From the NCBI GenBank assembly GCA_947501355.1, contig CANMVA010000001.1, positions 248,001-312,000 of the forward strand: a stretch of DNA of 64,000 nucleotides, in the 5' to 3' direction. Of this stretch, positions 1-64,000 are shown piece after piece. Source of the DNA: an uncultured Paracoccaceae bacterium (GTDB lineage Bacteria; Pseudomonadota; Alphaproteobacteria; Rhodobacterales; Rhodobacteraceae). The notes under the pieces are model-generated. The model was not told where the DNA came from. It made no database searches and was given only the letters and a program-made list of their open reading frames with translations. Every line of letters begins with the position of its first letter. Position 1 is the first letter of the stretch. The position numbers and the translations under genes were made by a program.

Positions 1-14
1 CCGGTTCTTGAAAC

Positions 15-30
15 GGGCGCAAAAGCGTCC
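15..30 (+). other. small hairpin in the fliC 5' leader (GGGCGC-AAAA-GCGTCC)
   Basis: 6-bp stem with one G-U wobble and an AAAA loop, 21 nt upstream of the fliC ATG; AAGGA ribosome-binding site downstream of it. Confidence 0.4.
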
Positions 31-51
31 AGAACATAAGGATAGACACCG

Positions 52-1551
52 ATGTCTAGTATTCTGACGAACAACAGTGCGATGGTCGCGCTTCAAACAT
101 TGAAGTCGATCAACTCTGACCTGGCGAAAACCCAAAACGAAATCTCGACCGGTAAGTCGATCGCGACGGCAAAAGACAACGCGGCAGTCTGGGCGATCTC
201 GAAAGTGATGGAATCGGATGTGAACGGTTTCAAAGCGATCTCTGAAAGCCTGTCGCTGGGCGAATCCACCGTGGCTGTGGCCCGTCAGGGTTCCGAGACG
301 GTCACCGACCTGCTGACGCAGATCAAAGGCAAAGTCGTTGCCGCCCAGGAAGAAAACGTCGACCGTGAGAAGATCCAGACGGATATCGAGGCCCTGCGCA
401 ATCAGATCTCATCGGTTGTGAATGCGGCGCAGTTCAACGGGCTGAACATGCTGAAAGGCACGGATGACGTGAACATCCTGTCTTCGCTTGATCGCAGCGG
501 CGACGGGTCTGTCGAAGCGCAGAACATCAAAGTGCAGCGGTCTGACATGACGACCAGTGCAGGCACGTATGGTGCCGCCACGGAAACGGATTTGTCCACC
601 AACGGCACACGCAGCGCCGCGACGGCAACAAACGCCGCCAATGCCGCAACACTGACCTTCGCAGCCGACACCGATTACAGCCACGAAGGGTTCACCTTCG
701 ACATTGCGGGCACAACCCTTGTGATCAGCGCCGGCGAGTTGGCAGGCGACGAAGCTGCGGCGGCGGGTGTCGTTTCAGCCCGGATCAACGCTCTGGGTCT
801 TGAAGGTATCGAGGCCTCGGTCTCGGGCGCTGTCGTCTCGGTGAATTCGACGCGCGCCTTTGAAGCGGTTGAAGTCACCGCGACGCTGTCGACAGACGGC
901 ACAGGCGCAGGTGATGTGACCCTGGCAAACGGCACAATCCCCGAACGCGCTGAGAACGTGACGTTCTCTTCTTCGGCGGCGGTGAACGAAGGTGACGGTT
1001 ACAAGCTGACCGTTGGTGATCAGACCTTCACCTATGTCGCTGGCAAGAACGAAAGCTTCGAGGACGTTGCGAAAGGGCTGAAGACCGCCGTTGACGCGGG
1101 CGGTATCGAAGGTGTGACCACGAAAGTTGCCAAGAACGACAACGGTGACTGGATGATCAAGGTCGACAATGACACCTCGTCCGCGATGGCAATTGCGATT
1201 GCTGGCCGGGCAGGTGGCGAAGCGTCCGGTGGTCTGTTCGGACTGGATGGCATTGATGTCAGCACCAATGCAGGCGCCGATGCGGCTCTGAGCAATATCG
1301 AGAACCTGATCCAGAACGCCATCGACAGCTCGGCCTCCTTCGGTTCTGCGCAAGGGCGGATCGAGACGCAGTCTGACTTCATCAGCAAGCTGACCGACTC
1401 CCTGAAGACAGGCATCGGCACGCTGGTTGACGCCGATATGGAGGAAGCCTCCGCACGGCTGCAGGCCCTGCAGGTGCAGCAGCAGCTGGGCACCCAGTCG
1501 CTCTCCATCGCGAACCAGGCACCGCAGTCGATTCTGTCGCTCTTCCGGTAG
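52..1551 (+). CDS. fliC: flagellin
   Basis: N-terminal SSILTNNSAMVALQTLKSIN and C-terminal QVQQQLGTQSLSIANQAPQSILSLFR are typical flagellin D0/D1 termini. Confidence 0.97.
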   Translation: MSSILTNNSAMVALQTLKSINSDLAKTQNEISTGKSIATAKDNAAVWAISKVMESDVNGFKAISESLSLGESTVAVARQGSETVTDLLTQIKGKVVAAQEENVDREKIQTDIEALRNQISSVVNAAQFNGLNMLKGTDDVNILSSLDRSGDGSVEAQNIKVQRSDMTTSAGTYGAATETDLSTNGTRSAATATNAANAATLTFAADTDYSHEGFTFDIAGTTLVISAGELAGDEAAAAGVVSARINALGLEGIEASVSGAVVSVNSTRAFEAVEVTATLSTDGTGAGDVTLANGTIPERAENVTFSSSAAVNEGDGYKLTVGDQTFTYVAGKNESFEDVAKGLKTAVDAGGIEGVTTKVAKNDNGDWMIKVDNDTSSAMAIAIAGRAGGEASGGLFGLDGIDVSTNAGADAALSNIENLIQNAIDSSASFGSAQGRIETQSDFISKLTDSLKTGIGTLVDADMEEASARLQALQVQQQLGTQSLSIANQAPQSILSLFR

Positions 1552-1558
1552 GATAATG

Positions 1559-1593
1559 CGCGGGGCCAGCCGATTCTGGCCCCGCGTCTCTTT
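1559..1593 (+). terminator. intrinsic terminator after fliC
   Basis: 11-bp perfect stem CGCGGGGCCAG-ccgatt-CTGGCCCCGCG followed by TCTCTTT. Confidence 0.8.
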
Positions 1594-1640
1594 CAAGATT
1601 TCCACGATATCGAGCTAAGGCTTTAGGGAAGGACTCCCCC

Positions 1641-2012
1641 GTGACAGCACCACAAATGGCACAATCCGCCTACTCCGTCACCGCCACTTCCGTCCGCACA
1701 CCACGCGGCACCGAATACGATGCAATCGCCAAAATCACTGGTCGATTGAAGGCCAGCACGACAAGCACCGCTACATCCTTCGCCGGTCTGGTGCGCGCTC
1801 TTCATGACAACCGCCGCCTCTGGACGCTTCTGGCAGCCGATGTGTCAGACGATGACAACCAGCTTCCAAAAGACGTGCGCGCGCAGATCTTCTATCTGGC
1901 AGAGTTTGTCTCTCAACACACAAGCAAGGTTTTGCAGAAACAGGGCGATGTCGAGGTTCTGATCGACATCAACAGCGCCATTCTGCGCGGCCTCAAACCG
2001 AAAGGGATTTGA
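1641..2012 (+). CDS. flaF: flagellar biosynthesis regulator FlaF
   Basis: FlaF-like sequence (AYSVTATSVRTPRGTEYDAIAKITGRL...) directly between fliC and flbT. Confidence 0.9.
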   Translation: MTAPQMAQSAYSVTATSVRTPRGTEYDAIAKITGRLKASTTSTATSFAGLVRALHDNRRLWTLLAADVSDDDNQLPKDVRAQIFYLAEFVSQHTSKVLQKQGDVEVLIDINSAILRGLKPKGI

Positions 2013-2013
2013 T

Positions 2014-2418
2014 ATGGCCGGACTGGTCTTAAAACTTGGCCCTCGTGAGAGAGTGCTCATCAACGGAGCCGTTGTCGAAAACGGGGATCGTCGAAGCCGG
2101 TTGGCGGTCATGACACCAAATGCCAACATCCTTAGGCTGCGGGATGCGATCCACCCGGAGGATGCGAAAACTCCGGTGCGCCGGGTCTGCTACATCGCCC
2201 AGCTGGTTTTGTCAGGCGACGCTGATGCTGAAGATGCAAAGCATCAACTGCTGCGCGGAATCGAACAGCTGAGCCTTGCGTTGACCGACCATGATAGTCG
2301 CGCCTGTATGGCCTTGGCGACAGATGCGGTGCTTGAGGAAGACTACTACAAGGCTTTGAAGGCCTTGCGCAGCCTGCTGCCGCGCGAGGATCGGCTTTTG
2401 TCAGCCTCCTTCGCATGA
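2014..2418 (+). CDS. flbT: flagellar biosynthesis repressor FlbT
   Basis: FlbT-like sequence (LVLKLGPRERVLINGAVVENGDRRSRL); follows flaF. Confidence 0.92.
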   Translation: MAGLVLKLGPRERVLINGAVVENGDRRSRLAVMTPNANILRLRDAIHPEDAKTPVRRVCYIAQLVLSGDADAEDAKHQLLRGIEQLSLALTDHDSRACMALATDAVLEEDYYKALKALRSLLPREDRLLSASFA

Positions 2419-3209
2419 GTTTTCAGCCGATCATTCCCCTAACTGGCCTTGCTGGCTGGAACTTCCTCAATCGCACGATGGAGACACAGCGCACTGCGTT
2501 TGAAAACAGTCCCAGTGTGAAGCGCGACGTGGATTACTTTCAGGAGAAGATCGGCGATGTCACCAGCGCGAAAGAGCTTGTGGCGGACCGGCGGCTTTTA
2601 AGCGTTGCCTTGGGCGCGTTCGGGTTGGAAGCCGATATCGGGAACAAGTACTTTATTCAAAAGATCCTTGAGGACGGGACAAGTGATCCGGAGGCTTTGG
2701 GCAACAAACTTGCCGACAAGCGCTATCTAGCCCTATCTGAAGCGTTTGGGTTTGGCGACAATGCGATCCCGCTCAGCCAAGCCGATGGATTTGCGGGCAA
2801 GATCACCGATCAGTTTCATGCGCGCCAGTTTGAGGTTGCCGTCGGACAGCAGAACGAAGACCTGCGGCTTGCCCTTAATCTGGATCGTGACCTGTCCGAC
2901 ATCGTTGAGCAGTCCACCAGCGAGAACACGAAATGGTTTTCGATTATGGGCAACCCGCCTCTCCGTCAGGTTTTTGAAACCGCGTTGAATATGCCGACCG
3001 GGTCCGCGCAGCTGGATCTGGACCAGCAATTGGGTCTGTTCAAGGACAGTGCAGAGCGGGTTTTTGGATCAAGCGACCCGGCAATTTTTACATCGCAAGA
3101 AGCACAAGAAGATCTGGTTCAAACATTCTTACTGCGAAGTCAGATTGCCCAAGCTCAATCCTTCCAATCCTCTGCCTCCATCGCCTTGACGCTGCTAAGC
3201 AACCTTTAA
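2415..3209 (+). CDS. DUF1217-family flagellar-locus protein
   Basis: 264 aa; DUF1217-like features (SPSVKRDVDYFQEKIG..., LLSVALGAFGLEADIGNKYFIQKILEDG); 4-nt overlap with flbT. Confidence 0.75.
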   Translation: MSFQPIIPLTGLAGWNFLNRTMETQRTAFENSPSVKRDVDYFQEKIGDVTSAKELVADRRLLSVALGAFGLEADIGNKYFIQKILEDGTSDPEALGNKLADKRYLALSEAFGFGDNAIPLSQADGFAGKITDQFHARQFEVAVGQQNEDLRLALNLDRDLSDIVEQSTSENTKWFSIMGNPPLRQVFETALNMPTGSAQLDLDQQLGLFKDSAERVFGSSDPAIFTSQEAQEDLVQTFLLRSQIAQAQSFQSSASIALTLLSNL

Positions 3210-3273
3210 AGGCGAAGTGTTCTGGCGAAGAGGTTTTGTCTCATCGCATCTTCGACATCGAGCCGGTTTCGCG

Positions 3274-4620
3274 CTAGTCGACCGGTAAGTCACCAGCGCC
3301 CACAATCGTGTCCGAACCGATTGCATCCTGCAAAGCGGCAAAGCTGTCTGGGATCGAGCCATGCAAGCTCATTAGACTGTCTAGGCTTTGATGACTTTGA
3401 ACTGCCGCATCCACAAGCGGGTCGGCACCCGGCGCGTAAAGACCCGCCTGCACCATCATTTCCGCAGAGGCATAGGCCCCCGCCAGAGCACGGCCGCGGG
3501 TTAGTAAAGCATTCTCTTCGGCGGTCGCGGCATCCGGCAGGCTCCTTGAGACCGATCGCAGCAGATCAATCGCTGGAAATCGGCCTCTCTCAGCGATCTT
3601 TCGGTCCAGAACGACGTGTCCGTCGAGAACGCCACGCACGATATCCGCGATGGGTTCATCCATATCCGAGCCTGCAACCAGAACGGAGAGCACGGCGGTA
3701 ATGTGACCTTCGTCCATACCGCCAGGCCCCAGACGCTCACAGAGGGACATCAACATATGCGCCGTCGACGGGGGGTAGCCGCGCAGACTTGCCGACTCGC
3801 CTGACGCAAGCGCTATTTCGCGATGCGCTTCGGCAAAGCGTGTCAGGCTGTCGGCCAAGAACAAAACATGCTGGCCCTGATCGCGAAAAAACTCTGCAAC
3901 AGCCATGGCCGTCCACGCGCATTGGCGCCGCAACAGGGGCGAGCTGTCGGACGTGGCCGCGACAATGATCGTGCGAGACATGCCATCCGGCCCCAGGACT
4001 TTGTCGACGAAATCACGCAACTCGCGTCCTCGTTCTCCGATCAGGGCGATGACGCAGAGATCACTTTCAAGGCCTTTTGCCAGATCCCCCAGAAGAGAGG
4101 ATTTGCCAACACCGGAGCCGGCGAAAAGGCCGATCCGCTGTCCCTCTACTATGGGGAGGAACGTATTGAAGGCGGCTATCCCGGTTTCCAAACGCTTGCC
4201 AAATGCACCCCGTGTGGCGGGCAGTGGCGGGGCCGCGTGGATCGAGCGAACCTCGGCACCCGGCATCAAGGCGCGCCCGTCCAGCGGGAGGCCGTTCGGA
4301 TCAATCACACGACCGATCCAACTTTGGTGCGGGGCAACCTGCAGTGGATCAAGATGGCGCACCTGCATCCCGGTCACGACACCGCCAAGCGGACGTTCCG
4401 GCAGCATGGTTAACGTATCTTCGGCAAGGCTGATCACCTCGCCACCGATCGCGTTCAAGGACGGGCCGCGCACATCCAAACGATCCCCCAGGGCCGCGAC
4501 GTCGTTCAGACCCGACACGCGCAACACGCCTTTTTCGACATTTTCGACGCGCCCGACACGCCGGGACGGCGCAGATCGGGAAAGCCGTTGCGACAGGCAA
4601 CTGAGATCAGGGTGGGTCAC
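3274..4620 (-). CDS. fliI: flagellar protein export ATPase FliI
   Basis: Walker A GLFAGSGVGKSSLLGDLAKG and F1-beta-like architecture. GTG start at 4620 chosen: AAAGGAG lies just upstream and this avoids a 185-nt overlap with flgB (track ORF starts at 4890). Confidence 0.93.
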   Translation of the reverse strand: MTHPDLSCLSQRLSRSAPSRRVGRVENVEKGVLRVSGLNDVAALGDRLDVRGPSLNAIGGEVISLAEDTLTMLPERPLGGVVTGMQVRHLDPLQVAPHQSWIGRVIDPNGLPLDGRALMPGAEVRSIHAAPPLPATRGAFGKRLETGIAAFNTFLPIVEGQRIGLFAGSGVGKSSLLGDLAKGLESDLCVIALIGERGRELRDFVDKVLGPDGMSRTIIVAATSDSSPLLRRQCAWTAMAVAEFFRDQGQHVLFLADSLTRFAEAHREIALASGESASLRGYPPSTAHMLMSLCERLGPGGMDEGHITAVLSVLVAGSDMDEPIADIVRGVLDGHVVLDRKIAERGRFPAIDLLRSVSRSLPDAATAEENALLTRGRALAGAYASAEMMVQAGLYAPGADPLVDAAVQSHQSLDSLMSLHGSIPDSFAALQDAIGSDTIVGAGDLPVD

Positions 4621-4644
4621 GGGAAAACTCCTTTGACGCGTTGA

Positions 4645-4669
4645 AACCCTTTCTAAAGGAATCAGGGTT
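4645..4669. promoter_or_regulatory. inverted repeat in the divergent fliI/flgB intergenic region
   Basis: AACCCT-N13-AGGGTT, exact 6-bp arms, between the two divergent start codons. Confidence 0.35.
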
Positions 4670-4705
4670 AAGCCTTGGTTGAGATAGTTCGAGGGAGAAG
4701 CCCCG

Positions 4706-5089
4706 ATGTTTGATAACCTTGAGATTTTCCGCTCTGCCGGAGCGATGGCGCGCCACGCGGCGCAGCGCCAATCCGTTGTTGCCGAAAACATCGCGAATGC
4801 GGACACGCCCGGATATCGCACCAAGGATGTGACCACGTTCACCGCGCCCGGCGGCGACCCGCAGAGCGGTATGAAATCGACGCGCGGCACTCATCTTGAA
4901 ACCGGGTCACGCACCACGACCGCGTCCATCATTCTGGGCGATCAGTCGGGTCTTTCGCCAAATGGCAACTCCGTCTCGCTTGAGAGCGAAATGTTCAAAT
5001 CCATCGAAGCAGAGCGGCAACACAGCCGGGCCATGACGATCTATAAATCGTCGCTCGACATTCTGCGCGCCAGCCTCGGGCGGCGGTAA
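4706..5089 (+). CDS. flgB: flagellar basal-body rod protein FlgB
   Basis: FlgB motif AQRQSVVAENIANADTPGYRTKDV. Confidence 0.95.
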   Translation: MFDNLEIFRSAGAMARHAAQRQSVVAENIANADTPGYRTKDVTTFTAPGGDPQSGMKSTRGTHLETGSRTTTASIILGDQSGLSPNGNSVSLESEMFKSIEAERQHSRAMTIYKSSLDILRASLGRR

Positions 5090-5101
5090 GGAGCGCAGGG
5101 T

Positions 5102-5494
5102 ATGAGTGATTTTTCCAACTCGCTGCAAACCGCCGTCAGCGGCATGCGCGCGCAATCGACCCGGCTGCGTCATGTGTCCGAGAATATCGCAAACACCGAC
5201 ACGCCCGGCTACCGGCGCAAAGTCATGAATTTCGAGCAGGTGTCGAAAGACGGGGCGAAGACCGGGGAAGTGCGTTCGGCTGGCATATCGCTGGACCGAA
5301 CGGACCTGACCCGCATCTTCGACCCCGCCCACCCGATGTCGAATGAAGACGGCTACTATGATGGATCGAATGTCGATCTGGTGGTCGAAATTGCAGACGC
5401 CCGCGAGGCGCAACGCAGCTATGAGGCGAACCTCAAAATGTTCGAGCAGACGCGGAAAATGTCGTCGAAACTGCTTGAACTGCTGCGCAAATAA
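5102..5494 (+). CDS. flgC: flagellar basal-body rod protein FlgC
   Basis: TAVSGMRAQSTRLRHVSENIANTDTPGYRRK and C-terminal SYEANLKMFEQTRKM. Confidence 0.95.
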   Translation: MSDFSNSLQTAVSGMRAQSTRLRHVSENIANTDTPGYRRKVMNFEQVSKDGAKTGEVRSAGISLDRTDLTRIFDPAHPMSNEDGYYDGSNVDLVVEIADAREAQRSYEANLKMFEQTRKMSSKLLELLRK

Positions 5495-5505
5495 AGGAGA
5501 CCAGA

Positions 5506-5787
5506 ATGGACATCCGATCCTCATTTGCGGCGCAAGGATACGCTGCAACGAAACCAGCGCTCAGCCCCGGCACGGACGCAGGCGGCGCGCTGAAAGACGC
5601 GGCCAAATCCTTTGCCGCGACCCTGCAGGAAGGCGAAGCGACCGCAAAAGCCGCAATGGCGGGCGGCGCTGATCCGCATGCGCTGGTTGAGGCATTAGCG
5701 CAGACCGAACTGGCGGTCGAGACCGCGGTGACCGTGCGCAACAAGGTGGTCGAGGCATATCAGGAAATCCTCAGGATGCCGGTGTAG
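5506..5787 (+). CDS. fliE: flagellar hook-basal body complex protein FliE
   Basis: FliE-like C terminus (GADPHALVEALAQTELAVETAVTVRNKVVEAYQEILRMPV), between flgC and fliQ. Confidence 0.92.
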   Translation: MDIRSSFAAQGYAATKPALSPGTDAGGALKDAAKSFAATLQEGEATAKAAMAGGADPHALVEALAQTELAVETAVTVRNKVVEAYQEILRMPV

Positions 5788-5791
5788 GCCC

Positions 5792-6058
5792 ATGGATGAC
5801 GTGCTGTTCTACGACACGCTCCGGCAAGCGCTTTGGATTTCCGTGATCGTGTCGATCCCGATCCTGTCAGTGGCGTTGGTTACCGGCCTCTTTGTTGGCC
5901 TGTTTCAGGCGCTGACATCAGTGCAGGAAATGACGCTGACATTCGTGCCAAAACTGGGGGCCATCGTGATCGTCTTCTGGATGACGATGGGCTTCATGTC
6001 AGAGACACTGGTGTCGTTCTTCCAGAACCAGGTCGTCCCGCTGATCGCGGGGGTCTGA
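5792..6058 (+). CDS. fliQ: flagellar export protein FliQ
   Basis: 88 aa, two TM segments; GLFVGLFQALTSVQEMTLTFVPK. Confidence 0.95.
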   Translation: MDDVLFYDTLRQALWISVIVSIPILSVALVTGLFVGLFQALTSVQEMTLTFVPKLGAIVIVFWMTMGFMSETLVSFFQNQVVPLIAGV

Positions 6059-6061
6059 GCG

Positions 6062-6772
6062 ATGGAGAATGCCAGCTACACCACCCTGACCCGGCAATCC
6101 GGCCTGATGCGCGAGATACAGTCCGTTGCGAACAATATCGCAAACGCATCGACCACCGGGTTCCGGCGCGAAGGTGTCGTGTTCTCGGAACATGTGACCG
6201 ATCTGGGCGAAGTTCCGTCCCTGTCGATGGCGCGGGCCGGAGGGCATCACGTCGATACGCGTCAAGGCGGGTTTGAAAAAACCGGAGGTCCGCTTGATCT
6301 GGCCATCGAAGGCGATGGGTATTTCATGATTGAGACCCCAGAGGGGGAGCGATTGACCCGCGCTGGGCATTTCATGTCGAACGGCGAAGGTGACCTGGTC
6401 ACGCCCGAGGGCTTCCGCGTGTTGGATGCAGGCGGTGCGCCGGTCTTCGTTCCGCCCGGCGCGGCAAGCATCAGCATCGCAGCCGATGGCACGATGAGCG
6501 CGGATGGCGAACCCATCTCGCAGCTTGGCCTTTTCACTGCGGACCCTGCCGGTTTGCAACGCGTCGGAAACACAATGTTCGAGGCTACGACCGGCGCTGA
6601 GCCGCTGATTGGCGGCACCATGCTGCAGGGGTTCTTGGAAGGATCAAATGTCGATCCGGTGACCGAGATTGCCCGCATGATCGAGGTTCAACGCTCTTAC
6701 GAGCTGGGCCAGAAATTTCTTGAGAAAGAGGACGAGCGGCTCCGCTCCGTCCAGAAACTCGTAGGCCGATAG
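6062..6772 (+). CDS. flgF: flagellar basal-body rod protein FlgF
   Basis: SVANNIANASTTGFRREGV and LEGSNVDPVTEIARMIEVQRSYELGQKF. Confidence 0.93.
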   Translation: MENASYTTLTRQSGLMREIQSVANNIANASTTGFRREGVVFSEHVTDLGEVPSLSMARAGGHHVDTRQGGFEKTGGPLDLAIEGDGYFMIETPEGERLTRAGHFMSNGEGDLVTPEGFRVLDAGGAPVFVPPGAASISIAADGTMSADGEPISQLGLFTADPAGLQRVGNTMFEATTGAEPLIGGTMLQGFLEGSNVDPVTEIARMIEVQRSYELGQKFLEKEDERLRSVQKLVGR

Positions 6773-6783
6773 GAGGTGCCGCC

Positions 6784-7569
6784 ATGCGCGCCCTGAAAAT
6801 TGCAGCCACAGGCATGACCGCTCAGCAGATGCGGGTTGAGGTGATTTCCAACAACCTCGCGAACATGAATACGACCGGGTATAACGCCCGCCGAGCCGAA
6901 TTTGCGGACCTGCATTACCAACAGCAAAGCCGCCCCGGAACAATCAGTTCATCCAGTGGTTCCGTGTTGCCTGCGGGCGTGCAACTTGGCCTTGGAGTCC
7001 GGCCGACGGCCGTGTCCGTTAACCTTGCGCAAGGGGCGCTCTCCGTCTCTGGCGGCGATCTGGATATCGCAATTGAAGGGCAGGGTTATCTTGAAGTAAC
7101 GCTGCCCTCGGGCCTGTCCGGGTATACGCGCGATGGGGCGCTCAAGCGCTCTGCCGATGGGTTGATCGTGACGTCTGACGGGCATCCGGTTGCGCCGGAA
7201 ATCACAGTTCCCAACGATGCACGCAGCATTTCGATTAATGCCGATGGCGAGGTTTACGCCTATTTCAACGACCGGGTTGAGGCAGAGCTTCTGGGCCAGT
7301 TTACCCTTGCTGGTTTTGCCAACCCGAAAGGGCTTGAGGCGATGGGCAGCAACCTCTTTCTGGAAACATCTGCGTCTGGCCCAGCGACCGTCGGCGCGCC
7401 CGGCGAAGAAGGGCTGGGCATCGTGCGGCAGGGCTATCTTGAGGATAGCTCCGTCGATGCAGTCAAAGAGGTTACCGACCTGATCGAGGCGCAGCGCGGT
7501 TACGAATTGAATGCCAAGGTCATCACCGCCGCCGATCAAATGCTTTCAGCGACGACGCAGATTCGGTGA
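6784..7569 (+). CDS. flgG: flagellar basal-body rod protein FlgG
   Basis: MRALKIAATGMTAQQMRVEVISNNLANMNTTGYN...; 261 aa. Confidence 0.96.
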   Translation: MRALKIAATGMTAQQMRVEVISNNLANMNTTGYNARRAEFADLHYQQQSRPGTISSSSGSVLPAGVQLGLGVRPTAVSVNLAQGALSVSGGDLDIAIEGQGYLEVTLPSGLSGYTRDGALKRSADGLIVTSDGHPVAPEITVPNDARSISINADGEVYAYFNDRVEAELLGQFTLAGFANPKGLEAMGSNLFLETSASGPATVGAPGEEGLGIVRQGYLEDSSVDAVKEVTDLIEAQRGYELNAKVITAADQMLSATTQIR

Positions 7570-7982
7570 GACGTCTCGTACCCCTCCTTTGCCTGATGGC
7601 AACACCGGTGACGGCGGACACAGTCTTTGCGACGCGAACCGTGCGCAGCCAAGCGGTAATCACGGCGGACGACGTCGTGCTGAAAGAAGGTGCATTGCCC
7701 GGCACGCTCAACGCGTTGTCGCAAGCCATCGGGCGCGAGGCGCGTGTCGTGCTTTACGCGGGTCGCCCGATCCTGACAGACGACATCGCCGCCCCGGCTT
7801 TGGTTGAACGGAACCAGACCGTCACCCTGATTTTCAATCGCAGCGGATTGAAGATTTCGACCGATGGGCGCGCGCTGGAGCGGGGTGCCGTAGGCGACCT
7901 CGTTCGCGCGATGAACCTGTCATCACGCAGCACAGTTAACGGCACCGTCACGGCTGACGGTCATATCGAGATTGGACAATAG
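7566..7982 (+). CDS. flgA: flagellar P-ring assembly chaperone FlgA
   Basis: SAF-like domain (VRSQAVITADDVVLKEGAL...GRPILTDDIAAPALVERNQTVTLIF); signal peptide; flgG-flgA-flgH order. Confidence 0.9.
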   Translation: MRRLVPLLCLMATPVTADTVFATRTVRSQAVITADDVVLKEGALPGTLNALSQAIGREARVVLYAGRPILTDDIAAPALVERNQTVTLIFNRSGLKISTDGRALERGAVGDLVRAMNLSSRSTVNGTVTADGHIEIGQ

Positions 7983-8705
7983 ATGCACAAATCCCTTTTG
8001 ATCTGCGCGCTGATGATCGCGGGCTGCGCTCGTGTCGAAAACATCGGTCAGGCGCCGAAATTCACACCGGTGCAAAGCAACACGGAAAGCCTTGCGATGC
8101 TTACCCCCGGCCTGCCGATGCGGGCAGAGGTCGAGAGCCCGCTTGATCAAGCCTCCCTCTGGGATGGCGGTCGGCAGTCGCTGTTGGGGGATCGCCGCGC
8201 GGTGCAGCGCGGGGATATCCTGACGGTGGTGATTGAAATCGACGAGAAGGCCGAGATTTCAAACTCGTCCAAACGCAGCCGCAAGGGCAGTGAATCCATG
8301 GAGATCCCAAATCTTTTGGGCATCCCCCAGCGCTTCGATCCGAAACTGCCCGAAGGTGCGTCCTTGGGCAGCGCGGTGGACCTTAGTTCTTCCAGCAATT
8401 CAGGCGGGGATGGGTCCGTCAAACGGCGCGAGAAGCTAACGCTGCGCGTCGCGGCGACCATCGTTGACGTCATGCCGAATGGCGTTCTGGCAATCGAAGG
8501 CTCGCAGGAAGTGCGCGTGAATTTCGAGCTGCGCGAGCTTTTGGTCAGCGGGTTCGTGCGCCCAGAAGACATCTCGCGCCAGAACGAGATCACCTCTGAC
8601 AAGATCGCCTCTGCCCGGATCTCCTATGGCGGCCGTGGGCAGATCACGGATGTGCAGCAACCCCGATATGGTCAGCAAGTGGCCGATATCTTCCTACCGT
8701 TCTAG
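7983..8705 (+). CDS. flgH: flagellar L-ring lipoprotein FlgH
   Basis: lipobox LMIAGCARV; SLLGDRRAVQRGDILTVVIEIDEKAEISNSSKRSR; C-terminal RYGQQVADIFLPF. Confidence 0.94.
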   Translation: MHKSLLICALMIAGCARVENIGQAPKFTPVQSNTESLAMLTPGLPMRAEVESPLDQASLWDGGRQSLLGDRRAVQRGDILTVVIEIDEKAEISNSSKRSRKGSESMEIPNLLGIPQRFDPKLPEGASLGSAVDLSSSSNSGGDGSVKRREKLTLRVAATIVDVMPNGVLAIEGSQEVRVNFELRELLVSGFVRPEDISRQNEITSDKIASARISYGGRGQITDVQQPRYGQQVADIFLPF

Positions 8706-8714
8706 GAGGCACAG

Positions 8715-9182
8715 ATGGGCAAACTTCTTCCAATTCTGATGCTGGCCCTTGGCGCAGGTGCGGGCATTTTTGGCGGCAAACTCATGCTTCCTGAGCCCGA
8801 ACCGGTTGCGGTTGAAGAAGGGGCAGAACCGGTCGAGGCCATGCCCGAAGAGCCCAGCGATGTCGAATATGTCAAACTGAACAACCAGTTTGTGGTTCCT
8901 GTGATTGCGGAAGGTCGGGTCATTTCCCTCGTCGTTCTGGCACTGACAGTCGAGATCAAGCTGGGTGAACGCGAAGCCGTCTATGCGCGCGAGCCACGTC
9001 TGCGGGATGCGTTTTTGCAGGTCATGTTTGACCATGCCAATATCGGCGGGTTCGATGGCGCGTTTACCAATTCATCGTCGATGGACACGTTGCGCCACGC
9101 GTTGAAAATCGTCGCGGTGGACAGCCTCGGCCCGACCGTCAAAGACGTTCTGATCACCGATATCGTCCGCCAGGACAGCTAA
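8715..9182 (+). CDS. FliL-family flagellar basal-body-associated protein (first of two)
   Basis: N-terminal TM, acidic linker, FliL-like domain (YVKLNNQFVVPVIAEGRV...LRDAFLQVMFDHANIGGFDG). Confidence 0.72.
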   Translation: MGKLLPILMLALGAGAGIFGGKLMLPEPEPVAVEEGAEPVEAMPEEPSDVEYVKLNNQFVVPVIAEGRVISLVVLALTVEIKLGEREAVYAREPRLRDAFLQVMFDHANIGGFDGAFTNSSSMDTLRHALKIVAVDSLGPTVKDVLITDIVRQDS

Positions 9183-9550
9183 GCGCGAGAGCGTTTGCGC
9201 TTTTCCGCAAGACGTTCGCGATCAAGCAAATCCTCGATGGCCGATGCGCGGCCAAAGGCTTTCTTGAAGCCCTCGAAACGGGTCTCTACCTCAGCGCGCT
9301 GTCGGGCCTGTTTCGCCTGTTCCACCTCAATCCGGGCCGCTGACCAGCCCAGCCACGCCTCAAGAGCATGCGCCTGTTGAGGATCGCGCGTCGCAGAACA
9401 TTCGGTCTTTCGATCTTCGCGCAACGACGTGATCTTGTCGCGAACCGCCTGTTCTGCCTGCCGCGCTTTGGCCAGCTTTGCCTCCTCCGCGGTGCGGATG
9501 AGATGTGCAAGGGTCTTCAGATCCTCTAGCTTTTTGATCCGCTCACTCAT
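9179..9550 (-). CDS. small coiled-coil protein in the export-gate operon; candidate FliJ analogue
   Basis: 123 aa, highly charged and helical (MSERIKKLEDLKTLAHLIRTAEEAKLAKARQ...); downstream of flhB with a 4-nt overlap. Confidence 0.6.
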   Translation of the reverse strand: MSERIKKLEDLKTLAHLIRTAEEAKLAKARQAEQAVRDKITSLREDRKTECSATRDPQQAHALEAWLGWSAARIEVEQAKQARQRAEVETRFEGFKKAFGRASAIEDLLDRERLAEKRKRSRA

Positions 9551-10632
9551 TGGGTCTTCTTGGCCTTTCCGCGCAGTGCATCCGCAAAACGGATCGCCGC
9601 CGCGACGGGCTTGTAGTGCTCTGGCAGGACTTCCTGACCGATCTCCACCGTGGCGAAGATGGCACGGGCGGTTGGCGGGTCGGAGTGGATAGCCACTTTC
9701 GCGTCGCTCGCCGTTTCACGAATGCGCGCTGCGATTTCGTCGACGCCTTTTGCGACAACCACCGGGGCGGCACCAGCCTGACGGCTCCAGCTCAAGGCGA
9801 CCGCGTAATGGGTAGGGTTCACGATGACGACATCAGCTTTCGGCACGTCGGCCAGCATCTGATTCATCGCAATCTCATACCCGCGCTGGCGCCGCTGTTG
9901 CTTCATCTGCGGATCGCCTTCAGAGGATTTCACCTCGTTCTTGAGATCCTCATGGGACATTCGGTTCTTCATCATGTGATCGTAGCGTTGCCAGAAGAAG
10001 TCGATGCCACCGATGGCCAGTGAAATCATCAGGACCACGGCCAGGAACTTGACCGTCAGGCTGGCCAATAACGACAGCGCCATCGCCGGGGACAGGTAAA
10101 TTGTGCTGACGATGTCGTTCAGATTGGCCATTAGGAAAACGCCCAGCAGAACGGAATAGATGATCAGCTTGGACGCGCTTTTCGCAAATTCAAACAAGCC
10201 CGAGCGCCCGAATTTGTTCTTGGCGTTTGACAGAATCGAGATACGGGACGCCTTCGGTATCAGCTTGTCAGGCGTCACGATGAAGCTGCGTTGAGCGATG
10301 ATCGTGACAAGTACGGCAACAGCGGGAAGGCCGAACCAAGGTAAAAGCGAGCCGCCAATGCTGAGCATCGCACCACCCACAACGGGGGCGGCAGGGCTTT
10401 CAAACATAAGCTGAGACAGCTCGTTCGAGCGGTCGATCAGGATCATCAAAGCGGTGCCGGTATCCGTCAGAAGGGCCGCACCAAGGGCAATGGCGACGAT
10501 CAGAAAGCCGCCATACGCGGCAGCTGTATTGAGATCGGTCGACCTGGGAACCTCTCCCTTCTTACGGGCATCATCGAGCTTTTTCTGCGTAGGGTCGTGT
10601 TGCTTTTCACCGCTTTCGTCTTCGCTCATCAC
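9547..10632 (-). CDS. flhB: flagellar export switch protein FlhB
   Basis: EKQHDPTQKKLDDARKKGEVPRSTDL and the autocleavage motif NPTHYAVAL. Confidence 0.97.
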   Translation of the reverse strand: MMSEDESGEKQHDPTQKKLDDARKKGEVPRSTDLNTAAAYGGFLIVAIALGAALLTDTGTALMILIDRSNELSQLMFESPAAPVVGGAMLSIGGSLLPWFGLPAVAVLVTIIAQRSFIVTPDKLIPKASRISILSNAKNKFGRSGLFEFAKSASKLIIYSVLLGVFLMANLNDIVSTIYLSPAMALSLLASLTVKFLAVVLMISLAIGGIDFFWQRYDHMMKNRMSHEDLKNEVKSSEGDPQMKQQRRQRGYEIAMNQMLADVPKADVVIVNPTHYAVALSWSRQAGAAPVVVAKGVDEIAARIRETASDAKVAIHSDPPTARAIFATVEIGQEVLPEHYKPVAAAIRFADALRGKAKKTQ

Positions 10633-11408
10633 AGACCTCCGAACGGGGTCAGGAAGAACTTGCCCAAATCATCCACCCAAATGCTGAGCATAATCGGGAT
10701 CGCGATTACCATCAGCATCATGCCCCCCGCCGTGATTGCAGGTGCCCCAACAAAAGCGACCATCAGTTGCGGCATGGCTTTGTTGATGACGCCCAGCGCC
10801 ACATTGTAAATAAGCGACGCGATCACGAAGGGCGCGGCAAGCGTGAAGGCCAGTGCGAAGGCGTGGGTGATTTGCTCAAGCCCCCATGCGCTGAGGTCTG
10901 ACGCGACGGGAAACGCACCGCTGGGCATGATCTGATAGGACAGCAGGATAAGTTTGACCGCTTGCAGATGCAGACCGGACATGACGGCAATCGCCAAGCC
11001 AGAAACCAGCAAAATGCTGCCGATCGCCGGTTGCGGGTCAACGCCAACGCCGCCAAACACCTGCGACAGCGATGTGGATTGCGCCGCGATGGCCGCGGAT
11101 GTCTGCAGCGCCAGAACGAACAGGCGCACAGCGATGCCCAATGCGAGTCCGGCCAGCACTTCGACAAAAATGATGCGCAACACATCAAGCGGTTGGAGGC
11201 TGGTTTGCGCTGGGATTTCTGTGACCAGTGCCGGAATGACGATCAATGTAAAGCCGAATGCAAGGATCAATCGGATGCGTTGCGGAACGCTTTGCTCCCC
11301 GAAACCGGGCATCAGTGACATCATCGCGCCAACGCGCAGGAACACGACGAAGCTGATCCAAAGCAGGTCGCGCGACAGGCGTGCGATGGCGTCAAGGCTC
11401 TCGATCAT
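10629..11408 (-). CDS. fliR: flagellar export protein FliR
   Basis: multi-TM FliR-like protein (RVGAMMSLMPGFGEQSVPQRIRLILA); 4-nt overlaps with flhB and flhA. Confidence 0.93.
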   Translation of the reverse strand: MIESLDAIARLSRDLLWISFVVFLRVGAMMSLMPGFGEQSVPQRIRLILAFGFTLIVIPALVTEIPAQTSLQPLDVLRIIFVEVLAGLALGIAVRLFVLALQTSAAIAAQSTSLSQVFGGVGVDPQPAIGSILLVSGLAIAVMSGLHLQAVKLILLSYQIMPSGAFPVASDLSAWGLEQITHAFALAFTLAAPFVIASLIYNVALGVINKAMPQLMVAFVGAPAITAGGMMLMVIAIPIMLSIWVDDLGKFFLTPFGGL

Positions 11409-13522
11409 CCGGCCACCAACCCGACGAGCGAGGGGCGCGCATCGGTTCCAATCTCGTCGAACGACAGAACCGGGTTGGTGATGCCCTTTGCAACCATGAC
11501 CGTGCGCAGAAAGCGACGCCGTCGGACGGATGTGACAATCGCCGGATAGAGCCCCGTCTCGCTGGCTTTCGCGAGCTTTTCGGCCACGCCAGTTGCAAGC
11601 CGGTTGAAGTCGGATGGTGGCAAGGCGACGTCACCGGGGTTGCGTTCCGCGTCCAGCGTGTATGTTGCAAAGGTCTCTTCCCATTCCGGGGCGAGCTGGA
11701 TCAGGGGGATCGTGCCGTCTGAGCGACGCAGTTCCGCGATCATCTGAAAGCCGAGCCGCTGACGCACATGCTCACATATCGCCTCGGCGGTGGGGTAGAC
11801 CGTCCGCGCCTCCGCTGTTGCTTCGAGGATCAGCGGGAGGTTCCGGATCGAGACACGCTCCTCCAGCAGAAGACGCAAGACCGACAGCAGCAGGTCCGGA
11901 GAAACCTTGTCCGGCATCAGCTCATCAATGATCTTGCGGTTCGCCTCGGATCGTTTCTGGTCCGAGAGGTTGACCATCTCGTCCAGAAGCCGCCGCAGAG
12001 CCTTTAGCGACAGCAGTCTTGAGAAGTTGCTTTTGATGATCTCCAGCAGATGCGTGGCAAGCACTTCGGTCGGTGTCACCGTGGTGATACCGCTGAGGGC
12101 GAGGTCATCCTGATCGTCGGGCGACACCCAACGGGCGGGGGCCTGATAGACAGGTTCACTGACATCCTCACCATCCGGCAACTTGTCCGGCTCCCCCCCA
12201 ATCGCCAGCACGCGCGAGGGTATCAGCCTGTCTTCGGCCTGCTTCACGCCTTGGATCTTCACCGCGTAATGCCCGACAGGCAGGGACGGATCGTCGGTCA
12301 ATCGAATATCAGGCAATATCAGGCCGAAATGCGTTGCAACATGCACCCGCATATTGGCGATCCGTGCGTCAAGCCCGGTGGCTGGATCAAGCACCATATT
12401 GATGAGGTCGGGCGCAAACTCGACATGGATGTCATCCAGATCAAGAATGTCGCCAAGGCTTTGCGCTTCTTCCTTGGGATCCTGGGGTGCCTTTTCAACT
12501 GGCATGTCCGCATTTGACTGATCTCGGTAAATCTTTGCAGCGCAGGCCCCCAAGATAAGCCCCCCAAGCATGAACGGGACGAAGGGCAGGCCCGGCACGA
12601 ATGCGAAGATCGCCATCAGGCCCGCGACCGTGGCAAGCGCACCCGGGTAACGGCCCAACTGACCCATCAAGGCAAGATCGGCGGTGCCTTTGGCCCCGCC
12701 ACGGGCCAGCAGCAACGCCGAAGCGATAGAGATGATAACCGCAGGGATCTGCGTAACCAGACCGTCGCCAACGGTCAAAATAGCGTAGGTTTCAAAGGCT
12801 ATGCCAAGGGGCATGCCGTGTAAGGTCACGCCAATCACCAAGCCCATGACCAGGTTCAGCAGCGTGATCAACAGGCCTGCGACCGCGTCCCCTTTCACGA
12901 ATTTCGATGCGCCATCCAGCGAGCCGAAGAATGTCGTCTCGGCCTGTTCGGTTTCGCGACGGGCTTTTGCTTCTTCATGATCAATCGCGCCCGCGGACAT
13001 GTCTGCGTCAATCGCAAGCTGTTTTCCCGGCATCCCGTCGAGTGCGAAGCGCGCGCCAACCTCTGCCATACGCGCGGCCCCTTTTGTGATCACGATGAAG
13101 TTCACGATCAACAAAACGCCAAAGACGACGAGGCCCATAAGGACGCTGCCGCCCATGATGAAGTTCGCGAACGCCTCAATGACGTCACCGGCGGCGTTCG
13201 TGCCGGTGTGACCCTCGCCGATGATGAGCTTGGTGGAGGATACGTTCATCGACAATCTCAACATCAATGAGGCCAGCAGAACCGTTGGGAAAACGGAAAA
13301 ATCCAGCGGCCGCTCGATGAACAGCGTGATCGTGAAAATGAGGATGGCGAGCGCGAAAGACCCTGCCAATCCGATATCGAGCACCCAGGCTGGCATCGGC
13401 AGGATCATCATCAGGATCACGGCCATTAAGGCGAGGGCCAGCAGAATTGTCGGCTGGAAAACCTTTGCGAGGGTCAGCTGCACCTGATCATCCTCGCGGT
13501 TGGCCGAAGAACGGTTTTGCAT
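11405..13522 (-). CDS. flhA: flagellar export protein FlhA
   Basis: FlhA signature (FPTVLLASLMLRLSMNVSSTKLIIGEGH...). Start set at internal Met (13522), more plausible than 13552. Confidence 0.96.
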   Translation of the reverse strand: MQNRSSANREDDQVQLTLAKVFQPTILLALALMAVILMMILPMPAWVLDIGLAGSFALAILIFTITLFIERPLDFSVFPTVLLASLMLRLSMNVSSTKLIIGEGHTGTNAAGDVIEAFANFIMGGSVLMGLVVFGVLLIVNFIVITKGAARMAEVGARFALDGMPGKQLAIDADMSAGAIDHEEAKARRETEQAETTFFGSLDGASKFVKGDAVAGLLITLLNLVMGLVIGVTLHGMPLGIAFETYAILTVGDGLVTQIPAVIISIASALLLARGGAKGTADLALMGQLGRYPGALATVAGLMAIFAFVPGLPFVPFMLGGLILGACAAKIYRDQSNADMPVEKAPQDPKEEAQSLGDILDLDDIHVEFAPDLINMVLDPATGLDARIANMRVHVATHFGLILPDIRLTDDPSLPVGHYAVKIQGVKQAEDRLIPSRVLAIGGEPDKLPDGEDVSEPVYQAPARWVSPDDQDDLALSGITTVTPTEVLATHLLEIIKSNFSRLLSLKALRRLLDEMVNLSDQKRSEANRKIIDELMPDKVSPDLLLSVLRLLLEERVSIRNLPLILEATAEARTVYPTAEAICEHVRQRLGFQMIAELRRSDGTIPLIQLAPEWEETFATYTLDAERNPGDVALPPSDFNRLATGVAEKLAKASETGLYPAIVTSVRRRRFLRTVMVAKGITNPVLSFDEIGTDARPSLVGLVAG

Positions 13523-14210
13523 CTCCGGCGCCCAAGGGCACAAGAGATCCAAGCGCGCTTCCCGCGGTTGATTGCCTCAACAGTGGAAAGCGGTTTTCGC
13601 GGAGGGTTTCTGCTTCGCGCGCCGCGACTTGCACCGATCGGGCCTCTATCCGAGGTATTGGTCTTTCCGGCATCTGATCGGCATAGGCCGCGCGAAAGGC
13701 GTCAAACTGCTTGCGATATTTGCTGGCGTATTTTTCTGTGCGCGAGTGATAGGCGCCCGCCGCTTTGCTCCAATCACCCAACTCATTGTGAAGATCGGTC
13801 AGAAATTTCGCTGCATAGAGCGCGTTCGGGATCGGGTCGAACATCTCTTCGATCGATGCGAAGTTCTGGCCATGCCATTTGTAATTGATTTGAAAACAGC
13901 CGACATCAAAGCTGCGGGCACCACGTTTGTAATGCTTGAAAACATAGGCGCGCGCCTCTTCATCAGTGTCGAACCAAAGGCCTTTGCCTTCCATGTTAAC
14001 CGTCCAGGGCCAAGGCTGAAATTCCCCGTTTTTCGTCCGCCCCGTCTCGGTCAGGCTGATCGCCCAAAGGACAGAAATCGGGACTCCGGTTCGCTCCGAC
14101 GCGACATGGGCGGCTTGTCGACACATGCTGGCCTCAGCCGCTGCGACCCGTAGAAGGAAGGCCGCGATCAGGACAATAATTGCGAGGAATTTGGGTCGGA
14201 AAGGAATCAC
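13488..14210 (-). CDS. lytic transglycosylase, SLT family (flagellum-associated, SltF-like)
   Basis: signal peptide; SLT-type motifs ISLTETGR...SFDVGCFQINYKWHG...AKFLTDLHNELGDWSKAAGAYHSR. Confidence 0.82.
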   Translation of the reverse strand: MIPFRPKFLAIIVLIAAFLLRVAAAEASMCRQAAHVASERTGVPISVLWAISLTETGRTKNGEFQPWPWTVNMEGKGLWFDTDEEARAYVFKHYKRGARSFDVGCFQINYKWHGQNFASIEEMFDPIPNALYAAKFLTDLHNELGDWSKAAGAYHSRTEKYASKYRKQFDAFRAAYADQMPERPIPRIEARSVQVAAREAETLRENRFPLLRQSTAGSALGSLVPLGAGDAKPFFGQPRG

Positions 14211-14282
14211 GAGAAAGCGCCTTCTGCTGCTCCTTCGTGAGATTAGGGAGGGGGTCTTTAGATTTGGTAACCAAGATCGGGT

Positions 14283-16352
14283 CTATGGAGAGGCAAAACT
14301 CCCAAGAGCCCCCTCAAGCAGCGCAGATTTCTGTTGGGTCAATTCGATCAACTCGCGGTCCTTCGACAGGACCAGTTCATCTGTCGCGTCGGGCAGAGGC
14401 GCGGTGAAGATATTCGTTTGGTCTGCAGTCCAATGTTGGGCAATCAGCGCCGGGTCTTGGGCCAGAAGTGCCGCGCGCAAGGCGGGCTCCGCCAGGTCGG
14501 CCTCCGAAAACGCCTGAGCGGCGGACCCGTAGGATTTCCGTTTGAGATGAATTTTCGCACGTAGCTCTTCCACAGCGGGGCCGGGTTGACCCATGAGTTC
14601 GGTTAATGCGTCATCAAATCGTCCGCTCGCCAGAAAAATTTCCGCGCGTTGAAGACGGGTTTCGGGCTCCATATTGTTTGGCAGCCATTCAAACGCAATA
14701 TCATGAAATCCAAGATCAGCCATCCGACGCGCCATCGCGAGCTGCAAGTCAGAGTTGAGCGTCGGAACAGACCCTGACCCGTACCGCAGGAATTGCATAT
14801 CCGAGCCGTTTGCGACCAGAAGCGCGTAGGCGCCTGTTTGCAGTTCGGTGTCATTGGTCATGACAGCTTGGTCCGCGAAAGAGCTTCCGAAATCTCCTGC
14901 AAGCGCCGCCGCCATCAGCTTTGCGCGCTCAAGACGCGCGCCGATCTCGGTCCCCTGAGACTCGAACGCATACGCGTCGATGAGATCAGAGATATCCGCA
15001 GGCAGCGGTGCCTGATTGGCAAATTGAAGGGTCACATACGCGACAAGCGCCTCTGGTGATTTAGCATCCGAACTACGAGCAAACTCAAGAAGCTCTTTGC
15101 TTTGCGAAATCGAGGCAAGAGACGTCACCAGCGGTGCAGGTGTCGTATCGTTCCCCTCTGAGCCCAAAAGATACCTCAGTTGCGCAGCCATATCCGCTGC
15201 CAAAGCGGGCCGTTCGGCTATATATGCGTTTTCGATCAATTTCGGCGCAATGACGCGTGCAAGATCAGGCGGCAATTGCGGGAAAGCCCGCAGCGCCTGT
15301 TTGCCCAGAAGATCGGATATAGGTTCGGACGGGCTTGCCAGAATGCGCCAGATTGCAGATGTGCCCGGGCAGTCTTCGGGCGTATCCGGCCAAGGCTGCT
15401 GCATCTCCGATTGCTCGATAAGAGCTGTCAGCTGTTTGAGGACCATTGCCTCGTCGGACGGATTTGCCGAAATTAGCTGATCTGCTTCCAGTGTAAAACC
15501 GTGCGCCAGATAGTGCCGTGCCAGCGCCAGTTCGCGGCGGTGGGTGATCTTGTCTGTGGCGTCCGCCAGTTCGGATCTGAGCTGTCCGAGGCCGGTCGTG
15601 AAATCATTACCGTGGCTCCAATCAGACGTGGGGAGCCAACCCGGCGGGATACACTCCACCGCGGGCTGCGCGGCCTCCTCAAAGGCGGGATCAATGAAAT
15701 CAAGCGCTGTTGCCGTTGAAAGGATTCCACTTTCAACGGATGGATTGCGCGGCGTCATTGGTGTGACTTGATCGACCGTCGTCGACAACACATCCTCGCG
15801 TGGCGAGGCCAGGCCCTGACTGGCGGCGCGTCCCAATTGTTCAATCAAAAGCGACTCAGCCACTGCGACGGCCTCGGCCAGATCCCTCTCTTGTTCAAGA
15901 TGGTCCAGATCGACGGGATCAGTCTTCACCGCGGATTTCGACATGGCCGCTTGCAAGCCTGCACGCTGCCGCGGCGTCAGGGCCGACCGGGTCAGACCAA
16001 GGTCCGCACTGGCACCATCATTGATGTCGACAACGACCATGTCTGGTTCCAGAAAGAAGGCATTGGCATGGCACTCGCAATCCACCTGAAGAAAGATGCC
16101 TTCGTCACTGGCAATCAGGTCGGAAATACGGGCCTTCGACATGCGTTGAAAAACCTCAGATGTGTCAAATGTGACATCAGGCTTCTGTAGAAGATAGCCG
16201 GTGGCGGTTTTGAGTACGGCCCAGTCATCCGGCCTTTGTCCGTAAAACACGACACGAGAGAAGGCGTCGTGGTCAGCCGCCTTGATCCTGAGAGGCTCAG
16301 CCAGAGCCGCCAGTGGCAGCGCCATGAAAACGAAAGCCCAAGCCAGTTTCAT
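14283..16352 (-). CDS. large exported helical-repeat protein of unknown function, coupled to motA
   Basis: 689 aa; signal peptide MKLAWAFVFMALPLAALA; N-terminal beta-rich segment (AMIN-like by eye), then a long alpha-helical TPR-like region; 4-nt overlap with motA. Confidence 0.75.
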   Translation of the reverse strand: MKLAWAFVFMALPLAALAEPLRIKAADHDAFSRVVFYGQRPDDWAVLKTATGYLLQKPDVTFDTSEVFQRMSKARISDLIASDEGIFLQVDCECHANAFFLEPDMVVVDINDGASADLGLTRSALTPRQRAGLQAAMSKSAVKTDPVDLDHLEQERDLAEAVAVAESLLIEQLGRAASQGLASPREDVLSTTVDQVTPMTPRNPSVESGILSTATALDFIDPAFEEAAQPAVECIPPGWLPTSDWSHGNDFTTGLGQLRSELADATDKITHRRELALARHYLAHGFTLEADQLISANPSDEAMVLKQLTALIEQSEMQQPWPDTPEDCPGTSAIWRILASPSEPISDLLGKQALRAFPQLPPDLARVIAPKLIENAYIAERPALAADMAAQLRYLLGSEGNDTTPAPLVTSLASISQSKELLEFARSSDAKSPEALVAYVTLQFANQAPLPADISDLIDAYAFESQGTEIGARLERAKLMAAALAGDFGSSFADQAVMTNDTELQTGAYALLVANGSDMQFLRYGSGSVPTLNSDLQLAMARRMADLGFHDIAFEWLPNNMEPETRLQRAEIFLASGRFDDALTELMGQPGPAVEELRAKIHLKRKSYGSAAQAFSEADLAEPALRAALLAQDPALIAQHWTADQTNIFTAPLPDATDELVLSKDRELIELTQQKSALLEGALGSFASP

Positions 16353-17218
16353 GCGCTCTCTTTCTTGATGACGGAGAGCGCTTCATCCAGTTCGGTGAAT
16401 GACGGGCGATGATGGTGAGGCATGTTCTGACGGCCTACTTCGATGCAGATGTTCGTTGCGTGGTTGTGCAGGTTCGCGACAAGAACTTCGCGGATGAGCA
16501 GGTAGAAATGGCTGTCTTCCTCGATCACGGATTTAACCTTTCCCGAGAACGGCCCGACGAGGCCATAGGCCAGAAACACACCCAGAAATGTTCCGACAAG
16601 CGCACCGCCGATCAACTTGCCCAGGATCTCCGGTGGTTGATCAATAGAGCCCATCGTCTTGATCACACCAAGAACAGCGGCGACGATTCCCAATGCAGGA
16701 AGCGCATCGGCCACCGTCTGAAGCGCATGACTGGAATGCAAAGAATGATGCAGCGTGGCATCCATTCGCTTCTCCAGCACCTCTTCCACCTGATGAGGGT
16801 CGTCGTAGTTCATCGAAGCGGATCGCAACGTGTCGCAAATCAGATCAACCGCCTCGTGGTCTTTCTGAATCTTGGGATACTTTCCGAAAATCGACGATGC
16901 GGCGGGGTCTTCGATATGCTCCTCAAGGCCAACCGGGTTAGACCGTGCGAGCCGGATCAGCTCGAACAAAAGACAGAGCAGATCGCGATAGTCGTCAGCC
17001 TTCCAGATCGGGCCCTTGAAGACCTTGCCCAGGTCTTTGACCGTCTTTTTTGCCGCCGCAGAGTCGTTTGACAGAAGAAACGCGCCAAGTGCTGCGCCGC
17101 CGATCATGGTGAACTCGTAGGGGAGCGATTTCAGGATGATCCCCATCTTGCCGCCAGCAGCCAGATAGCCGCCGAAAACCATGACAAAAATTACCACGAT
17201 GCCAATAATGCTGATCAC
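16349..17218 (-). CDS. motA: flagellar motor stator protein MotA
   Basis: GVIKTMGSIDQPPEILGKLIGGALVGTFLGVFLAYGLVGPFSGKVK. Confidence 0.96.
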   Translation of the reverse strand: MISIIGIVVIFVMVFGGYLAAGGKMGIILKSLPYEFTMIGGAALGAFLLSNDSAAAKKTVKDLGKVFKGPIWKADDYRDLLCLLFELIRLARSNPVGLEEHIEDPAASSIFGKYPKIQKDHEAVDLICDTLRSASMNYDDPHQVEEVLEKRMDATLHHSLHSSHALQTVADALPALGIVAAVLGVIKTMGSIDQPPEILGKLIGGALVGTFLGVFLAYGLVGPFSGKVKSVIEEDSHFYLLIREVLVANLHNHATNICIEVGRQNMPHHHRPSFTELDEALSVIKKESA

Positions 17219-17274
17219 GACTCGCCTCCGTTGCGTTGCGGCCAGATTTTCAGAAACGTGTTAAGAAACCGTCT

Positions 17275-17841
17275 CTATTCCTTGGGGGCTTTCGCATTGC
17301 GACCCGCCAGCAAAACGCTGATCGCATAGGCTTTTTCCGGCGACAGGCCAGACAGAACAGCCGCCGCACTGTCGGGCTTCATGGCGCCCAGGAACCCTGC
17401 TGCAAATTCAGGTGTCATCTGCTCGAAGACGGCTGCTGCGTCTTTTGGTTTCATCTGCTGATAGACCCGGGTCAGAAGCGCGATATCGTCGCTTGAGGCC
17501 GTTTCCGACAAGGCGATGGTCGCGGCTAATCTGGCCTCAGCGGCGTCCAGCGCGTCGATCATCGCGGCCAACTCAGCCTCGGCGATGTCGAGCATCGCAA
17601 GACGCTCTTCCAGTTTTTGCTCACGATCTTTCAGCACGGCATCACGCTCCAGTAGGGCTGCGAGAAGCGCGTCCTCCTCCGGGTTTCCGGCAGTCGGCTT
17701 GGTCGGGGCCTCGTCGGCTTTGTCTGAAACAGCCGCGATAGCGGGGCCGACGACCTCCACCCCCCGGATCAACGCCGAGCCAAGCAGCAGGCAACATAAG
17801 ATCAGCAGAACCCGCGGGCGGGATTTACGTTTTCCAGCCAT
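17275..17841 (-). CDS. MotE/MgtE-N-like flagellar accessory protein
   Basis: N-terminal TM, coiled coil, C-terminal repeats LLTRVYQQMKPKDAAAVFEQMTPEFAAGFLGAMKPDSAAAVLSGLSPEKAYAIS typical of MgtE intracellular N domains. Confidence 0.7.
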   Translation of the reverse strand: MAGKRKSRPRVLLILCCLLLGSALIRGVEVVGPAIAAVSDKADEAPTKPTAGNPEEDALLAALLERDAVLKDREQKLEERLAMLDIAEAELAAMIDALDAAEARLAATIALSETASSDDIALLTRVYQQMKPKDAAAVFEQMTPEFAAGFLGAMKPDSAAAVLSGLSPEKAYAISVLLAGRNAKAPKE

Positions 17842-17844
17842 ATC

Positions 17845-18228
17845 CTAAGCCCCGCTTCTTTCGCGATGCCGCACAAAAGCGGTCGGGGGCGGCGCGGTTT
17901 CGTTCACCGGGGCTGGCGGCACCACAGGTTCGGGCGCGGGCTGTTCCGGCAGATCATGCAAGGATGCCAGCAGCAGTTCCAACCGGGTCACAGCAGTCTC
18001 TGCACGTGTGGTTGCCGCCTCCAGATCAGCCGCGGATTTCTGCGCGGCGGCTTCTGCCTGACTAAGCGTCCTGGTCATGTCATCGACCTGCGCGGACATC
18101 ACGGCGACAGCCCCGCCTACGCCCTTCTCAAGGTCGTTAAACTTGTTCAGCTTGCGCGCCAGAACGAGGCAGTAAAGCGTGGCGCCCAGCGCGCCCGCGA
18201 TCAGTAAAGCATCCGCAATGAGGGTCAT
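17845..18228 (-). CDS. small membrane-anchored coiled-coil protein of unknown function
   Basis: 127 aa; N-terminal TM, coiled coil, Pro-rich tail; within the fliL-motA operon. Confidence 0.6.
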   Translation of the reverse strand: MTLIADALLIAGALGATLYCLVLARKLNKFNDLEKGVGGAVAVMSAQVDDMTRTLSQAEAAAQKSAADLEAATTRAETAVTRLELLLASLHDLPEQPAPEPVVPPAPVNETAPPPTAFVRHRERSGA

Positions 18229-18238
18229 TCTACCTCTC

Positions 18239-18736
18239 CTAGTTCAGCACAAATTCCATGATAAGCAGGTCACGTACACGGTCATGGCCGACGACGACCT
18301 GCACCCGGCGCAGCATCTGCGCACGAAGCCCGACAAGCGCCGATGTCTCGCTCAGCAACGCGACATCCACAGCACGCAGGTAATTGTTCAAAACGTCGAC
18401 AACGCGGGGCATGAGTTGGCTCACATCGTCCGCAGCGGACCCTTCGACCTCAAGCTCCGCACGGAACTTCAGATACCGATTCGTCCCGTTCTCGTTGAGC
18501 GAAATGACCAAGGGATCAACGGGCACAAAAGCAATATCAGGCAACGCCTCAAGCGGCGTATCCGCGGCATGGGTCACCGCATCCTTCTGGCCAAACAGAA
18601 GGCCCATTTGCACTGCAAAATAACCGCCTGCACCGCCCAGGAGCGCCAGAACCAGCCCGATGACGATCGGCATCTTCAGTGATTTTTTCGGCGTGACCTC
18701 TGCAATATCTGCATCAGCGGTTTCGGCGTCAGCCAT
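18239..18736 (-). CDS. fliL: flagellar basal-body-associated protein FliL
   Basis: MPIVIGLVLALLGGAGGYFAVQMGLLFG TM followed by a FliL domain (FVPVDPLVISLNENGTNRYLKFRAELEVE). Confidence 0.9.
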   Translation of the reverse strand: MADAETADADIAEVTPKKSLKMPIVIGLVLALLGGAGGYFAVQMGLLFGQKDAVTHAADTPLEALPDIAFVPVDPLVISLNENGTNRYLKFRAELEVEGSAADDVSQLMPRVVDVLNNYLRAVDVALLSETSALVGLRAQMLRRVQVVVGHDRVRDLLIMEFVLN

Positions 18737-18780
18737 GGCGGACCTCGTTTTCGATTTCCTCCTCTATAGACCGAAGAGCA

Positions 18781-18797
18781 CTAACCGATTGTTAAGG
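18781..18797. promoter_or_regulatory. CtrA-type box between divergent fliL and fliF
   Basis: CTAA-CCGATTG-TTAAGG; matches TTAA-N7-TTAA with one mismatch. Confidence 0.5.
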
Positions 18798-18857
18798 CCG
18801 TTCGGTCATGAAGGAGGGGTCGGCGGGCAGAAGGTCCGCCCTTACAGGAGCTACATC

Positions 18858-20423
18858 GTGCAGCAGATTCTCTCTGTCTGGTCCTCACTGACACTGCAAC
18901 GCCGTGTCTTTGTCACCGTCGCCACCTTACTGATGTTCGCAGCGATTCTCGGCGTTTCCAGACTGGCGGCGACGCCGAAAATGGCCTTGCTTTATTCGGG
19001 TCTTGAACAGGGCGCAGCTGGGGAAGTGATCTCGCGGCTGGAGCAGGCCGGCGTCGCCTATGACGTGCGCGGCGGGGCGATTTACGTGGCTCAGAATGAA
19101 CGGGACAGGTTGCGCATGACGCTCGCCCGCGACGGCATTCCGGCAAATGGCTCCGCTGGCTACGAGCTGCTTGATTCGCTGTCGGGTTTTGGCACGACGT
19201 CGCAAATGTTCGACGCCGCATACTGGCGGGCAAAGGAAGGTGAGCTGGCGCGCACGATCTCTGCAAGCCCCTGGATCAGAAGCGCGCGGGTGCATATCGC
19301 GACGCCGTCTTCGCGCGCATTCGCCCGCAATATCAAGCCGACCGCGTCAGTGACCGTGACAGCGGCGGGTGATGGTGTATCTGCCGGGCAAGCGAAAGCG
19401 CTGAAATATCTGGTGTCCTCTGCGGTGTCGGGGCTGACACCTGAGGATGTGTCGATCATCACCGAAGACGGCACTCTTGTCGGACGAGACGACGCCATTG
19501 TCAGCGGCGGAGAGATGGACCGCGAACAGGCGCTCCGCAGCAGTGTCGAGCGGTTGCTGGAAGCGCATGTGGGCTTTGGCAAAGCGATTGTCGAAGTGTC
19601 TTTGGAAACCGTAACGGATCGCGAGTCCATCGTTGAGCGGCGCTTTGATCCCGAAGGACGCGTGGCCATCAGCACAGATACGGTTGAGACGACAAATGAG
19701 GCCACCGATAGCGCGGCGGGCGGTGTGACTGTCGCCTCGAACCTGCCGGATGGGGATGCTGCTGGCGGCGGCGGGGCGTCTTCCTCGCAGAATTCCGAGA
19801 CCCGCGAGCGAGTGAATTTCGAGGTTTCCGAGACCCAGCGCGAGGTTCTGCGCGCGCCTGGCGCCATCAAGCGCCTGACGGTCGCGGTGATGGTAGACGG
19901 TATCCGCTCGACCAATGAAGACGGCACCACGACATGGGCACCACGGTCCGAGGCCGAGATGGAGACGCTCCACGACCTCGTTGCCTCGGCCATCGGATTC
20001 AACGAAGCGCGCGGCGATGTCATTACACTGAAATCGCTTGAGATGACGCCGCTTGAATTGCCGAGAACACCAGCGCCGGGATCGATGCTCGACGGGATCA
20101 CGATTGATTTGATGTCGATCATTCAGGTCTGCGTTCTGGCGCTCACCTCACTGGTGCTTGGCCTCTTTGTCGTGCGGCCCATCCTGACAACCTCGTCAAC
20201 CGCCAGCCTGCCTGCCCCCGCGCCTTTGACCACCGCACCGGACGGCACTCTGCCGGCGTTAACCGGCACAACGCTTACGGCCGACGACGTCATCACACCG
20301 GGCGGGCAAACCGACCGCCTTGCCAACGAGGACCCGGTGTTGCGCCTGCGTCAGATGATCGAAGAGCGGCAGGATGAAACGATGGAGATTCTGCGCAACT
20401 GGATGGAAGAGGAAACAGCATGA
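18858..20423 (+). CDS. fliF: flagellar MS-ring protein FliF
   Basis: FliF-like (PKMALLYSGLEQGAAGEVISRLEQAGVAYDVRGGAIYV...). GTG start at 18858 preceded by CAGGAG; track ORF start 18660 would overlap fliL. Confidence 0.93.
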   Translation: MQQILSVWSSLTLQRRVFVTVATLLMFAAILGVSRLAATPKMALLYSGLEQGAAGEVISRLEQAGVAYDVRGGAIYVAQNERDRLRMTLARDGIPANGSAGYELLDSLSGFGTTSQMFDAAYWRAKEGELARTISASPWIRSARVHIATPSSRAFARNIKPTASVTVTAAGDGVSAGQAKALKYLVSSAVSGLTPEDVSIITEDGTLVGRDDAIVSGGEMDREQALRSSVERLLEAHVGFGKAIVEVSLETVTDRESIVERRFDPEGRVAISTDTVETTNEATDSAAGGVTVASNLPDGDAAGGGGASSSQNSETRERVNFEVSETQREVLRAPGAIKRLTVAVMVDGIRSTNEDGTTTWAPRSEAEMETLHDLVASAIGFNEARGDVITLKSLEMTPLELPRTPAPGSMLDGITIDLMSIIQVCVLALTSLVLGLFVVRPILTTSSTASLPAPAPLTTAPDGTLPALTGTTLTADDVITPGGQTDRLANEDPVLRLRQMIEERQDETMEILRNWMEEETA

Positions 20424-21031
20424 CCGATCTGCGCTTTTCTTACGAGGATTTCAGCAGCCCTGTTGCACGTCCGGAGGCGACTGCCAGTGGACCTGAGCTA
20501 TCGGAAGATCAACGGCTGGAGGCCTATGAGACCGGGTTCAAAGCCGGTTGGGATGACGCCAATGCCGCGATGACCGATGGCGCTGCAGCTGTTGAGACCG
20601 CTGCCACGCAGACCTTGTCGGATCTGTCGTTTACCCTGGCCGAAGCCAAGGCGCATACATTGGCCGCGCTCCGGCCGATGATGGAGCAGTTGGCGACAAA
20701 CATCCTGCCGGGCATCGCGCACAGCAGCCTTGCACCGATGATCGTCGAAAAGGTCCTCGCTGTCGCGGAAACCAGCATGGACACCGAATTGACTTTACGC
20801 ATCGCGCCAGAAGATCGCAGCGCGATCGAAGAAGCGCTGGAAGGCCATAGCGAACTGCCGCTCAGGCTGACTGACGAGGCCACGCTGGTCAGCGGTCAGG
20901 CCAACCTCGACCTGGGCGCGATCCAGCATCAGATCGACCTGCCCGCGCTGAGTGCTGAAATCGAGACGGCCGTGTCTGATTTTTACAGCTTGCAGCCCAA
21001 CTTGTCAGAGGAGCGCGCCGATGCCGTCTAA
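20420..21031 (+). CDS. fliH: FliH-like flagellar export ATPase regulator
   Basis: FliH-type region (AYETGFKAGWDDANAAM... LAPMIVEKVLAVAETSMDTELTLRIAPEDRSAIEEAL); position after fliF. Confidence 0.7.
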   Translation: MTDLRFSYEDFSSPVARPEATASGPELSEDQRLEAYETGFKAGWDDANAAMTDGAAAVETAATQTLSDLSFTLAEAKAHTLAALRPMMEQLATNILPGIAHSSLAPMIVEKVLAVAETSMDTELTLRIAPEDRSAIEEALEGHSELPLRLTDEATLVSGQANLDLGAIQHQIDLPALSAEIETAVSDFYSLQPNLSEERADAV

Positions 21032-21284
21032 CACGTCAGGCTTCAAGGACGTCCCGATCGAGGTCACAATCTCGGTCGGAACCGCACGGCCCACGGTCAA
21101 GGAACTGCTTTCACTCGATGAAAACGCCATCCTGACATTGGATCGCCGCATCTCGGACCCGGTCGAGCTTTACATCGGCGACAAGCTGATTGCGCGCGGG
21201 GAATTGCAGGAGGCCGATGACGAGACGGGCCAATTGGCCGTGCGCCTGACCGAAGTGTCCGGCCTGGCCGGTGCCGCTGAATGA
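21021..21284 (+). CDS. fliN: flagellar motor switch protein FliN
   Basis: DVPIEVTISVGTARPTVKELLSLDENAILTLDRRISDPVELYIGDKLIARGEL; ATG at 21021 overlaps the fliH-like stop. Confidence 0.9.
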   Translation: MPSNTSGFKDVPIEVTISVGTARPTVKELLSLDENAILTLDRRISDPVELYIGDKLIARGELQEADDETGQLAVRLTEVSGLAGAAE

Positions 21285-22009
21285 TCCTGCGCTGCGTTCT
21301 GGTTCTTCTGGCAGTGGGCCTTTTCGCCCTGCCCGCTTCCGCACAAGAGGTGACGTTGTCCTTGGGGGATGACAGCTCTCTGGCGGCGCGCAGCATCCAG
21401 CTTCTGGTCCTCGTAACGATCCTCAGCCTCGTGCCGGGCTTGGCCATGATGATCACCTGCTTTCCGTTTATCGTGACGGTTCTGGCGATCCTCAGACAAG
21501 CGCTTGGTCTGCAGCAATCGCCGCCAAACATGCTGATCGTCAGCCTCGCGCTTTTCCTGACCTATTTCGTAATGGAGCCCGTCTTCACCGCCGCATGGAC
21601 CGCAGGCATGGTCCCCTTGATGGCCGAAGAGATTGCCATCGAAGAGGCATTTCAATTGGGCATCACGCCGTTCCGGGAGTTCATGTCGGCCCGCGTCGAT
21701 CCGGAGACCTTCCTAAGCCTCGCCGATCTGCGCGGCGCAACAGAGGTTGCGGTGACCGATACCGATGTGCCGCTGTCCCTGCTGGTGCCTTCATTCCTGA
21801 TCAGCGAGATCGAGCGGGCCTTCCAAATCGGCTTTCTGATCTTCCTGCCCTTCCTGGTCATCGACCTTGTGGTCGCCGCCGTCCTGATGTCGATGGGCAT
21901 GATGATGGTCCCGCCTGCGATTGTGTCGCTTCCTTTCAAGCTCGCCTTCTTCGTCGTCGCCGACGGATGGAGCCTTATCGCCGGGAGCCTTGTGCGCAGT
22001 TACTTCTAA
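21281..22009 (+). CDS. fliP: flagellar export protein FliP
   Basis: ALGLQQSPPNMLIVSLALFLTYFVMEPVF and MSMGMMMVPPAIVSLPFKLAFFVVADGW. Confidence 0.97.
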   Translation: MILRCVLVLLAVGLFALPASAQEVTLSLGDDSSLAARSIQLLVLVTILSLVPGLAMMITCFPFIVTVLAILRQALGLQQSPPNMLIVSLALFLTYFVMEPVFTAAWTAGMVPLMAEEIAIEEAFQLGITPFREFMSARVDPETFLSLADLRGATEVAVTDTDVPLSLLVPSFLISEIERAFQIGFLIFLPFLVIDLVVAAVLMSMGMMMVPPAIVSLPFKLAFFVVADGWSLIAGSLVRSYF

Positions 22010-22089
22010 AAGCCTCGCATTTTAACTGTTAAGCCGACCTTCACATTTACCGCCTAAGACTGGTCTTGGGTGAAAAATGTGGTGGTGTG

Positions 22090-22938
22090 ATGGGTGTGCA
22101 ATCAAACGCACCAGTCATCATCAAGAAGAAAAAGATCGTTCAAGGTGGCGGTCATCATGGGGGTGCCTGGAAGGTCGCCTATGCTGACTTCGTAACCGCG
22201 ATGATGGCCTTTTTCATGTTGATGTGGCTGTTGAATGCGACAACGGAAAAACAACGTAAAGGCGTGGCGGATTACTTTTCGCCAACGATCCCGATCAACC
22301 GGATTTCCGGTGGCGGGGACGGTGCCTTTGGAGGCGACAGCATCTTTTCGGAAGAGACGATGGCGCAGAATGGCACAGGCGCCAGCAAACAGTTACCGAC
22401 CTCTTCAAACAAGTCGAAAGGTGCAACGGGTGTGCAGGATAATGCCGATGCAAAGGGTCAGAACGAAGGGGCGGATACCGAAGCCGCCGCCTTGAGCTCT
22501 CTTGAAGAAATGCTTGCGGCGAATAGTGGCGAAAGCATGGTCGATCAGGATCTTCTTCGGCATATCGTGACCAAACGGACGGACGAGGGTTTAGTGATTG
22601 CTTTGCGCTCGCAGACAGATCAGCCGCTTTTCAAGAACGGGTCAGAGCCAACCGATCTGATGGTCGCGTTGGGCGAGATGCTGGTGCGTGTTCTGGGCAC
22701 GATCAGCAATGACATTGCCATCGCCGGACATATGCGCGCGCAACCCGTTGTGCTGAGGCAAAACGCGACCTGGGATATCTCGATCGACCGCGCTGTGCAA
22801 GTGCGTGAGCTTATGGCAAACGCTGGATTTGAGCCAGAGCGGATTAGAACCGTGCGCGGCCATGCCAGCCGTCTTCCATCGGTCGCCGATCAGATGAATG
22901 TGGTGAACGACCGCATCGAGGTGATCGTTCTGCGCTAG
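22090..22938 (+). CDS. motB: flagellar motor stator protein MotB
   Basis: GGAWKVAYADFVTAMMAFFMLMWLLNATTEKQRKG; OmpA-like C terminus. ATG 22090 preferred over TTG 22066. Confidence 0.94.
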   Translation: MGVQSNAPVIIKKKKIVQGGGHHGGAWKVAYADFVTAMMAFFMLMWLLNATTEKQRKGVADYFSPTIPINRISGGGDGAFGGDSIFSEETMAQNGTGASKQLPTSSNKSKGATGVQDNADAKGQNEGADTEAAALSSLEEMLAANSGESMVDQDLLRHIVTKRTDEGLVIALRSQTDQPLFKNGSEPTDLMVALGEMLVRVLGTISNDIAIAGHMRAQPVVLRQNATWDISIDRAVQVRELMANAGFEPERIRTVRGHASRLPSVADQMNVVNDRIEVIVLR

Positions 22939-22960
22939 AAACTATGTTCAATTGTATCTG

Positions 22961-22975
22961 TTAGGCTGGTGTTAA
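22961..22975. promoter_or_regulatory. CtrA-type box upstream of flgE
   Basis: TTAG-GCTGGTG-TTAA; one mismatch to TTAA-N7-TTAA. Confidence 0.4.
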
Positions 22976-23035
22976 ACCTGCGCCCGTAACTGTTGTGGCA
23001 GACCAATCGGTTGATGCAGCAGAAAGGCGCAACCC

Positions 23036-24337
23036 ATGACAATTTCTTCCTCGCTGAATGCGGGCGTTGCTGGCCTGTCGGCCAATGCAAGCCGTCTGGC
23101 CACGATCTCGGACAATATCGCGAACTCTTCGACCTACGGCTATAAACGCGCGTCGGCGGATTTCCATTCCATGGTGATTACAAGCGGCACCGGCTCCTAT
23201 TCAGCTGGTGGTGTGCGGGTGACAACCCAACGCCTGATTGACGAGCGGGGACCGCTTGTGTCCACCTCGAATGCAACAGACTTGGCCGTGCGCGGCCGGG
23301 GCATGTTGCCCGTCACATCAGAAGCCTCCGTTGGGGTCGAAAACGGGGAAAACCCGCTTTTCATGACGACAACAGGATCGTTCCGCACAGATGCAGACGG
23401 GTATCTAAAAACCGAATCCGGCCTCGTTCTGATGGGCTGGCCGGCCTTGTCGGATGGCACAATGCCAACCTATCCGCGCGACACCGCTGACGGGCTGGAG
23501 CCTGTTCAGATCAACGTCAATCAGTTCGGCGGCAAGCCCACGACGCGAATGACACTGGGCATGAATCTCCCTGCGACCGAGACATCGTCGACCAGCACAG
23601 GCGACATGAAAGACCTATCGGTTGAGTATTTCGACAATCTTGGCACATCCAAGAATGTGATGGTCGAGTTTACCCCGACCATCCCTACCAGCGGCTCGTC
23701 GAATGAGTGGACGATGGTCATCACAGACTCCGCTCAGCCCGGTGTCGTGATCGGCGAGTATGTTCTGCAGTTTCAGGACAGCCGCACCGGCGGCGGTACA
23801 CTTGATAACGTTACGATGACCAGCGGCGCGGGTTACAACGCGGCAACCGGTGACATCACGGTGAATGTTGCCGGGGGTCCGATCAACATCAATATCGGTG
23901 TCTACGGCGATTCCAACGGGATCACGCAGCTCTCTGATAAATTCGCGCCTGTGAACATCAACAAGGACGGCTCTCCGATCGGCAATATGACCTCGGTCGA
24001 GGTCGACGAGAATGGCTTCGTCCATGCGTTTTTCGATATCGGCCTGAACCGTGTGATCTATCAGGTTCCGCTGGTCGATGTGCCAAACCCCAATGGGCTG
24101 ATCCCGCTTGATCATCAGACCTATCAGGCCTCTCCGGAAAGCGGATCGTTCTTCTTGTGGGATGCGGGCGACGGGCCAACCGGTGATGTGGTCGGCTTTG
24201 CACGGGAGGAATCTGCAACTGATGTCGCAGGCGAGCTGACCCAGTTGATCCAAACGCAACGGGCCTATTCATCAAACGCGAAAGTCATCCAGACAGTTGA
24301 CGAGATGTTGCAGGAAACCACCAACATCAAGCGCTGA
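23036..24337 (+). CDS. flgE: flagellar hook protein FlgE
   Basis: SSSLNAGVAGLSANASRLATISDNIANSSTYGYKRASADF; 433 aa. Confidence 0.94.
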   Translation: MTISSSLNAGVAGLSANASRLATISDNIANSSTYGYKRASADFHSMVITSGTGSYSAGGVRVTTQRLIDERGPLVSTSNATDLAVRGRGMLPVTSEASVGVENGENPLFMTTTGSFRTDADGYLKTESGLVLMGWPALSDGTMPTYPRDTADGLEPVQINVNQFGGKPTTRMTLGMNLPATETSSTSTGDMKDLSVEYFDNLGTSKNVMVEFTPTIPTSGSSNEWTMVITDSAQPGVVIGEYVLQFQDSRTGGGTLDNVTMTSGAGYNAATGDITVNVAGGPININIGVYGDSNGITQLSDKFAPVNINKDGSPIGNMTSVEVDENGFVHAFFDIGLNRVIYQVPLVDVPNPNGLIPLDHQTYQASPESGSFFLWDAGDGPTGDVVGFAREESATDVAGELTQLIQTQRAYSSNAKVIQTVDEMLQETTNIKR

Positions 24338-24365
24338 TCCCCGGTGATCCCAGAAGGATGATCCG

Positions 24366-25814
24366 ATGAGCATTTCCTCTTCCCTTTCGAACGCCTTGTC
24401 CGGCCTGACCGCGGTTTCGCGGTCGGCTGAGTTGGTTTCGGCCAATCTGGCGAATGTGACGAACCCGAACTACTCACGTCGCGAGATCGAGCTTTCGGCC
24501 CGCGATGGCGGCACGCTTTCGGGGGGTGTCTCCGTCTCGGGGGTGAACCGAGTTGTCGATCAGGCTCTTCAGACGGATCGTCGGCATGCAGATGCTGATG
24601 TGGCAAACGCACAAGCGCGCAACAGTTTCTTCCAGCGGGTCGAGAATAGCGTTGGCCTGCCGACCGAAAGCAATTCGCTCACGGCAAAGATGGCTGCCTT
24701 TGAAGCCACATTGATTCAGGCAACCAGCCAGCCCGCTTCCGACACCCATCTGCGCGCCGTCGTTACGGCAGCCGGGTCCGTGACGGACCACATTAATCAT
24801 GTTTCCGAAGATATTCAGTCGCTCCGCATGGATGCGGATCGAAACATCGCGATCGAGGTTGAAGCACTCAACACCAAGCTGGGCCAGATCCGCGATCTGA
24901 ATTTTGATATTGCCCGTCGCGGCATGGGTGGCCATTCAACGGCGGCTTTGGAGGATCATAGGTCCGCACTGCTGGATGATATCAGCCGCCTTGTTCCCTT
25001 GCGCGAGGTGCAGGGTGACAATGGGCAAATCTCGCTCTTCACGCTTGGCGGCACACAGCTTCTGAGCGGACAGGTCAGTGAGATCACCTTCAACTCGACC
25101 GGGTTGATCGTCCCGCATATGACCCAAGATAACGGCCTACTCGGCGGGTTGGAGATCAACGGAACCCTGGTTGATGCTGCGACTGTCTTCGCTGGCGGCT
25201 CTATCGCGGGGCATTTCGAGGTGCGTGACGAATTGGCGGTTACGGCACAGCGCCAGTTGGATGCTGTTGCCCGTGACCTGATCAGCCGATTTGAGGATCC
25301 CGGGGTTGATCCCACCCTGACCACCGGCGATCCTGGGTTCTTCACCGATTCCGGTGCAGCCTTGGACATTGCCGCCGAAACGGGCCTCGCTGGCCGCGTT
25401 AAGGTTAACGCAGCAGTGGACCCCGCTCAGGGTGGTGCCTTATGGCGGGTCCGCGACGGCGTGAACGCTGCTGCCGAGGGTGCGCCTGGTGATACCGGTC
25501 GGCTGACCGCGATGGTCGACACACTTCAGGCGCTCAAACCGACACAGTCGGGCGGATTTACCACAAGCGCGCGGTCGCTCAGCGGGCTTGGGGCTGATTT
25601 TCTGTCCGAGCTTGGACGCCAAAAGCTCGACACCGGCTCCGAGGTTTTGTTCGCAACCACCCAGCAATCCGGGTTCCGCTCTGCCGAGCTTGAGAACGGT
25701 GTTGATACGGATCAGGAGATGCAAAAACTTCTGCTGATCGAACAGGCGTATTCGGCAAATGCACGTGTGATCCAGACAGTCGACGAGATGATCGACGCCT
25801 TGCTGAGGATCTAG
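24366..25814 (+). CDS. flgK: flagellar hook-associated protein FlgK
   Basis: SSSLSNALSGLTAVSRSAELVSANLANVTNPNYSRREIEL; C-terminal EQAYSANARVIQTVDEMIDALLRI. Confidence 0.94.
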   Translation: MSISSSLSNALSGLTAVSRSAELVSANLANVTNPNYSRREIELSARDGGTLSGGVSVSGVNRVVDQALQTDRRHADADVANAQARNSFFQRVENSVGLPTESNSLTAKMAAFEATLIQATSQPASDTHLRAVVTAAGSVTDHINHVSEDIQSLRMDADRNIAIEVEALNTKLGQIRDLNFDIARRGMGGHSTAALEDHRSALLDDISRLVPLREVQGDNGQISLFTLGGTQLLSGQVSEITFNSTGLIVPHMTQDNGLLGGLEINGTLVDAATVFAGGSIAGHFEVRDELAVTAQRQLDAVARDLISRFEDPGVDPTLTTGDPGFFTDSGAALDIAAETGLAGRVKVNAAVDPAQGGALWRVRDGVNAAAEGAPGDTGRLTAMVDTLQALKPTQSGGFTTSARSLSGLGADFLSELGRQKLDTGSEVLFATTQQSGFRSAELENGVDTDQEMQKLLLIEQAYSANARVIQTVDEMIDALLRI

Positions 25815-25816
25815 AG

Positions 25817-26824
25817 ATGGTCATTTCAAGCATCGGCGATCTCGCGCAAAGCCTGTCCATGCGGCGGCATAATGCGGATTTGCGCTCTGATTTTCAGCGG
25901 CTCACGAAAGAGATCGCAACGGGCCAACATCACGATCTGACTGAAGCCGTGCAAGGTGGCTTTCGCCCGCTCGCCGGTCTTGAGACATCGTTAACGCGGC
26001 TGTCGGGATATGAGCAGGCGAGCCGTCAGGCCGTGCTTTTGACCGACGGTCTTCAATCTGTTCTGGAACAGGTCAACGCTCGTAGCAGCGAGATGGCGCC
26101 CCGTCTTCTATCTAGTGCAAACAGTGGTAATGCAGAGCTTCTTGCCGCCTCCAGCCAAGCTGCCGAGGTTGAGTTTGAAAGCGTTGTTTCAGCACTGAAC
26201 ACGCAGGTTGCAGGGCGCACGCTTTTGGCCGGGCAAGCCATCGACACAACGCCGCTCGCGCCTGCGGAGGATATCCTCTCCGCAGCGAAGACCGCTGTCA
26301 CCGGGTTGACCACAGCAAGCGATATCAGCACCGCTTTGGACGCTTGGCTCGCGACGGGCGGCCCGTTTGAAACGGATCATTACAACGGCGCCGTGACCCC
26401 GGCTTCATCATTGACTGTCGGAGAAGGGGTCACACTAGAAGAGCCGCTAACCGCAATTGATGACCAGATCAAAGCAACCCTGCGCGGGTTCATCATGGCC
26501 ACGATTGTCTCGGAAAACAGCAACACCCTGCCCGCAAGTGAACGCGCGGCGTTGGCTGCCAGCTCTGCCGAAACGCTGATCGAAGCCAGTACGGGCCTGA
26601 TCCAGCATCAGGGGCGCGTCGGGGTCAATCAGGCCTTGCTGGACGAGCGCCTGACCGAGATCGGGGCAGAGCGTCATGCCGTCGAAATGGCCCGCAGCGC
26701 GATCACCGCGATTGACCCCTATGAGGCCGCAACAGAACTACAAAATGTCGAGAGCAGTCTGGAGCTGCTCTACACCATGACCGCGCGGCTTTCGCGCCTG
26801 AACCTATCGGATTTCCTCAGATGA
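25817..26824 (+). CDS. flgL: flagellar hook-associated protein FlgL
   Basis: position after flgK; flagellin-like helical termini (LSMRRHNADLRSDFQRLTKEIATGQHHDLTEA). Confidence 0.88.
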   Translation: MVISSIGDLAQSLSMRRHNADLRSDFQRLTKEIATGQHHDLTEAVQGGFRPLAGLETSLTRLSGYEQASRQAVLLTDGLQSVLEQVNARSSEMAPRLLSSANSGNAELLAASSQAAEVEFESVVSALNTQVAGRTLLAGQAIDTTPLAPAEDILSAAKTAVTGLTTASDISTALDAWLATGGPFETDHYNGAVTPASSLTVGEGVTLEEPLTAIDDQIKATLRGFIMATIVSENSNTLPASERAALAASSAETLIEASTGLIQHQGRVGVNQALLDERLTEIGAERHAVEMARSAITAIDPYEAATELQNVESSLELLYTMTARLSRLNLSDFLR

Positions 26825-27921
26825 TGCGTTTCTTTCTTGCCGCCGTTCTTGCGCTTCTGCCGCTTCTGGCAGAAGCCAGCCCGATCCGCCTGAAAGATCT
26901 GGTGGAGTTCGATGGTGTGCGCGGAAATGATCTGGTTGGCTACGGTCTGGTCGTGGGCTTGAACGGCACGGGCGACGGGCTGCGCAATGCTCCGTTCACC
27001 GAAGAGATAATGTCAAACATCCTCGAACGGCTCGGCGTCAACGTCGCAGGGGAGCAGTTTCGGCCCAAAAATGTCGCCGCCGTTTTCGTCACCGCCAGCC
27101 TACCGCCTTTTGCACGTGCGGGCAGCAAGATCGACATCACCGTGTCGGCCATTGGCGATGCCAAAAGCCTGCTGGGGGGCACGCTTGTGATGACACCGCT
27201 CAATGCGGCCGATGGCCAGATTTATGCCGTCGCGCAAGGCACGGTCATTGCCGGCGGCGCTGCTGCAGAGGGTGAGGCAGCGCAGGTTGTTCAAGGCGTG
27301 CCAACCGCAGGTGTCGTTCCAGATGGCGCGCGTGTGGAGCGCGAGATTGCTTTTGATTTCTCGGCGCTGAGCTCAATTCGGCTTGCCCTGCGAACGCCGG
27401 ATTTCACAACCGCCTCTCGGATAGAGCGGGCGATCAATTCCGAGTTTGGGCGCCGTGTCGCTGTCATGTCAGATGCGGGCACGGTAGAATTGGACATCGA
27501 CGCCACGCGCATGGCCTCCCCGGCGCATGCCTTGGGACGGGTCGAGAATATCCTGGTTGAGCCGGAACGGCGCGCCCGCGTCGTAGTCGATCAACGCTCC
27601 GGCACGATTGTGATGGGCGAGGATGTGCGCATCTCGCGTGTTGCTGTCTCTCAGGGAAATCTGACGCTGCGGATTGAGGAGGCGCCGATTGCGGTGCAGC
27701 CCAACCCTTTCGCAGAAGGCGAAACGGTGATCGTGCCGCGTACCCGTGCCGGGATCGAAGACGAGCCCGGCATCGGCTTGGCCGAAGTGCGCGGCGGGAC
27801 ATCCCTGTCCGAGGTGATCGCCGGTTTAAACGCGCTGGGCGTCGCACCGCGCGACATGATCGACATCCTGAAAAGTATCAAAGCTGCCGGTGCGCTGCAT
27901 GCAGATTTCGTGGTGCGCTGA
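26821..27921 (+). CDS. flgI: flagellar P-ring protein FlgI
   Basis: IRLKDLVEFDGVRGNDLVGYGLVVGLNGTGDGLRNAPFTE; 366 aa with signal peptide. Confidence 0.97.
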   Translation: MMRFFLAAVLALLPLLAEASPIRLKDLVEFDGVRGNDLVGYGLVVGLNGTGDGLRNAPFTEEIMSNILERLGVNVAGEQFRPKNVAAVFVTASLPPFARAGSKIDITVSAIGDAKSLLGGTLVMTPLNAADGQIYAVAQGTVIAGGAAAEGEAAQVVQGVPTAGVVPDGARVEREIAFDFSALSSIRLALRTPDFTTASRIERAINSEFGRRVAVMSDAGTVELDIDATRMASPAHALGRVENILVEPERRARVVVDQRSGTIVMGEDVRISRVAVSQGNLTLRIEEAPIAVQPNPFAEGETVIVPRTRAGIEDEPGIGLAEVRGGTSLSEVIAGLNALGVAPRDMIDILKSIKAAGALHADFVVR

Positions 27922-30900
27922 TCAGTGAAAATCCCGTGACTTCGGGATCACACGCACGTTGCGTGGATGACGCGAATGGGTGTCAGGCACCGGGCGCAAA
28001 ACCTCATCCGCGCGGGATAGCTGAATGGGCACCGGCTCGTTCGAGAGACGGTCAAGTGCATCGCTTCGATCCTGAAGCTGTTGAGCAACGACGTGGATCA
28101 CATCCCGGTCGCGCTGCACATATCCACGCACATCAATCAGACGGCTTTGCATGACCACCTTGCGGAACTGCTCCATAATCTTGGGCCAGACAACCAGATT
28201 TGCGACACCGGTTTCATCCTCGATCGTTATAAAGCACACGCCCTTCGCACTGCCCGGTTTCTGACGGATCAGCACCACACCCGCCATCGAGATCCGCTGA
28301 CCATTCCGCATCTGCGCCAGTTGCGCGGCAGAGGCATATCCCTGCCGGTGCATACTTTTGCGCAAGAACGACAGCGGATGCGCTTTGAGGGACAGGCGCA
28401 GCGTTTGGTAATCGGCCACCACATGTTCGCAAGACGGCATTTCGGGCAAGCTCACCGCAGGGTCGACCCCTTCATCGGGCGCGTTCTTTTCGGTGAAAAG
28501 CGGCAGGTCCGGTGCGTCTTTCAGCGCGCGCGCATCCCACAGCGCGGCGCGACGATCCAGCAGCATCGAGCGGAAGGCATCCGCCGCTGCAAGCCGGTGC
28601 ATCGCGCTTGCGTCTAGCCCGGCGCGCGTTTTGAGGTCCTCAAGGCTTGTGTAAGGCTCGGCCCGCTGTGCCTCGATCCGTTTGGCCATCTCTTCGCGGA
28701 ACCCGTCGATCTGGCGAAGACCAAGGCGCACGGCGAATGTGCCGGGGCCTGTCGGTTCCAGCGTCGTGTCCCAATGGCTGAAATTCACGTCAGGCGCGCG
28801 CACCTCGACCCCATGCTCGCGGGCATCGCGGACAATCTGCGCGGGGGCGTAAAACCCCATGGGCTGCGAATTCAGCAGCGCTGCACAAAAAACATCCGGA
28901 TAGTCATGCTTGATCCAGCTGGAGATATAGACCAGCAGGGCAAAACTGGCCGCATGACTTTCGGGAAACCCGTATTCGCCGAACCCCTCGATTTGGCTGA
29001 AACAGCGCGCCGCGAACTCCGCATCATAGCCGCGCGCGATCATGCGACTGACCATCATTTCCTTATGAGCCGTCACCATCCCGCGGGACCGAAACGTGGC
29101 CATCGCCTTGCGCAACTGGTTTGCCTCAACCGATGAAAAGCGCGCGGCGACCATGGCGATTTTCATCGCCTGCTCCTGAAAAATCGGCACCCCAAGGGTG
29201 CGTTTCAGGATTTGTTCAAGCTCATCTGGCGGCCCGTGTTCTGGAGCTGGAAACGGGTAATTCTGTTCCTCCAGACCCTGCCGGCGCTTCAAATATGGAT
29301 GCACCATGTTGCCCTGAATGGGCCCAGGCCGCACGATGGCGACCTGAATGACAAGGTCATAAAACTCCTTCGGTCTCAGGCGGGGGAGCATGTTCATCTG
29401 CGCCCGACTCTCGACCTGAAAGACGCCCAGACTGTCCCCCTTCTGGAGCATTTTGTAGACAGAAGCCTGCTCGGACGGGACGGTGGCCAGATCGTATTTC
29501 TTGCCGTAATGCGCCTCGATCAGATGGAAGGCTTTGCGGATACAGGTCAGCATCCCCAGCGCCAGAACATCGACTTTGAGGATACGCAGCTCGTCGATGT
29601 CATCCTTATCCCATTCGATGAAACTGCGGTCTGGCATCGCGCCATTGCCAATGGGCACCGTCTGGTTCAACGGCGTTTCCGTCAGGATAAAGCCACCCAC
29701 ATGCTGGCCCAGATGGCGGGGCATTCCGATCAGTTGATCGGCCAGCTTGATCGCCCGTGCCAAGAGCGGATCATTCAGATCAAGTCCAGCCTCTTCGGCC
29801 TCTGCCACACCAATCTCGCGCCCCCAACTGCCCCAGATCGTCTTGGCCAAAGCCGTGGTCACGTCCTGGCTGAGACCCATCACCTTACCCACCTCGCGGA
29901 TCGCCATGCGAGGACGGTAGTGGATCACGGTCGCACATAGCCCGGCACGGCTGCGACCGTATTTTTCATAAATGTGCTGGATCACCTCCTCGCGGCGCTC
30001 ATGCTCGAAATCGACGTCGATATCGGGGGGCTCTTTGCGTTCTTCCGAGATGAACCGCTCGAACAGCAGGTCATTCTTGGCGGGATCAACAGCGGTGATG
30101 CCCAGCACATAACAGACCGCCGAATTGGCGGCTGATCCACGACCCTGGCACAGGATCGGCGGTTCCGCCGTTTCGCGCGCGAACTGGATGATGTCGTGGA
30201 TCGTCAGGAAATACTGCGGGATATCGAGCTTTTTGATCAAGGCCAGTTCTTTGATCAGGCTGGCCCTGGTCTTGTCCGGAACACCCTCGGGATAACGCGT
30301 TTCAGCGCCCGCCCATGTCAGTTCCTCCAGATAATCATACGGAGTTTTGCCTTGAGGCACGACCTCTTTGGGATACTCGTAAGACAGCTCTGTCAGGTTG
30401 AACGTGCAGGCATCGGCCACCTCACGGGTTGCACGGATCGCATGGGGCCATTCTGCGAAAAGAGCGATCATCTCATCGGGGGACTTCAAGTGCCGCTCGG
30501 CGTTTGCATGCAGCAGAAATCCGGCTTTTGCGATGGTTGTTTTTTCGCGAATGCACGTCATCACGTCCTGCAAGGGCCGCCGTTCGGGTGCGTGATAATG
30601 CACGTCATTTGTCGCCAAGATCGACATGCGGTTCTTGCGGGCAAGCTTGTTCAGAAAGTTGATCCGCGCGCGGTCATCACCGCGATAAAGGTAACTGGCC
30701 GCAATGTAGCGCAGACCGGGAAGCGCTTTTCTGAGGCGCCGCAAGCCGGAGGCAAACTCTCTATGATCTGCCTGCGGAAGCGCAATCAGAATGACGCCTT
30801 CGCTATGATCCGAAAGATCGCGCAGCGAGATATCGCACGCCCCTTTGGCCTGCCATTGGCCGTCTTGGTCGTGCATCTTGCCTTTGGTCAGAAGCTGGCA

Positions 30901-31233
30901 CAGGCGACCATACGCCAAGCGGTCCCGCGGATAGGCAAGGAATTCCTCCCCCGTGATCAGGCGCAGGCGGCATCCGATCACCGGGTGGATATGCGCTTTG
31001 CGCGCCTCTGCATGAAGCCGCACAATCCCGGCCATCGTGTTCAGATCGGCGATGCCCAGCGCGTCATAGCCGTGATCCCACGCGGTGACCGTCAGATCGA
31101 CCGCATCAGAGGCCCCGTAGAGAAACGAAAAGCAGCTGCTCACGCCCAGCTCGACAAAGGGTTTGCGGCTGTTGCGGGTAAAACCCCCTTCAACCAAAGT
31201 ACGCTTGGGATGTTGGTGATCGTTCTGGGGCAT
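27922..31233 (-). CDS. dnaE2: error-prone DNA polymerase III alpha subunit (DnaE2/ImuC)
   Basis: PHP domain start (FVELGVSSCFSFLYGASDAVDL), C-family palm (CQGRGSAANSAVCYVLGITAVDP, RPGPIQGNMVHPYLKRRQG), downstream of imuA-imuB. Confidence 0.97.
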   Translation of the reverse strand: MPQNDHQHPKRTLVEGGFTRNSRKPFVELGVSSCFSFLYGASDAVDLTVTAWDHGYDALGIADLNTMAGIVRLHAEARKAHIHPVIGCRLRLITGEEFLAYPRDRLAYGRLCQLLTKGKMHDQDGQWQAKGACDISLRDLSDHSEGVILIALPQADHREFASGLRRLRKALPGLRYIAASYLYRGDDRARINFLNKLARKNRMSILATNDVHYHAPERRPLQDVMTCIREKTTIAKAGFLLHANAERHLKSPDEMIALFAEWPHAIRATREVADACTFNLTELSYEYPKEVVPQGKTPYDYLEELTWAGAETRYPEGVPDKTRASLIKELALIKKLDIPQYFLTIHDIIQFARETAEPPILCQGRGSAANSAVCYVLGITAVDPAKNDLLFERFISEERKEPPDIDVDFEHERREEVIQHIYEKYGRSRAGLCATVIHYRPRMAIREVGKVMGLSQDVTTALAKTIWGSWGREIGVAEAEEAGLDLNDPLLARAIKLADQLIGMPRHLGQHVGGFILTETPLNQTVPIGNGAMPDRSFIEWDKDDIDELRILKVDVLALGMLTCIRKAFHLIEAHYGKKYDLATVPSEQASVYKMLQKGDSLGVFQVESRAQMNMLPRLRPKEFYDLVIQVAIVRPGPIQGNMVHPYLKRRQGLEEQNYPFPAPEHGPPDELEQILKRTLGVPIFQEQAMKIAMVAARFSSVEANQLRKAMATFRSRGMVTAHKEMMVSRMIARGYDAEFAARCFSQIEGFGEYGFPESHAASFALLVYISSWIKHDYPDVFCAALLNSQPMGFYAPAQIVRDAREHGVEVRAPDVNFSHWDTTLEPTGPGTFAVRLGLRQIDGFREEMAKRIEAQRAEPYTSLEDLKTRAGLDASAMHRLAAADAFRSMLLDRRAALWDARALKDAPDLPLFTEKNAPDEGVDPAVSLPEMPSCEHVVADYQTLRLSLKAHPLSFLRKSMHRQGYASAAQLAQMRNGQRISMAGVVLIRQKPGSAKGVCFITIEDETGVANLVVWPKIMEQFRKVVMQSRLIDVRGYVQRDRDVIHVVAQQLQDRSDALDRLSNEPVPIQLSRADEVLRPVPDTHSRHPRNVRVIPKSRDFH

Positions 31234-32765
31234 CAGGCAAACATCCCGTGCACGAACCAGCGCGGATCGCCGCCGCGCCCGTCGCCATGCAGCCCCTCAC
31301 GATAGAGCCAGAAGCGGCGCCCTGCGTGATCCTCGACCTTGAAATAGTCGCGCAGACGGGTGCCGGGCAGATCGTGCCACCATTCTGGCGCGATGCGTTC
31401 AGGCCCGGCATAGCGTGTGACTTTGTGGGTTTGCCGCCGCCAGATAAACTGAACCGGTGGGCCTTTGGGAACCGCGTACAGCACGCGCACCTCTTCGGGG
31501 TGGCTCAGCAAACGGATCGGGCGTTCGGCTGCAACCACCTCTGCCGTGTCGCTTGAGCCGTGCAGCGCGCCCACCCAGTTTTGCGCACGTTCCGGCACAT
31601 GGCTTTCGCGCAGCGCAGGTGTGCTGACCGCGCGCACCCCGAAACGCGCGGTCAGCCGGTCGATCAGGCGGGAGAGATCGACCGTTTCGTCAGCACCCCC
31701 GCCCAGATGCGCCTGAACGGTCTGCATCTGCTCGGTTTGGGCCGCATCCAGCGTAATCAGATCAAACCCATAGCCGGGATTGATCGCATCCAGCTTGTCA
31801 CGGAAGAGATACAGCAGATGATCCGGGTCGCGACTATGCACCGACATCGCCACGTCAATGCGATGTGTATCGCCGTCTGTGTGATAAACGGTCAGCAGAA
31901 GACGGCGACAGCCATAGCCCTGCGCCTCCATCTGATCACACAGCTCACGGCAAAGATCCGGCATGAAGGGCGTCGGGTCCATGATCGGCTCTGGCAGGCG
32001 GGCATGGGCGCGAAAGGTCGGGGCCGCATCGGGGCTTGAGACAGGCTCTGCCGTGCGGCCCATCGCCTGATCGAGCCGGAGCACCGGGTTCTCGTTCAGC
32101 TTGGCTTTGACAAAGCGACGGGTCAGCGACAGGCGCGGCACATCCGCCAGCGCGCCGATGGTTTTCAGACCCAGACGGCGCAGCAGCGTCACGGTGCCAT
32201 TGTTCAGCCGCAGCGCTTCAACCGGAAGGGGGGAGAGTTTTTGCGCGATCTCTCCTTCGGGGCAAATGCTGCGCACCGTGCCGTAGCGCGCCAAGGCCCA
32301 GGCCGCCCCCCATGTCGGCGCCAGTGCGATTTGCGCGGTCAGGCCAAGTGCCGAGAACGCAGCCTCCATATCCGCCAACATCGCGGCCTCGCCACCCCAA
32401 AGGTGATCCGACCCGGTTGTGTCCAAGATCAAACCATCGGGGCCATCCTGCGCTGACCACGGGCACCAGCGGCGCACCCAGAACATCAACTGCTCCATCG
32501 CGTGACGGTCGCCATAGATGTCGGCATATTCAACGCGCAGATCGGGCAGCAGCGCTTTCATATCCGTGACGCGCGCACCCCGCTGCACTCCGGCCAGACG
32601 GGCGGCACGGTTGGTGTCGTGGATTACCGGGCCGTGCTGACCCTCGGCCACCATCGCGGCAGGCAGGTCATCGGGCGGCGCGGTGCCGGTCTGCGCCATC
32701 ACGCGCATCCACCGTTCCATCGACAGATGCGGCAGAAAAATCGAGACGACCCGTCGCCCGGTCAT
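31233..32765 (-). CDS. imuB: Y-family-like mutasome protein ImuB
   Basis: RRVVSIFLPHLSMERW and Y-family-like architecture; ATGA overlap with dnaE2. Confidence 0.92.
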   Translation of the reverse strand: MTGRRVVSIFLPHLSMERWMRVMAQTGTAPPDDLPAAMVAEGQHGPVIHDTNRAARLAGVQRGARVTDMKALLPDLRVEYADIYGDRHAMEQLMFWVRRWCPWSAQDGPDGLILDTTGSDHLWGGEAAMLADMEAAFSALGLTAQIALAPTWGAAWALARYGTVRSICPEGEIAQKLSPLPVEALRLNNGTVTLLRRLGLKTIGALADVPRLSLTRRFVKAKLNENPVLRLDQAMGRTAEPVSSPDAAPTFRAHARLPEPIMDPTPFMPDLCRELCDQMEAQGYGCRRLLLTVYHTDGDTHRIDVAMSVHSRDPDHLLYLFRDKLDAINPGYGFDLITLDAAQTEQMQTVQAHLGGGADETVDLSRLIDRLTARFGVRAVSTPALRESHVPERAQNWVGALHGSSDTAEVVAAERPIRLLSHPEEVRVLYAVPKGPPVQFIWRRQTHKVTRYAGPERIAPEWWHDLPGTRLRDYFKVEDHAGRRFWLYREGLHGDGRGGDPRWFVHGMFA

Positions 32766-33354
32766 AGCGCACAGCCCAGATGCCGGGTTGTGCTGCGCGC
32801 GACCGGAAGAGCTCTACCTGCCAACGGGGATCGCCGGGGGATTGCGCGTCGTGCGGATGCGCGGCAGAGGGCAGCGAGGCAATGCGCCAGCGATTGCGCG
32901 CTGCACTTAGGTTGGGATGGGCCGCGCGCCGGATCAGCCAGCAAGGCAAGCCGTGCGCCTCCGCCCTGAGCGCCAGCCGCTTCGTTGCCGTAAAATCCAG
33001 CGTGGGCGGATCGCCCCATATCTCGCCAATCACGGCGCTGACCGCTTTGCAGCGCAACGCATCCTCCATCGTGACAAGCACGTCGGAGGGGCGACTGACC
33101 GCGACCCGCATGACCGGCTGCGCGGGGCCAATGCCGGGCATATAGGGCTGACCAGCCTCCTTGGCGGAAAGGCGGTCTTGCGCCCAAAGCACGGTGCCCC
33201 CCTCGCGCGGTAGATGCGCCAGCACGAATCCCACAGCCGCCGCGTCGGCCGCGGTCTGGGTAAAGACGTCTGACAGCACTTTCTGCGCACCGATACTGCG
33301 CAGCGTCAGCCGGGTTTGGCTGGACAGACGTTTGGAGGGCGCAAGATAAGACAT
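32668..33354 (-). CDS. imuA: mutasome protein ImuA (RecA-like)
   Basis: GFVLAHLPREGGTVLWAQDRLSAKEAGQPYMPGIG; first gene of the imuA-imuB-dnaE2 cassette. Confidence 0.88.
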   Translation of the reverse strand: MSYLAPSKRLSSQTRLTLRSIGAQKVLSDVFTQTAADAAAVGFVLAHLPREGGTVLWAQDRLSAKEAGQPYMPGIGPAQPVMRVAVSRPSDVLVTMEDALRCKAVSAVIGEIWGDPPTLDFTATKRLALRAEAHGLPCWLIRRAAHPNLSAARNRWRIASLPSAAHPHDAQSPGDPRWQVELFRSRAAQPGIWAVRYDRATGRLDFSAASVDGTVDARDGADRHRAAR

Positions 33355-33379
33355 TCAAAGGGCAGCGAATCCATTACTT

Positions 33380-33394
33380 GTTCTTCTTTTGTTC
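33380..33394. promoter_or_regulatory. LexA (SOS) box upstream of imuA
   Basis: exact GTTC-TTCTTTT-GTTC (alphaproteobacterial GTTC-N7-GTTC), 25 bp upstream of the imuA ATG. Confidence 0.75.
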
Positions 33395-33516
33395 TAACGC
33401 TTTCGGGAAACTCGGTCAAACGCGGTTAACCTCTTTGTGAGCAATACACCCGTTCGCAAAGCTCTTTGATGATCCACGGAACGTGCTATGTCCTTGACGC
33501 AGAACTGGAGTTTCCA

Positions 33517-34620
33517 ATGCGCCTGATCCCTTGCTTTCTTGCTATCGCCCTTGTCTTGCCCGGGGCGACGGCCCATGCCCAAGGGGGCGCCGCCGCCGTC
33601 GGCGTGCAGACCGTCGAAGAACGGGTGCTGGCCGAAACCGTCCCTGTCTTTGCCGAAGTGATCACCGCGCGCGATGGCTCTGTCGCCAGCCGGGTGGCCG
33701 GCACAGTTGAAACCGTCAATATCCTTGCAGGCGCACGCGTTGAAACCGGCGATATCCTGGTCGAACTGGACCGCGAATTGCTGGAGATTATCGTTGCGCA
33801 ATCCGAAGCGCAGATGACTGAATCCGCAGCGGGCATCGCCACGGCAAGGGTCCGTCTTGATCGTGCCCGCACCACATTCGCGCGGATCGAGGCGCTGCGC
33901 GGCTCAAGCTCGTTCAGTCAGGGGCGTTTTGACGATGCGCAATCGGATGTGCTTGAGGCACAATCGCAACTGACCGAAGCCCAGGCCCGCGAGAAAAGCG
34001 CTCAGGCACAACTGGCCGAGGCCCGCTATCAGCTGGAGCGCAGCACGATCACCGCGCCATTCCCCGGCATCGTGATCGAGGTGAACACGATCCCCGGTGC
34101 TTTCATCTCTGCAGGGACACCCGTCGTCCGCCTGCTGGATATCGAGGCTTTTGAGGTGGAGGCCAGTGTCCCCTCCCGATATCTCAGCGCGCTTTCGCCC
34201 GGGCAGGAATTGCAGGCCACGACAGAGAACGGCACTGATCTGACGCTGGAACTGCGGGCGATCCTGCCGCTGGAAGATGTCTCTACCCGCACTCGTGCGG
34301 TCCGGTTTGCGGCCCCCGGATTGGGCGCTTTAAGTAACGTGGCAGTAGGGCAGTCCATCACCGTTCAAATCCCGGTCGGCGAGGCGCGCTCGATCCTATC
34401 GGTGCCAAAGGATGCGCTGGTGCAGGCGCAGGATGGCTGGACCGTTTTCATCGCTGATGATGGCAAGGCACAACCGCGGACCGTGCAGATCGGCCTGCCG
34501 ATGGGCGACCGCTATGAAGTGGTCAACGGTCTGAGCGCAGGCGATCTGGTCGTCGTGCGCGGCAACGAGCGCCTGCGACCCGGACAGGATATCGCCCCCA
34601 GCCCGATTGAGTCGAACTGA
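33517..34620 (+). CDS. RND efflux periplasmic adaptor (HlyD/MFP family)
   Basis: signal peptide MRLIPCFLAIALVLPGATAHAQ; adaptor motifs (VASRVAGTVETVNILAGARVETGDILVELD...ITAPFPGIVIEVNTIPGAFI). Confidence 0.9.
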   Translation: MRLIPCFLAIALVLPGATAHAQGGAAAVGVQTVEERVLAETVPVFAEVITARDGSVASRVAGTVETVNILAGARVETGDILVELDRELLEIIVAQSEAQMTESAAGIATARVRLDRARTTFARIEALRGSSSFSQGRFDDAQSDVLEAQSQLTEAQAREKSAQAQLAEARYQLERSTITAPFPGIVIEVNTIPGAFISAGTPVVRLLDIEAFEVEASVPSRYLSALSPGQELQATTENGTDLTLELRAILPLEDVSTRTRAVRFAAPGLGALSNVAVGQSITVQIPVGEARSILSVPKDALVQAQDGWTVFIADDGKAQPRTVQIGLPMGDRYEVVNGLSAGDLVVVRGNERLRPGQDIAPSPIESN

Positions 34621-37600
34621 TGGATATCATTCGCCACGCCATTGAACGCCCCATTGCCGTTGTCGCCCTTGTGGTGATGGCGATCCTGTTCGGCGTCATC
34701 GCCCTGTCGCGCATCCCGATCCAACTGGCTCCGGATGTCCGCAAACCCATTGTCGTGATCCAGACGAACTGGCCCGGCGCTGCCCCATCCGAAATTGAGC
34801 GCGAGATCGTCAATCCGCAGGAAGAAGCACTGCGCGGCCTTGAAGGGCTTGAGATCATGACCTCCCGCTCGCGCACCGGCGAGGCCGAGGTGACGCTGGA
34901 ATTTGCTGTTGGCACAGACATGACTCAATCGCTGTTGCTGGTGTCCAACCGGCTCGACCGGGTCAGCAGTTATCCCGACGAGGCGAACGAGCCGTCTCTG
35001 AACACCTCCGGGGCAGATGACAGCCCGATTGCGTGGGTTTTGCTGACCGCGCAAGAGGGCAACACCCGCCCAATGCCGACCTATGGTGACTTCGTCGAAG
35101 ACATCATCAAGGACCGTGTCGAGCGGATCGAAGGCGTTTCGGCCGTCAATGTCTTTGGCGGCGTGACCCGCGAATTGCAGGTGGTCGTTGATCCGCGCCG
35201 CCTGTCGCTTTACGGGCTGACCGTGCCAGAGGTCGTGCGCACGCTCAGGGCCGAGAATATCTCGATCTCGGCGGGCGATGTCGATGAAGGCAAGCGCCGT
35301 TATGTCGTGCGCACCGAAGGCAATCTGAACACCGAAAACGCGATCCGCGATGTGGTTTTGCGTTCGGGCGCAAGCCAGGGTGGCACCGGACGGGTCCGCG
35401 TTGCGGATGTGGCCGAGGTGGCCTTTGCCTATAAGGAACCCACCGCCCGCCTACGTTTCAAAGGCGAGTCCGGGCTTGCCTTCAACGTGGTGCGCGAAGC
35501 CGGGGCCAACGTCATCAGCGTGATGGAGGAAATCCGTCTGGTGCTGGAGGACCTCTCCGCAGGCCCAGTTGCCGACGCGGGCCTTGTCATGCAGCAGGTC
35601 TATGACGAGACGATCTATATCGACAGCGCGATTGATCTGGTGACGCAAAACATCTGGATCGGCGGCGCGCTCGCCGCACTGATCCTGATGCTGTTCCTGC
35701 GAAGTCCGCGGGCAACCCTTGTGGTCTCGCTTTCGATCCCGGTGTCGATCGTCGCGACTTTCGTGGTGATGGCCTTCACCGGGCGCACGCTCAACGTGAT
35801 CTCACTCGCGGGCATCGCTTTCGCGGTCGGCATGATCGTGGACGCTGCGATTGTTGTGCTCGAAAACATATTCCGTCTGCGCGAGGAAGGTTTGAATCGG
35901 CGCGAGGCGGCGCGAAAAGGCGCGCATCAGGTTTGGGGCGCGATCCTTGTGTCGGCGCTGACAACCGTGCTGGTCTTCGTGCCGATCCTCATCATGCAGC
36001 TTGAAGCGGGCCAGCTCTTCCGCGACATCGCAGTCGCCATCTCCGTCTCGGTTTTGTTGTCGCTCGTCGTTGCTGTCACGGTGATCCCGGCGCTTGCCAG
36101 CCGCCTTTTGCGCGCGGGCGATCAGAAACCGGTGCGCCTTTGGGGCGTCGATCACTTCGCGCGAGGCTTTCACGCTTTGATCATGCGCTACGTGCGTCTG
36201 ACCGTCCGGTCACGCGCCATTGGCGTGATGATGGTCAGCCTCATCGCAGGCGGCGCGGCTATTGCCAGCATCACCTTCCTGCCCCGGTTGGAATACCTGC
36301 CCGAGGGCAATCGCAATCTTGTATTCGGACTGATTATCCCACCCCCCGGCTACAATCTTGACACGACGGAGACGATCGCCCAGCGCATTGAAGGCGTCGC
36401 TCAACCCCTTTGGGAGGCCGCGCCTGAGACAGAGACAGAAGACGGCACCGCCGCGATCGACACGTTCTTTTTTGTCGCCACGCCCGGCAACTCCTTTGTC
36501 GGGGCCGCTGCAGTGGATGGCCAACGCGCCGCCGAGTTGATCCCTGTGCTCAGCCGTCCGATCTTTGCCGAACCCGGCACATTTGGCTTCATGACGCAGC
36601 CCTCGCTCTTTGGGCGCGGCGTCGGTGGGGGCCGGGCGATTGAACTGAATATCTCTGGCCAAGATCTCAACGAAATCCTCAGCGTGGCGGGGCAAGCCGC
36701 TGGCATCGTTTCGGGTGTTCTGCCGCGCTCTGAAGGTCACCAGTTCCGCCCGATCCCCGGTCTTGAGCTTGGCGCGCCAGAGGTGCGCCTGATCCCCGAC
36801 CGTCTGCGGCTTGCCGATGCGGGGCTCGACAGCTCCGGCCTTGCCGCGACCGTAGATGCGTTCAATGACGGCCTGCGGGTTGCGGAAATCACCGTCGGCT
36901 CTGAACGCGTTGATCTTGTCTTGAAAGGTGATCCCACGATCAGCGACGCTGCGCGCACGCAGGATGTGGGCAATTACCCGGTGGTAACACCGGACGGCCA
37001 GATCGTTCCTGTGTCCGCCTTGGCCGAGGTCGTTCTGACCGCCGGACCGACCGAAATCCGGCACCGCGACCGGCTGCGCACGGTCACGCTGGAGGTCCGC
37101 CCCTCAGATGCGCTCCCTCTCGAAGAAGCGGTGGAGTTGCTGGAGCGTGAAGTCGTCGATGTTCTGGAAGAACGAGGTATCCCAAGCGATATCCGCCTGT
37201 CGGTTTCCGGTACGGCAGATCAGCTTAGCCAGACATGGTCCGCGATCCAGATCAATCTGATCGTCGCCCTCATCATCGTATTTTTGGTGATGGCGATCCT
37301 GTTCGAGAGCTTCGTGCTGCCGCTTGTGATCCTGATCTCGGTTCCCGTGGCTGCAGCCGGGGGTGTTGGTGGGCTTGCTTTGCTCAATACCTATCAGACA
37401 CAGCCGATGGATATGCTGACGCTGCTTGGCTTCGTGATCCTTGTGGGGATCGTGGTGAACAACGCGATCCTGATCGTGCATCAATCGCTCTATCACCTGC
37501 GTGAAGAGGGGATGGAGCCGATAGACGCCATCGAAGAAGCCACGCGCAACCGCATCCGCCCGATCTTCATGTCGACGCTGACCAGCGTCATGGGAATGCT

Positions 37601-37778
37601 GCCGCTGATCATTTTCTCAGGCGCGGGCTCTGAACTGTATCGCGGGCTTGGCGCTGTCGTTGTCGGCGGGTTGTCGATGTCAGCGTTCCTGACACTGCTG
37701 ACCGTGCCGCCATTGCTGAGACTGTGTCTGCGCAAACCCGAGGCTGAAGAGCCGATGGCAGAGCCGACCCGCGCCTGA
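34620..37778 (+). CDS. RND-family efflux transporter (AcrB/HAE1-like)
   Basis: 1052 aa; IIRHAIERPIAVVALVVMAILFGVIALSRIPIQLAPDVRKP; GIVVNNAILIVH. Confidence 0.94.
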   Translation: MDIIRHAIERPIAVVALVVMAILFGVIALSRIPIQLAPDVRKPIVVIQTNWPGAAPSEIEREIVNPQEEALRGLEGLEIMTSRSRTGEAEVTLEFAVGTDMTQSLLLVSNRLDRVSSYPDEANEPSLNTSGADDSPIAWVLLTAQEGNTRPMPTYGDFVEDIIKDRVERIEGVSAVNVFGGVTRELQVVVDPRRLSLYGLTVPEVVRTLRAENISISAGDVDEGKRRYVVRTEGNLNTENAIRDVVLRSGASQGGTGRVRVADVAEVAFAYKEPTARLRFKGESGLAFNVVREAGANVISVMEEIRLVLEDLSAGPVADAGLVMQQVYDETIYIDSAIDLVTQNIWIGGALAALILMLFLRSPRATLVVSLSIPVSIVATFVVMAFTGRTLNVISLAGIAFAVGMIVDAAIVVLENIFRLREEGLNRREAARKGAHQVWGAILVSALTTVLVFVPILIMQLEAGQLFRDIAVAISVSVLLSLVVAVTVIPALASRLLRAGDQKPVRLWGVDHFARGFHALIMRYVRLTVRSRAIGVMMVSLIAGGAAIASITFLPRLEYLPEGNRNLVFGLIIPPPGYNLDTTETIAQRIEGVAQPLWEAAPETETEDGTAAIDTFFFVATPGNSFVGAAAVDGQRAAELIPVLSRPIFAEPGTFGFMTQPSLFGRGVGGGRAIELNISGQDLNEILSVAGQAAGIVSGVLPRSEGHQFRPIPGLELGAPEVRLIPDRLRLADAGLDSSGLAATVDAFNDGLRVAEITVGSERVDLVLKGDPTISDAARTQDVGNYPVVTPDGQIVPVSALAEVVLTAGPTEIRHRDRLRTVTLEVRPSDALPLEEAVELLEREVVDVLEERGIPSDIRLSVSGTADQLSQTWSAIQINLIVALIIVFLVMAILFESFVLPLVILISVPVAAAGGVGGLALLNTYQTQPMDMLTLLGFVILVGIVVNNAILIVHQSLYHLREEGMEPIDAIEEATRNRIRPIFMSTLTSVMGMLPLIIFSGAGSELYRGLGAVVVGGLSMSAFLTLLTVPPLLRLCLRKPEAEEPMAEPTRA

Positions 37779-37813
37779 ATCAGGCGCGTCTATTGCCGAA
37801 AGACTATTGGAAG

Positions 37814-37889
37814 TGGTGCCGCTGAAGGGACTCGAACCCCCGACCCCATCATTACGAATGACGTGCTCTACCATCTGAGCTACAGCGGC
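37814..37889 (-). tRNA. tRNA-Thr (anticodon CGT), CCA encoded
   Basis: 76-nt cloverleaf on minus strand: acceptor GCCGCTG/CAGCGGC, anticodon loop TTCGTAA, T-loop TTCGAGT, discriminator A plus CCA. Confidence 0.95.
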
Positions 37890-37932
37890 CTTGGGCGCGG
37901 CTAGTAACACCATGCCACGCCTGTTGAAAGTG

Positions 37933-39417
37933 CTATTTTGTGGCCTCGGTCTTTTCTGCATCGACCGTTTCGCCATCGTCCTGATCCGCAAGGATTGCGT
38001 CTTCGACCTCCGGTGAAATCACCTCGATCTCAGCCTCTTTCGGGTCGTCCACGATCAGCGGGAGCATCGTCGCCGAGGCCGGAACAGCGGCTTCGCCTGT
38101 GGTCGGCTCGCGCCAGGTCAGCATGTCGAAGCTGGAACAGTTCGAGCAGACCGGGCTCCAATTGCTGTGGATATTATGACAATTGTCGCAAATCCATTGC
38201 GGGCCGCGGGAGGCGGTCAGTGCTTTGGTCAACCAGCCCCGCACGACGGAATCGTCCGCCCCTTCGCCCCGCTCAACAGCCGCCATAATCGCAATTGAGC
38301 GCGCAGTTGGATCCGTCTCGACCAGATCGCCCAGCGCCCTGCGCGCTGCCGGGAAGTCTTCTGCTGCGATATTCAGCTCGGCCAGAAGCATCCGCGTTTC
38401 GGGATGATCCGGCTTGGTCTTTGTCAGCGCAGCAAACCGTTTGACACGTTTGTTCGCATCCTCATCCGGTTCAATCTCGGCAAAGGCGGCCGCCAGATCG
38501 GGATGCGGGCGCATGTCCCAGGCTTTCTTCAAGAGCCGCGTGGCATAGCGTGGCTTGCCTTGCTCGATATAGGCGCGGGCGGCCATGACCGCGGCGGGGA
38601 TCAGATCGGGCGACAGGCGATTTGCCTCAATCGCGGTTTCGCGGGCTTCGATTGTCTGGCCCTCCGCCAGCACATCCGAGGCCTCTGACAACGCCAGCAC
38701 AGCATCGCGACGCTTATGCACATCGCGCGGCAAGCTGCCATGACGCAACTTGGCGTTCAGCGTCTTGCGTGCGCCGGACCAATCGGATGTCTCAGCTTGC
38801 AGCTTGAGCAACGTATCCTGCGTCTCTACATGCTTGGGCTTTAACGCAAACGCCTTCTCCGCGAGCTTCAACGCGGTATCCGTCTCACCATCAGCCAGCT
38901 TCTGCTTCATGATCCCGCGCACACCAACAAAGCGCGTGCGTTCGTCTTTTAAAAGACGCTTATAGACCTCTTCGGCCTTCTTGCGGTCACCGCTGATTTC
39001 AGCGGCCTGCGCGGTGATCAGATTGGTCAACTCAGGTCGGCGCAGATATTTTTCGGCCTTGGCGGCCTTGGCCATCGCCGTGCGGCCTTCGCCTGACGCC
39101 AGCGCCATCATCCCGTCCGACAGCGCCTGAAAGCCTTTCCGCTCGCGATTGCGGTCAAAATACCTCGAAATCGCGGTCTCATCCCCATTGATGAATTTCA
39201 GCGTTGCCACCAGCAGCCCCAGCAGCTTGAGGAAAACCCACACGGCGATAACCAAAACGACCAAGGCGATTGTCGCCTCCAGAACGCCGAAGGTATATTC
39301 GACGCCGCCAATGGTGATCATCACACCGCCATCCGTTTGCAACAGATACTCAGCGCCCAGGGTCAGCGCGCCGATCACGGCGATAAACAGAATAACTTTT
39401 ATCAAAGACCAAAGCAT
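37933..39417 (-). CDS. hemY: HemY-type tetratricopeptide membrane protein with C-terminal zinc ribbon
   Basis: two N-terminal TMs, TPR-like repeats, C-terminal WICDNCHNIHSNWSPVCSNCSSFDMLTW; downstream of hemD and mitofilin-like gene. Confidence 0.85.
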   Translation of the reverse strand: MLWSLIKVILFIAVIGALTLGAEYLLQTDGGVMITIGGVEYTFGVLEATIALVVLVIAVWVFLKLLGLLVATLKFINGDETAISRYFDRNRERKGFQALSDGMMALASGEGRTAMAKAAKAEKYLRRPELTNLITAQAAEISGDRKKAEEVYKRLLKDERTRFVGVRGIMKQKLADGETDTALKLAEKAFALKPKHVETQDTLLKLQAETSDWSGARKTLNAKLRHGSLPRDVHKRRDAVLALSEASDVLAEGQTIEARETAIEANRLSPDLIPAAVMAARAYIEQGKPRYATRLLKKAWDMRPHPDLAAAFAEIEPDEDANKRVKRFAALTKTKPDHPETRMLLAELNIAAEDFPAARRALGDLVETDPTARSIAIMAAVERGEGADDSVVRGWLTKALTASRGPQWICDNCHNIHSNWSPVCSNCSSFDMLTWREPTTGEAAVPASATMLPLIVDDPKEAEIEVISPEVEDAILADQDDGETVDAEKTEATK

Positions 39418-39429
39418 ACGGGAGCCGCC

Positions 39430-40638
39430 TTAATTGGAATTCAGTTCTTGTGACAGCGCATCCGCCGCCGCGAGCGCCTGCTGGCGCGTTTCAGCTTGCG
39501 TCAGCCAGTCCGTCATTACGCTGCGCGCCTCTTCAGGTAACGCTTCGGCCTCGGCCAGTGCATCGCCCAGATTTCCGGTGCCGACACTGGCCCCGATGCG
39601 CGATAGAACCGCATCCGGATCATCGCCGTCGCGCGGTTCAACCGATCTGGCACCGGTGCGGGCCCGCAGGAAAGAACCAAGCCGGTCTGCAACACCCGCA
39701 CCCTCATTCGACGCCGATCCACGCGCCGCCGCAAGTGCTTCGCGGGCCACCGGGTCGAAGCCGTTTTGCAGGTCCAGAAGTGTCGGGACACCTTCTGCTG
39801 CCGTGTTGCTCAGAACCTCGGGGATCGCGACATCAGACGCATCCTCGACATCCGCCAGCGCATTTGCGAAGGGCGCGCCGGTTTCCAGATTGGCCATGAC
39901 GCGCGCCAAAGCCGCCCGCGCGAGCTGAGTTTGTGCTGCTGCAGCGGCACTGGCTTCCGCGACATTTGCTTCTGCAATCAAGGCGGCCAGCTGATCCTGC
40001 AGGGTCGAAATCTCCCCTTCGACCTCAGACATATCGACGTCGGGGGCGTCACCAGTTCCTGTCGGACGCGCCTCCAACGCCGCGACCCGGGCTTCAATAT
40101 CGCCCAGCGACGCGGACAATGCGCTCAACTGCGTCTCGATCCCAGACAGATCGGGGGTCGCCCCAGCCTGCGCGGCAACCGCATCTTCGGTCGCGGTAAC
40201 GCGGTCTTCCAAGGCACCAACGCTATCTTGCGCCGCTTGCGCAACGGCCAGCGGATCCGTCGATGGCCCAGGCTCGAACGGCCAACTTTGCGAGGAATAC
40301 TGCGCCCCAAGAAAGCCTGCGCCCGCTGCCAGGACACCTGCGGTCAGTGTTGCGACAAACCCGGTCTTCTGAACAATAACCTCCGGCTGGCGCTCGGTCG
40401 TGACCGGCTCTGGCACGTCTTCGGGGGTGTCTTCCGGTAGATCCGGTTCGCTGTCACGCGTCTCTTCGACTTTGTCCGCCTCAAACTCAGTGTCCGATGC
40501 AGCATCCGGTGTGCCAGCATCCTCGGTCGTGGGTGTTTCGTCTTTCATGGGCTCTTCCAACGTCACATCGGTCGTCGCCGCCTCCGCCTCAGATGTCTCT
40601 GTTGCTTTGGTTTCCTTGGAAGACTTGGATTTTGTCAC
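39430..40638 (-). CDS. mitofilin-like membrane protein
   Basis: acidic N terminus, single TM (VATLTAGVLAAGAGFLGAQY), long coiled coil, mitofilin-type C terminus; between hemD and hemY. Confidence 0.78.
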   Translation of the reverse strand: MTKSKSSKETKATETSEAEAATTDVTLEEPMKDETPTTEDAGTPDAASDTEFEADKVEETRDSEPDLPEDTPEDVPEPVTTERQPEVIVQKTGFVATLTAGVLAAGAGFLGAQYSSQSWPFEPGPSTDPLAVAQAAQDSVGALEDRVTATEDAVAAQAGATPDLSGIETQLSALSASLGDIEARVAALEARPTGTGDAPDVDMSEVEGEISTLQDQLAALIAEANVAEASAAAAAQTQLARAALARVMANLETGAPFANALADVEDASDVAIPEVLSNTAAEGVPTLLDLQNGFDPVAREALAAARGSASNEGAGVADRLGSFLRARTGARSVEPRDGDDPDAVLSRIGASVGTGNLGDALAEAEALPEEARSVMTDWLTQAETRQQALAAADALSQELNSN

Positions 40639-40716
40639 ACCACACCCTTTGCGAATCTGTCTGTCAGCTCGAAAAGCTGGTTTCCGTCATGAGCTTATCT
40701 TGACCTCCCGCGTGCC

Positions 40717-41418
40717 TCAACCCGCGATGACCTGTGAAATCTTGGCGCGCATCGCTTCCGCATGGGGCGCATCGGCAATATAGACAGGCGTCTCCCAATC
40801 ATCAGGAATTGCTTCTGCAACCACAGCGCTCAGCGCGATGAGATGGAGCGTCTTGGGTGGTTGTCCAATCTGCCTGGCAAACAGCATCGCGCTGCGCGGC
40901 GAGAAAAGCGGCACGACAGACGCAGCACTTTCCTTCAGAAGCGTCACAATCCGCGCCGGCAAAGCCACCTCATCCTGTGCATAAATTGAGGCCGATTTCG
41001 TCTCTATTCCAGCGGAACTCAGTCGGTTTGCAATGTCACCCCTTGTGTGTTGCCCATGCAAATGAAGAAGCGGCGCATCGGGCTTGGCTTCGCGCAAGGC
41101 AGCAACGACATCATCCGCTGTCTCGCCAGATAGGAGCGCAGCGAACCCGGCCTGTGCGGCGGCCTCCGTCGTGCGCGTTCCGACGCAAAATGCGGGCAGG
41201 CCGGGCGGGGCCGTCACCAAGCCCACGGCAGAGGCAGAGCTGAAAATAACCCCCCGATAAGGCGATAGGTCAGGGACCGTCCCCAGGGATCTGATTGCCA
41301 AGACCGGCGCAATATGGATTCGCAAATGGCGCACGGTCTCAGCGGGCAGAGAGGCGGCGAAGTCTTCTGACCGCTCTGCAGGGCGGGTCAAAATAAGATC
41401 ATATGTGATGTCGCTCAT
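40717..41418 (-). CDS. hemD: uroporphyrinogen-III synthase
   Basis: HemD-like (LTRPAERSEDFAASL..., GVIFSSASAVGLV..., FCVGTRTTEAAAQAGF...). Confidence 0.85.
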   Translation of the reverse strand: MSDITYDLILTRPAERSEDFAASLPAETVRHLRIHIAPVLAIRSLGTVPDLSPYRGVIFSSASAVGLVTAPPGLPAFCVGTRTTEAAAQAGFAALLSGETADDVVAALREAKPDAPLLHLHGQHTRGDIANRLSSAGIETKSASIYAQDEVALPARIVTLLKESAASVVPLFSPRSAMLFARQIGQPPKTLHLIALSAVVAEAIPDDWETPVYIADAPHAEAMRAKISQVIAG

Positions 41419-41489
41419 TCCCGCGCCTTGTTGTCTGCCACTTTAGGGGGTGATACCTGCGAGAGGCCGTTCAGACAATCGAGGCGATA

Positions 41490-42584
41490 ATGCGCGCATC
41501 CCTGACAGTGCTTGGAATTGAAAGCAGTTGTGATGACACCGCCGCCGCCGTCGTGTCCGGCACGCCGGATCATGCGACGATCCACGCGTCTGTCGTGGAG
41601 AGTCAGATCGACCTGCACGCGGCGTTCGGTGGCGTTGTTCCCGAACTTGCAGCGCGTGCGCATGCTGAGAAACTCGATCATTGTGTTGAACTGGCGCTTC
41701 GTGACGCCGACATAACACTGGCAAATCTTGACGGGATCGCCGTCACCTCCGGGCCGGGCCTGATCGGAGGGGTGTTGTCAGGCGTGATGTGCGCCAAGGG
41801 CCTGTCTGCCGCGACGGGTCTGCCGCTGATCGGGGTCAACCATCTTGCGGGGCATGCGCTGACTCCGCGATTGACCGACACGCTGCCGTTTCCATACCTG
41901 CTGCTACTGGTCTCAGGCGGGCATTGTCAGTTTCTGATCGTCAAAAGCGCGACAGATTTTCAGCGCCTCGGCGGCACGATCGACGATGCCCCTGGGGAAG
42001 CCTTCGACAAGGTCGCCAAACTGCTTGGCCTGCCACAGCCCGGCGGCCCCTCTGTCGAGGCGGCGGCGCGAGACGGTGATCCAAAGAGCTTTGCTTTGCC
42101 GCGCCCTTTGCTGGACCGGGAGGGGTGCGATATGTCCTTCTCCGGCCTCAAAACCGCTGTCTTGCGAGCGCGCGATCAACGCGTTGAAGCGGATGGCGGA
42201 TTGACAGAGGCGAACCGAAACGACCTTTGCGCTGGCTTCCAAGCAGCCATTTGTGACCTTTTGGCCGCCAAAACCCGCACTGCCATTGAGGCTTATAGGC
42301 GCCTTGCACCGGCTATGCCTAGCTTTGCTGTGGCGGGGGGTGTGGCTGCAAATAAGGCCATTCGCGGTGTGTTAGAGACTGTTTGCGCCGAGGAGGAGCT
42401 CGCGTTCAGCGCGCCACCACTGGCGCTTTGCACCGACAACGCGGCGATGATCGCATATGCTGGCCTGACGCTCTTCGATCTGGGTCAATCGAGCGACCTG
42501 AGCCTGTCTGCCCGCCCGCGCTGGCCTTTGGACCAGTCCCAAGCACCGATGCTCGGCTCTGGCAAGAAAGGGGCGAAAGCATGA
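41490..42584 (+). CDS. tsaD: tRNA N6-adenosine threonylcarbamoyltransferase TsaD
   Basis: [47 protein letters not shown]. Confidence 0.97.
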
Positions 42585-43540
42585 GCATTGCGGTTATTGG
42601 CGCAGGTGCGTTCGGCACTGCCTTGGCGATCAGCCTGGCGCAGTCGCAACGCACTGTAACGCTTTGGGGGCGCGATGAAGCAGTGATAGGAAACATGCGC
42701 GAAAGCCTTGAAAACAAGGCGCGATTACCCGGTGTCGCTTTACCTGAAGCCCTCGCTTTCACCGCTGATCTTGCGCACGCCTCCGGGGCCGAAACCATTC
42801 TGTTAGCTATCCCAGCACAGCAATTGCGGCGCTTTCTTGAAGCCAATGCAACGCTCTTTCAGGGCAAGACCCTCGTCGTTTGTAGCAAGGGCATTGATCT
42901 GGAGACCGGCACGGGCCCAAGCGATCTGATTACCCGGCTTTGCCCGACGGCGCGGAGTGCGATCCTGACCGGTCCGAGCTTTGCCATTGATATCGCGCAA
43001 GGTCTGCCCACCGCTTTGACGCTGGCGATTGATGGTCCGGCCAAACCCCTTCAGACAAAGCTTTCGACGGCCAATATTAGACTCTATTCCACCGCAGATC
43101 GCCTTGGTGCCGAACTCGGCGGGGCCGTCAAGAATGTCATCGCGATCGCCTGTGGTGCCGCGATGGGTGCAGGCTTGGGCGAAAGCGCGCGGGCCGCTTT
43201 GATGACCCGCGGCTTTGCAGAGATGACGCGGTTCGCTGTAGGCCAAGGGGCTGATGCAACGACGCTCGCCGGGCTGTCGGGCTTCGGAGATCTGGTGCTG
43301 ACCTGCACGTCGGCGAAATCGCGGAACTATGCGACTGGTCTGGCGCTGGGCGCGGGCAAACCCCTGCCTGAAGGCAAAACGGTCGAGGGCATCCCGACGG
43401 CCCATGCGCTGGTCGCGGCAGCGGTAAAGGCGGGCTGCGATATGCCAATCTCGACCGCCGTCTCGGCGCTTGTGGCGGGGCGCTGCTCGGTGTCTGATGC
43501 GCTGGAAAACCTGCTGAGCCGACCGCTTAAAGAGGAGTAA
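42581..43540 (+). CDS. gpsA: glycerol-3-phosphate dehydrogenase [NAD(P)+]
   Basis: [31 protein letters not shown]-type active-site region. Start ATG 42581 overlaps tsaD stop (track ORF start 42383 is internal to tsaD). Confidence 0.95.
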
Positions 43541-43543
43541 CCG

Positions 43544-43819
43544 ATGCTTTTTGCCATTGTGACCAAAGACAAACCTGGCGCGCTTGAGCTGCGCAAAGCC
43601 AATCGTGACGCGCATCTGGCCTATATCAAGGCCTCTGGTGTGGTGACCCAGGCGGGGCCATTTCTGGATGAAGATGGTCAGATGTGTGGGTCCCTTTTGA
43701 TCCTCGATTTGGACTCCCTGAAAGACGCACAGGGCTGGGCGGCGCAAGATCCCTATGCCCTCGCAGGGCTCTTTGAAAGCGTGTCTGTTCAGGCCTGGAA
43801 CAGGGTTATTGCGGCATGA
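43544..43819 (+). CDS. YciI-family protein
   Basis: 91 aa; YciI-like (RKANRDAHLAYIKASGVVTQAGPFLDEDGQMCGSLLILD). Confidence 0.88.
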   Translation: MLFAIVTKDKPGALELRKANRDAHLAYIKASGVVTQAGPFLDEDGQMCGSLLILDLDSLKDAQGWAAQDPYALAGLFESVSVQAWNRVIAA

Positions 43820-44229
43820 AATACTGGCTTTTCAAATCCGAGCCCTCGGTCTGGTCATGGGACGATCAGGTCGCCAAGGGCGACATTGGTGAGGAATGGG
43901 ATGGTGTGCGCAACTATCAGGCGCGCAACTTCATGCGCGAGATGAAAACAGGCGATCAGGGCTTCTTTTACCACTCGCAAAGCGAAAAGGCGGTTGTCGG
44001 AATCGTTGAAGTCATCGCGGAATCGCATCCAGACAGCACAACGGATGATGATCGGTGGGACTGTGTGGATATCAAAGCCATCCGGCCTCTGGAAAAGCCG
44101 ATTACGCTGGATATGGTCAAAGCGGATGAAAGGCTGGCCGAGATGGTGCTTGTCCGCAATTCGCGGCTTTCAGTGCAGCCCGTGACAGAGGCCGAGTGGC
44201 AGATCATTTGTGATCTGGCGAAAAGCTGA
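43816..44229 (+). CDS. EVE domain-containing protein
   Basis: MKYWLFKSEPSVWSWDDQVAKG...WDGVRNYQARNFMREM typical of stand-alone EVE proteins. Confidence 0.92.
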   Translation: MKYWLFKSEPSVWSWDDQVAKGDIGEEWDGVRNYQARNFMREMKTGDQGFFYHSQSEKAVVGIVEVIAESHPDSTTDDDRWDCVDIKAIRPLEKPITLDMVKADERLAEMVLVRNSRLSVQPVTEAEWQIICDLAKS

Positions 44230-44268
44230 AAATAGAAAGAAGGGCCCCGCACCACCAGGACCCTTCTT
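44230..44268 (-). terminator. intrinsic terminator on the minus strand (3' end of a candidate sRNA)
   Basis: minus strand AAGAAGGGTCC-TGGTGGTGCG-GGGCCCTTCTT then TCTATTTT; the single non-Watson-Crick pair is G-U only in the minus-strand RNA. Confidence 0.65.
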
Positions 44269-44380
44269 CACCCCACGTGCTCCCATTCACCACACGTGTT
44301 ATGTAATTGGTCCTGGCCTACTGGCCGTTGCTATGGATATAGCCGCGTATAGGCGCCCTAGGCAACTGATATGAAACTGT
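44230..44380 (-). ncRNA. candidate sRNA between the DUF2853 terminator and the EVE gene
   Basis: about 150-nt non-coding stretch with its own 3' terminator, a CACGTG-N13-CACGTG hairpin and a separate upstream terminator insulating it from DUF2853; 5' end approximate. Confidence 0.4.
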
Positions 44381-44390
44381 AATTCACCTC

Positions 44391-44428
44391 AAACAAACGA
44401 AAAACGCCCATCAAATTTGACAGGCGTT
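44391..44428 (-). terminator. intrinsic terminator after the DUF2853 gene
   Basis: minus strand AACGCC-tgtcaaatttgatg-GGCGTT followed by TTTCGTTTGTTT. Confidence 0.65.
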
Positions 44429-44459
44429 CTTGTTAAATTTTATCGGTTTGGTCCGGCGC

Positions 44460-44801
44460 TTAGCCGTAGACAGACTCTTTGCCGAAATGCTTGGTCAGCA
44501 TGTAGTAGACCACGGCGCGATATTTGTTGCGCTCGGATTGGCCATAGGTGTCGAGCACGGATTTGATCGCCTCCATCAGCTGGGGGCCGTCTGCAAGGCC
44601 GAGCTTCTTGATGAGGAAGTTGTTCTTCACGGTTTCAAGCTCGGCTGGTTGCGAACCGGCGACTGTGGAGGCGTCTGCATCGTAAATTGCGGGACCACAT
44701 CCGATGGTCACTTTCGTCAACAGGTCCATGTCAGGCGACATACCACATTTGTTTTTCAGGTCGTCGGCATACTGCGCGATAAGGTCGTCACGTTTTCCCA
44801 T
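44460..44801 (-). CDS. DUF2853 family protein
   Basis: 113 aa; MGKRDDLIAQYADDLKNKCG...RAVVYYMLTKHFGKESVYG. Confidence 0.85.
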   Translation of the reverse strand: MGKRDDLIAQYADDLKNKCGMSPDMDLLTKVTIGCGPAIYDADASTVAGSQPAELETVKNNFLIKKLGLADGPQLMEAIKSVLDTYGQSERNKYRAVVYYMLTKHFGKESVYG

Positions 44802-44911
44802 AGGTCTCTCCCACCAGTGTATTTACACGCCCTTATGGGCGTTGAGGCGAGGTTAGTGCGTAATTTCGGACCTGACAAAGGGTTTTCTGGCGCAACTTTC
44901 CCCGTCGGCGC

Positions 44912-45643
44912 TCATCGGCAGGTGCCCCAACCTGTATTCTGCAGATGGAAATGATCCGCGTGGAGGCTGTTGAATTCCGGGCCAAGTGACGTCTTGAACC
45001 ATATACAGGACGTGCGCTGCGCCTCGCGCAGGAAGGCGGCTGCGGCGTCGCCTCTGTCCCAATCAGAAATCAGGCTGACGCGCCGACCGTCCGACAAAGT
45101 GACGCCGGCAATATCGACCGCGTCCGCCGTCGCATGGGTCGACATGCGCCCGGTGCTACCGGAGGGGGAGCGGATCGGGCGGCAATTATAGCTGCCGATA
45201 TGGACGATCCGCGCGACTTGCGCGTTCAGCAAGTCCTGCGCCGCAGGCTGAAGGCCGTGTTGCTCCCACATCGCAAGGCGCAAGGCGACGGGGCAGCGCG
45301 TCTCCAGCCTGCTGATCTGCGCTCCACCCACAAATGACAGCAAGACGCGGTTGCGGATATGGCATTGCGCGCTGGCCTCTTTGTCCGGTTGCGGATCAAA
45401 CATGGCGGCTTCAGACAAGACGGACCGGCACAAGGCCGGATCGGTGATCGCCTGTGTCAGCTTCCATTGCGTGACCGGGGTCACTGGGTCTGTGACACGC
45501 AGCGGAACCAAGGGGTTCCATTCTGACGGAACAGGCGTTTCAGGGTGAATTAGAGCCTGTTTTCCACCCCAGTAGAGCAACGCGCTAAACAAAAGAAACG
45601 CCACCCAAAAGACAAAGGGGCGGCGTTTACGAGGCTCTGACAT
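44912..45643 (-). CDS. extensin-like family protein
   Basis: extensin-like C-terminal domain (SYNCRPIRSPSGSTGRMSTHATADAVDIAGVTLSDGR...FNSLHADHFHLQNTGWGTCR) with N-terminal TM. Confidence 0.88.
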   Translation of the reverse strand: MSEPRKRRPFVFWVAFLLFSALLYWGGKQALIHPETPVPSEWNPLVPLRVTDPVTPVTQWKLTQAITDPALCRSVLSEAAMFDPQPDKEASAQCHIRNRVLLSFVGGAQISRLETRCPVALRLAMWEQHGLQPAAQDLLNAQVARIVHIGSYNCRPIRSPSGSTGRMSTHATADAVDIAGVTLSDGRRVSLISDWDRGDAAAAFLREAQRTSCIWFKTSLGPEFNSLHADHFHLQNTGWGTCR

Positions 45644-45648
45644 TGCGC

Positions 45649-47037
45649 TTAGTAGCGGTAGTGTTCCGGCTTGAACGGACCCTCTTGGGTCACACCGATA
45701 TAGTCAGCCTGATCTTTATCGAGCGTCGTCAGCTTCACGCCGATGCGCGCCAGATGCAGACGGGCAACTTTCTCATCCAGATGCTTGGGAAGGATGTAGA
45801 CGTCGTTGTCATACTCGTCACCCTTCGTCCAAAGCTCGATCTGGGCCAACACCTGATTGGTGAAGGACGCAGACATCACGAAGGACGGGTGACCTGTGGC
45901 GTTGCCAAGGTTCAACAGACGCCCCTCAGAGAGCAGGATCAGACGATTGCCAGACGGCATCTCGATCATATCGACCTGCTCTTTGATATTCGTCCACTTG
46001 TGGTTCTTGAGCGAGGCGACCTGAATCTCGTTGTCGAAATGGCCGATATTGCCGACGATCGCCATGTCCTTCATCTCGCGCATATGCTCGATGCGGATCA
46101 CGTCCTTGTTGCCGGTCGTGGTGATGAAGATATCGGCATCGCCCACCACGTCCTCCAGCAGCACAACCTCGAAGCCATCCATTGCCGCTTGCAGCGCACA
46201 AATCGGGTCAACTTCCGTGACCTTCACGCGTGCACCGGCACCGCGTAGCGACGCGGCAGAGCCTTTGCCTACATCGCCATATCCCATGACGACCGCGACC
46301 TTACCGGCCATCATCGTATCAGTGGCGCGACGGATGCCGTCGACCAGCGATTCCTTGCAGCCGTATTTATTATCGAACTTCGACTTGGTAACAGAATCGT
46401 TCACGTTGATCGCAGGGAAAGGAAGCTGACCATTGCGCTGCAGCTCATAAAGGCGGTGGACGCCGGTCGTCGTCTCTTCCGACACGCCCTTGATCGCGTC
46501 ACGGGTCTTGGCGAACCAGCCGGGCGTTTCGGCGATGCGCTTCTTGATCTGCGCTTTGATGACTTCCTCTTCCTCAGAGGTTGGCACAGCCAGCACATCT
46601 TCACCGGCTTCCATACGCGCACCCAAGAGAATGTAGAGCGTCGCGTCGCCGCCATCGTCAAGGATCATGTTTGCGCCTTTGGGGAAAGCAAAGCTCTTGT
46701 CGAGGTAATCCCAATGCTCTTCCAGGGTCTGGCCTTTGACCGCAAAAACGGGCGTGCCACCTGCGGCAATCGCGGCTGCCGCGTGATCTTGCGTTGAGAA
46801 AATATTGCACGACGCCCAGCGCACATCTGCGCCAAGCTCTACCAGTGTTTCGATCAGAACGGCTGTCTGGATCGTCATGTGGAGCGAACCGACAATGCGC
46901 GCGCCTTTCAGCGGCTTGCTTTCACCATATTCGTCGCGCAGTGCCATCAGGCCCGGCATCTCGGTTTCGGCGATGTTCAGTTCCTTGCGGCCATACTCGG
47001 CAAGCGAGATGTCCTTAACCTTGTAATCCTGCGTCAT
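45649..47037 (-). CDS. ahcY: S-adenosyl-L-homocysteine hydrolase
   Basis: [38 protein letters not shown]-terminal HYRY. Start at MTQDYKVKD (47037). Confidence 0.97.
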
Positions 47038-47103
47038 AGGTGCACCTTTGTTCAAAATTTGCACCGACCTAGCAGTATTGACCCCATCGCTCAACGCCAG
47101 AAT

Positions 47104-47406
47104 TTATTGGACTTCAAGCGCTGCGACCAAGGCTTCCGACGGGGCGTCCGGTTCAAAGTTGAAGCCTTGCGCAACCACGCAAGCAACGCTGCCTTCGGTG
47201 TAGCGCACCAACGTCCATGTGCCGGTGCGATCAGACGCCCAAAGCTGGATATCATCCGCCTCAATACCCATCGCCATTTCGACGGGTTCCTCGCCATACC
47301 AGTCAATCAGCGCCGACGCCATTTCTGCGCGGGGCATACAGGTTGCAGCTGCCGAAACGGGCAGCAGCGCAGCGATTAGAAAGGCAGCAGTTGCAGTGGT
47401 TTTCAT
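47104..47406 (-). CDS. small secreted protein of unknown function
   Basis: signal peptide MKTTATAAFLIAALLPVSAAA; two Cys in the mature part; start at 47406. Confidence 0.6.
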   Translation of the reverse strand: MKTTATAAFLIAALLPVSAAATCMPRAEMASALIDWYGEEPVEMAMGIEADDIQLWASDRTGTWTLVRYTEGSVACVVAQGFNFEPDAPSEALVAALEVQ

Positions 47407-47555
47407 CGTTCCCTCCATCAGCGAAAGAACCCCTGAACCGCGCCAAAGTTCCATTAGGCGGAAAATCTGCGTCTTTCAGAGCGCAATTTGAGCCGTGTCA
47501 ATAAACCGAGACGGCAGGTCTGTATCCTGAGACTGACATTCACAGGAGGACGACC

Positions 47556-48584
47556 ATGACGTTACCTAAGACGATGAAAGCCGCCGTTGTGACAGAGCTT
47601 GGCAAGCCGTTGGATATTCGCGACGTACCCGTGCCAGAGGTTGGCCCCGGACAGGTGCTGATGCGCGTCAAAGCGTCGGGCGTATGTCATACGGATTTGC
47701 ATGCCGCGGAAGGGGATTGGCCGGTCAAACCGAACGCGCCGTTCATTCCTGGTCACGAGGGCGTGGGCGAAGTGGCGGCGGTCGGTGCGGGCGTCACGCA
47801 TCTGAAAGAGGGTGACCGGATCGGCGCGCCCTGGCTGCACTCGGCCTGTGGACGCTGCGAGCATTGCGTCGGCGGTTGGGAGACCTTGTGCGACAGTCAG
47901 GAACGGACCGGCTATTCGGTCGATGGCGGCTATGCCGAGTTTGTGCGCGCCGATGCCAATTATGTGGGCCGCTTGCCCGATGGGCTTGAGTTCGGCAATG
48001 CCGCCCCGATCCTGTGTGCAGGTGTGACCGTCTATAAGGGCCTGAAAGAGACGGATACAAAGCCCGGTGACTGGGTTGCGATCTCGGGCATCGGCGGTTT
48101 GGGGCACATGGCCGTGCAATATGCCAAGGCGATGGGGCTTCATGTCGTTGCGATTGACATCGCGGATGACAAGTTAAAGCTTGCCCGCGATCTGGGCGCT
48201 GATCTGACGTTAAACGCGGTCGATACGGATGCAGCGGCTGAAATTCAGTCGCAGCTGGGCGGTGTGCATGGCGCCCTTGTCACGGCTGTCTCCAACAGCG
48301 CCTTTTCTCAAGCGGTCAGCATGATGCGCAGTGGCGGAACGCTGTCTCTTGTAGGCTTGCCGCCCGGAGACTTCCCGCTTCCGATTTTCGAGATCGTGTT
48401 GAAAGGCATCACCGTGCGCGGCTCTATCGTAGGCACGCGCAATGATCTGGCCGAAAGCCTTGCTTTCGCTGCTGAGGGTTCTGTGACCTCGCATTTCTCC
48501 TGGGACAAGCTGGAGAACATCAATGCGATCTTCGACAGGATGCGTGCCGGTCAGATTGACGGGCGCATCGTGATGGAAATCTAG
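47556..48584 (+). CDS. zinc-dependent alcohol dehydrogenase (AdhP type)
   Basis: [45 protein letters not shown]-type structural zinc motif; 342 aa. Confidence 0.93.
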
Positions 48585-48613
48585 GGCGCTTTACCGAACC
48601 GCAGACAGGCTTT

Positions 48614-48646
48614 ATCCCTCATTCGCGTGACAACCGAGTGAGGGAT
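48614..48646 (+). promoter_or_regulatory. Shine-Dalgarno-sequestering hairpin upstream of the HD-hydrolase gene
   Basis: ATCCCTCATTCG-cgtgacaac-CGAGTGAGGGAT, 12-bp stem with one G-U; GAGGGA lies in the 3' arm 1-2 nt before ATG. Confidence 0.65.
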
Positions 48647-48647
48647 C

Positions 48648-49244
48648 ATGCCCAAAGCGCCCCCCCGTGCCTGGCAGCGGATGCTGTCTGGTCGCAGGCT
48701 TGACCTGCTGGACCCGACCCCTGTCGATATCGAGATCGAGGATATCGCCCATGGGCTGGCTTTTGTCGCGCGTTGGAACGGGCAAACGATTGGCGATTTC
48801 GCCTATTCGGTGGCCGAGCATTCCTTGCTGGTCGAGGCTCTTTTTGCGCGAATGAACCCGAAAGCCGCGGTGAAATGGCGACTGGCTGCGCTGCTGCATG
48901 ACGCGCCTGAATACGTGATCGGGGACATGATCTCGCCCGTGAAGGCAGCGGTCGGTCCAGACTATGGCGCGCTGGATGATCGGCTGACGGCGGCTATTCA
49001 TCTGCGGTTCGGGCTGCCTGCGCAAATTCCGAAATCCGTGAAGCAGCAGATCAAACGGGCAGATAAGGTCAGCGCATGGCTGGAGGCAACGCAAATTGCC
49101 GGGTTCGAGACCCACGAGGCCGACAGGTTTTTCGGCAAACCCGCCCCTGAAACGATTGAGGGGCTTGAGATTTCTCTCAGGCCCCCAAGCGATGTGCGGC
49201 GCGATTACACCGACCGGTGCATGGCGCTGATGCAGCTGATCTAG
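48648..49244 (+). CDS. HD-domain hydrolase (YfbR/5'-nucleotidase-like)
   Basis: VAEHSLLVEAL...LAALLHDAPEYVIGDMISPVKAA typical HD motif. Confidence 0.85.
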   Translation: MPKAPPRAWQRMLSGRRLDLLDPTPVDIEIEDIAHGLAFVARWNGQTIGDFAYSVAEHSLLVEALFARMNPKAAVKWRLAALLHDAPEYVIGDMISPVKAAVGPDYGALDDRLTAAIHLRFGLPAQIPKSVKQQIKRADKVSAWLEATQIAGFETHEADRFFGKPAPETIEGLEISLRPPSDVRRDYTDRCMALMQLI

Positions 49245-49835
49245 CTATTTCGGTGAGCGTTTTGCCAGAATGCGCTGCAAGGTCCGGCGGTGCATGCTAA
49301 GACGGCGCGCCGTCTCGGACACATTGCGGTCGCACAGCTCATAGACGCGCTGGATATGCTCCCAGCGGACGCGGTCGGCTGACATCGGGTTCTCTGGCGG
49401 CGGGGGCAACTCATCCTCACTGGCAAGCAACGCATTGGTGATGTCATTGGCATCCGCAGGTTTCGAGAGGTAGTCTGTAGCACCGATTTTTACGGCAGCA
49501 ACAGCCGTGGCAATCGCGCCGTAGCCAGTCAGCACAACGACCCGGCTTTCCGGGCGCTTCTCGCGCAGGACTTCCACCACATCCAGGCCATTGCCGTCCT
49601 CAAGACGCAGATCGACAACCGCATATGCAGGGGGGCGCGCTGTTGCGATAGCTCGGCCCGCTGCGACAGAAGAGGCCATCTCGACCTCGAAACCACGTTT
49701 CTCCATTGCCTTTGTCAGGCGGCGCAAAAATGGCTCATCGTCGTCCACAAGAAGCAGTGATTTATCCTCACCGATCTCGGTCATCCCGTCTTCTGGCACG
49801 TTGGCTTCCTCCCACATTTTTCCCTTTAGCTTCAA
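49245..49835 (-). CDS. regA: redox response regulator RegA/PrrA/ActR
   Basis: receiver domain (LLLVDDDEPFLRRL...YAVVDLRLEDGNGLDVV) and Fis-type HTH NVSETARRLSMHRRTLQRILAKRSP; next to senC/regB. Confidence 0.94.
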   Translation of the reverse strand: MKLKGKMWEEANVPEDGMTEIGEDKSLLLVDDDEPFLRRLTKAMEKRGFEVEMASSVAAGRAIATARPPAYAVVDLRLEDGNGLDVVEVLREKRPESRVVVLTGYGAIATAVAAVKIGATDYLSKPADANDITNALLASEDELPPPPENPMSADRVRWEHIQRVYELCDRNVSETARRLSMHRRTLQRILAKRSPK

Positions 49836-49872
49836 CGAGCCTAGGGCTGAAACCTGCCTGCGTCAATTTATG

Positions 49873-50487
49873 TCATGCAGCGTCCAGAAAGCAGGCCACC
49901 GAATCGGCCAGTTGATCGGGCGTCAGGTCGCGGCGGAAGAACTCGACAAAGCCGTGCTCCGGCAGCACCAGATAGCTTAAAGTGGAGTGGTCGATGAGGT
50001 AGAACTCGTCATCGGAGTCCTGCCGGCTGTAGTAGGTCTTGTAGGCCTGAGAGGCGGCGCGCACCTGATCGGGCGAGCCGGTCAGACCGATCATCCGCTC
50101 GTGCATATTCGCGGCAAACTCGCTGACGACTTCGGGGCTGTCCCGCTCTGCATCGACGCTGATGAAAATCGGGGTAATCTCCTTGCCCTGCTCTTCCAGA
50201 AGATAGGTCGCCTCGGCGTTGCGGAACGTATCGAGCGGGCAGACATCCGGGCAATAGGTGTAGCCAAAATAAATCAGCGAGGGGTCGGTCAAAACGTCCT
50301 GATCGGTGACCGTCTGACCCTGCCCGTTTACCAGGGTGAAGGGTCCACCGATCTGGCCACCGGCCACTTGCCCGATGCGGCAATCGGCAAACTGATCGGC
50401 GGGTGCCATGACAGTGGTCAGGACAAGCGCCCCTCCGACCAGGGCAACGACCCCTCCGGTGGCGAGTGCTGCGAATTTCCGAGACAT
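49873..50487 (-). CDS. senC: SCO1/SenC/PrrC copper-binding thioredoxin-like protein
   Basis: YFGYTYCPDVCPLDT; N-terminal TM. Start MSRKFAALATGG at 50487. Confidence 0.93.
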   Translation of the reverse strand: MSRKFAALATGGVVALVGGALVLTTVMAPADQFADCRIGQVAGGQIGGPFTLVNGQGQTVTDQDVLTDPSLIYFGYTYCPDVCPLDTFRNAEATYLLEEQGKEITPIFISVDAERDSPEVVSEFAANMHERMIGLTGSPDQVRAASQAYKTYYSRQDSDDEFYLIDHSTLSYLVLPEHGFVEFFRRDLTPDQLADSVACFLDAA

Positions 50488-50522
50488 GGTGGTTCCCTTT
50501 TTCCTGAGGCGGCTTTGATTGA

Positions 50523-50536
50523 TTTGTCCTGACAAA
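50523..50536. promoter_or_regulatory. palindrome TTTGTC-CT-GACAAA in the divergent senC/regB region
   Basis: exact 6+2+6 inverted repeat between divergent start codons. Confidence 0.35.
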
Positions 50537-50578
50537 ACAACAATTGTAACAAGACACACCTGATACCTAGGTAGGACC

Positions 50579-51967
50579 ATGGCGGACGCAAGCTCTGATC
50601 AGATACTTCGCGGCACCCGAAGCGATTGGGTCCGTCTCAGAACGCTTATTACACTACGTTGGATCGCGATCACTGGCCAGATTGTCGCGATCACAATGGC
50701 GCAACGTCTGTATAATCTGCAGCTTGAATTGGGCCTGTGTTATCTGGCCGTTGGCGCGTCGGTGATCGCCAACCTGATCGCCGTGTCGATCTTTCCTGAA
50801 AACAAGCGTCTGACGGAAAGCGAAGCCGTGTCGATGATCCTGTTCGACATTTGTCAGCTGTCGTTCCTGATTTTTCTGACAGGCGGTCTGAACAACCCGT
50901 TTGCCTTGCTGATCCTCGCCCCTGTGACGATCTCGGCCACGGTGTTGCAACTGCAATCAACGGTCTTTCTAGGCGTTGTAAGCCTGACGCTGACCACCCT
51001 TGTCGGGCTCTATCATATCCCGCTTAGAACGGCGGAAGGGTTCATCCTGCGGATCCCCGATATCTTCCTGTTCGGCTTCTGGTCCGCCATCGTCATTGGC
51101 GTGGTCTTCATCGCCATCTACGCGCGCCGCGTCACGGTTGAGATGCACTCCATGTCGGATGCGCTTCTGGCCACGCAAATGGCCCTGGCCCGCGAGCAGA
51201 AGCTCACCGATCTGGGCGGTGTCGTCGCAGCCGCAGCCCATGAGCTGGGCACACCGCTGGCCACGATCAAACTGGTCAGTGCCGAGTTGATGGACGAGCT
51301 GGATACGAACCCGGACCTCAAGGAAGACGCCCAGCTGATCCGCGATCAGGCCGACCGCTGTCGTGATATCCTGCAGTCGATGGGTCGCGCGGGAAAAAGC
51401 GATTTGCATATGCGCTCTGCACCGCTGTCGACCGTGGTTCAGGAAGCAGCAGAGCCGCATACGGATCGCGGCAAGGTCGTCCATTTCATCTTCGAGCCCG
51501 CAACGGGTGGCGAATCAATGCAGCCGCTTCTCTATCGCCGTCCCGAGATCATTCACGGCATCCGAAACCTCGTGCAGAATGCCGTAGATTTTTCCAAGAC
51601 AAACGTCTGGGTCGAGGGCAGTTGGACCGAGACAGAGATCATCATTCGGATCACCGATGATGGCCCTGGTTTCCCCTCTCAGGTGATCGGGCGGTTGGGC
51701 GATCCCTTCTTGCGGCGGCGACGCAGTGCGGAAGATCGTGCACAGCGTCCGGGATATGAGGGCATGGGTCTGGGTCTTTTTATCGCAAAGACGTTGCTTG
51801 AACGCTCCGGCGCGGAACTGGCCTTCGCCAATGGCTCTGATCCCTTCCTGACCGACGACGAGCGCACAGAGCGCAGTGGCGCGATTGTCGAGGCCGTCTG
51901 GGCGCGCCGCAGGATCGGTGCGGAAAGCAAATCCTCCATCGGAGAGAACACCGCGATCCAGATTTGA
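50579..51967 (+). CDS. regB: redox sensor histidine kinase RegB/PrrB/ActS
   Basis: multi-TM N terminus with GGLNNPFALLILAPVTISA; H-box AAAAHELGTPLATIKLV; ATPase GLGLFIAKTLLERSGA. Confidence 0.96.
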   Translation: MADASSDQILRGTRSDWVRLRTLITLRWIAITGQIVAITMAQRLYNLQLELGLCYLAVGASVIANLIAVSIFPENKRLTESEAVSMILFDICQLSFLIFLTGGLNNPFALLILAPVTISATVLQLQSTVFLGVVSLTLTTLVGLYHIPLRTAEGFILRIPDIFLFGFWSAIVIGVVFIAIYARRVTVEMHSMSDALLATQMALAREQKLTDLGGVVAAAAHELGTPLATIKLVSAELMDELDTNPDLKEDAQLIRDQADRCRDILQSMGRAGKSDLHMRSAPLSTVVQEAAEPHTDRGKVVHFIFEPATGGESMQPLLYRRPEIIHGIRNLVQNAVDFSKTNVWVEGSWTETEIIIRITDDGPGFPSQVIGRLGDPFLRRRRSAEDRAQRPGYEGMGLGLFIAKTLLERSGAELAFANGSDPFLTDDERTERSGAIVEAVWARRRIGAESKSSIGENTAIQI

Positions 51968-51977
51968 CCGCGGTGTC

Positions 51978-51994
51978 TTAACGGGCTGTTAACC
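51978..51994. promoter_or_regulatory. CtrA box upstream of the PAS/DivL-like gene
   Basis: exact TTAA-CGGGCTG-TTAACC. Confidence 0.65.
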
Positions 51995-52034
51995 AAAGTG
52001 AAGAAATCTCGGAGCGTCCTGTGTGAGGTGCGCC

Positions 52035-53276
52035 ATGAACGATTCGAGTTCTCTATTCCTGATTTTGGAGGTGATTGCCGTCTCTGTCGTCGTCGGCGTC
52101 GCGGCGATTGCCTTCCTGTTGCGCGCCGCGCGGCCCAGCGCACCGCCCGTTGCAGCGCCCGACATCGTGCAAGTGGCTGATGACAGGTTCGCCCAGGCGC
52201 CGATCCCCTCCTGGACGGAAAGCTCTGACGGCGTTTTGCGCGACAGCAATACAAGCTACGACCGCCTTGTGGCCTCAGCTCAGGACAAAACGCAGCTTTT
52301 TCGGCATCCGCCCGATCTGACGCTCACCGATGGCAAAACCGCGCGCTACACGGCGTCGATTGCGCTCGCCAACAGCGCCGATCCGGCCTGGTATGAGGTC
52401 ACGCTCGCCTGCCGTGAGGGTGACCGGTTGGCCTATGCGGTGCCGATCACCAATCAGGTGAAAGCCGAAAGCGCCCTGCGCGATTTCACGCAGACTCTGA
52501 CGAAAACCTTTGCCCATTTGCCCGTTGGCCTCGTGATTTTTGACAGCAACCGCGAGCTGGTTCTGTTCAACCCCGCCATCGGCGATCTCACCAATCTGCC
52601 GATCGAGTTTCTGGCCAGCCGCCCGTCGCTTTTTACCTTCCTCGACCGGCTTCGCGAGACGCAGATGATGCCGGAACCGAAGGACTACAAATCCTGGCGC
52701 AACGAGATGGCCAGGCTGGAGGCCGCCGCCGTCGACGGCACCTACTCCGAACTATGGACCCTGCCCTCGCAGGTCACTTACCGCGTCTCAGGCCGACCCC
52801 ATCCGGACGGTGCTGTGGCCTTCGTGTTCGAGGATATCAGCGCGGATATCACGCTGAAACGCCGGTTCCGGTCTGAGATTGAACAGGGCCATGCGATCCT
52901 CGATTGCTTTGACCAGGGCATCGCTGTTTTCTCGAATATCGGGATCATGACGTTTGCCAATCAAGGGTATCAGAAGCTCTGGGGTAATGATCCGTCGTCG
53001 GCAATCATCGACACCGGCATTATAGAGGCGACGCGCGATTGGCAGGCGCTGTGCCGACCTTCTCCGATCTGGGGAGACTTGCGGGATTTCATTCTGAACA
53101 CGCGCGACCGAAGCGAGTGGTCGGACGATATCGAATTGCTGGACGGGACCCATGTCATGTGCCGGATCGTGCCGCTCGCCAACGGCGCGACGCTTGTGCG
53201 CTTTCAGGAAAACCGGACGCCCACGCCGCTCGGTTTGCCTGAACCAAAGGTCGAGCCTGTCGAAATGACCGGCTAA
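52035..53276 (+). CDS. PAS-domain membrane protein lacking a kinase domain (DivL-like)
   Basis: N-terminal TM, PAS regions (LPVGLVIFDSNRELVLFNPAIGDLTNLPIEFL; AILDCFDQGIAVFSNIGIMTFANQGYQKLWG); no HisKA/HATPase motifs; next to regB. Start MNDSSSLF. Confidence 0.8.
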   Translation: MNDSSSLFLILEVIAVSVVVGVAAIAFLLRAARPSAPPVAAPDIVQVADDRFAQAPIPSWTESSDGVLRDSNTSYDRLVASAQDKTQLFRHPPDLTLTDGKTARYTASIALANSADPAWYEVTLACREGDRLAYAVPITNQVKAESALRDFTQTLTKTFAHLPVGLVIFDSNRELVLFNPAIGDLTNLPIEFLASRPSLFTFLDRLRETQMMPEPKDYKSWRNEMARLEAAAVDGTYSELWTLPSQVTYRVSGRPHPDGAVAFVFEDISADITLKRRFRSEIEQGHAILDCFDQGIAVFSNIGIMTFANQGYQKLWGNDPSSAIIDTGIIEATRDWQALCRPSPIWGDLRDFILNTRDRSEWSDDIELLDGTHVMCRIVPLANGATLVRFQENRTPTPLGLPEPKVEPVEMTG

Positions 53277-53314
53277 GCGGTTGCGGGGCCGGGTGGACCG
53301 TTTAAGGTCTGCCC

Positions 53315-53791
53315 ATGACGAACCACTTCGCGACGCGAACCCTGACATCCGCTGACGACACCGCAGAGCTGGCCCAAGCGGTCAGCAGCGTCTTGACGGT
53401 CGGGGATGTGTTGCTTCTGGAAGGTCCTTTGGGGGCTGGCAAGAGCCATTTCGCGCGGCATGCCATTCAGACCCGTCTGGGCCGGGCCGAGGATGTGCCC
53501 TCACCCACATTCACGCTGGTTCAGGTCTATGAAACGCCCGGATTGGAGATCTGGCACTGCGATCTCTATCGCCTGTCCGACCCTGATGGCGCAATCGAGC
53601 TGGGCCTTGAGGAAGCGTTCGAGACGGCAGCCTGCCTGATCGAATGGCCCTCCCGTCTGGGCGATCTGCGCCCCGCCGATGCGGTCACCCTGCAGCTTGC
53701 CATGGGTCCCGGCGACGAGGGCCGCGAAGCCGCATTTTCCGGTCCGCCTTCTGATTTTCGGACGCGGATTGAGAGTGTCCTGAATGACTGA
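53315..53791 (+). CDS. tsaE: tRNA threonylcarbamoyladenosine biosynthesis ATPase TsaE
   Basis: LLEGPLGAGKSHFARHAIQ; SPTFTLVQVYE; LEIWHCDLYRL. Confidence 0.95.
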   Translation: MTNHFATRTLTSADDTAELAQAVSSVLTVGDVLLLEGPLGAGKSHFARHAIQTRLGRAEDVPSPTFTLVQVYETPGLEIWHCDLYRLSDPDGAIELGLEEAFETAACLIEWPSRLGDLRPADAVTLQLAMGPGDEGREAAFSGPPSDFRTRIESVLND

Positions 53792-54812
53792 CCGCAGCAC
53801 CCTCGCAACGCAATTCCTGACCTCCAACGGATTGGGTGGTGGCACTGTCACACTGCTGGCCGGTGACGCCTCCAACCGCAAATACTTTCGTGTGCGGGAC
53901 GTGCCGGGCCAGCCCGACGCCGTGCTGATGGACGCCCCAAAGGAGCGTGGCGAAGACGTCGAGCCTTTCGTGAAAATCGCCGATTTTCTCACGGCGCAGA
54001 ACCTGAGCGCGCCGCTGATCTACGCCAAGCATATCACGCACGGTTTTCTTCTGCTCGAAGACCTTGGGGATGACCTCTTCTCCACGGTTTGCGCGGACGA
54101 CCCCGCCAGGGAGGCCGCCCTCTACCAAGCTGCAACAGACGCGCTGATTGCACTTCACAAAGCCCCGCCGCCTCAGCTCGACCCTTACGCGCCTGCACTT
54201 ATGGCCGATCTCGCCGCACAGTCGGTGGACTGGTATGCCCTTGGTCATGAGGGCGGTGTTGATCCCGCAAGGCGCGACGCTGTTTCGACCGCGATGCAGC
54301 ACGCCCTTGCTCCGTTCGCCGAAGATTTCACCGTCACGATCCTGCGCGATTATCACGCTCAGAACCTGCTTTGGCTGCCCACCCGTGACGGCCCTTCTCG
54401 CGTTGGTTTGCTGGATTTCCAGGACGCTATGATCGGGCATCCGACCTATGATCTCGTCTCGCTGCTTGAAGATGCGCGCCGGGATGTCAGCCCTGAAACA
54501 CAAGAGGCGACGCTGGCCTATTTTATCGACCAGACCAGCCGCGATCCTGCTGAGACCCGCGCCGCCTACGCCGCCATGGGCGCGCAACGCAATCTGCGGA
54601 TTCTGATGGTTTTCGCGCGATTGTCGCTGCATTTCGGAAAGCCGGACTATGTCGATTTGATCCCGCGCACCTGGGCGCATCTGCAGCGCAATCTGAAACA
54701 ACCAGGCCTTGCGACCCTACGCGAGGCCGTCGCCAACGCTTTACCCGAACCGACCCCCTCTCACCTGACGGAACTCAAGGAAAAATGCGGCACACACCCG
54801 ACGCGGTCATGA
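53784..54812 (+). CDS. amgK: aminoglycoside-phosphotransferase-fold kinase, probable anomeric MurNAc/GlcNAc kinase AmgK
   Basis: APH-fold motifs (LRDYHAQNLLWLPTRDGPSRVGLLDFQDAMIGHPTYDLVSLLEDARRDV); adjacent to murU-like gene. Confidence 0.82.
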   Translation: MTDRSTLATQFLTSNGLGGGTVTLLAGDASNRKYFRVRDVPGQPDAVLMDAPKERGEDVEPFVKIADFLTAQNLSAPLIYAKHITHGFLLLEDLGDDLFSTVCADDPAREAALYQAATDALIALHKAPPPQLDPYAPALMADLAAQSVDWYALGHEGGVDPARRDAVSTAMQHALAPFAEDFTVTILRDYHAQNLLWLPTRDGPSRVGLLDFQDAMIGHPTYDLVSLLEDARRDVSPETQEATLAYFIDQTSRDPAETRAAYAAMGAQRNLRILMVFARLSLHFGKPDYVDLIPRTWAHLQRNLKQPGLATLREAVANALPEPTPSHLTELKEKCGTHPTRS

Positions 54813-55477
54813 TTTTCGCGGCCGGGTTCGGCACGCGCATGAAAGAGCTGACGCAGGATCGGCCGAAGCCACTGATCCCGGTTGCGGGAAAACCGCTGAT
54901 CGACCACGCGCTGGATTTGGTCGAGGCCGCCGCCATACCCGTTCGGGTCGCGAATGTGCACTATAAACCCGCGCCGCTGATCCGCCATTTGACGGCGCGC
55001 GATGTCGTTATATCAGACGAAACGCAAGCCATTCTTGAGACCGGCGGAGGGCTGAAAAAGGCCCGCCCTTTGCTCCCCGATGCACCGATTTTTACGATGA
55101 ACAGCGATGCGGTCTTCCGCGGCCCAAACCCGTTTGAAGCATTGCGCGCCGCTTGGAGTCCCGACCAGATGAGCGCGCTTTTGCTGCTGATCCCAGTGGA
55201 GCAAGCGCGCGGCACACAGAGCGATGGCGACTTTCAGATCGACGCAGACGGAAAGCTCTACAGAGGACTGGGGCTGATCTACAGCGGTATCCAGATCATT
55301 GATCCTCGCGCGGTCGATCCGGTCGAGGATGACGTCTTCTCGCTCAATGTCGTCTGGAACCGCCTTGCCTCTGAAGATCGCCTTTTCGGTGTGGCTTATG
55401 AGGGTCACTGGTGCGATGTTGGCCACCCCGCCGGTATCGCGATTGCCGAGGACTTGCTCGCAGGTCCTGATGTTTGA
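54785..55477 (+). CDS. murU: nucleotidyltransferase, probable MurNAc-1-phosphate uridylyltransferase MurU
   Basis: IFAAGFGTRMKELTQDRPKPLIPVAGKPLIDHALDLV. Confidence 0.85.
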   Translation: MRHTPDAVMIFAAGFGTRMKELTQDRPKPLIPVAGKPLIDHALDLVEAAAIPVRVANVHYKPAPLIRHLTARDVVISDETQAILETGGGLKKARPLLPDAPIFTMNSDAVFRGPNPFEALRAAWSPDQMSALLLLIPVEQARGTQSDGDFQIDADGKLYRGLGLIYSGIQIIDPRAVDPVEDDVFSLNVVWNRLASEDRLFGVAYEGHWCDVGHPAGIAIAEDLLAGPDV

Positions 55478-58415
55478 GCCCAGCGCAACCCCGCGTGTTT
55501 TCGGCGCGGCCCCCGGCGTGGACTTCCCCAGGGCACTGGTGGACGGCATCCGTAGCCGCATGGCGGGCAAGCCACCCCAGGCAATGGCGCAGGTCGAGAT
55601 TTACGTGAACACCCGGCGGATGCAGCGCCGTGTGCGAGACATCTTCGATCAAGGCCCGGCAACGCTGCTGCCGCGGATCAGACTGATCACCGATCTTGCA
55701 ACTGATCTTTCGCTGCCGACCATCCCACCCGCCGTGCCGCCTTTGCAACGGCGGCTTGAGCTGACCAATCTCGTTGCCGCTTTGCTCAAGCAACAGCCTG
55801 ACCTGGCGCCGAAAACCGCGCTCTATGATCTGGCCGATAGCCTCGCCGCGCTCATGGATGAAATGCAGGGCGAGGGGGTTTCACCGGAAACCATCGCAAC
55901 CCTCGACGTGTCGGATCAATCCGGCCATTGGGAGCGGTCGCTGCGGTTTCTACGTATCCTCAACAGCTTCTTTGAAGCGGGCACAGCAGCCCCGGATGCC
56001 AATGCCCGCCAGCGCCTTGTCATTGAAGCCACGCTGGAGAAGTGGGCCCACACGCCGCCAAGCCATCCGATCCTCGTGGCTGGCTCCACCGGATCGCGGG
56101 GTGCGACGGGCCTGTTCATGAAAGCGGTCAGCCGCTTACCTCAAGGCGGGATCATCCTGCCCGGCTTTGATTTCGACATGCCCTCCGCGATCTGGGAGAC
56201 GCTTCGCGATGCGCTCACCGGTGAGGATCATCCGCAATATCGCTTTGCCCGCATCTTGAAAGATCTCGACCTGTCCAAGGCAGACGTTGCGGAATGGTCT
56301 GGCCTTGCGCCCAGCGATGTCCAGCGCAATCGGTTGATTTCGCTGTCGCTGCGCCCCGCGCCCGTCACGCACCAATGGATGAACGAAAGCGAGAGCCTTG
56401 GCGACTTGAAAGACGCGACGCGCGGCCTGACATTGCTTTCCGCGCCCTCCACCCGGATGGAGGCCGTCGCGATCGCCATGCGCCTGAGGCAAGCGGCTGA
56501 AGACGGTCAGACTGCCGCGCTGATTACGCCAAACCGGACCCTGACTCGTCAGGTGACAGCCGCGCTCGACAAATGGGGGATCGTTCCTGATGACAGCGCG
56601 GGCGTTCCATTGCCCCTATCTGCACCGGGCCGGTTTTTGTTGCATATTGCAGACCTTTTTGGCCGCAAACTTACTCCTGAGGCTTTGCTGACGCTTCTCA
56701 AGCATCCCCTGACAAATACCGGCTCCGGCCAGCGCGGCGACCACCTGCGCTGGACCCATGATCTTGAGCTTCACATCCGAGATGGCAAACTGGCTTTTCC
56801 GGATAGCGACAGCTTGCAGAAATGGGCAGCTCTCGCGAAACAGGACGATGGGCGGCGGGCTTGGGTCACCTGGATTTGTGCCTTTTTGGCTGGACTAGAG
56901 ACGCATTTTGAAAGTGACCTGACAGATTTCCTAGAAGAGCACATCGCACGCGCCGAGCTTATCGCGGATGGCCCAAGCGCCAGCACACCAAGTGAGCTTT
57001 GGGGCGAGGCCGCTGGGCGAAAAGCGCTCGAAATCATCGACGAACTCCGATCCGTTGCGCCGACTGGCGGGCGGCTTGAGGTTGCCGATTATCGTTCGCT
57101 CATTCGGGGTGTTCTGAACCGGGGGGAGGTGCGTGATCGCGATGCACCGCACCCCCATGTCCTGATCTGGGGCACACTTGAGGCCCGCGTGCAAGGTGCC
57201 GATTTAGTCATTTTGGGTGGCTTGAACGAAGGTATCTGGCCCGAGCAACCAGCCCCTGATCCATGGTTGAACCGTGTGCTGCGGGATCGTGCCGGGCTGC
57301 TTCTGCCCGAGCGGCGCATTGGGTTGTCTGCCCATGACTATCAGCAAGGGATCGGAGCAGAAGAAGTTTGGCTGACCCGGTCTGTTCGGGACGCCGATGC
57401 GGAAACGGTGCCGTCCCGATGGATCAACCGCCTGACCAATCTGCTGACCGGGCTGCCAGATCAGAAAGGCCCCGACGCGGTGGCAGACATGGAAAGGCGC
57501 GGTCAGCTTTGGCTCGATCGCGCCGCCCTGTTTGAAACTCCGGCGCAAGGCATGACACCCGCTGGTCGTCCCTCTCCCGCGCCGCCCCTTGCGGCGCGAC
57601 CCGACAGCTTATCAGTGACCCGCATTCGCACGCTGATCCGCGACCCCTACGCTATCTACGCCGAGAAAATCTTGCGTCTTCAGTCACTTAACCCGCTCCG
57701 GCAGGAGGCTGATGCCCCGCTCAAAGGCATCACGATGCACAGCATTTTCGAGGCATTCGTGAAAGAAGACGGCCCGATCAATGGCTCGGAGGGCCGCGCC
57801 CGGTTGTTGCGTATTGGCGAAGCGCTTTTGGCGGAAAATGTGCCATGGCCCATGGCGCGGCGGCTGTGGCTGGCCAAGCTGGCCAAGGTCGCCGATTGGT
57901 TCATGGCCGCCGAGACCAAGCGACGCGATACGGCAGAGCCGCGCCTTTTTGAGGAGCGCGGCGAAATTCAAGTCGATACGCCTGCCTTCAAGCTTACCGG
58001 CACCGCCGACCGGATCGACATCACACAAGCCGGTGACGCGATTGTCTATGACTATAAAACCGGCACCCCGCCGACCGCGCGGCAGCAAAAGGAATATGAC
58101 ATCCAGCTGCTGCTTGAGGGGGCGATGATCGAACGGGGAGGGTTCGGAAAGATCGGGCCCGTGCCGGTTCAGGATGCGATCTATATCGGCCTTGGCGCGA
58201 ACCCGAAGGAGATCGCAGCACCGCTACAAGAGGTTTCAACCAACGCAGTCTGGGGGGATTTTCTGGGCCTCATTCGACACTATTCAAGCCCAAATCAGGG
58301 CTATACGGCACGCCGCGCGGTGGAGCGTATCGGGGATTACTCTGACTACGATCACCTTTCCCGGTTCGGGGAATGGGATATCACCGACCCCGCAAGACGG
58401 ATCGACCTGACATGA
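55470..58415 (+). CDS. addB: double-strand break repair helicase-nuclease subunit AddB
   Basis: AddB-type N terminus (TPRVFGAAPGVDFPRALVDGI) and C-terminal nuclease KLTGTADRIDI...VYDYKTG. ATG 55470 overlaps murU stop (track ORF starts earlier at 55299). Confidence 0.93.
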   Translation: MFEPSATPRVFGAAPGVDFPRALVDGIRSRMAGKPPQAMAQVEIYVNTRRMQRRVRDIFDQGPATLLPRIRLITDLATDLSLPTIPPAVPPLQRRLELTNLVAALLKQQPDLAPKTALYDLADSLAALMDEMQGEGVSPETIATLDVSDQSGHWERSLRFLRILNSFFEAGTAAPDANARQRLVIEATLEKWAHTPPSHPILVAGSTGSRGATGLFMKAVSRLPQGGIILPGFDFDMPSAIWETLRDALTGEDHPQYRFARILKDLDLSKADVAEWSGLAPSDVQRNRLISLSLRPAPVTHQWMNESESLGDLKDATRGLTLLSAPSTRMEAVAIAMRLRQAAEDGQTAALITPNRTLTRQVTAALDKWGIVPDDSAGVPLPLSAPGRFLLHIADLFGRKLTPEALLTLLKHPLTNTGSGQRGDHLRWTHDLELHIRDGKLAFPDSDSLQKWAALAKQDDGRRAWVTWICAFLAGLETHFESDLTDFLEEHIARAELIADGPSASTPSELWGEAAGRKALEIIDELRSVAPTGGRLEVADYRSLIRGVLNRGEVRDRDAPHPHVLIWGTLEARVQGADLVILGGLNEGIWPEQPAPDPWLNRVLRDRAGLLLPERRIGLSAHDYQQGIGAEEVWLTRSVRDADAETVPSRWINRLTNLLTGLPDQKGPDAVADMERRGQLWLDRAALFETPAQGMTPAGRPSPAPPLAARPDSLSVTRIRTLIRDPYAIYAEKILRLQSLNPLRQEADAPLKGITMHSIFEAFVKEDGPINGSEGRARLLRIGEALLAENVPWPMARRLWLAKLAKVADWFMAAETKRRDTAEPRLFEERGEIQVDTPAFKLTGTADRIDITQAGDAIVYDYKTGTPPTARQQKEYDIQLLLEGAMIERGGFGKIGPVPVQDAIYIGLGANPKEIAAPLQEVSTNAVWGDFLGLIRHYSSPNQGYTARRAVERIGDYSDYDHLSRFGEWDITDPARRIDLT

Positions 58416-61400
58416 TCCGGAACGAGGCGACAGAACGGCAGGTGCAAGCCGCGGACCCGCTGCAATCGACGTGGCTGTCGGCGAACGCAGGCTCCGGCAA
58501 GACGCGTGTTCTAACGGATCGCGTTGCGCGGCTGTTGCTGGAGGAAGTCGAGCCGCAGCATATTTTGTGCCTGACCTACACAAAAGCTGCCGCGTCCGAG
58601 ATGCAGAACCGCCTTTTTACAAAGCTGGGCGCTTGGGCAATGCGACCGAACACGGATTTGCGCAAGGATTTGGCCGAACTGGGCGTCGAAGGCCCGATCC
58701 CTGAGGAGACGCTGCGCAAGGCCCGCGTGCTGTTTGCCCGCGCAATCGAGACGCCGGGTGGGTTGAAAATTCAGACGATCCACTCGTTTTGCGCAGCACT
58801 TCTGCGGCGCTTTCCGTTGGAGGCCGGGGTCTCCCCTCAGTTCAAGGAGATGGACGACCGCGCGGCAAAACTGCTCCGAGATGACATTCTTAATGCGATG
58901 GCCGAGGGGGCAGATCGCGCCGCTGTTGACCAGATGGCCGCCTATCTGAGCGACGATATCGCCAAGCTCGCGGCCGAGATCAGCAAGCACAAAGATCAGT
59001 TTCTTGCACAGCCTGACGAGAAGGCGTTGCGCAAACGTCTTGGCCTCTCGGAAACTGCCGTCTTGAGCGATCTGGAAAGCGGCACATTCCTGCCCGGCGA
59101 CGAGGCTCTGCTCGCTGCTCTTTTCGCTGATTTGCCGAACGGCGGTGCCAATGACAAAAAGACCGCTATAGCGCTTGCCGACCTGATCGGACGCCCTCTG
59201 AGCGTTACTGATCTGCCGGTGCTCGAGAAGGTGTTCCTCGCGCTCTCCACGACTCAGATCGCCAAGACAGGCAAGGTTCCGACGCAATCCTGCTGGGGTA
59301 AGGACGACCCGCGGCGAGAAGCGCTCAACGACTTTATGCAGCGGATTGAGGCCGCGCGACAAACGCGTCTCGCGCTCCATGCGCTTGACAAAACGAAGGC
59401 GCTTTATGGCTTTGCGGTGCCATTCGTGACGGCCTATGAGACCGCCAAGCAGCAACGCGGCTGGCTTGATTTCGACGATCTGATCCTCAAGGCGCGCACG
59501 CTTTTGACCAAGCCGGATGTGGCGCAATGGGTGCTCTTCCGGCTTGACGGGGGGATCGACCATATTCTGGTCGACGAAGCGCAGGACACAAGCCCCGCGC
59601 AGTGGGACGTGATCGAGCGTCTCGCACAGGAGTTCACCTCCGGCGAAGGCGCGCGCGCAGACATGCAGCGGACTATCTTCGTGGTGGGTGACAAAAAGCA
59701 GTCGATATACTCGTTTCAGGGCGCAGACCCGTCAGCATTTGATCGGATGCGGGACGATTTCGCGGACGGGTTGCGCGCCGTTGGAACCGGTCTTGCCAAC
59801 CTGCAAATGGCGCATTCCTTTCGCTCGTCCCCGGTCATTCTTGATCTGGTCGACGCTACGCTCGACGAACAGGACTACGGCGATACCGCAGAGCTGAAGC
59901 ACCTTGCGTTCAAGGCTGATCTGCCAGGCCGCGTTGATCTGTGGCCCGTTATCGAGAAGGCCGAAACGCCCGAGAAAGAACATTGGCGCAACCCGGTTGA
60001 TATGCTGGGCAACCGGGATCATCGCGTGGTCCTGGCAAAGCAAATTGCCAAACAGATCCGGCAGATGATCGACAGCAAAACACCGCTACCGGTTCAGGAG
60101 GGGCAAGGCGACCCCGTGACCTATCGCCCCGTGACAGAGGGTGATTTTCTGATCCTCGTGCAGCGCCGGTCAGACTTGTTTCACGAGATCATCGCAGCCT
60201 GCAAGGAAGAAGAACTGGACATCGCGGGCGCGGACCGGCTGAAGATCGGCGGCGAACTGGCGGTCAAAGACCTGACCGCGTACCTGCGCTTTCTGGCAAC
60301 ACCCGAAGACAGTCTTTCGCTTGCGTGCCTGTTGAAATCACCGCTTTTCAACTGGTCGGAACAGGCGCTTTTTGACCTCGCCCATCGGCGCAGTGTGCGC
60401 TTTCTATGGTCCGCGTTGCGCGGACAGGCCGACGCGTTTCCTGACACCCTTGCGCAGCTCAACGCTCTGCGGCGGGACGCTGACTTCCTGCGGCCCTACG
60501 AGTTGATCGAACGCATCCTGACCCGCTTTGACGGGCGGCAAAAACTGCTGGGTCGCCTCGGGCCGGAAGCAGAGGACGGGATCGACGCGCTGCTGACGCA
60601 AGCGTTGAGTTACGAGCAGTCCGAGGTGCCAAGCCTGACCGGGTTCATCACCTGGATCGAGGCGGATGACATCGAAATCAAGCGGCAGCTGGACAATGCA
60701 GGTGACCGCATTCGTGTGATGACCGTGCATGGCGCAAAGGGCTTGGAGGCCCCGATTGTGATCCTGCCAGATACGGCGGATCGCAACCCGCCGCGTGCGG
60801 ACGCCTTGATGATTGATGGCGATCAGATCTTCTGGCGTCCCGCGAAAGACGACATGCCCACGGGTCTCATGGCGCTGAAAGACGCGCGGGATCTCGCGTT
60901 ACGACAAGAGCGGATGCGTTTGCTTTATGTCGCGATGACCCGGGCCGAGAAATGGCTGATCGTTGCCGCAGCCGGGGATGCGACCAAGCCCGAACGGAGT
61001 TGGTACAAACTGATCGAGGCAGGGATGCAGACGCGTCAGGCGATGCCGTTTGACTTTTCCGGTGGCACGGGGATGCGGTTGGAGTTTGGCAATTGGCCGA
61101 CCCATGCGGAAGGCGATGACCGGTCCATCGCCGCCACGCCTGCGTCACTGCCCGATTTCTTCGATCAACCAGCAGCCAATATACCGCAGCGGGCCGAAAC
61201 GCTCTCTCCATCCGATTTGGGTGGGCCAAAAGCGCTGCCCAGCGCTGTGGCGGACGAGGACGATATCGCCAAACTGCGCGGCACACAAATCCATCTGTTG
61301 TTAGAACATCTGGCCGGACAACACACGTCTCGCTGGGATGCGCTTGCTGAAACCCTTCTTGGAGACTCCACGCTTTCAGGCGTTCTGGAGGAAGCAAAAT

Positions 61401-61753
61401 CGACCCTGACACACCCTGATCTTGGCTTCTTGTTCGCCGATGGGACGCTCGCTGAGGTTCCCATTTCAGCTGACCTTCCAACAGGTCGCATGCACGGCAC
61501 CATCGACCGGCTTATCCTGACACCTGACGCAATCCTCGCCGTCGACTTCAAATCCAATCGGAGCGTTCCAAAAACCCCGGAAGACACGCCAGACGGGGTC
61601 TTGCGCCAAATGGCGGCGTATCAGCACGGCCTTGCACAAATCTATCCGGACCATCGGATCGACACTGCGATTGTCTGGACAGCCGCGCCGCAGCTTATGC
61701 GCCTACCGCACAGTCTTGTGAAGGAAGCCCTCAACCGGATCGGCATGCCTTGA
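58412..61753 (+). CDS. addA: double-strand break repair helicase AddA
   Basis: UvrD-like motifs [57 protein letters not shown]-terminal nuclease GTIDRLI...AVDFKSNR. Confidence 0.96.
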
Positions 61754-61811
61754 CGCCAGAGTGCCGCGTCCCTACCTTCACCGTCCAAACCTCATGCCAA
61801 GGAGAGTTCTC

Positions 61812-62132
61812 ATGGCCACCGTCGCTGTCACCGATGACACTTTCGACGCCGAAGTAAAGAATGCCAATGTCCCCGTTCTGGTCGATTTCTGGGCCGAATG
61901 GTGCGGACCCTGCAAACAAATCGGCCCCGCTCTGGAAGAGCTGTCCGCCGAGTATGAAGGCAAGGTCAAGATCGTTAAGGTCGATGTTGACAGCAACCCG
62001 GGCTCTGCCGCCGCCATGGGCGTGCGCGGGATCCCGGCGCTCTTTATGTTCAAGGACGGAGAAGTGATCTCGAACCGGGCGGGGGCTGCGCCGAAAGCGG
62101 CCCTGCAAAGCTGGATTGACGAGTCGCTCTAA
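61812..62132 (+). CDS. trxA: thioredoxin
   Basis: [19 protein letters not shown]; start MATVAVTDD at 61812. Confidence 0.97.
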
Positions 62133-62154
62133 GCGCGTTGACCCCGGAATGACG

Positions 62155-62179
62155 AAGGGCGCCCCGGTGGCGCCCTTTT
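62155..62179 (+). terminator. intrinsic terminator after trxA
   Basis: GGGCGCC-ccggt-GGCGCCC followed by TTTTCTTT. Confidence 0.8.
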
Positions 62180-62188
62180 CTTTGAAAC

Positions 62189-62217
62189 CTTGTGCGGGTT
62201 TCACGCAGCCGCCATAT
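62189..62217 (+). promoter_or_regulatory. RpoH-like heat-shock promoter upstream of hslV
   Basis: CTTGTG-N17-CCATAT directly after the trxA terminator, 28 bp upstream of hslV. Confidence 0.45.
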
Positions 62218-62244
62218 ATCAAACACTTACGACAGGAGGCCCCG

Positions 62245-62802
62245 ATGGCTGACGAAACATTCCCCGGCTGGCATGGCACGACGATTATTGGCGTTCGTAA
62301 AGGCGATAAGGTTGTGATTGCGGGTGATGGCCAGGTGAGTGTCGGCCAAACGGTCATGAAAGGCACGGCCAAGAAAGTGCGACGTCTTAATCCGGGCGGC
62401 TATGATGTTGTCGCGGGCTTTGCCGGATCGACGGCGGATGCGTTCACGCTGCTGGAACGGCTTGAGAAAAAGCTCGAAGCGACGCCGGGCCAGTTGGCAC
62501 GGGCGTCCGTTGAACTGGCCAAGGATTGGCGCACGGACAAGTATTTGCAGAAGCTCGAAGCGATGCTGATCGTCTCAGACGGCTCGGACCTCTATGTGAT
62601 CACCGGCGCGGGCGATGTGCTGGAACCAGAGCATGACGTTACGGCTATCGGTTCAGGCGGAAACTTTGCCTTGGCCGCAGCCCGCGGCCTGATGGAGACC
62701 GATCTGGACGCCGAAGAAATTGCCCGCAAAGCCATGGCCATCGCGGCAGATATCTGCGTCTACACCAATGGCAACCTGACTGTGGAGACGATCAGCAAAT
62801 GA
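62245..62802 (+). CDS. hslV: ATP-dependent protease peptidase subunit HslV
   Basis: [43 protein letters not shown] 62245 preceded by AGGAGG. Confidence 0.97.
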
Positions 62803-64000
62803 CCGACCTGACCCCTCGCGAAATCGTCTCGGAGCTTGATCGTTTCATCATCGGCCAAAAAGACGCCAAGCGCGCTGTCGCCGTTGCCCTGCGGAACCGC
62901 TGGCGACGCAAGCAGCTGAGCGATGATCTGCGCGATGAGGTTTATCCCAAAAACATTCTGATGATCGGCCCCACCGGTGTCGGCAAGACCGAGATTTCGC
63001 GCCGTCTGGCAAAACTCGCGCGCGCGCCTTTCATCAAGGTCGAAGCGACCAAGTTCACCGAAGTGGGCTATGTTGGTCGCGACGTCGAACAGATCGTGCG
63101 CGATCTAGTGGACAGCGCCATTGCCATGACCCGCGAGAGCATGCGCGAGGATGTCAAAGCAAAGGCTCATGCCGCCGCGGAAGAGCGCGTGATAGAGGCG
63201 ATTGCCGGTGCCGATGCCCGCGAAGGCACCCGCGACATGTTCCGCAAGAAGCTGAAAGCGGGGGAGCTGGACGACACCGTGATTGAGCTTGAGGTCGCCG
63301 AAAGCGGTCCTCCTCCGATGTTTGAAATCCCCGGCCAGCCGGGCGCCGGCATGGGTGGAATGATGAACCTGGGCGACATGCTGGGCAAAGCCTTTGGCGG
63401 GCGCACAGTCAAACGCAAACTGACGGTTGCCGAAAGCTATGAAACGCTGATCAGCGAGGAAGCCGACAAGCTGCTGGACGATGAAACGGTGAATGCAGCT
63501 GCGATGGAGGCGGTCGCGCAGAACGGGATCGTTTTTCTGGATGAGATCGACAAGGTCTGCGCCCGCTCCGATGCGCGCGGCGGCGATGTCAGCCGCGAGG
63601 GCGTGCAGCGCGACCTTCTGCCGTTGATCGAAGGCACCACTGTTTCAACGAAGCATGGCCCTGTGAAAACCGATCATATCCTCTTTATTGCGTCGGGCGC
63701 ATTCCACATCGCGAAACCCTCCGATCTGCTGCCGGAACTGCAGGGCCGCCTGCCGATCCGAGTCGAGCTGCGCGCGCTCACGGAAGAGGATTTTGTGCGT
63801 ATCCTGACGGAAACCGACAACGCGCTGACCCTGCAATACACCGCGCTGATGGGCACCGAAGAGGTGACTGTCACGTTCACCGAAGACGGCATCAAAGCGC
63901 TGGCCGAGATTGCGGCGCAAGTGAATGAGACGGTCGAGAACATTGGCGCGCGGCGGCTTTACACCGTGATGGAGCGCGTCTTTGAAGACCTCTCCTTCAG
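62799..64000 (+). CDS. hslU: ATP-dependent protease ATPase subunit HslU (truncated by window end)
   Basis: own translation: [40 protein letters not shown]...[49 protein letters not shown]; open to the window edge, absent from ORF track. Confidence 0.97.

Follow-up and report, generated by a model that had tools for sequence, protein, structure and literature searches.

A MotK (CP4) family protein encoded behind motA in a Rhodobacterales fla1-type flagellar cluster, very probably a periplasmic scaffold for stators

The window analyzed here, a 64,000-nt stretch of DNA from an uncultured Paracoccaceae bacterium (GenBank assembly GCA_947501355.1, contig CANMVA010000001.1, positions 248,001 to 312,000), carries a flagellar gene cluster that reads, in the sense of transcription, fliL, pflI-like, motE-like, motA, motK, sltF, flhA, fliR and flhB. 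The relevant features are listed below, with the corresponding CP designations of Phaeobacter inhibens in parentheses.

18781..18795, no strand: possible CtrA box, CTAA-N7-TTAA with one mismatch, upstream of fliL (weak when taken alone)
18239..18736, minus: fliL, first gene of the operon (PF03748, 50.9 bits)
17845..18228, minus: pflI (CP2), assigned by position; its match to DUF6468 (PF20072) is weak (18.8 bits, below the cut-off of 26.9)
17275..17841, minus: motE (CP3), COG3334-type E-ring protein (MgtE_N, PF03448, 31 bits), in the position of Cereibacter sphaeroides motE
16349..17218, minus: motA, stator A subunit (TIGR03818, 359 bits)
16349..16352, minus: ATGA overlap of 4 nt between the motA stop and the motK start
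14283..16352, minus: motK (CP4), AMIN plus TPR/alpha-solenoid motor protein, putatively exported to the periplasm (689 aa, ATG start)
15993..16352, minus: N-terminal 120 residues of MotK, with apparent signal peptide (1-18), AMIN-fold domain (~21-112) and C92-x-C94
13488..14210, minus: sltF, lytic transglycosylase, downstream of motK (PF01464, 27.2 bits), placed as in P. inhibens

An earlier note, made from the letters of this DNA alone, had described an exported-looking ORF of 689 aa that starts 4 nt inside the motA stop, and both the ORF (14283-16352, minus) and the overlap (...GAGCGCATGAAACTG...) were borne out. The N-terminus of the window protein, MKLAWAFVFMALPLAALA^EPL, reads by eye as a classical Sec signal, and the structural model places a helix there. 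Searches of Pfam and NCBIfam with window MotK returned zero families at E<=1 and thus no recognised catalytic domain, in agreement with the earlier remark that no catalytic motif was visible. Across the window as a whole there are 9 near matches to CtrA-like boxes versus 3 expected, together with one perfect TTAA-N7-TTAA box at 51978-51992. In addition to the operon's fliL, the plus strand encodes a second, divergent FliL-like protein at 8715-9182 (PF03748, 25.4 bits); two fliL genes are also present in P. inhibens.

To place this protein among known flagellar factors, we compared the locus with two published systems. The first is MotK (RSWS8N_12065, UniProt Q3IY86) of the C. sphaeroides Fla2 flagellum (Velez-Gonzalez et al. 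2024, PLoS One, PMC10954123). As described there, MotK is a periplasmic protein of 652 aa with a Sec signal, an AMIN-like N-terminus of eight strands and a TPR-like remainder, encoded in the order fliL-pflI-motE-motA-motK. The motK mutant is flagellated but paralysed and can be complemented; it has filaments, and its hook protein level is like that of the parent. The same account reports that MotK binds MotE and MotB2, that its polar localisation requires MotA2/MotB2, and that MotK-sfGFP stays polar and co-localises with the hook. The window protein shares the place behind motA, the eight-stranded AMIN part and the TPR-like rest, is of similar length (652 versus 689 aa), and has what looks like a Sec signal as well. 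C. sphaeroides is another genus and the likeness is one to a published description, but matched in this way, by gene order and architecture, the window protein is the orthologue of Fla2 MotK.

The second system is the fla1 flagellum of P. inhibens (Tomasch et al. 2025, mSystems, PMC12363192), in which six insertions in CP4 (PGA1_c35690) were non-motile, complementation restored motility, and the function was called 'enigmatic'. The gene order given there, CP2-CP3-motA-CP4-sltF-flhA, is that of the window and becomes fliL-pflI-motE-motA-motK-sltF-flhA-fliR-flhB in MotK nomenclature. Judged from identical gene order and from homology, the latter by way of the gene at this position in Phaeobacter italicus, the window protein is also the orthologue of CP4. 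PMC12363192 leaves CP4 without an assigned function and describes CP1-4 as found exclusively in Rhodobacterales fla1 and absent outside the order; neither 'MotE' nor 'MotK' occurs in its text. Because gene order and homology agree, our comparison points to CP2 being PflI, CP3 being MotE and CP4 being MotK, a correspondence apparently not drawn in that paper. This link would join two literatures: one and the same module would already have both a transposon set and a biochemical model. The designation "undescribed" in the earlier note therefore had to be dropped, as the family had already been published both as MotK (2024) and as CP4 (2025), with complemented null mutants in each case; the window gene itself adds one well-supported, ordinary member. 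With regard to MotE, the two studies are at odds: in P. inhibens, CP3 mutants secreted only FlgH and zero flagella were detected (PMC12363192), whereas C. sphaeroides motE mutants are described as flagellated but paralysed (PMC10954123). Within PMC12363192, moreover, the late-acting proteins are given as CP1 and CP3 in the discussion but would be CP1 and CP4 according to the results.

We then assessed how consistently motK accompanies motA in 151 Rhodobacteraceae genomes, with fla1-type motA defined by at least 61% identity to window MotA. A family profile found motK in 102 of the 103 genomes with fla1-type motA and in 0 of 8 having only another motA type, so that chance is excluded. A lack of co-occurrence with motA was one of the outcomes that the earlier note had named beforehand as fatal to its reading, and on this point the reading stood. 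Moreover, motK lies within 200 nt of motA in 100 of these 102 genomes; in the remaining cases the pair wraps around the ends of a circular contig (G275) or the matched parts are separated by 212 nt (G251). The sole exception, G025, carries an unrelated 235-aa ORF between motA and flhA (L055:9626-10333), and its whole genome gave no MotK match. The MotE and MotA of G025 are divergent (30% and 61%). Plasmids yielded zero MotK matches.

At the sequence level, the family diverges quickly, with ~18-28% identity between genera for MotK versus 61-83% for MotA; full-length alignment was possible across 26 genomes, and blastp links practically every pair of aligned sequences. A search with a 4-sequence query gave 78 loci, almost all of them with titles that name Rhodobacterales, including P. 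italicus and two further Phaeobacter; the order of genes in these loci is that of the window. The P. italicus locus (L117) has the order fliL-pflI-motE-motA-motK-sltF-flhA-fliR-flhB as in the window, and its MotK matches window MotK at 26% over 527 positions (E=3e-23) and, in the N-terminal segment, at 32% over 117 positions (E=9e-13). An in-frame ATGA/GTGA overlap of motA and motK is present in 65 of 77 named loci, and a 4-nt overlap was seen in 19 of 20 loci of another, earlier set. In addition, C234 and C328 are invariant in the 26 sequences and C92-x-C94 is present in 18 of 21; from this pattern, these cysteines are likely to form disulphides, on which we found no discussion in the portions of the literature consulted. 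Two loci titled Nocardioides marinus DP1N28-1 (L077) and Flavobacteriia MAG (L144) contain Rhodobacterales-type fla1 clusters and are probably mislabelled or contaminated.

To examine the architecture, we modelled window MotK with AlphaFold from a 26-sequence alignment (mean pLDDT 79.7, pTM 0.41). The model contains eight beta-strands (21-112), a linker that includes a helix (149-178) around a conserved RAAxQGL motif, and an alpha-solenoid spanning ~251-650 (helices 251-638), which bears out the AMIN-like N-terminal beta region and helical repeats read earlier from the letters. TPR_19 was detected in 4 of 26 family members, and a sequence search of the PDB with MotK gave weak TPR-type matches only. 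When the N-terminal domain was folded alone (pLDDT 89), its best superpositions were on PilQ B2 (TM 0.60, 3.8 A) and AmiC (TM 0.53, 4.1 A); small heat-shock proteins had slightly better E values, yet with rmsd mostly near 11 A. Independently of structure, the N-terminal part of the MotK profile matches Amidase_3+AMIN proteins. On the basis of these profile matches and the superposition, the eight-stranded domain is an AMIN domain. Comparison of the whole model with 350,542 PDB chains using Foldseek returned as best match 9hmf_K, from the Campylobacter jejuni motor scaffold (E=4.7e-6), with generic TPR proteins next at E ~1e-4; the whole-model TM-scores are low (0.14) because solenoids bend. 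Chain K of 9hmf is probably PflA, the length of 773 fitting mature PflA, and the modelled match would then support, though not prove, a PflA-like architecture. In T-ring proteins, MotX carries Sel1 repeats and MotY has an OmpA domain. Since both OmpA and Sel1 were absent at E<=1 in Pfam, membership of the MotX/MotY family was ruled out, and the T-ring likeness proposed in the earlier note is at most an analogy, the best fold match being the Campylobacter scaffold.

Several known systems resemble this arrangement to differing degrees. PflA, the proximal-disk spoke of C. jejuni, consists of a beta-sandwich, a linker and a TPR superhelix (PMC12222027, PMC11870540); the modelled window MotK shares this AMIN-like beta-sandwich, linker and superhelix, and PflA likewise neighbours an E-ring protein (FlgY, with an MgtE_N fold) and holds stators. 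Unlike MotK, PflA works with a PflB rim in a Campylobacterota motor with extra disks, and the similarity is structural, with none shown in sequence. Caulobacter crescentus CC_2058 is, by description, an AMIN plus TPR protein encoded beside PflI-MotE, and in PMC10954123 the similarity of MotK to the Caulobacter protein was found by structure only. MotC of Sinorhizobium meliloti is a periplasmic TPR protein that needs MotE, and a 2026 review treats MotC and MotK as divergent homologues; unlike window MotK, MotC reportedly lacks AMIN and is encoded behind motB rather than behind motA. A MotC gene behind motB was not found in 20 sampled loci.

Taken together, we consider it highly probable that the window gene is the motK of a vertically inherited fla1-type Rhodobacterales flagellum and that its product is a periplasmic spoke or scaffold for stators, which is consistent with the earlier proposal of a periplasmic stator factor with a MotE-like partner. 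The sequence family, gene order, co-occurrence and AMIN-plus-solenoid architecture come from the present analysis; the periplasmic location, MotE/MotB binding, MotAB-dependent polar localisation and paralysed null mutant come from its published relative. In the proposed mechanism, MotK would be exported via Sec, and its AMIN end would most likely anchor it to peptidoglycan or to a partner in the scaffold, a role that PflA likewise gives to its AMIN end. The TPR solenoid would reach toward the rotor like a spoke, contacting both the E-ring protein MotE and the periplasmic portion of MotB, so as to recruit and hold, or open, MotA5B2 stator units. A cell lacking MotK would accordingly build a flagellum unable to turn, and the presumed translational coupling to motA would match the amount of MotK to that of the stator. 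Our literature search brought up no cryo-ET study of a fla1-type motor from Rhodobacterales.

A different account, which we regard as possible but rather unlikely, is that MotK is a stator activator that binds MotB transiently together with MotE, unplugging the proton channel or loading stators, and is no lasting part of the motor. PMC10954123 offers material for both views: MotK foci are gone without MotA/MotB, the authors leave recruitment versus activation open, and isolated Fla2 basal bodies show no extra protein, but purification usually strips stators and their associates, and MotK-sfGFP persists at the pole with the hook. The architecture and predicted fold, which resemble the structural spoke PflA, also argue against a transient role. 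It is far less probable that MotK/CP4 acts mainly at the assembly or export stage, with paralysis a secondary effect. Loss of CP4 in P. inhibens does lower the number of flagellar proteins in the exoproteome, a counterpoint to pure paralysis, and chaperone-like roles are proposed for some CPs in the discussion of that paper; however, FliC, FlgK and FlgE are still secreted by the CP4 mutant (PMC12363192), and the filaments and parent-like hook protein of the C. sphaeroides mutant likewise speak against such a role. Finally, AMIN and TPR are common modules and MotK is poorly conserved in sequence, as would suit a generic envelope protein that merely happens to lie in the cluster, but we give this reading almost no credence, because motK accompanies fla1 motA and lies next to it almost without exception, and because null mutants of relatives are non-motile (PMC12363192, PMC10954123).

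We explored whether MotK relatives exist beyond Rhodobacterales by running a profile of 93 MotK sequences on 40 PflI loci, 39 of which have MotE. A MotK-like ORF was found in 35 of the 39 PflI-MotE loci, and in 34 of 38 when the one Rhodobacteraceae locus (L171) is set aside and other alphaproteobacterial families are left (best E 1e-39). These ORFs are mostly ~980-1355 aa long, and many have two matches to the AMIN part; they differ from window motK in being longer, in often having two AMIN-like regions, and in lying elsewhere than behind motA. Generic cross-matching among TPR proteins was considered and rejected: only one large ORF per locus matches, even at E<=10, the AMIN part matches alone in most of these ORFs, and the off-locus matches, where checked, proved to be either additional large MotK-like ORFs or proteins with an AMIN domain, among them several amidases. 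Hence, as far as profile matching can tell, the MotK/CP4 family is not limited to Rhodobacterales, contrary to PMC12363192. Feng and co-workers had grouped MotC, MotK and CC_2058 with PflA on structure, and described PflA and PflB as not conserved in sequence. What is new here, by the same profile evidence, is a MotK family at the sequence level within Alphaproteobacteria, by which the structural resemblance among MotK, CC_2058 and PflA would become a traceable family.

The class-wide relatives also direct attention to a paired module outside Rhodobacterales. Of the 34 loci, 21 have two tandem short genes with MotB-type membrane segments immediately ahead of the MotK-like gene, as in the following examples (plus 18 further loci).

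L182:6215-7637: MotB-like gene pair
L177:6440-7806: MotB-like gene pair
L153:7364-8679: MotB-like gene pair

The second gene has an OmpA domain in 2 of 3 examples scanned and retains the proton-channel Asp in every copy with a readable segment; this constancy partly reflects how the copies were chosen, since an Asp-containing motif was used to pick the initial set, but copies found later by profile also have the Asp where readable. In nearly all cases the first gene is without the proton-binding Asp, L165 being a clear exception. The second gene overlaps the start of the MotK-like gene by 4 nt in 10 of 15 loci examined. Our literature searches found no description of the pair. It is an even call whether MotK represents a shortened branch, in Rhodobacterales, of an Alphaproteobacteria-wide family of spokes resembling PflA, with TPR and either one or two AMIN domains, which accompanies PflI and MotE and is coupled, in many lineages, to the MotB-like pair as a dedicated, undescribed stator or anchor module. 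If so, the pair would dock on the MotE/MotK scaffold beside canonical MotA/MotB. A further, longer MotB is encoded elsewhere in several of the genomes that carry the pair.
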